From a virus, in IMG/VR virus record IMGVR_UViG_3300032235_000482, positions 1 through 20,151 of that record: a stretch of DNA of 20,151 nt. One strand, given 5' to 3'. The translations under genes and the position numbers were made by a program. Position 1 is the first letter of the stretch. Every line of letters begins with the position of its first letter. This document shows, piece after piece, positions 1-20,151 of the stretch. A model generated the notes under the pieces. The model was not told the DNA's origin. It made no database searches and worked only from the letters and a program-made list of their open reading frames with translations.

Positions 1-407
1 GCCGAGACGCTGTCCGCCGCATTGGCGGACTCGTTGACACGCCCGCCGTTTACAGCAATCGCCGATACTGCATCCGCTGCAGTGGCCGCTTCAGAAATTT
101 GTGATCGCGCAGTGAACCCCGCTTGGGTCGAATCTGACCCACGCGCAGAATCCTGAGTTGCCGTAGCGTAAACGGGCAAGCCCGAAACAGTGTCGCTTGC
201 GCGTGCTGTTTCACTGAGGCTGGAAAAAACCGAAACCCGGGCGACAGTGGTGTCTTGTGCCCGGGCGGTCTCAGAAATCGACGCTATCAGCGCAGCAACG
301 GCTTGCGCTGTGTCCGTCAGCCTCGCGGACTCAATTACCGCAGGGGTGAATGTATTACCTGCGAGCGACGAAAACGGGGCTTCTGCGTATGCGGAGATAC
401 CGAACAT
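1..407 (-). CDS. Repeat-built phage virion/fibre-like protein, 3' end outside the window
   Basis: The reading frame starts at an ATG (405-407) and is open to the left edge, so only about 135 N-terminal residues are visible. After a 25-residue head beginning MFGISAYAEAPFSSLAG the protein is a tandem array of 20-residue repeats: five full copies and the start of a sixth. Each copy begins with E/D-S/T-A followed by a D three or four residues later (ESARLTDT, ETARAQDT, ETARASDT, DSARGSDS, EAATAADA, ESANAADS). The composition is Ala/Ser/Thr-rich with no Cys. Such heads followed by short repeats are typical of phage tail or fibre-like proteins, and this gene closes the visible structural operon. 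The ribosome site is poor. Role in host contact is inference; the repeat is seen directly. Confidence 0.7.
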   Translation of the reverse strand, partial: MFGISAYAEAPFSSLAGNTFTPAVIESARLTDTAQAVAALIASISETARAQDTTVARVSVFSSLSETARASDTVSGLPVYATATQDSARGSDSTQAGFTARSQISEAATAADAVSAIAVNGGRVNESANAADSVS

Positions 408-428
408 ACGTCAGAGGCCCTTGGCCGA

Positions 429-608
429 TTAAGCGGCTGTCAATTGGTCTTCGTCAAACCAGCGTTGTTGTGCAAGGCCATCGGCGTCGGTCCAGTCAAC
501 CAAGTACTGAACTGTTCCGTCTTCGAGCATGCGCAATGCAGCGACGGGGCCTTTCGGCACCACCGCTACGAGCTGGACTTCTTGACCTTTTTTGAATGCT
601 GTCGCCAT
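429..608 (-). CDS. Small conserved phage protein, 59 aa
   Basis: An ATG at 606-608 is preceded by GGAG six bases upstream and opens a 59-residue frame ending at TAA (429-431). It begins MATAFKKGQEVQLVAVVPKG and ends RWFDEDQLTAA. The FKKG-x-VQL start, the central DG-x-V-x-YLVDW strand and the RWF near the end give a small beta-rich protein, somewhat like the small DUF2158/YodC-type proteins, though I am not sure of that link. It lies 13 bases after the upstream structural gene and 21 bases before the repeat protein, so it belongs to the same transcript. Function unknown. Confidence 0.65.
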   Translation of the reverse strand: MATAFKKGQEVQLVAVVPKGPVAALRMLEDGTVQYLVDWTDADGLAQQRWFDEDQLTAA

Positions 609-621
609 TTCAATCTCCGGT

Positions 622-1203
622 TTATACAGCGTCGAGGCTGAATGTGTAGGTCACGGTCAAAGTGTCGCCGTTCACAACCGAGCGATCGCCGGGCGATTGG
701 AAGTCAGCAGCCGAGAACAGCACGCCTGTTGTGCCACCCTTGGTGTTGTTGCTGATCAAGAACGCGCCGCCAACGACTGTGGTGCCGTTGATGCTGTACG
801 TAGCAGGCGAAGCGGAGTTGCTGATCACCGAAGGATCGGCCGTAGTAGCTGTACCGAAAGTGGCAGCGGGGCGAGTGGTTTGGCTGTAGGCCGTCACTTC
901 GGTCCAACCGGCGTGCGAAGCAGCGGTGTCGCTTGCAGCGGGGTTGTTGGAAGCAGCAGCGCCGTACAGGCCGATGAACCATGCGGCTGTGTAAGCAGCG
1001 CCGGTAAAGTACTTGGTGTTCATGTCCTGCAGACCTTCGTTCACGACCAAGTTGTGTTTTTCAGCTTCCCACTTCAGATTGCCTTGTGCGTCGTGGCACT
1101 GGATGTGGAAAACACCGCCAGCCTTAGCTGTCGATTCTGAGTCATTGGCACGAGCGATATCGCTGCCGATAACGTCTGTGGATTTTGCATTGTCCATGGG
1201 CAT
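622..1203 (-). CDS. Virion structural protein, 193 aa
   Basis: The start is the ATG at 1201-1203, chosen because AAGGAG lies about nine bases upstream; the longer upstream frame has no such site. The protein begins MPMDNAKSTDVIGSD, then has a FHIQCHDAQGNLKW segment followed by HNLVVNEGLQDMNTKYF, then a Gly/Ala/Thr/Ser-rich beta-type body with GLYGAAASNNPAASD and ends VVNGDTLTVTYTFSLDAV. This 'C-x-D-x-x-G-x-L-K-W' start and beta-strand C-terminus are seen in structural proteins of many aquatic phages. Position after the adaptor genes suggests a tail or baseplate-side virion component. Exact role unknown. Confidence 0.7.
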   Translation of the reverse strand: MPMDNAKSTDVIGSDIARANDSESTAKAGGVFHIQCHDAQGNLKWEAEKHNLVVNEGLQDMNTKYFTGAAYTAAWFIGLYGAAASNNPAASDTAASHAGWTEVTAYSQTTRPAATFGTATTADPSVISNSASPATYSINGTTVVGGAFLISNNTKGGTTGVLFSAADFQSPGDRSVVNGDTLTVTYTFSLDAV

Positions 1204-1216
1204 GATAAAAGCTCCT

Positions 1217-1633
1217 TCAAGAAAAACGAATGAGTGCTGACGTAGCCGTGTTTGCGGGCATCTGCACAGTGAAAATTGTTGACGCCGTTTTGTCGGCACC
1301 AAAGTCCAACACTGCAATCGCCTTGTTGCTCTTGCTCGCATTGTAGATGAGGGCTCCCCGGGCTGTAAAGGCTGCAGGGTTCCACGTTAAGTCGGCAAAA
1401 TCAACGTACGCCGTGGTGCCGGAAGTCAGCACCGTCACGCCTGTGAGCGTCTTGCCGCCAGCCGTGTAGCCAGTACCGGAAGTCTCGCCTGCGGTGGTAT
1501 ACACCGTAGTGGCCGCGCCCAGATCAGCCGAAGCCGAGAACAGCGCCAACTTGATGTCGTCTGTTTCAAAGTCATGCACGCCAAGCAGGACGTCCTGCTT
1601 GAAGCTAGTGGTGAGGGTTTGGTCAAACGCCAT
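1217..1633 (-). CDS. Virion structural protein, 138 aa
   Basis: The ATG at 1631-1633 follows the TAA of the upstream adaptor gene by one base, so translation is probably coupled; there is no strong ribosome site. The protein starts MAFDQTLTTSFKQDVLLGVHDF and continues with DIKLALFSASADLG, typical of phage virion proteins with a jelly-roll or immunoglobulin-like beta fold. It is Thr/Ala/Gly-rich, has no Cys and ends ANTATSALIRFS. The FETDDIKLALFSASA segment is recurrent in structural proteins next to adaptor genes in podoviruses of this kind. Assigning it to tail or head is not possible from the sequence. Confidence 0.7.
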   Translation of the reverse strand: MAFDQTLTTSFKQDVLLGVHDFETDDIKLALFSASADLGAATTVYTTAGETSGTGYTAGGKTLTGVTVLTSGTTAYVDFADLTWNPAAFTARGALIYNASKSNKAIAVLDFGADKTASTIFTVQMPANTATSALIRFS

Positions 1634-1634
1634 A

Positions 1635-2327
1635 TTAAGCTACCCCGTTGTTTTGAGGTAGCGGTGCCAAGCGGTATTGGCCAGAACGATACGCATCGCT
1701 GCGCTCAAGCCCGTCACCCAGACGTTTGGCCAATGACAGTGCTTCCTTGTACTTACCGTCGTACAGCGCAACCATATCAGCCTCACCCTTCATAAAGGTG
1801 ATGGCCTCGACCAACGAGCCATACAACAGCACCGAGTCGAAGTTGTCACCCAGCCAAGTCTCGCCGTTTGTGGCGGTGACGATGGATTCAGGGTAGTAGT
1901 AATAGTGCATCTCAACCGTGTACGGCGCATCCGGGGTTGGCCCCACCAAAAACGTCAACTCGTTCATGATCGTCACCCCCGTGGAGTTCGGACCAAACAG
2001 TGCGTAGTACTTGGGCAACCCTGTCGCATTGGGGTTTGGGTACGCCTGCCGGATGAAGTTGACGTCCTTGTTCAGCAAATACTCGTAGTTGCCTGTCGCG
2101 TCAATGACGGCCAAGGAATACACCGCCAAAAAATCATTCGGGCACGTCACATACCGGATGTTGGTGCTCAGATTCGCAGTGACGTTCTTGCGCAGGGCAG
2201 GAAACTGCACCGTGTTGTAGATGCGCTGCTCAGCCTGCTCCACGAACACCGGAATGTTCGCAACAAAGTCTGGGTCAAAGTTCTGCGTGTAATCGCAGAT
2301 CGCAGCTTGCAACTGGGTGTAGTTCAT
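1635..2327 (-). CDS. Head-tail adaptor, phage SU10 adaptor-like
   Basis: 230 residues, start ATG at 2325-2327. The N-terminal half is helical: MNYTQLQAAICDYTQ, then FVANIPVFVEQAEQRIYN and FPALRKNV, the pattern of the SU10-type adaptor family (tail-side ring below the portal in P22/phiEco32-like phages). The middle is beta-rich with PNDFLAVYSLAV, KDVNFIRQAYPN and VEMHYYYYPESI, and the C-terminal part is helical (LYGSLVEAITFMKGEADMVALYDGKYKEAL), ending in a flexible tail. Family knowledge says such proteins dock beneath the portal and connect it to the tail nozzle. It sits with the other connector-type gene at 3201-3890. Family call is from recalled sequence pattern. Confidence 0.75.
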   Translation of the reverse strand: MNYTQLQAAICDYTQNFDPDFVANIPVFVEQAEQRIYNTVQFPALRKNVTANLSTNIRYVTCPNDFLAVYSLAVIDATGNYEYLLNKDVNFIRQAYPNPNATGLPKYYALFGPNSTGVTIMNELTFLVGPTPDAPYTVEMHYYYYPESIVTATNGETWLGDNFDSVLLYGSLVEAITFMKGEADMVALYDGKYKEALSLAKRLGDGLERSDAYRSGQYRLAPLPQNNGVA

Positions 2328-2334
2328 GTTCGTA

Positions 2335-2598
2335 TCAGGCCATTGGGCCGCGAGCCATCACGCCTTTTGTGGCTGCGCCAGTGCCACGGATTTTGATACC
2401 CGAGGTTTTGGCAGCGGGGGCCGAGCCTTTGCGGATGTTGCCGACGCTGGGCTCGTACGAGTTCAGATCGGCTTCGTTTTTGCCCTTGCCGATAACGCCA
2501 GCAGCCGTGACCTTTTTGCCGGTCATGGTGTGGGGTTCAGCGTAAACGCTTGCAGGGCCGACTTCTTTGCCGCCCTTTTTCATGCTGTACTTTGCCAT
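2335..2598 (-). CDS. Small basic Gly/Lys-rich phage protein, 87 aa
   Basis: Start ATG 2596-2598 with GAGG seven bases upstream. It begins MAKYSMKKGGKEVGPASVYAEP and ends TKGVMARGPMA; Lys, Gly and Ala dominate and no fold is obvious. It ends seven bases before the adaptor start and begins two bases before the stop of the next small basic gene, so it is part of the tight late operon. Small basic proteins like this are common among connector genes of aquatic podoviruses. They could be minor virion or DNA-binding components, but no function can be assigned. Confidence 0.65.
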   Translation of the reverse strand: MAKYSMKKGGKEVGPASVYAEPHTMTGKKVTAAGVIGKGKNEADLNSYEPSVGNIRKGSAPAAKTSGIKIRGTGAATKGVMARGPMA

Positions 2599-2600
2599 GA

Positions 2601-2795
2601 TTAGCCTCGCTTTTGTGCTGCAACTTTAGCCATGCCACGACCCATCGTCTTCATGTCGATGTTGCGCTTACCGCCGTTGCTGCCACCGCCTTTGGCACCC
2701 TTTTGGATGCCAACGCTAGGGCCGCTGTCGCCGTAGTTTTTGCCTTCGGTTTTACCCTTTTTGGCGATGCCGTCTGCAGATCGTGTGAATGCCAT
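2601..2795 (-). CDS. Small basic protein with an ADG-KGKT-GK motif, 64 aa
   Basis: The start is taken at the ATG 2793-2795 because AAAGGAG lies six bases upstream; the longer frame beginning at 2849 runs back into the neighbouring gene. The protein begins MAFTRSADGIAKKGKTEGKNYG, has a Gly-rich middle (IQKGAKGGGSNGGK) and ends MGRGMAKVAAQKRG. The SADGIAKKGKTEGK segment matches the C-terminal motif shared by the three small proteins encoded at 4394-4600, 4603-4794 and 4805-5155, but here it is N-terminal. Very basic, probably unstructured in part. Function unknown. Confidence 0.65.
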   Translation of the reverse strand: MAFTRSADGIAKKGKTEGKNYGDSGPSVGIQKGAKGGGSNGGKRNIDMKTMGRGMAKVAAQKRG

Positions 2796-2806
2796 GATGG
2801 GCTCCT

Positions 2807-3196
2807 TTAATTCGTCACTACCGTGACTGTACCAAGATTCGTCTGACAAACCAAGTTATTTGGCGTCAGCGGCGTGTCAAAAAAGCTGGCTCCGCCAACT
2901 GGATTCCAGCCCCACTGGATATCCCGCGAGCCCCCGGTCAAGTTCCCGGCGGCGTTCACGCCAGCGGTCACATACGTTGTATCCCGACGCGGGTTCCTCA
3001 GCGCCTGTGGGTCATCAACTGGGAACGTGCCCAGCATCAACTGTGGATGGTCCGGGTCCCAGCACTCAGGGCAGACCCGCAGCTCATATCTGCGCTGCTT
3101 GATGACCTCAGTCTTGAGCTTTTTAAGCTGGAACTGCTGCCCGCACCGATCGCACATGGCGATCGCGCGTTTGCCGGATGCGAAGCGGTTTGCCAT
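2807..3196 (-). CDS. Zinc-ribbon phage virion-associated protein, 129 aa
   Basis: The N-terminal 50 residues form a probable four-Cys zinc site: C15-x-x-C18 in MCDRCGQQF and C42-x-x-C45 in RVCPECWDPDHPQ, separated by a Lys-rich stretch (QLKKLKTEVIKQRR). The segment DHPQLMLGTFPVDDPQALRNPR follows and the C-terminal half is Gly/Thr/Asn-rich and beta-like. Proteins with this CDRC...CPECWD-DHPQ pattern are frequent between the connector genes of aquatic phages. Whether it is in the virion or is an assembly or DNA-contact factor is not known. It starts five bases after the stop of the connector gene at 3201-3890. Confidence 0.75.
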   Translation of the reverse strand: MANRFASGKRAIAMCDRCGQQFQLKKLKTEVIKQRRYELRVCPECWDPDHPQLMLGTFPVDDPQALRNPRRDTTYVTAGVNAAGNLTGGSRDIQWGWNPVGGASFFDTPLTPNNLVCQTNLGTVTVVTN

Positions 3197-3200
3197 GCCT

Positions 3201-3890
3201 TCAGCCTATGAACATCCGACGGGGCACAAACCGAACCGCAGCCTTTTCGCGGTCTTCGCCAGAGGCCAGCTCCCACGCTTCATCGTACTGGGCCTTGAGG
3301 ACTTGCAGGCGATCAATCGCGCCGGGCACTTTCATGCCCATGTAGTACGCAAGCCCCGCCACCATGGCGTTGTAGAACCGGAACGGCATGTCCATCGTGT
3401 TGACGCCGTTGCCAGCGTCTTGGATGCGCCGCAAGCGCCAGTACACGAGGATGTACTGCTGAGTGTTGTCTGGCACGGGCCAGACCGTAAATCTTGGGGT
3501 GTTCAGGCGCTCAATCCAAATCTGGATCGGCCGCGCTTGCGCCAGTTTGTTCGGGATCGTGGCGTAGGTAGGCTCGCTGATCCGGGTGATGGTCAGGTCT
3601 GCCTGCGTCGATACGTTGCCCGCGCCAGTGCGAATCACATGGTCCAGCAAGTCGACCGTGTCAGCAGGGAGGTTGTACGTGGCGGTGCCCGGGGTCAGAA
3701 TCTGCTGGCCCTGCTCCATGGTCCACATGTTGACGCCACGGTTGGCCCAATCTGTGAACATCAGGTTCAGCGACCGCCGGGCGGTACGCATGTCGTAGCC
3801 CGTACGCATCTCGCCACCACAGCGCTCGAACGCCTCCTCGATGATCTCGGTGAGGTCAGGATTGAAAGTGGTGACGCCGGATGTAGTCAT
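3201..3890 (-). CDS. Connector/tail-side virion protein, 229 aa
   Basis: The ATG (3888-3890) overlaps the TGA of the upstream gene in an ATGA junction. The N-terminus (FNPDLTEIIEEAFERCGGE, then ARRSLNLMFTDWANRGVNMW) is helical and resembles helical connector proteins. The middle contains ATYNLPADTVDLLDHVIR and ISEPTYATIPNKLAQARP, then a beta segment FTVWPVPDNTQQYILVYWRLRRIQD, and the C-terminus is again helical (YNAMVAGLAYYMGMKVPG). This architecture is shared with adaptor/stopper-type proteins of P22/SU10-like podoviruses, and the gene lies next to the adaptor. Placement in the head-tail connector is inference from architecture and context. Confidence 0.65.
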   Translation of the reverse strand: MTTSGVTTFNPDLTEIIEEAFERCGGEMRTGYDMRTARRSLNLMFTDWANRGVNMWTMEQGQQILTPGTATYNLPADTVDLLDHVIRTGAGNVSTQADLTITRISEPTYATIPNKLAQARPIQIWIERLNTPRFTVWPVPDNTQQYILVYWRLRRIQDAGNGVNTMDMPFRFYNAMVAGLAYYMGMKVPGAIDRLQVLKAQYDEAWELASGEDREKAAVRFVPRRMFIG

Positions 3891-4120
3891 CTGAAGCTCG
3901 CTGTCTTTTTGGCGATGGTCTTGGGCTGGGCCACAAACTGTTTGCCCGCCGCCTTACCAGCACGTTTGGCTTTTGTGGTGGCCGCATACTCTGCGGGGCT
4001 GAGCGATTTTATCGCCTTCTCCGGCAAATAGCGCTCACCTGTTTTGGACGACGGCTTGCCACTCTTGGTCCGCCACTTCTGGTCGGTCCAGTCTTTGAGC
4101 GACTTTTGTGGGGCCTTCAC
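3887..4120 (-). CDS. Small basic conserved phage protein (KWRTKSGKPS family), 77 aa, GTG start
   Basis: The start is put at the GTG 4118-4120: AGGGA lies just upstream and the TGA of the preceding gene (4122-4124) is one base away, while the longer frame to 4168 lies wholly inside that gene. The protein begins MKAPQKSLKDWTDQKWRTKSG (GTG read as Met) and ends QPKTIAKKTASFR. The pattern W-T-x-Q-K-W-R-T-K-S-G-K-P-S, GERYLPEKAI and a Lys-rich C-terminus is a recurrent family in aquatic phages, possibly the DUF5872 group; the name is uncertain. Strongly basic, so nucleic-acid or structural binding is possible but unproved. Confidence 0.7.
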   Translation of the reverse strand: MKAPQKSLKDWTDQKWRTKSGKPSSKTGERYLPEKAIKSLSPAEYAATTKAKRAGKAAGKQFVAQPKTIAKKTASFR

Positions 4121-4121
4121 G

Positions 4122-4397
4122 TCAGTCCCTGTACCCGCCGCCAGCGGCCTTGTACTTCTTGGCCACAAGCTGAGCTTTGCGGGCTGACCACTGGCCTGCC
4201 TTGGTGCCCTGCGTTGCAGCAGCTTTGACTTGGCTCACGATCCGCTTGCGCATCTCGGGCTTGGTGTAATTGCCAGCCGCATTGACCTTGCCGCCTTCAG
4301 CGTACTGCGTAAAGTCAGTGTCATCTCGGCGTGCTTTGCGCACGCCTTTGGGCATCTTGCTGGGGGCTACAGCCCCCATTCCGCGACTGGGCATCAT
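4122..4397 (-). CDS. Small basic conserved phage protein (GNYTKP / WSARKAQ), 91 aa
   Basis: ATGATG at 4392-4397 overlaps the stop (4394-4396) of the upstream gene, giving coupled translation; either Met can start. The protein has a basic N-terminus (MPKGVRKARRDD), then EGGKVNAAGNYTKPEMRKRIVSQVKAAATQG, and ends with GQWSARKAQLVAKKYKAAGGGYRD. The N-x-AGNYTKP and WSARKAQLVAK blocks are well conserved in small proteins of many aquatic and marine phages. No enzyme motif is present. It forms part of a block of six small basic proteins (3887-5646), whose joint role is unknown. Confidence 0.75.
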   Translation of the reverse strand: MMPSRGMGAVAPSKMPKGVRKARRDDTDFTQYAEGGKVNAAGNYTKPEMRKRIVSQVKAAATQGTKAGQWSARKAQLVAKKYKAAGGGYRD

Positions 4398-4600
4398 ACG
4401 AGTTTCCCCCGGGTTTTACCGCGCGCTGCGCAGCCATCAGCGGCCTTCACATAACCGCCTTTGGCCTTTTTGGCAGGTGCAAACATCTTGTCGGCCATGT
4501 CCATGGCTTTGGATGTGTGCCCCGCAGACGGACGAGTTGGCTCGTTGAGCATGTCCTCGTACATCTTTTTGGCAGACTTCATGCGCGGGGTATCGCTCAT
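4394..4600 (-). CDS. Small protein with C-terminal ADGCA-RGKTRGK motif, 68 aa
   Basis: ATG at 4598-4600, two bases after the TAA of the upstream gene; no strong ribosome site, so coupling is likely. The first 35 residues are charged and helical (MSDTPRMKSAKKMYEDMLNE), followed by a Lys-rich linker and the C-terminal block KAADGCAARGKTRGKLV. The same terminal block occurs in the next two upstream genes, which shows a small paralogous or module-sharing family. The motif is seen directly; its function is not known. Confidence 0.7.
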   Translation of the reverse strand: MSDTPRMKSAKKMYEDMLNEPTRPSAGHTSKAMDMADKMFAPAKKAKGGYVKAADGCAARGKTRGKLV

Positions 4601-4602
4601 GG

Positions 4603-4794
4603 TTACACCATCTTGCCTTTGGTGTGCCCTTTGGTCACGCAGCCGTCAGCGCGAGTCACGCCGCCCTTGGCCATCTTCTTTGCAGGAGCGGGTTTAGGTG
4701 GTGTGGTGCTGGCAGCGTCGTACGCCTTGGTAGCGGCGTCTTGGGCTTTCTTGTCCGCCAGCATCTGGCGGGCTTCTTTTTCTGCTGGACTCAT
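4603..4794 (-). CDS. Small protein with C-terminal ADGCV-KGHTKGKMV motif, 63 aa
   Basis: The start is the ATG 4792-4794 because AAGGAG lies six bases upstream; the longer frame from 4875 lies in the neighbouring gene. The N-terminal part is an Ala/Lys/Glu-rich helix (MSPAEKEARQMLADKKAQD), then a Pro/Lys linker (TTPPKPAPAKKMAKGG) and the terminal block RADGCVTKGHTKGKMV. The block is homologous to those of both neighbours, with His in place of Lys/Arg-Lys. The helix-linker-tag layout suggests different N-terminal heads joined to one common tail. Function unknown. Confidence 0.7.
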   Translation of the reverse strand: MSPAEKEARQMLADKKAQDAATKAYDAASTTPPKPAPAKKMAKGGVTRADGCVTKGHTKGKMV

Positions 4795-4804
4795 GGTGTG
4801 CTCC

Positions 4805-5155
4805 TTAGCAGGCTTTGCCGCCGTAGGCCATCTTGACCATCTTGCCTTTGGTTTTACCCTTAGAGGCAATGCCATCAGCAGCTTTGTGCCCAGCGGCCAG
4901 ACCGCCAGACTTCAAGCCTTTGTGGGCTTTAGAAGCGGGCATTGCCGCGTGTTTGCCGATGGCCTTCTTGACCATGGCCTTGTCCATTTTCACGTCTGAA
5001 TGTTTCATTTCGCCACCTTCTTTGAATTTGCGGCCCTTGTCCGCGTTAAGGAACTCTTGCCCCACCGAGCGGGGTACTCCGGCCTTCTTGGCAAATGCGG
5101 GGTTTTTGGCCACGGCCGCCATGAAGTTGTGCTGTTTTTTGCTAGTTGATGGCAC
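4805..5155 (-). CDS. Three-module small basic protein (SKKQHNFM head, ADGIA-KGKTKGKMV tail), 116 aa, GTG start
   Basis: The start is a GTG at 5153-5155 with AAGGAG seven bases upstream, overlapping the end of the upstream membrane-protein gene by 14 bases. Residues 1-45 (SKKQHNFMAAVAKNPAFAKKAGVPRSVGQEF) resemble the DUF3008-like 'SK-Q-FM' small proteins of phages and bacteria. Residues 55-85 form a Lys/Met/Ala helix (KMDKAMVKKAIGKHAAMPASK). Residues 92-107 are the shared block AADGIASKGKTKGKMV, here followed by KMAYGGKAC. The three modules look joined from separate small proteins. It is highly basic. Role unknown; a minor capsid or DNA-associated protein is one possibility. Confidence 0.7.
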   Translation of the reverse strand: MPSTSKKQHNFMAAVAKNPAFAKKAGVPRSVGQEFLNADKGRKFKEGGEMKHSDVKMDKAMVKKAIGKHAAMPASKAHKGLKSGGLAAGHKAADGIASKGKTKGKMVKMAYGGKAC

Positions 5156-5390
5156 TTCGCTGCTCCTTCATGAAGTCATCAATCTTGCCTTCAAGCCGGT
5201 CCAGCCGAGCCAAAACACGATTGATGTCGCTGTGCACATCCGCCTTGGTCACGTACTTTTCAGCGTTTTCTTCCCGAGTTTTGCTCAGCAAAATACTCAC
5301 GCGCTTGACCTCGTCGTGCGACACCTTCACCCAAAAAAGCAGTGCTGCTGACGCAAACGACAACAGCACGTTCCAAGCCATCAGTTCCAT
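5142..5390 (-). CDS. Single-span membrane protein with coiled coil; holin-class candidate, 82 aa
   Basis: The ATG at 5388-5390 has GGAAG about seven bases upstream. Residues 4-21 (MAWNVLLSFASAALLFWV) form one membrane span; the rest is charged and helical, with a predicted coiled coil in VHSDINRVLARLDRLEGKIDDFM. This N-terminal anchor plus coiled-coil layout is found in phage small membrane proteins variously annotated as holins, spanin-like or virion membrane proteins. No endolysin or spanin partner is seen nearby, so lysis is only a possibility. It overlaps the next gene by 14 bases, and its start is one base after the TGA of the upstream gene. Confidence 0.65.
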   Translation of the reverse strand: MELMAWNVLLSFASAALLFWVKVSHDEVKRVSILLSKTREENAEKYVTKADVHSDINRVLARLDRLEGKIDDFMKEQRSAIN

Positions 5391-5391
5391 G

Positions 5392-5646
5392 TCAGCACTT
5401 CCAAGCCCGCAGGCTTTTGTTGATCCGCGAGTTGGGGTCTTTGGCCGTCTTCTCGCTGGTCAGCTTCTTTTTCATACCCTCCATACGGGCGCAAAAAGAG
5501 TCGCGGCGTTTGCCGCCCTCGGGCTGAGGAGCCTTCAGGCCGGGCTTGCCGGGGTTCGCCTTGTTGTACGAGGCTCGCCCCTTGGCATTCAAGCCACCCT
5601 TTTCGGACTTGCCCTCTTTGCGCTGCCATGCTGGGGTCTTAGCCAT
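5392..5646 (-). CDS. DUF6321-like small basic phage protein, 84 aa
   Basis: The ATG 5644-5646 begins MAKTPAWQRKEGKSEKGGLN, a strongly conserved start in phage proteins that I recall as DUF6321; the longer frame to 5694 reads back into the upstream gene. Further conserved blocks are AKGRASYNKANPGKPGLKAPQ, then RRDSFCARMEGMKKKL and NSRINKSLRAW. Its start codon lies across the TAA stop (5639-5641) of the upstream structural gene, so the two are coupled. Such proteins occur widely in phages of aquatic bacteria and function is not known to me. Confidence 0.75.
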   Translation of the reverse strand: MAKTPAWQRKEGKSEKGGLNAKGRASYNKANPGKPGLKAPQPEGGKRRDSFCARMEGMKKKLTSEKTAKDPNSRINKSLRAWKC

Positions 5647-6148
5647 AGAACACCGAAGCCGCGTTAAGGTTGGTGATGCGCAGGTAGATGCCATTCAACG
5701 CCAAAATACCTTGCCCCGGAATGAGCCAGTAGTTTACGTACGAGTCACCAGCGGTAATTCGGAACGTCATGATCCAGCGCGAAGCGTAGCTGCAGGCTGT
5801 GCCCGACGCAACCGTCCCCGAGTTGATATCCGTCACCGTGAAGGTGTTGTCTGTCAGCTTGGTCACGGTGTAGTTACCATCCGTGGCGGCGGTTCCAGAA
5901 GCCGCAACAAACGACAAGCCGATCGTGTCGCCAGTCTGTAAGCCATGCGCGTTCTTTGTCACGGTAACAAGGTTACCCGTCCGGGCGTAAGTCGCCGTAA
6001 CAGGTGCCGTCACTGTATCAAAAATATCCAAAACCCCAGCGGTTGTGCCGTCACCCTTGACCGACACGCCTTTGACGCGAGTGCGTTGTTTGTAGATAAA
6101 CCCGCTCTCAATGAGCGTGCCTGCTAGGACGTCTGTCTGCATCGCCAT
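5639..6148 (-). CDS. Virion structural protein with an inserted beta domain, 169 aa
   Basis: The start is the ATG 6146-6148, eight bases after AAAGGAG; an upstream TTG would also be open but is less likely. Residues 1-50 (MQTDVLAG, then YKQRTRVKG) and 121-169 (WIMTFRITAGDSYVNYWLIPGQG) form one domain. Between them residues about 59-120 form a separate beta unit with NAHGL-TGD-I and NTFTVTDINSGT, resembling the 'NAHGL..GD' repeat domains inserted in many phage surface proteins. It follows an intrinsic terminator (6163-6182), so it may have its own lower transcript level. Probably a decoration or tail-surface protein; placement is inference. Confidence 0.7.
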   Translation of the reverse strand: MAMQTDVLAGTLIESGFIYKQRTRVKGVSVKGDGTTAGVLDIFDTVTAPVTATYARTGNLVTVTKNAHGLQTGDTIGLSFVAASGTAATDGNYTVTKLTDNTFTVTDINSGTVASGTACSYASRWIMTFRITAGDSYVNYWLIPGQGILALNGIYLRITNLNAASVFYG

Positions 6149-6162
6149 AATCAATCTCCTTT

Positions 6163-6182
6163 AAAAACGGGGCCGAAGCCCC
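6163..6182 (-). terminator. Intrinsic terminator after the 102-aa virion gene
   Basis: On the minus strand GGGGC-TTCG-GCCCC is followed by GTTTTT. A five-pair GC stem with a UUCG tetraloop and a U-run is a classic rho-independent terminator. It lies between the stop of the gene at 6192-6500 and the ribosome site of the next gene, so it should reduce read-through inside the late operon. Confidence 0.8.
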
Positions 6183-6191
6183 AGAGGTTGA

Positions 6192-6500
6192 TTAGCTCAG
6201 AGCTGCGCCGACAGCAGTGACCCAAGCGGAGCCGGTGCTGATGACCAAGCAGAATTCGTTGTTGCCAGCGCCGTTGTCGTTGATGAGGCGCACTTGGCCA
6301 GCGTTGCCAGCGGCAGCGGCGGGCAGCGCAGCAGTAGCGATGGCGGGCAGGTCAATGAAGGCCGAAACGGTCACGCTGTCCACGCTGGTGGCTGGACCCA
6401 AGGTGCCAGTAACGGTTACAGCGCCAGTGGTGGAGCTGACGGAGACAGTTTGAAAGCCGTCAATCGAACGGACTGGGCCGGAGAAGGTGGTAGTGCTCAT
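6192..6500 (-). CDS. Small virion/head-decoration-like protein, 102 aa
   Basis: ATG at 6498-6500 overlaps a TGA in an ATGA junction and has GAGG ten bases upstream. The protein starts MSTTTFSGPVRSIDGFQTVSV and is Thr/Ser/Val/Ala/Gly-rich throughout, with a beta-like middle (TGAVTVTGTLGPATSVDSVTV) and the end NEFCLVISTGSAWVTAVGAALS. The T-T-F-S-G-P-V-R-S start is common in small structural proteins near the capsid gene in aquatic phages. It is probably a capsid-surface or head-fibre protein. It is followed by a terminator (6163-6182). Confidence 0.65.
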   Translation of the reverse strand: MSTTTFSGPVRSIDGFQTVSVSSTTGAVTVTGTLGPATSVDSVTVSAFIDLPAIATAALPAAAAGNAGQVRLINDNGAGNNEFCLVISTGSAWVTAVGAALS

Positions 6501-6601
6501 TGCAGTGTCCTCACTTGCGAGATCAGCGCATCAATCGGCAAGTCGTCTGCTGGGTCAGTTTGATGCGCGGGTAAATCCCAGACGTGGGTGCAATATATCA
6601 G
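6497..6601 (-). pseudogene. Start-less coding remnant between the HNH gene and the next virion gene
   Basis: After the HNH stop (6598-6600) another frame is open for about 34 codons and ends in a TGA (6497-6499) that overlaps the ATG of the next gene in the usual ATGA junction. The translation, THVWDLPAHQTDPADDLPID then ALISQVRTLQ, is protein-like. No ATG, GTG or TTG exists in this frame after the TAG at 6644-6646. It may be the 3' part of a gene whose start was removed when the HNH gene was inserted, or a peptide with an unusual start. This is weak evidence. Confidence 0.3.
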
Positions 6602-7218
6602 GTGGCCGGAGGGAACGCAAGCGCTTCCGAATCGTCCGGCAAACTATTCCCTTTTCGCAAGTTATCGTCTTGCGGCATTGGCCGTAAATTCCACGGCACG
6701 TGCAGCCCACAGACGACTTCAGACCGTAGTGGGTAGATGTGGTCAACGACGTACGGCGTGCCCGTGATTTGCGTCGTTGTTATAGCGATCTGATAAATCT
6801 GGCGGATTTCAGACTTTTGGGCGCGTGTAAGCCAAGGCGGCGTGGCTTGTCGGTGCTTTCGGCGTCGAGCTTTTGTGTCCGCACGCACTTGCGTTTTGTT
6901 AGCGGCCTTCCACGCGTCCCGGTACTCCCGGAGAACATGCGCGGGTCGCGTGGCAGCGGCTTGAACCACTTGTTCGCGGTTTTCCTGATACCACTCGTTT
7001 TTGCGGTCCTTGACATCCTCCCGGCTGTTGTATGCCCGGAAGTACTCGGCACGGGTGTCGGCGGCTTTCTGCCACTCTACCTTAAGGCATTCGATGCACG
7101 CCCCTTTGGTTTTGCGCGGGGCAATGTGGCCGTGCTTGCAGGGCTCGCCAGTGAAGTAATACTTGGCTCCTTGCGCTTTGGCATCGGCTCGGGTTTTGGG
7201 CAAATTTGTGGTGTCCAT
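6598..7218 (-). CDS. HNH homing endonuclease, free-standing
   Basis: 206 residues, ATG at 7216-7218 with AGGAG five bases upstream. The N-terminal region has a probable zinc site: C27-x-H29-x-H31 in GEPCKHGHIAPR and C41-x-x-C44 in GACIECLKVEW. A long basic Arg/Lys/Glu-rich helical middle (about 45-125) follows, and then the HNH nuclease core: VDHIYPL (D159, H160), VCGLHVPWNLRP (H173, N177) and DNLRKGNSLP (N186, N191). Family knowledge says such HNH proteins cut DNA and spread their own gene between phages. It sits between the capsid terminator and smaller virion genes, an insertion position typical of homing genes. No intron boundaries are visible. Confidence 0.85.
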   Translation of the reverse strand: MDTTNLPKTRADAKAQGAKYYFTGEPCKHGHIAPRKTKGACIECLKVEWQKAADTRAEYFRAYNSREDVKDRKNEWYQENREQVVQAAATRPAHVLREYRDAWKAANKTQVRADTKARRRKHRQATPPWLTRAQKSEIRQIYQIAITTTQITGTPYVVDHIYPLRSEVVCGLHVPWNLRPMPQDDNLRKGNSLPDDSEALAFPPAT

Positions 7219-7271
7219 ATCGGCTCCTGTGACTTAGTAACAGGTAATGTACCACAGATTCTGCGGGCAAC

Positions 7272-7297
7272 AAAAAAGGGCCCCGAAGGGCCCTTTT
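7272..7297 (-). terminator. Intrinsic terminator after the major capsid gene
   Basis: AAAAGGGCCC-CGAA-GGGCCCTTTT (7274-7297) is a perfect ten-pair stem with a four-base loop; read on the minus strand it ends in TTTTTT. It lies 14 bases after the capsid stop codon. Because the stem itself carries A and T ends it could also stop plus-strand transcription. It separates the abundant capsid message from the HNH gene. Confidence 0.9.
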
Positions 7298-7311
7298 CTA
7301 CCACTTGGGTA

Positions 7312-8220
7312 TCAAGCTCCGGGGGAGCCGTACACGCCGAGGGGATCAGAAACGCCGAAACTGTAACGCTCGCGAGCCTTGTAGCGAACGTTCCCTGTAT
7401 CAAAATCACCATCCATGGAATTTTGCAGGGGTGTACGCACGAAGTGCTTCAAACCGTTAGGCACGTCTGTGGTCAGGAACCAAGCGTTGGTGTCGGTCAA
7501 CCAGTGGTTGATCGTGTAACCATCGGGGATCGAGCCGTTGTTCTTCAACGCGTTGATGTCGTTGTCAGCGGTACCGACGCGGAGTTCGGTTTCCAACAGA
7601 CGAGTGGCAACGAATTGCAGGCTTGGAGGCACGATCAGCTTCTTGGGCTTGGCAGCGATCAGCAGGCCGCGTTCATCGGTCCAACCAGCGATCTGAATCA
7701 CAGCGTTTTCCAACGATGTTTCGTTCAGGTCGGCAGCAGTCGAAGGACGGTTGCTGTTCACACCACCGGAGACCAGAGGGTGCTGAGTCGAGAACAGCGA
7801 CACGCCGTCACCGTAGGTAACGCCAGCGTTGAAGCCTTGGTTCAGGACGTAAGCAGCCTTGACTTGCTTGGTGTAAGCCATACCACGGGCCAGAGCCTTG
7901 GTGTAGCGGCTGGACAAGCTGTCATACAGGTTGTCTTCCACTGCTTCTTCCGTGATGGAGAAGCCCATGGCGATGGTTTCGTGGTTGTAACGAGCGGTCC
8001 AAGCTTCTTGCGCATTGTCGTATGCAATGGCAGCGCCTTCGTTCTTCACCGGAGCGGCGGAGAAGCCAGACAGCTTGGTTTCCTCTTCAAAGCTACGCTC
8101 CGAAGTTTCGGTTTCGTAGATTTCCTTGTGCTCTTCGCCGTAGCGAGCGTACTCCAGACCGAACAAAGCGTTCAAACCCGGGAGCAGTTCCTTGAGCAGT
8201 TGTGCGCGTGAAATTGCCAT
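7312..8220 (-). CDS. Major capsid protein, Mu gpT-like / HK97 fold
   Basis: 302 residues, ATG 8218-8220 with AAGGAG six bases upstream. It begins MAISRAQLLKELLPGLNALFG, followed by GFSAAPVKNEGAAIAYDNAQE and an E-loop-type region, then ITEEAVEDNLYDSLSSRYTKALARGMAYTKQVKAAYVLN, the spine-helix pattern of HK97-fold capsids. GDGVSLFSTQHPL, the segment LIVPPSLQFVATRLLETELR and WFLTTDVPNGLKHFVR match Mu gpT-like major head proteins, whose usual length is near 300. It assembles the icosahedral or elongated head on the scaffold encoded upstream. Position after the scaffold and directly before a strong terminator supports high expression. Confidence 0.9.
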   Translation of the reverse strand: MAISRAQLLKELLPGLNALFGLEYARYGEEHKEIYETETSERSFEEETKLSGFSAAPVKNEGAAIAYDNAQEAWTARYNHETIAMGFSITEEAVEDNLYDSLSSRYTKALARGMAYTKQVKAAYVLNQGFNAGVTYGDGVSLFSTQHPLVSGGVNSNRPSTAADLNETSLENAVIQIAGWTDERGLLIAAKPKKLIVPPSLQFVATRLLETELRVGTADNDINALKNNGSIPDGYTINHWLTDTNAWFLTTDVPNGLKHFVRTPLQNSMDGDFDTGNVRYKARERYSFGVSDPLGVYGSPGA

Positions 8221-8230
8221 GGTCTACTCC

Positions 8231-8806
8231 TTAGATACCAGTGGTGTTGTTGTACGAGTGGGTGTTGATCTTGACGATCATTTCCACAAAAGCATCAGAA
8301 CCAGTGGCGGTCTCAGGAACCACGTCAATGATACGGATGGGCAAGGTGTTGGTGGTGTTGGTGGTGTCGTCAATCGCCTGAGCGGAATTGCCGGTAGTTG
8401 TGCTACCAGAGTTCAACACGACGGAAGTGTTCTGACCAACAGCGGCGCGGCCCAACGTTGCGATGGTAGTGCCAGAAGACACGACGGCAACTTTGAACAG
8501 AGCAGTTGGGTCATCGACCACGTAGGCCACAGCATTGGTCGCGCCCGAAGGAACGTACTGAGCTTGCACGGTTTGACCCATGCTGTTGGTGTATTGACCA
8601 CCAACGCAAACACCCAAAGCTTGAGGGGCTGCAGCGCCATCAGCGACCACTTTGCATTTGCCGGAGGCCAGCAATTCAACGAGATCACCATCAAACACAG
8701 CGCCCGAATCAACGGGAACGAGACGGGTAGACCCGGCGTAGGGATTGCCACCGATACGGTTGATCGGCTGGAAACCATACGGCTTATCGACAGTAGGATA
8801 TGCCAT
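8231..8806 (-). CDS. Capsid-associated (decoration-like) structural protein, 191 aa
   Basis: ATG 8804-8806 with GGAG nine bases upstream. The start MAYPTVDKPYGFQPINRIGGN is characteristic of a structural protein found directly before the major capsid gene in many aquatic phages. The rest is beta-rich, with VELLASGKCKVVADG, GVCVGGQYTNS and a Thr/Ser/Asn-rich stretch (TTTGNSAQAIDDTTNTTNT), and ends VKINTHSYNNTTGI. Its position between scaffold-linked genes and the capsid gene matches that of head-decoration proteins in other phages; the role is inference. The ten-base gap to the capsid gene holds the latter's ribosome site. Confidence 0.7.
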   Translation of the reverse strand: MAYPTVDKPYGFQPINRIGGNPYAGSTRLVPVDSGAVFDGDLVELLASGKCKVVADGAAAPQALGVCVGGQYTNSMGQTVQAQYVPSGATNAVAYVVDDPTALFKVAVVSSGTTIATLGRAAVGQNTSVVLNSGSTTTGNSAQAIDDTTNTTNTLPIRIIDVVPETATGSDAFVEMIVKINTHSYNNTTGI

Positions 8807-8825
8807 TTGTTAACTCCAAAAAGTG

Positions 8826-9290
8826 TCAAATACCTTTACCGAAGGTAACCGTGGACTTACGCTCTTTGAAGAGCGGCATCCGCGCATCACCTTCGCGCAT
8901 GAAGCTGCTATCCACCGACTGGATTTGCGCCTCGGTCTGCTGACCGTAATACGCATTTCGCTGGTCGACGAACTCAGCAGGTGTTTTGCAAAGCATCAAC
9001 CCGCCGACGATCACAGCGTCAGGAAAACGAGCATCGTTTTCACCAAACAGCCTGATCTCCGGGTGAGAAGACGCCTTAACAGGCTCCCAACCTTCGCGGA
9101 GCTTGCCGGAAACGTTACGAGGGTCGGCCTGATTCATCGTGCTGATCCGAATCCAGCGAAACGCGTAGCCCGGCTCCGGTGTCGGATCAGGCAGAAGCTG
9201 GGGCGGCATCCACTGTTTGGGACGCTCGGCGGCATCACGAGTTTTCAGGGCGCGCGGAGCGCGGTTGTCCAGTTGTTCACTCATTTTCAT
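8826..9290 (-). CDS. Conserved head-module protein of unknown role, 154 aa
   Basis: The listed ATG (9288-9290) overlaps the scaffold stop as ATGA, but GAGG lies only two bases from it. The next ATG (9282-9284, MSEQLDNRAP) has better spacing and may be the real start. Recognisable blocks are YAFRWIRISTMNQADPRNVSG, REGWEPVKASSHPE, then AVIVGGLMLCKTPAEFVDQRNAYYG and the end DARMPLFKERKSTVTFGKG. These blocks recur in proteins encoded between scaffold and capsid genes of aquatic podo- and myoviruses, suggesting a head-assembly job. No enzyme motif is present. Confidence 0.7.
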   Translation of the reverse strand: MKMSEQLDNRAPRALKTRDAAERPKQWMPPQLLPDPTPEPGYAFRWIRISTMNQADPRNVSGKLREGWEPVKASSHPEIRLFGENDARFPDAVIVGGLMLCKTPAEFVDQRNAYYGQQTEAQIQSVDSSFMREGDARMPLFKERKSTVTFGKGI

Positions 9291-10273
9291 TTCCTCATTT
9301 CTTCCGCTACCTTACGTGCATAAAGTTCCAAAGGAACCCCAAGCCGCTTGGCGAGTTCGACCTGTGTTCTTGTCAGCACGATCTTTTTAGGCGCTGTGCT
9401 GCGAGTCGCAGGTGCGACGATGTTCGACTTTTTTGGAGGAGTAGGCGCGTCCTCGGTTTTCTCACTCTTCCCGGACTCGAATACATCGGGGAAGCGAGCC
9501 CGCATTTCCGTGTCGATCGCTTTGTAGTAATCGTCACTTCCAGCGGTTGTTCCATTCTCAACCAGTTCCTGATGAAAGCCAAGGGCGTAGGCTGTCATCC
9601 GTTTGTTGCTGCCCCACCACGGATTGCGGTCTTGCCACGCGCGTAGTTTTGGGTCCAGCTCAACCGATTGAGGTTGTGGAGTGGGTTGTACCGCAGTTTC
9701 TTCCTCCTGTAAAGGGGTAGGCTTGAAACTATTTACACGCTCGGCTTTGAGCTTCGCGGCGGTCAGTTCTTCTTGGGCGGCCACCAGTGCATCCGAATCA
9801 CCGGCCTCGTAGGCAGCTTTGTAGGCGCTACGGGCTTTTTCGATGTCGTTTGCAGCGACCAGTTTGGCCTGCTCAATGTAAGCAGACTGGCCTTCGGAGA
9901 GGGTGCCCTTGAGCTTTTTGTTCTCTTCGACCAGCTGCTGGGCCAGACGCAGAGCCTCTTCACGCTCACGCTGGGCAGCTTCTTTGGCCCGGCGCTCTTC
10001 GTGGTAGCCCTTTTGAACCTGCTTGATCCGTGAGCGCACGCTCAAGTCGTACTTCTCAAGCTCATCGTCCGACAGGCTCTCGGGTGGCGGAGTTTTCATC
10101 GGCTCACGGCCGCGATCTTTCTCCGGGGTGTCGTCAATGACTTCGATCTCGGGCTTGTCGGCCTCAACGACCTCAATCTGCTCTTCGACCTCTACGACAG
10201 AGCCGCCCTTGCGGGCGTTTTCTTTGGCTTCCTTTTCGTCAGGAAACTCGAACTCAACTTGTTCCAGTGCCAT
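9287..10273 (-). CDS. Head scaffolding protein
   Basis: 328 residues, ATG 10271-10273 with AAGGAG about six bases upstream. The first 75 residues are very acidic (EVEEQIEVVEADKPEIEVID). Residues about 80-185 form a long charged coiled coil (RSRIKQVQKGYHEERRAKEA, then AAQREREEALRLAQQLVEEN). A Pro/Gln linker follows, then a small helical region with DRNPWWGSNKRMTAYALGFHQEL and a basic C-terminal helix (LAKRLGVPLELYARKVAEEMRK). Acidic N-terminus, coiled coil and a basic capsid-binding C-terminal helix are the hallmarks of tailed-phage scaffolds. The gene stands between portal and capsid, as expected. It acts inside the procapsid and leaves before or during packaging. Confidence 0.85.
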   Translation of the reverse strand: MALEQVEFEFPDEKEAKENARKGGSVVEVEEQIEVVEADKPEIEVIDDTPEKDRGREPMKTPPPESLSDDELEKYDLSVRSRIKQVQKGYHEERRAKEAAQREREEALRLAQQLVEENKKLKGTLSEGQSAYIEQAKLVAANDIEKARSAYKAAYEAGDSDALVAAQEELTAAKLKAERVNSFKPTPLQEEETAVQPTPQPQSVELDPKLRAWQDRNPWWGSNKRMTAYALGFHQELVENGTTAGSDDYYKAIDTEMRARFPDVFESGKSEKTEDAPTPPKKSNIVAPATRSTAPKKIVLTRTQVELAKRLGVPLELYARKVAEEMRK

Positions 10274-10284
10274 GATGCAGCTCC

Positions 10285-10683
10285 TTATGCACGCGTGATG
10301 CCGCGTGGGTCTTGGACAACAGCTTCCACGGAGTCGTCATTGATGATGCGGAACTCTTTGCCGTGGATTTTGATGCGCGTGCCAGTGTTTGGCCGCACCA
10401 AGACGAAATCACCTACCTTGCAGCTGGGGCCACCGGGGAAGCGCTTTTCGTCTTTGTAAGCGTCCGGCCCGACTTTCACGACAAACAATACGGGCGACAA
10501 CACTTCTTCAAAGTGCATCGTCTGGCCAGCTTTAATCAGCCCGCTTTCGTATTCTTCGTCAATCTCCGGGAGAACGCACAGGAGGTGGTAGGTCGCAGGG
10601 TCGGGAATCTGGCGGGCTTTCTCCTCAGCGGATTTGTTGAGGATGCCCGACAGGTCGACTGCCTGCGTGTCAAATTGAGTCAT
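10285..10683 (-). CDS. GroES-like co-chaperonin
   Basis: 132 residues, ATG 10681-10683 with AAAGGAA about six bases upstream. After a 30-residue N-terminal extension the protein follows the GroES fold order: HLLCVLPEIDEEYESGLI (strand plus the position of the first core), a probable mobile loop in KAGQTMHFEEVLSPV, LFVVKVGPDAY, then CKVGDFVLVRPNTGTRIKI (GroES K-x-GD-x-V) and the closing FRIINDDSVEAVVQDP (like the GroES E-x-I-x-A-V-V). Phage co-chaperonins such as T4 gp31 work with host GroEL to fold the capsid protein, and this gene lies in the head operon before scaffold. Identification is from fold pattern and is not certain. Confidence 0.7.
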   Translation of the reverse strand: MTQFDTQAVDLSGILNKSAEEKARQIPDPATYHLLCVLPEIDEEYESGLIKAGQTMHFEEVLSPVLFVVKVGPDAYKDEKRFPGGPSCKVGDFVLVRPNTGTRIKIHGKEFRIINDDSVEAVVQDPRGITRA

Positions 10684-10870
10684 CGTGTTCCTTTACTCGT
10701 CGCAAGAGGTCGTTTATTTCGCGCTGTGCGGTCAACAGACCCCGGATAACGCCGCACAGGTTCTGGTACTCAGCGTAGTCTTTCGCTACGCCTTGCGCCA
10801 AACTCTCTTCTACCGATTTCAATTCTTCCTGCAGCTTGCCCCGCAGGTAGTCAAGTACTTGGGTGTCCAT
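10670..10870 (-). CDS. Small helical conserved phage protein, 66 aa
   Basis: The start is the ATG 10868-10870, sharing one base with the portal TGA (10870-10872) and preceded by AAAGGTGAG; a GTG three bases earlier is also possible. The protein is mostly helix: MDTQVLDYLRGKLQEELKSV, then AKDYAEYQNLCGVIRGLLTAQREINDLLRRV. The EYQNLCGVIRGL-xx-A-x-x-x-I-x-DLL block is frequent in tiny proteins just after portal genes in aquatic phages. Its last 14 bases overlap the start of the GroES-like gene. Function unknown. Confidence 0.7.
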   Translation of the reverse strand: MDTQVLDYLRGKLQEELKSVEESLAQGVAKDYAEYQNLCGVIRGLLTAQREINDLLRRVKEHDDSI

Positions 10871-13278
10871 CACTCACCTTTCTTGGCCGGTTGGCCCTTG
10901 GTTTTGGCGATGTCGATGCCCATGCGCATGCCTTCACGCTCTTGCTGGGCGTCGAGCTGATCTGCTTTAAACGCAGCGTCGATCTGCATTTGCTTCTCTT
11001 TGAGCTCCAGCTCGTCTGCGCGGGCAGCGGCGTCGATGGCAAGCTTCTTCTCTTTGAGCTCCAGCTCCTTGGCCTTGATCTGCAACTCCTGCTGTTGCAT
11101 CTGCACCACAGGGTCCTGCTGCATCTGCTGGGCCTGCTCTTGAGCAGCTTTGGCTTGGTTCTCGGCCAGCACTTGCTGAGCGGCTTGGGCCATCATGGAC
11201 GACAGCGCCAGCTCCACCTGTGGAGGCAGGTTCTCGCCCTCGGGTGGGAGGGTCACGCCCATCTGCTGCTCGATGCGTTGGCGGTAGGCGTAGGCGGTGT
11301 GCTCGGCGATGTGGGCCATCATGGCGGACATCATGGCTTGGGCCTGTGGGTTCTGGCCGACCAGCTTCATCATCTCGGGGTCTTGCGACGCGGACATGTG
11401 CACCTGAATGTGGGCGGCGTGGTCTTGGTACTGGAACGCCTTGACCGGCTTCATGTTCAGGATGTCCATGTTCTCGCTGACGGGGTCGCGGGGCTTCATG
11501 TCGTCGTCGATGGGCACGAGCTTGTCAGCGTTCTTGATGCCCAGCACCTCGATCATCTGGCGGTGCAGCTGGGGCAGGTCATAAATCTGAGGTGCGCCTT
11601 GGCTGAGCTGGATCACAGCTTGGTACTGCATGATCCGTTGGGCCATCGTGGAGCTGTTGGGGTCCGACACGGGGATCACGTCCACCATGTCGTAGTCCTT
11701 CTTAAGCGCCATGCGGCTGCCGGAGGCAGGCTCGAACGAATACGCATCTGGGGCGTGGTCGCGGATGATGCCCTTGAGGAGCTTGAACTCCTGCTTCATC
11801 GAGTAGTGCACACGCGCCTGCACGGCCGACATGGTCTTGAGCTGGCGCTCCAGCAGGGCCAGCGTGGTACCCACCGGAGCATTCGCACCCATATCGCTGA
11901 CCTGCATGTCGGCGATTGAGCCCAGACGGCGGGCCTCCATGGTGATTTTCTCCAGCAGCCCGGCCAGCACTTGGCTTGGCTCTTTGTAGGGCAGCGGCAT
12001 GATGTTGTCACGCACGGTGCCGCTGGTCACGTCCACGTCACGGAACTCACCCGGAGCGATCGGGGTGTCGTCGCCCTTGATCCGCAGACCACGGGACTTC
12101 AGACCGCCGGGCAGGTTGGAGAGAGTGCCTGCGTCCACCAACTGACGGATGATCGACGTGCCAGCCCGGGCGTAGCCACCGATCAGGTGGATGTAGCCGA
12201 TGCCGTACGCGCCAAACCCTGTGATGTAGTCGTACTGTACGAAGTGATCGCGCTTTATGTGCGTCTTGGTGCCTTCTTCCCAGTTACGGTAGATGGCCAG
12301 CACTTTGTTTGTGCCACGGTCGATGGTGATGATGTAGGGCAGGGCCAGACCGTCTTTGTTCTCAAACCCGGGCAGGTCGTACTCGATCTGCGACTCAAAC
12401 AACTGGTAGCGGTTGTCTTCCGTCAGGGTATAGCCTTGGTCTTCTGCCTTTTTCTTCTCGATGTCGGAGAAGAACGTCACGGGCTCGCCCAAGTCCACGT
12501 CGCGGTAGAACCCACTGACCTGCAGGCGCTTCAAGTCGTTCTCGCTCTTGCGCAGCACATGGGTCGCGCGCTCTGCGTCACGCACGCCGCTACAGCCCCA
12601 CGGCAGGATCACATCTTCTGCCGGGATAAACATGGCCACCTGACGGTTCTTGCCCGTGTCAAAGTAGACCTTTTTGAACGCGCAACCGGCCAAGCCCAGA
12701 TTGAACAGCATGCGTTCGTGCTCGGTGCGGTACTCAGGCATCTGCTCGGTCAAGCGCCAGTTCATGTCGTCGCGCACGCGCTCCGCAGCTTCTTCCTTCA
12801 GGCGGTCGATCGCACCCACGATCTCTGTCTTGACTGGGCCAGCGGCCGGGAAAGTCTCGATGATCGTTTCGCTCTGGAACCGGACAGCCGCCTCGGTCAG
12901 CAAGGTGCTGAACACACCACAAGCGCCGTCCCACGGCTCGGTGCGCTCTTCGTAGCGCATGCCCAGCACTTCCAAGCCCTTGACGTAGGTCTCCACCCAG
13001 TCTTTGCGTGACGTGATGTCGGCCTCAACCAACGCCACGATGTCGCCCGCGATCTTCTGCAGCTCGCCCTCGTCCATGAAGTCCGCAAGGTTGGCGTCGA
13101 ACGGGATGTCGTCCGGGGTTTCGGCCTCGGGCATCAAGTCGATCTCCAAGCCGCCCACGCCGATTTTCACGTCGTCGGGGTTCTCAATCTCGATCTCAAT
13201 CGCCGGAGTGTCGTCCAGTGCGATACCGTCGAGGTCCAAGCCCGTAGGGGCACCGCCAATACCGGGAACCATGTTCAT
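10870..13278 (-). CDS. Portal protein, P22/SU10-like
   Basis: 802 residues, ATG at 13276-13278 preceded by AAGGA. A flexible acidic N-terminus (about 1-75) leads into the portal body: KDWVETYVKGLEVLGMRYE, then EPWDGACGVFSTLLTEAAVRFQSETI and a DMNWRLTEQM helical wing. The region around residues 380-420 (IHLIGGYARAGTSIIRQLVDAGTLSNLPGG) and GTVRDNIMPLPYKEPSQVL followed by LLALLE-type helices match the clip and stem of P22-like portals. The C-terminal 150 residues are a Gln/Ala/Met-rich coiled coil (QMQQDPVVQMQQQELQ), like the long barrel of P22 portals. It forms the twelve-subunit channel for DNA entry and works with the terminase encoded just upstream. Length is in the range of this class. Confidence 0.92.
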   Translation of the reverse strand: MNMVPGIGGAPTGLDLDGIALDDTPAIEIEIENPDDVKIGVGGLEIDLMPEAETPDDIPFDANLADFMDEGELQKIAGDIVALVEADITSRKDWVETYVKGLEVLGMRYEERTEPWDGACGVFSTLLTEAAVRFQSETIIETFPAAGPVKTEIVGAIDRLKEEAAERVRDDMNWRLTEQMPEYRTEHERMLFNLGLAGCAFKKVYFDTGKNRQVAMFIPAEDVILPWGCSGVRDAERATHVLRKSENDLKRLQVSGFYRDVDLGEPVTFFSDIEKKKAEDQGYTLTEDNRYQLFESQIEYDLPGFENKDGLALPYIITIDRGTNKVLAIYRNWEEGTKTHIKRDHFVQYDYITGFGAYGIGYIHLIGGYARAGTSIIRQLVDAGTLSNLPGGLKSRGLRIKGDDTPIAPGEFRDVDVTSGTVRDNIMPLPYKEPSQVLAGLLEKITMEARRLGSIADMQVSDMGANAPVGTTLALLERQLKTMSAVQARVHYSMKQEFKLLKGIIRDHAPDAYSFEPASGSRMALKKDYDMVDVIPVSDPNSSTMAQRIMQYQAVIQLSQGAPQIYDLPQLHRQMIEVLGIKNADKLVPIDDDMKPRDPVSENMDILNMKPVKAFQYQDHAAHIQVHMSASQDPEMMKLVGQNPQAQAMMSAMMAHIAEHTAYAYRQRIEQQMGVTLPPEGENLPPQVELALSSMMAQAAQQVLAENQAKAAQEQAQQMQQDPVVQMQQQELQIKAKELELKEKKLAIDAAARADELELKEKQMQIDAAFKADQLDAQQEREGMRMGIDIAKTKGQPAKKGE

Positions 13279-13287
13279 ATCAAATCC

Positions 13288-14808
13288 TTAGTAATACGCC
13301 GCCCCACGACGGGACCTCATGAAGACCTCATTATCTTCCTTGTCGGTGGACAGGCGCAACAGGCCACCTTTGCGGATACGCATCATGGCCAGCGTCATGG
13401 CATCCACCTCGTCGTCGTGCTCGCCCGCCGGGAACGCCAAAATCTCCTCCACCGTCTCGGACGCCCACTTGGTTTCGGGGAACCATACGTGCCCGGAGGC
13501 AAACATGTCCGTGACCGCGTTCATCCGCGAAATCTTGTCTTGGCCCTTGCCCGGGCTGAAGTCCTGCACGAAGATGCCCGAGCGGCGCATCTCGTCAATC
13601 AGCGGCTGGCCGCTGGCCTTGGCTTCCACAATCACACTGTCGGGCTCCCACTCTTCGTACTGCTCGTGGGCCATGGCCTTGAGCTCGGGGAACTCGTACT
13701 TGCCCTTGACCTTGTTGAGCAGGATGACGTTCTGGGTGCCGTCGTCCTCGTTTGTCCACACACCCCACGTATGGCACACAGAATAGTCTGAGCGCTGCTT
13801 GGTTGTGAGGGCCGTATCGTATGCCTGCACGATGAAATCGCAGGGTGGGGGCGTGTCTTTCTCCCAGCGCCTGATCCATTCCCGTTTGATGATGGCCGCT
13901 TCGCTGGCCGTCGGGTTCTGCTGGTACTGCGCATACCACTGCCACATGATGTGGTGCATGGACGCCCGGGTTTTCTGCAACGCCTCAAGGCTCCACTGCT
14001 CTGGCCAGATCGACTTCTCGTTCTCTGTACCTTCATACAGTATGGCTGGGAACTCAAACGCCTCGTACTTATCCCCGCCCTCGTTCACGGCACTGTCTTT
14101 GAGCAAGCGCCCAATCAGGTCCCGCTGGTGCCAGCGTGTGTGCAGCACGCAGATTTTCCCGCCCGGCATCAGACGAGTTCGCAGACCGGCACTGAACCAT
14201 TCATACGTTGTGTCGAGGGATGTGGTGTTGCCCGCCTTGATGTCCTGTTCGGACAGCGGATCGTCTGCAATGATGAGGTGTGCACCCCGTCCGGCCAGAG
14301 CGCCGCCCACACCGATCGCAAAATACTCGCCCCCTTGGGTGGTGTTCCACTGGGCAGCCGCCTTGGCGTCCGACGCAATCCGCGTGTTGGGGAAAATTCG
14401 TGCGTACTCCGGCGACTGGATCAGGTTACGCACCTTACGCGCCATGACCACGGCCAAATCTGCAGTGTGTGAGGCCACAATCACCTTGTGATCGGGGTGC
14501 CTGCCGAGATACCACGCCGGGTAGTAGATCGAAATCATCTGGGACTTGCCCATACGCGGTGCCATGCTCACGGCAATCCGGTCTTTGAGGTCATCCTCCA
14601 CGTCCATCAGCAAGGAACCGAGCCTTTTGAGGTGCGCGCCGAACTTATAGCTCCTGTCGACGGCCGCAATGAACGCCAAAAAGTCATTTTGGGCTGCCTG
14701 AACCGCTTTTCGCTCGTCGATTTCGTCCATCATGGCCAAAATCTCTGCCGCCTCGTTGTGCGGCATGTTTTTCACGAGCCTGTTGATGAGCGCCGAGGTC
14801 AATTCCAC
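13288..14808 (-). CDS. terL: Terminase large subunit (packaging ATPase and nuclease)
   Basis: 506 residues; the start is a GTG (14806-14808) two bases after the small-subunit stop. ATPase motifs are visible: Walker A APRMGKS at 83-89, Walker B LIIADDP at 178-184, and a coupling-type segment CVLHTRWHQRD near 218-228. The RNase H-like nuclease follows, with D329 in QAYDTALTTKQRSDYS, E393 in DSVIVEAKASGQP, and the aspartates of EHDDEVDAMT (463-467). Family knowledge: the protein cuts concatemeric DNA and pumps it through the portal. No Shine-Dalgarno site is clear, so coupling to terS is likely. The catalytic residues all appear intact. Confidence 0.95.
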   Translation of the reverse strand: MELTSALINRLVKNMPHNEAAEILAMMDEIDERKAVQAAQNDFLAFIAAVDRSYKFGAHLKRLGSLLMDVEDDLKDRIAVSMAPRMGKSQMISIYYPAWYLGRHPDHKVIVASHTADLAVVMARKVRNLIQSPEYARIFPNTRIASDAKAAAQWNTTQGGEYFAIGVGGALAGRGAHLIIADDPLSEQDIKAGNTTSLDTTYEWFSAGLRTRLMPGGKICVLHTRWHQRDLIGRLLKDSAVNEGGDKYEAFEFPAILYEGTENEKSIWPEQWSLEALQKTRASMHHIMWQWYAQYQQNPTASEAAIIKREWIRRWEKDTPPPCDFIVQAYDTALTTKQRSDYSVCHTWGVWTNEDDGTQNVILLNKVKGKYEFPELKAMAHEQYEEWEPDSVIVEAKASGQPLIDEMRRSGIFVQDFSPGKGQDKISRMNAVTDMFASGHVWFPETKWASETVEEILAFPAGEHDDEVDAMTLAMMRIRKGGLLRLSTDKEDNEVFMRSRRGAAYY

Positions 14809-14810
14809 GC

Positions 14811-15350
14811 TTATTCGTCCGTAGTGGGTTCAGCAGGGGGTGGAGTGGGGATATCTGGTACGACTTCTGCCTCGATAACCCGGGTCAAACGCTCGCGCAG
14901 CATCTGTTCGAGCTCTTCTGTCGGCCGGTGGCGCATCGTGATCTCGGTTTTGTCGGTGAACAAGCCCACATCGCTGATCTTGCCCAGCATTTCGAGGGCC
15001 TTCATCCGGATTCGAGCGTCTTTGTTGTCCGATTCCACCAGCAATCGGTTGGTAATGTAGGTCCGCAGCTGCCCTGCAGACTGCACAATGGTCTTGTCGT
15101 ACTCGTTCAGGAGCGCTCCGAGGTGGGCTACCACCCCCGGATAGGACAATTCATCGTCGGAAATGTTGCGCTCACCCAGAAATGTCGACCGGGAGACCAT
15201 TTGGTCCAGCTCGGTGATGGCATCAGGTGTTGGCAGGGAGTCTGTCTCTACCAATGTTGACAGTGCAGCAGCGACCCGCTGTTCGAGGGACTCGAAAGTT
15301 GGGGTGTAGTCCGCCATCGGGACATCGAAGTCAATCAGCGTTTGGTACAT
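14811..15350 (-). CDS. terS: Terminase small subunit, putative
   Basis: 179 residues, ATG at 15348-15350, directly upstream of terL. The middle is helical: DAITELDQMVSRSTFLGERN, then VVAHLGALLNEYDKTIVQSAGQLRTYITNRLLVE and ARIRMKALEMLGKISDVGLFTDKTEIT. The N-R-L-L-V-E-S-D-N-K-D-x-R-I-R-M-K-A-L-E-x-L-G-K-I block is shared with small terminase subunits of SU10/phiEco32-like and marine podoviruses. The acidic Pro-rich C-terminus (IPTPPPAEPTTDE) may bind the large subunit. Small subunits recognise the packaging site. The ribosome site is weak: AGGAG is 13 bases from the ATG. An internal ATG (residue 12) is an alternative. Confidence 0.75.
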   Translation of the reverse strand: MYQTLIDFDVPMADYTPTFESLEQRVAAALSTLVETDSLPTPDAITELDQMVSRSTFLGERNISDDELSYPGVVAHLGALLNEYDKTIVQSAGQLRTYITNRLLVESDNKDARIRMKALEMLGKISDVGLFTDKTEITMRHRPTEELEQMLRERLTRVIEAEVVPDIPTPPPAEPTTDE

Positions 15351-15380
15351 GGAGGGGTTCGCGCTCCTGAAGATGGGCGG

Positions 15381-15386
15381 ATTATA
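15381..15386 (-). promoter_or_regulatory. -10 box of a candidate late promoter for the terminase operon
   Basis: On the minus strand a perfect TATAAT (within GCATATATAATCC) lies 30 bases upstream of the terS start. At a 17-base spacing the -35 position reads CACATA, which is poor, so a phage activator would probably be needed. Confidence 0.4.
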
Positions 15387-15462
15387 TATGCACTCTAACT
15401 TTGTATGTGGTATTTTTTTCTGGGGGCTTTTATTTTTGCACCGGGGGGTGTTCCTATATTGA

Positions 15463-15594
15463 GGGGGTGGGGGTCGGCTGTGGGGTATTTATATTACTGG
15501 ATGTTTGTAAAGTGGTGTTGGAGGATACGGAGCTCAGCGTATAGCGGACGGGCGGAGTCCCAGAACCAGTTTGGGGGGTGGGGGTACGGTGGGG
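15463..15594 (+). repeat. Two G-tract repeats (possible G-quadruplex)
   Basis: GGGGGTGGGGGT followed by a GG and a final GGGG occurs at 15463-15485, and the closely similar GGGGGGTGGGGGTACGGTGGGG pattern at 15573-15594. Each block has three long G-tracts and one GG, with short loops, compatible with a G-quadruplex on the plus strand. They lie in the divergent control region. Confidence 0.45.
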
Positions 15595-15614
15595 TCAGGG
15601 CGCTGGGGATTTCG

Positions 15615-15626
15615 TCTATGCTTAGA
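15615..15626. repeat. Degenerate copy of the 12-bp palindrome (TCTATGCTTAGA)
   Basis: It differs from TCTAAGCTTAGA at one base. It lies 12 bases upstream of the -35 box at 15639, where an activator or repressor would bind. Confidence 0.5.
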
Positions 15627-15638
15627 ACATGGGGAGAG

Positions 15639-15667
15639 TTGACAAGCGGCCCGGATTATGATGTAAT
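15639..15667 (+). promoter_or_regulatory. Sigma70-like promoter of the 180-aa gene
   Basis: TTGACA (15639-15644), a 17-base spacer, then TGTAAT (15662-15667): a perfect -35, the best spacing and one mismatch in the -10. Transcription would begin near 15674, at the edge of the inverted repeat 15675-15694, so a protein bound there would block early elongation. Confidence 0.75.
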
Positions 15668-15674
15668 ACAAATA

Positions 15675-15694
15675 CCTAAGCAATTCCGCTTAGG
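15675..15694. promoter_or_regulatory. Operator-like inverted repeat CCTAAGC-6-GCTTAGG
   Basis: Seven-base arms CCTAAGC and GCTTAGG are separated by AATTCC. Each arm is a half-site of the dispersed palindrome (CTAAGC/GCTTAG). A third half-like word, CCTAAGG, follows at 15699-15705 and supplies the ribosome site of the next gene. The element covers the expected transcription start. Confidence 0.6.
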
Positions 15695-15713
15695 CAAACC
15701 TAAGGAAATTATC

Positions 15714-16256
15714 ATGACTGCAACTAAATTGATCTCTGTCTCTTTTGATTCCAATGCTGCCGCCATTGGCCGCGCATATTCTGGCTTTGATAAAGCATTC
15801 GGCAAATTGACCGGCGTGGTCAATCGGGAAATGCAAGCGTTCGTTGACCAGTGGTTTCTGGCCAATGGTAAGGGCGAGGCCTCGGTCAAGGCCATGGGCG
15901 CGGCCATCCGGGATTCGCAAGTCGTTCTCGACTTGGCGGCCACTGGCGCGATGGAGAAGAAGACGTTCACCGAGTACGCTCAGGGGGCCATGCGTGCGCT
16001 GCATTACGGTGTCCCATTCTCGGCCGACTTGAAAAACAATGCCGATTATGCGCTCCCATGGGGCAAGGCTGGCAAGGGTGGCGCGACTGCCAAGTCAGGC
16101 AAAGTCACAAGCACAAGTCGCACCGATCTGGACAAAACCCTGAGCAAAGCACTGGCGCAAGCCCGCGCCCTTGGGTTGACTGAATTCGCGGCCGATGTTC
16201 TTGACTTGTGCCTTGATTCATTGGACGGATTCAAAGAGACAGTTTTGGACAAGTAA
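15714..16256 (+). CDS. Conserved phage early protein of unknown function, 180 aa
   Basis: The ATG at 15714-15716 is chosen because TAAGGA lies seven bases upstream and the promoter at 15639 would be inside the gene if the longer frame from 15405 were used. The protein begins MTATKLISVSFDSNAAAIGR and is largely helical, with a Trp/Phe-containing middle (REMQAFVDQWFLANGKGEAS, RDSQVVLDLAATGAMEKKTFTEYAQGAMRALHYG), a basic Gly/Lys linker (WGKAGKGGATAKSGKVTSTS) and a helical C-terminus (ALGLTEFAADVLDLCLDSLDGF). No catalytic or HTH motif is evident. It has its own promoter with palindrome half-sites on both sides and a terminator after it, so it is a single controlled unit. Confidence 0.8.
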   Translation: MTATKLISVSFDSNAAAIGRAYSGFDKAFGKLTGVVNREMQAFVDQWFLANGKGEASVKAMGAAIRDSQVVLDLAATGAMEKKTFTEYAQGAMRALHYGVPFSADLKNNADYALPWGKAGKGGATAKSGKVTSTSRTDLDKTLSKALAQARALGLTEFAADVLDLCLDSLDGFKETVLDK

Positions 16257-16262
16257 ACCCCG

Positions 16263-16276
16263 GGGGCCTCGGCCCC
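16263..16276 (+). other. GC hairpin after the 180-aa gene
   Basis: GGGGCC-TC-GGCCCC forms a six-pair stem nine bases after the gene's start of 3' flank. It precedes the T-tailed terminator and may stabilise the message end. Confidence 0.5.
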
Positions 16277-16281
16277 TTACA

Positions 16282-16293
16282 TCTAAACTTAGC
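16282..16293. repeat. Degenerate palindrome copy (TCTAAACTTAGC)
   Basis: Two mismatches from TCTAAGCTTAGA. It lies between the two 3' hairpins and overlaps the start of the terminator stem. Confidence 0.35.
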
Positions 16294-16318
16294 TGCCCTC
16301 CGGGGCGGCTTTTCTTTT
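16292..16318 (+). terminator. Intrinsic terminator after the 180-aa gene
   Basis: GCTGCCC-TCCG-GGGCGGC is a seven-pair stem including one G-U pair, followed by TTTTCTTTT. This ends the transcript of the gene at 15714-16256 on the plus strand. Confidence 0.8.
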
Positions 16319-16433
16319 GCCCGTGCACTTGTACCCTGCGTTGCCTTAGCACGCAGGAAACGTCATAGTAGTCTGACCGCAAGGGAGTACGCGCGCGAGT
16401 GAGCCGTGTCCGCACGGGAGCCGCAGGGGCTGA

Positions 16434-16445
16434 TCTAAGCTTAGA
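16434..16445. repeat. Palindrome TCTAAGCTTAGA, copy 1
   Basis: Exact 12-bp palindrome, 14 bp with flanking A and T. It is immediately followed by the inverted-repeat arm 16447-16465. Confidence 0.8.
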
Positions 16446-16446
16446 T

Positions 16447-16465
16447 GGCGTTACCGATGTAACGA
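16447..16465 (+). repeat. Left arm of a 19-bp inverted repeat
   Basis: GGCGTTACCGATGTAACGA matches the reverse complement of 16864-16882 at 18 of 19 positions. The arm is itself a small inverted repeat, CGTTAC-CGAT-GTAACG. Confidence 0.75.
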
Positions 16466-16563
16466 ATGTAGCAGGATGGTAACTTTTGCAGCGTAACACC
16501 CCGCTCAAAAAAATATGAGTACCAAAGTAATGAAACAAAACTGTAAATGCCCTAATAATAAAT

Positions 16564-16592
16564 AAAAAAAAAAAAAAAAATTATTATATATA
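16564..16592 (+). repeat. A17 run and AT-rich tract
   Basis: Seventeen consecutive A bases (16564-16580) are followed by TTATTATATATA. This is the most AT-rich spot of the window and a candidate DNA-unwinding element. Length of the A-run may be subject to sequencing error. Confidence 0.6.
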
Positions 16593-16643
16593 GGAGTGTA
16601 ACGCACGTAACAGCCTTTTATACTATACGCTGGCAAAAACGTG

Positions 16644-16655
16644 TCTAAGCTTAGA
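16644..16655. repeat. Palindrome TCTAAGCTTAGA, copy 2
   Basis: Exact copy, 210 bases after copy 1, on the other side of the A-tract and just before the C-rich hairpin. Confidence 0.8.
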
Positions 16656-16663
16656 TCACCACA

Positions 16664-16706
16664 CCCTCCCCCTCCCCCTCATGACTACGCAGGGGGGAGG
16701 GGGGGT
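16664..16706 (+). repeat. C-tract / G-tract imperfect hairpin
   Basis: C-rich CCCTCCCCCTCCCCCTC (16664-16680) and G-rich AGGGGGGAGGGGGGGT (16691-16706) are near-complementary around ATGACTACGC. There is no T-run after it, so it is not an ordinary terminator. Confidence 0.55.
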
Positions 16707-16763
16707 CAGCACACTTTGTCAAAAAGGGGTGTTTTTGGAAACGCTCATTATTTTATGCGCTAC

Positions 16764-16854
16764 GTTGGTTACAGCACCCCTCAACACCATATAATATCCC
16801 CGCAAACCCGCATGGTTAAGCCATTTCCACGTATCAGCCCATTTTGTAACCAAC
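16764..16854. repeat. 10-bp inverted repeat GTTGGTTACA / TGTAACCAAC
   Basis: GTTGGTTACA at 16764-16773 and its exact reverse complement at 16845-16854. It is nested inside the 19-bp inverted repeat pair and also contains the GTAAC word. Confidence 0.6.
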
Positions 16855-16863
16855 CCCCTCCTC

Positions 16864-16882
16864 TCGTAACATCGGTAACGCC
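16864..16882 (-). repeat. Right arm of the 19-bp inverted repeat
   Basis: TCGTAACATCGGTAACGCC, reverse complement of 16447-16465 with one mismatch, about 400 bases away. Confidence 0.75.
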
Positions 16883-16913
16883 GACCCCCCATTTCACAGG
16901 GTAAACCCCTACA

Positions 16914-16925
16914 TCTAAGCTTAGA
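16914..16925. repeat. Palindrome TCTAAGCTTAGA, copy 3
   Basis: Exact copy, flanked by A and T, 30 bases upstream of TATACT and 81 bases upstream of the HTH gene start; well placed for control of that gene. Confidence 0.8.
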
Positions 16926-16954
16926 TCAGCTCATTTTATTTGCTCTATATGCAC

Positions 16955-16960
16955 TATACT
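16955..16960 (+). promoter_or_regulatory. -10 box of a possible HTH-gene promoter
   Basis: TATACT lies 45 bases upstream of the start codon. The -35 position (CATTTT) is weak. Palindrome copy 3 lies just upstream at about -46 to -35, typical of a site used for activation or repression. Confidence 0.4.
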
Positions 16961-17005
16961 CGACGCCTACCCCCTCCCCCCACCAACGAAAGGACCCCCT
17001 CCCCC

Positions 17006-17416
17006 ATGACTGCCGCATTCGACATGACCATCCCCGAGCGCTTTGCTCAGGCCCTCTCCCCCCTCCACCCCGATGGAGCCCAGCATGCTGCTGCCGCAGC
17101 CCTGCGCTTGTATTTAGAACTTGGCAAACTCGGTGTGGATGCCTTGCAGTCCCGTGCCACGCATGAAGGGATGACACCAGCAGAGGTGATTCTGAACTTG
17201 CTGACGCACGTCAAGGGCGCAGCCCCTGCCGCTACTATGACACCTCGCCCCAAGGCTCGGACCAAACATGACAACGATGTGCGTGACCAACGCATTGCGC
17301 AGGAGTATTTTGACGGGGGCATTACCTATGCCCGTTTGGCGGTCAAGTATGACCTGTCGACCATTCGTGTGGCGCAGATCATTGCCAAGGCCCGTGCAGC
17401 ACAGCAACTCGTCTAA
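17006..17416 (+). CDS. Helix-turn-helix DNA-binding protein, putative phage regulator, 136 aa
   Basis: The ATG at 17006 is used because AAAGGA (16989-16994) precedes it, though with an 11-base C-rich gap; the longer frame from 16940 starts in promoter sequence. Residues 8-70 are helical and hydrophobic (ERFAQALSPLHPDGAQHAAA, LRLYLELGKLGVDALQ), suiting dimer formation. After a Pro/Lys linker, residues 93-126 (DQRIAQEYFDGGITYARLAV then KYDLSTIRVAQIIAKARA) fit a HTH of the Mor/sigma-region-4 type: G-x-TYA-x-LA-x-K-Y-x-LS-x-x-R-V-x-Q-I. Palindromes lie upstream, over its stop codon (TAA is part of TCTAAGGTTAGA) and downstream, so it may bind them and control itself. Target is inference. Confidence 0.7.
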   Translation: MTAAFDMTIPERFAQALSPLHPDGAQHAAAAALRLYLELGKLGVDALQSRATHEGMTPAEVILNLLTHVKGAAPAATMTPRPKARTKHDNDVRDQRIAQEYFDGGITYARLAVKYDLSTIRVAQIIAKARAAQQLV

Positions 17417-17423
17417 GGTTAGA
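17412..17423 (+). repeat. Palindrome variant TCTAAGGTTAGA, copy 4
   Basis: One base from the exact palindrome. It holds the TAA stop of the HTH gene and its AAGG is the ribosome site of the next gene (ATG at 17426, seven bases on). Confidence 0.75.
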
Positions 17424-17425
17424 TC

Positions 17426-17929
17426 ATGGAAATTACCACTGAAGCCCAAGCCACCAAGGTACGCACGGTGATGGCGGCGATGATTGCCAAACTGCAGGAC
17501 GCCAAGGCATCCGGGGACAAGGAGCAGGCCGCGCAGCTCAAGGCTCAATATACTACCCTGCAAACAGCCCTGCAGGATTACAAGGCGCGGGAACGCGAGA
17601 CCAAGGCCGAGCAGCGTGACATGATGCAGGCATACCGGGACATTGTGGCGGGGCTCAAGGACAATCTCAAGGAGCTGACGCAGGACCTCAAGGAGGCGCA
17701 GACCGAAGCCAATGCCATGCGGGAGCAGCTCAAGACGTCGCGCAAGACCATCGGGGACCTCAAGTTTGAAGTGGCTCGGTTGACGGACGAGAACCGCACG
17801 CTGCGCGCGCCACCCCCGGTGGCGGAATACCGCAAGGTCCAACTCATGCCGATGCCATCCACAATACCCTTCTCAGAAGAAGACATGCTGGCCGAGATCG
17901 ACGCCATCACAGGGGGTCGAAACACTTGA
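17426..17929 (+). CDS. Coiled-coil early protein of unknown function, 167 aa
   Basis: The ATG at 17426 is nine bases after the HTH gene stop, with the ribosome site inside a palindrome element. Residues about 10-128 form a nearly continuous Lys/Glu/Gln/Ala/Leu coiled coil (AAMIAKLQDAKASGDKEQAA, LKDNLKELTQDLKEAQTEAN, LKFEVARLTDENRTLRAPPP). The C-terminal 35 residues are acidic and Pro/Met-containing (LMPMPSTIPFSEEDMLAEID). There is no recognisable enzyme motif. Co-transcription with the HTH gene suggests a partner or accessory role in regulation, replication or DNA segregation. The stop lies within a promoter. Confidence 0.75.
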   Translation: MEITTEAQATKVRTVMAAMIAKLQDAKASGDKEQAAQLKAQYTTLQTALQDYKARERETKAEQRDMMQAYRDIVAGLKDNLKELTQDLKEAQTEANAMREQLKTSRKTIGDLKFEVARLTDENRTLRAPPPVAEYRKVQLMPMPSTIPFSEEDMLAEIDAITGGRNT

Positions 17930-17954
17930 CAAGTGACTAGTATTAGTATAGAAT
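17923..17954 (+). promoter_or_regulatory. Strong sigma70-like promoter with operator-like palindrome
   Basis: TTGACA (17926-17931), 17-base spacer, TAGAAT (17949-17954). The -35 box is embedded in the perfect odd palindrome CACTTG-A-CAAGTG (17923-17935), a natural repressor site. Transcription would begin near 17961 and run through a 520-base leader into the early operon. Confidence 0.75.
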
Positions 17955-18059
17955 AGAGTCATCGAGTGGGGCTTCGTGCTCTGCTCGGCGACCAGCCTTT
18001 CCTATGTGCGGTCATTCGTTCTTTAATAATTTATTTCCGTTAGGTTTAATGGAGTGTTG

Positions 18060-18071
18060 TCTAAGCTTAGA
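18060..18071. repeat. Palindrome TCTAAGCTTAGA, copy 5
   Basis: Exact copy, 14 bp with the flanking G and C. It lies about 100 bases downstream of the expected start of transcription from the 17926 promoter, the position of a roadblock (stoperator-like) site. Confidence 0.8.
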
Positions 18072-18267
18072 CGCTCTCCAACCGATCAAGCCGTCGCTGG
18101 TACTCAAGACCAGAAGCCGGGTAGGTATGCCAGTCATCCCTCCCCCCGGTGAAACGAGACGTTGGGTGTAGCCCCAGTATGTTGTGGCGTATGAAGTAGT
18201 GTGTATCGATGCAGCCCATAAGGTATGCGACACCGAAAAGTACAGCGACATGCAAAACGAGCGACAA
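18067..18267 (-). CDS. Doubtful small membrane protein, 66 aa, TTG start
   Basis: On the minus strand a 66-residue frame begins with TTG (only start available; no ribosome site) and ends at a TAA that forms part of palindrome copy 5. Residues 2-18 (SLVLHVAVLFGVAYLMGC) make a membrane span; the rest (GRDDWHTYPASGLEYQRRLDR) looks protein-like. It would run against the early transcript. Composition supports it, translation signals do not. Confidence 0.3.
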   Translation of the reverse strand: MSLVLHVAVLFGVAYLMGCIDTHYFIRHNILGLHPTSRFTGGRDDWHTYPASGLEYQRRLDRLESV

Positions 18268-18295
18268 GTGAGTATTGGCGGAACGCCAAACTCAC
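18268..18295. other. Strong hairpin/inverted repeat
   Basis: GTGAGTATTGGCG-GAA-CGCCAAACTCAC: twelve pairs with a single A bulge and a three-base loop. No T-run follows on either strand, so it is more likely an RNA structure or protein site than a terminator. Confidence 0.6.
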
Positions 18296-18404
18296 GCACA
18301 CTAGGTTAAATGGGCGGGTTCCTCTGCGGTAATTCGTATGAACCCTTGGGAGCTGAACCAGCACGGCTGGAATATGCAGCGACGACGACCCCTATCCCTA
18401 GCCA

Positions 18405-18421
18405 AAGATATTACATATCTT
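18405..18421. promoter_or_regulatory. Perfect inverted repeat AAGATAT-TAC-ATATCTT
   Basis: Seven-base arms with a three-base spacer, 67 bases upstream of the first early gene. It is a plausible operator, different from the TCTAAGCTTAGA family. Confidence 0.5.
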
Positions 18422-18487
18422 GGAGGGTCTGAACACTCGGGCCCTCTGTGATGTGGCAATAACGCCAGTCAGCACTAAGGAGAACAC

Positions 18488-18727
18488 ATGAGATTTGAAT
18501 GGTTTAAGCGTGACTTCCACCCGCAACATGTATGGGCACTGTACCTCATAAAGAACGGCCGCTTCGTCACGGACATGGGGACACTGACAAGACTGCCACG
18601 GGCGTGGCGAATCGTCGAGAACACCAGACACACCACACCAGACAAGTATTGGCTCGACGGCGATCTAAGCTTAGAAGATGCGCAACGTGCAGCCAAGCTG
18701 TTCCTGTGCGTGGGGAGACAGACATGA
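18488..18727 (+). CDS. Small early protein, 79 aa
   Basis: ATG 18488 with AAGGAG six bases upstream, the first gene of the rightward early operon. The protein begins MRFEWFKRDFHPQHVWALYL, continues IKNGRFVTDMGTLTRLPRAW and ends EDAQRAAKLFLCVGRQT; aromatic-rich and basic, with no known motif. Palindrome copy 6 lies within the gene and is read as GDLSLED. Its TGA overlaps the next ATG (ATGA). Function unknown; such aromatic-rich small proteins are usual among early genes that act on the host. Confidence 0.75.
   Translation: MRFEWFKRDFHPQHVWALYLIKNGRFVTDMGTLTRLPRAWRIVENTRHTTPDKYWLDGDLSLEDAQRAAKLFLCVGRQT
18664..18675. repeat. Palindrome TCTAAGCTTAGA, copy 6, inside a gene
   Basis: Exact copy within the coding sequence of the first early gene, where it encodes D-L-S-L-E. 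It shows that the element is kept even where codons constrain it. Confidence 0.8.
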
Positions 18728-19032
18728 CCGACTCGATCGAGCGCTACATCTGCGTGGACGTTTTTCACACCAGCTCAGGGCTGTACCGCCGGGTGTTCGG
18801 TGGCTTCGTGCAGTGGCTACCCTTCGATGTGTGGCGCAACGCCACAGGCTGGGACTACGCTGTCTATAAGTGGCCCTTCGTGCCGGGGTTCCACCTGTGC
18901 CGGATACACGACGACGACACACCCGAGGGCCTCGGCGACTGGGAAGAAATCCTGTCCACACACAAGACATTGCACGAAGCAATGGCGATCTGCCGCGTGC
19001 TGCTGGCCAATGGAGGCGCAACGTATGACTAA
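18724..19032 (+). CDS. Small early protein, 102 aa
   Basis: ATG 18724 overlaps the previous TGA; upstream GGGGAG is about seven bases away. The protein begins MTDSIERYICVDVFHTSSGL, has the aromatic-rich FVQWLPFDVWRNATGWDYAVYKWPF cut by charged loops, a HDDDTPEGLGDWEEIL acidic segment and a helical end (HKTLHEAMAICRVLLANGG). Trp and Tyr content is unusually high. No known domain is recognised. It overlaps the next gene by eight bases. Product unknown. Confidence 0.75.
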   Translation: MTDSIERYICVDVFHTSSGLYRRVFGGFVQWLPFDVWRNATGWDYAVYKWPFVPGFHLCRIHDDDTPEGLGDWEEILSTHKTLHEAMAICRVLLANGGATYD

Positions 19033-19309
19033 TCCATACACGTGGCAACGCAACAATACCGGGGGCTTTACGCTCACACGGTGGCAGCCACCACGAACAC
19101 ACCTCCGTTTCGATGGTACCCAGTGGACAGCGCCCGGCACCTACAACACGTGCGCCGACGTTTACAAAGCCAAGAAGGGCAACCGATGGGTGGCTCGCTG
19201 GCTGGCCAAGGAAGGCAATCACGTCAACTGGCGACAGGGCAGCACACTCACACTGCGAGAAGCCATGCGACTCGCTCAATTCATGGTGAGGATGCAAGAT
19301 GGACTTTAA
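19025..19309 (+). CDS. Small basic early protein, 94 aa
   Basis: ATG 19025 with GGAGG eight bases upstream, overlapping the previous stop. It begins MTNPYTWQRNNTGGFTLTRW and contains FDGTQWTAPGTYNTCADVY, KAKKGNRWVARWLAKEGNH and the helix LTLREAMRLAQFMVRMQDGL. The G-x-RWVARW-x-x-x-G and C-terminal helix pattern is shared, in looser form, with the next gene (DGQWVARSASG then DEAKDFLITMI), suggesting related folds. Overlaps the next start by 11 bases. Function unknown. Confidence 0.75.
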   Translation: MTNPYTWQRNNTGGFTLTRWQPPRTHLRFDGTQWTAPGTYNTCADVYKAKKGNRWVARWLAKEGNHVNWRQGSTLTLREAMRLAQFMVRMQDGL

Positions 19310-19502
19310 GTGGGACAGACTGCGCTCGAACGAGGACTACCAAGTGCTGTGGCACGTCGGCGTGATCTCGGGCTGGGTCGTGAAGATAGACGGCCAGTGG
19401 GTAGCACGCAGTGCATCGGGCACAGTGCGTGCCGACTTCGAGACCATCGACGAAGCCAAAGATTTTCTAATCACCATGATTAACGCAGGAGCAAATGAAT
19501 GA
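19299..19502 (+). CDS. Small early protein, 67 aa
   Basis: ATG 19299 with GAGGAT about six bases upstream. The protein starts MDFKWDRLRSNEDYQVLWHV, then ISGWVVKIDGQWVARSASG and the terminal helix TIDEAKDFLITMINAGANE. It appears to be a short version of the fold in the previous gene (strands with W-V-K-x-DGQWVA then a helix E-A-K). The TGA overlaps the next ATG. Function unknown. Confidence 0.75.
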   Translation: MDFKWDRLRSNEDYQVLWHVGVISGWVVKIDGQWVARSASGTVRADFETIDEAKDFLITMINAGANE

Positions 19503-19705
19503 AACACCTATGCGTGAAATGCCACGACAGCGTTGTGCCGCAAGCTCGGCGTCAGCTTGGGTATCTAACCTGTATGTCTTGTGGAGAGACAGCAGCATCT
19601 AAGGTTAGACACACCATCGCACCGATGCACAAGAGCAACTACATGCTGTTCACTGACCTGAACGATCTCAAAGGCATCAACAACAAGGGAGGGTTGCACC
19701 GATGA
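19499..19705 (+). CDS. Zinc-ribbon small phage protein, 68 aa
   Basis: ATG 19499 with AGGAG six bases upstream, overlapping the previous stop as ATGA. Cys pairs CVKC (5-8) and CMSC (25-28) separated by 16 residues make a likely zinc ribbon. After it comes the highly characteristic end HTIAPMHKSNYMLFTDLNDLKGINNKGG, which I recall from small proteins in many phages of aquatic bacteria. Palindrome copy 7 lies in the gene and encodes S-K-V-R. A role in binding nucleic acid or a host protein is plausible; none is established. Confidence 0.8.
   Translation: MKHLCVKCHDSVVPQARRQLGYLTCMSCGETAASKVRHTIAPMHKSNYMLFTDLNDLKGINNKGGLHR
19598..19609 (+). repeat. Palindrome variant TCTAAGGTTAGA, copy 7, inside a gene
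   Basis: Same sequence and orientation as the variant at 17412. It lies in the zinc-ribbon coding sequence and is the rightmost copy in the window. Confidence 0.75.
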
Positions 19706-19935
19706 ACGATGCCCTGTGGACGAGAGTAACCCCTCGTCAGTGGCAGTACGTGGACACCGATAGCGGGTGGGCACCTGAGCGCAGGTGGATGCCCCCCACC
19801 GCACAGATCATCATGAGTAGCCCCATCGAGTGGTGCTTCTACATCAACGCCATCTACATCGCAACATTTCCATCATGGGAAGAAGCGCGAGACGCCACGC
19901 CCATGCTCCTCAAACTTCACGGAACCGAATCATGA
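19702..19935 (+). CDS. Small early protein, 77 aa
   Basis: ATG 19702 overlaps the preceding TGA; GGGAGG is eight bases upstream. The protein is Trp/Pro-rich: MNDALWTRVTPRQWQYVDTD, then GWAPERRWMPPTAQIIMSSP and EWCFYINAIYIATFPSWEEA, a helix at the end. Its 'W-x-F-Y-I-N-x-x-Y-I-A-x-F-x-S-WEEA' pattern resembles the W-V-K...E-A-K folds of the earlier small proteins. Stop overlaps the next ATG. Unknown function. Confidence 0.75.
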   Translation: MNDALWTRVTPRQWQYVDTDSGWAPERRWMPPTAQIIMSSPIEWCFYINAIYIATFPSWEEARDATPMLLKLHGTES

Positions 19936-20151
19936 CACCCTATACCAAACTCCAATTCCACCTCGAACGCCACATGTACAAGCGAGGCCAGTTCAAAGGC
20001 GACGCCCCTGCCGACGCATCACTCCGGGGCAAGAACCACTTGCGGGTCATCAAGCAAGGCGGCAACATGTGCGTGAGAATGTGGAACACCAACATCATCA
20101 CGGTCACACCCGACAACCACATCCGCATCAGCATGGGTGGATGGTGGACAA
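19932..20151 (+). CDS. Early phage protein, 3' end outside the window
   Basis: ATG 19932 overlaps the previous TGA and the frame is open to the window end (73 codons). It begins MTPYTKLQFHLERHMYKRGQ, contains ADASLRGKNHLRVIKQGGNM and the strand block VRMWNTNIITVTPDNHIRIS then MGGWWT. The N-T-x-I-I-T-x-x-P-D-N-x-I-x-I-x-x-x-GW pattern is common in phage proteins of unknown role. Too little is visible to say more. Confidence 0.7.
   Translation, partial: MTPYTKLQFHLERHMYKRGQFKGDAPADASLRGKNHLRVIKQGGNMCVRMWNTNIITVTPDNHIRISMGGWWT

Follow-up and report, generated by a model that had tools for sequence, protein, structure and literature searches.

The analyzed window is a linear IMG/VR virus record of 20,151 bp. 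It is a phage fragment, and its minus strand carries the late genes of a tailed phage (TerL, portal and capsid). Based on TerL, the nearest named phages are the Pelagibacter phages HTVC027P and HTVC023P, Phage DSL-LC04 and phage 023Pt_psg01, with an identity of ~42-46%, and the phage is judged a distant relative of HTVC023P and DSL-LC04. The relatives that are closer than these named phages are environmental contigs only.

A gene-free stretch of ~750 bases, whose location is conserved across dozens of related phages, separates orfX from the gene of a predicted DNA-binding protein with a helix-turn-helix (HTH) domain. It contains an array of GTAAC and GTTAC (GTWAC) words around an AT-rich core (Table 1). 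Upstream of the array, the block near CGTCATAGTAGTCTGACCG is also kept in relatives. The stretch had been described as lying between divergent transcription blocks. This is not the case, since orfX (ending at 16256) and the HTH gene (17006-17416) both point rightward; the rightward genes diverge from the leftward late genes at ~15350/15714, outside the gap. The DNA of the region has no match in the phage or plasmid collections, and neither orfX nor the HTH protein has a protein match among named phages. Rfam gave zero matches in the window and three relatives, and the scanned loci contain no tRNA genes.

Related contigs were gathered with TerL and TerS queries. Fifty-three distinct contigs of relatives reach the array region, and five relatives, 61-67 kb in length, are near-complete (G004, G006, G013, G014 and G015). 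The gene order of these five is collinear. The array is followed by the HTH gene, small early genes, PolA, a SNF2-type helicase and PrimPol+DUF927, the last three being encoded in the early half; the opposite strand then carries the structural genes back to TerL, TerS, orfX and the array. Breaks in these contigs fall at differing positions, which implies a circular map.

All repeats listed in the preliminary description are present in the window. The ten GTWAC words are located at 16450, 16459, 16479, 16493, 16598, 16607, 16768, 16846, 16866 and 16875. A first-order Markov model predicts a mean of 1.5 words for the region (sd 1.2), and 0 of 2000 simulations reached ten; the remainder of the window holds 17 GTAAC/GTTAC words in all. 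The 19-bp pair GGCGTTACCGATGTAACGA (16447-16465) and TCGTAACATCGGTAACGCC (16864-16882) has one mismatch, the 10-bp pair (16764-16773 and 16845-16854) is exact, and the A17 tract spans 16564-16580. Three TCTAAGCTTAGA palindromes are found at 16433-16446, 16643-16656 (13/14 match) and 16913-16926. An exact 19-bp outer pair (16429-16447 and 16912-16930), which contains the outer palindromes, was absent from that list.

Table 1. Features of the gene-free region and of its right flank (window coordinates; z, folding z-score).
Feature	Position	Strand	Remark
Gene-free region, whole module	16257-17005		Between orfX and the HTH gene; based on ORFs and homologous layout in relatives
Terminator-like hairpin closing orfX	16291-16310	+	
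Block CGTCATAGTAGTCTGACCG, then G-rich GAGY-type stretch	16361-16379	+	Near-identical in most relatives
Left bracket palindrome ATCTAAGCTTAGAT	16433-16446		
Left GTWAC words (16450, 16459, 16479, 16493)	16450-16497		
A17 purine tract + TTATTATATATA, candidate unwinding element	16552-16601		Least stable 50 bp of the window
Word pair GTAACGCACGTAAC, 9-bp spacing, right of the AT core	16598-16611	+	
Middle palindrome GTCTAAGCTTAGAT	16643-16656		
GC-rich stem-loop	16665-16709		z -2.55 (window), -4.19 (L004), -0.74 (L007)
GTTAC word overlapping the -35 of the promoter-like site 16768-16795	16768-16772		
Right GTWAC words (16846, 16866, 16875)	16846-16879		
Right bracket palindrome ATCTAAGCTTAGAT	16913-16926		
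Gene for a 136-aa DNA-binding protein (predicted)	17006-17416	+	N-terminal strand-helix-helix; C-terminal HTH of Mor/sigma70-r4/KorA type
Dispersed palindrome copy TCTAAGGTTAGA	17412-17423	+	Spans the HTH stop codon
Dispersed palindrome copy, leader of early operon	18060-18071		
Dispersed palindrome copy	18664-18675		
Dispersed palindrome copy TCTAAGGTTAGA	19598-19609	+	

The array is conserved among the relatives. Counted as present at seven or more words per 550 bp, it is kept in 47 of the 53 distinct contigs (7-17 words per 550 bp), where it is positioned 770-2000 nt upstream of TerS and before the HTH gene. It represents the GTWAC maximum of every array-bearing locus larger than 6 kb, and usually no other counting window rises above half its count. 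The words are spaced by 8 bp (110 cases), 9 bp (51), 14 bp (44) and 20-21 bp (66) across relatives, and 67 of the 110 8-bp cases are GTTACnnnGTAAC dyads. The window's own subgroup has direct or inverted word pairs at a 9-bp spacing, like GTAACGCACGTAAC. Words, spacing and stem-loop persist despite a changed intervening sequence, as is visible in the direct 9-bp pairs of the window versus the 8-bp dyads of G006-G009. G014 (L190) and L008 retain the purine-tract/AT core and the palindromes, but at most about three GTWAC words of the array. The first 50 kb of HTVC023P, DSL-LC04 and 023Pt_psg01, the first 25 kb of HTVC027P and Pseudomonas phage Rollin were found to have neither a similar GTWAC peak at the equivalent position nor any dispersed palindrome of the kinds described below.

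The core, located between the left and middle words, is built of a purine tract followed by an AT-rich part: A17-TTATTATATATA in the window and (GA)n-(TA)n in other relatives. Among the five near-complete relatives, it is the genome-wide least stable 50 bp in G004, G013 and G015 and ranks second in G006 and G014, the core of G014 still being AT-rich despite the word loss. To the right of the second word pair lies a long stem-loop, whose folding is kept while its sequence varies by lineage (mean z -1.67, with 17 of 38 below -1.5). The stems of L004 and L007, for example, are unlike that of the window in sequence, and the stem-loop is still kept.

The palindromes constitute a layer separate from the GTWAC array, with one class per lineage, positioned before early genes and framing the array. 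The class of the window, TCTAAnnTTAGA, is present in seven copies with exact arms, and several relatives carry at least 10, almost all of them in the early half. In other relatives a different palindrome takes the same role. Overall, 13 classes were identified, with symmetric cores of 11-14 bp: TCTAAnnTTAGA, TTTAAnnTTAAA, TATAAnnTTATA, TATATnnATATA, TATACnnGTATA, TTTAACnnGTTAAA, TCTAAnnnTTAGA, CGTAAnnTTACG, CTTAGnCTAAG, TATAACnGTTATA, TTTAACnGTTAAA, CTTAAnnTTAAG and TGCTAAnTTAGCA. Irrespective of the class, 30 of 31 tested contigs have a palindrome bordering the array on its left side, and 23 of the 31 have one on its right side. Of the 147 copies located elsewhere, 46% are followed within a few bases by a Shine-Dalgarno (SD)-like sequence and a start codon, compared to 16% of random same-strand positions, and a frequent context is aact-[palindrome]-actttt-GGAG-ATG. 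None of the window's five copies beyond the array passes the strict SD and start count; at 17412, however, only three bases separate the end of the copy from the start codon that follows. Folding of the palindromes as RNA hairpins is disfavored by a mean energy of only -2.0 kcal/mol with flanks, so that a site acting at the DNA level is preferred. Left of the array in G008 (16500-17500) and G009 (10050-11050), a very short ORF is located between two palindrome copies; its start context (acaactATGAC) is of the same kind as that of the HTH gene.

The HTH protein and its relatives share an N-terminal strand-proline-helix-helix pattern. This part is probably ribbon-helix-helix-like; the structural model contains both helices but no strand. 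The C-terminal HTH has a recognition helix, S-x-x-R-[VI]-x-Q-[IL], that is common to the relatives. Structurally, it most resembles Mu Mor/C, sigma region 4 and KorA, all with non-significant E-values (for KorA, 40-41 residues at 0.9 Å rmsd, E 0.49). Reading of the palindrome by this helix was considered and is disfavored. The SEIR(V/I)HQI helix is found with five palindrome classes (TCTAA, TATAA, CTTAA, TATAT and TATAC) and does not covary with the class, so palindrome binding by the adjacent protein, the one candidate repressor compared, is unsupported. The protein may read the conserved GTWAC boxes, or neither of the two elements. A tandem pair of HTH paralogues is present downstream of the array in L073, L034, L143, L147, L149, L150 and L151, with a variable helix in the first and a nearly constant SLIR[VI]HQI in the second. 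The next gene in the window (17426-17929) encodes a 167-aa coiled-coil-like protein of no clear family.

Further downstream, positions 17926-18110 of the window contain a promoter-like site, an rrn-like boxA (CGTTCTTTAATAATTTA, ~18016), a palindrome copy and a conserved CCGYCGCTG...CAGAAGC element. This order is shared by 22 of 28 testable relatives, and the segment resembles an antitermination leader of the nut type, which would serve the main early operon. Its promoter-like site (TTGACA-17-TAGAAT, 17926-17954) is the strongest such site.

Taken together, the region may constitute the theta-type replication origin of the phage, its GTWAC boxes being bound by an initiator and framed by lineage-specific operators. 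Judged from sequence, we give this reading an even chance. It is favored over a simple promoter region because of the single array, the stability minimum, the regular spacing, the structure-conserved stem-loop and the PrimPol-helicase replisome. A phage initiator would bind the paired boxes that flank the purine-tract/AT core and thereby open it. The stem-loop and the boxes to its right would help to load the primase-helicase, i.e., the PrimPol+DUF927 protein, which is conserved in relatives. The palindromes at the edges and before early genes would be operators of a phage regulator, coupling or insulating origin firing and early transcription. What the sequences show is the anatomy of the region, its conservation, the word spacing, the instability of the core, the stem-loop and the bracketing by palindromes, whereas the start of replication and the identity of the two binders are inferred; the HTH protein and PrimPol+DUF927 are the candidate GTWAC-binding initiators.

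An origin had already been proposed in the preliminary description, and the conserved single array around an easily melted core speaks for that proposal. Its further argument, nested symmetry around the AT-rich core, holds only in part: the repeats exist, but the symmetry results mainly from separable, lineage-specific palindromes that also stand before early genes. The cumulative GC skew, suggested there as a check, has its minimum not at the array but 4-7 kb away in four of the five near-complete relatives, and at an unrelated position in G004. It tracks transcription and gene direction; given these positions, it neither confirms nor excludes an origin. The word-poor relatives count against an origin. 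Gene content was examined for one of the two (G014 and L008): G014 keeps its replication genes despite the word loss, and its PrimPol is 71% identical to that of G015. Moreover, the purine-tract/AT core is of low complexity and unstable by composition. A pRN1-like origin 3' of the PrimPol gene was considered as well; a stable fold is present there in several genomes, but it is at least partly conserved coding sequence, and this candidate was rejected.

A control region, the main rival to an origin, would be equally compatible with a sequence made of short words that has a promoter-like site and a regulator gene next to it. The adjacent HTH protein would then bind the GTWAC boxes cooperatively, autoregulate its gene and set early transcription, with the AT core as a promoter or UP-like element and no start of replication. 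The gene of this two-part DNA-binding protein lies immediately downstream of the array, its commonest recognition helix, S(E/L)IR(V/I)HQI, is common to many array-bearing lineages, and the promoter-like site GTTACA-16-TATAAT (16768-16795) overlaps a GTWAC box. In addition, the 8-9 bp box spacing, direct or inverted, resembles the sites of ribbon-helix-helix repressors, like omega and ParG, which recognize series of short boxes irrespective of their orientation (PMC5016525). However, an autoregulated gene of 136 aa needs neither 10-17 boxes over 340-510 bp nor a genome-wide stability minimum and a conserved stem-loop, and the strongest promoter-like site lies far outside the array. We regard such a control center as a serious possibility, albeit an unlikely one. 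The box spacing, the freedom of orientation and the neighboring gene for a ribbon-helix-helix-like protein would also suit a partition or centromere-like site, at which protein and array form a segregation or clustering complex comparable to parS/parH with omega or ParG. This is improbable, as no ParA or ParM partner was recognized among the proteins tested near the array, where the next gene encodes the coiled-coil protein. Likewise, neither an integrase nor a lysogeny gene turned up among the tested proteins, so a need for stable plasmid maintenance is not evident.

A packaging (pac) site recognized by TerS, whose gene is 0.8-2 kb away, would agree with the proximity of terS and terL in all loci and with the differing breaks of the near-complete contigs, which fit circular permutation and headful packaging. 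Ends of related contigs also accumulate immediately upstream of terS, with 21 of 78 lying no more than 200 nt away (window ~15351-15550 and relatives); this is perhaps a packaging terminus, or a divergence point at which assembly breaks. Nevertheless, that cluster is found beside terS and not at the array, known pac sites are located within or adjoining terS, and TerS is well conserved even with the array lost (L190/G014). We therefore see little prospect for a pac site. Finally, phage intergenic regions are often AT-rich and short repeats drift, and the region could be a low-complexity promoter region without special function, retained through common descent. The conservation pattern disfavors this very improbable explanation, as the sequence between the words varies, for example from A17 to (GA)n, and yet the words, their spacing and the stem-loop are retained.

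For the palindromes, we suggest a speculative and rather doubtful function as binding sites of a phage-encoded silencer. Its specificity would switch together at ~10 sites per genome between close relatives. Acting from sites that frame the origin and precede early genes, the silencer of a resident phage would shut off replication and early transcription in co-infecting phages of the homotypic kind and spare heterotypic ones. In phages that appear to be lytic, this would amount to an immunity-like device or one of origin incompatibility.

With this region, a defined candidate origin that can be tested is available for a phage group that is widespread, uncultured and equipped with a PrimPol-type replisome. 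The palindrome set has been replaced wholesale at least a dozen times among phages with terminases that are mostly 81-89% identical. This forms a natural series in which to follow the joint change in specificity of a regulator and its full set of dispersed sites, and it bears on the question of immunity-like systems being retained by lytic phages.

Iteron origins with an AT-rich unwinding element, like those of the lambda O type, P4 crr/ori and the iteron plasmids, have iterons of 17-22 bp. The array shares with them the clustered short words flanking an AT-rich core of low stability. It differs by its 5-bp boxes paired at 8-9 bp and by the lack of an identified Rep/O homologue, both initiation and initiator binding being putative. 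In the Sulfolobus PrimPol-helicase plasmid pRN1, a structured, sequence-variable stem-loop is an experimentally required cis element, and its authors proposed a structure-conserved stem-loop as cis element in some phages too, phage BIP-1 being comparable (PMC4234260). As in pRN1 and BIP-1, there is a replication protein with primase-polymerase-like and helicase-like parts, a large stem-loop conserved in structure and not in sequence as putative origin, and a transcriptional repressor gene in the replicon. The pRN1 stem-loop, in contrast, is located directly 3' of its replication gene and does not depend on iterons, whereas the one described here lies inside a box array, ~20-30 kb from the PrimPol gene and beside a regulator gene.

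The palindromes are of the same style as the KorA operator of IncP plasmids, OA GTTTAGCTAAAC, a 12-bp palindrome (PMC2680271), and the HTH model resembles KorA, though not significantly by E-value (0.49). Unlike in the KorA system, the recognition helix does not change with the palindrome class and there is no KorB partner. Cluster A mycobacteriophages, which are temperate, have stoperators, 20-30 dispersed asymmetric 13-bp repressor sites, mostly in one orientation relative to transcription and with a consensus diverging between heteroimmune relatives (PMC6550527). Dispersal, predominant orientation and divergence of the consensus among relatives are all shared by the palindromes. These are symmetric, however, with no cognate repressor recognized and no lysogeny genes seen among the tested proteins. 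The SAS/ESAS elements of Cluster K mycobacteriophages are inverted repeats upstream of start sites, with a consensus that differs between subclusters (PMC3203893). Similarly, the palindromes are dispersed over the non-structural half just upstream of starts, with a lineage-dependent consensus; they are 11-14 bp long instead of having 17-bp imperfect arms, fall into many more classes and also frame an origin-like array. By analogy, the palindromes appear to behave most like the ESAS of Cluster K, and like stoperators.
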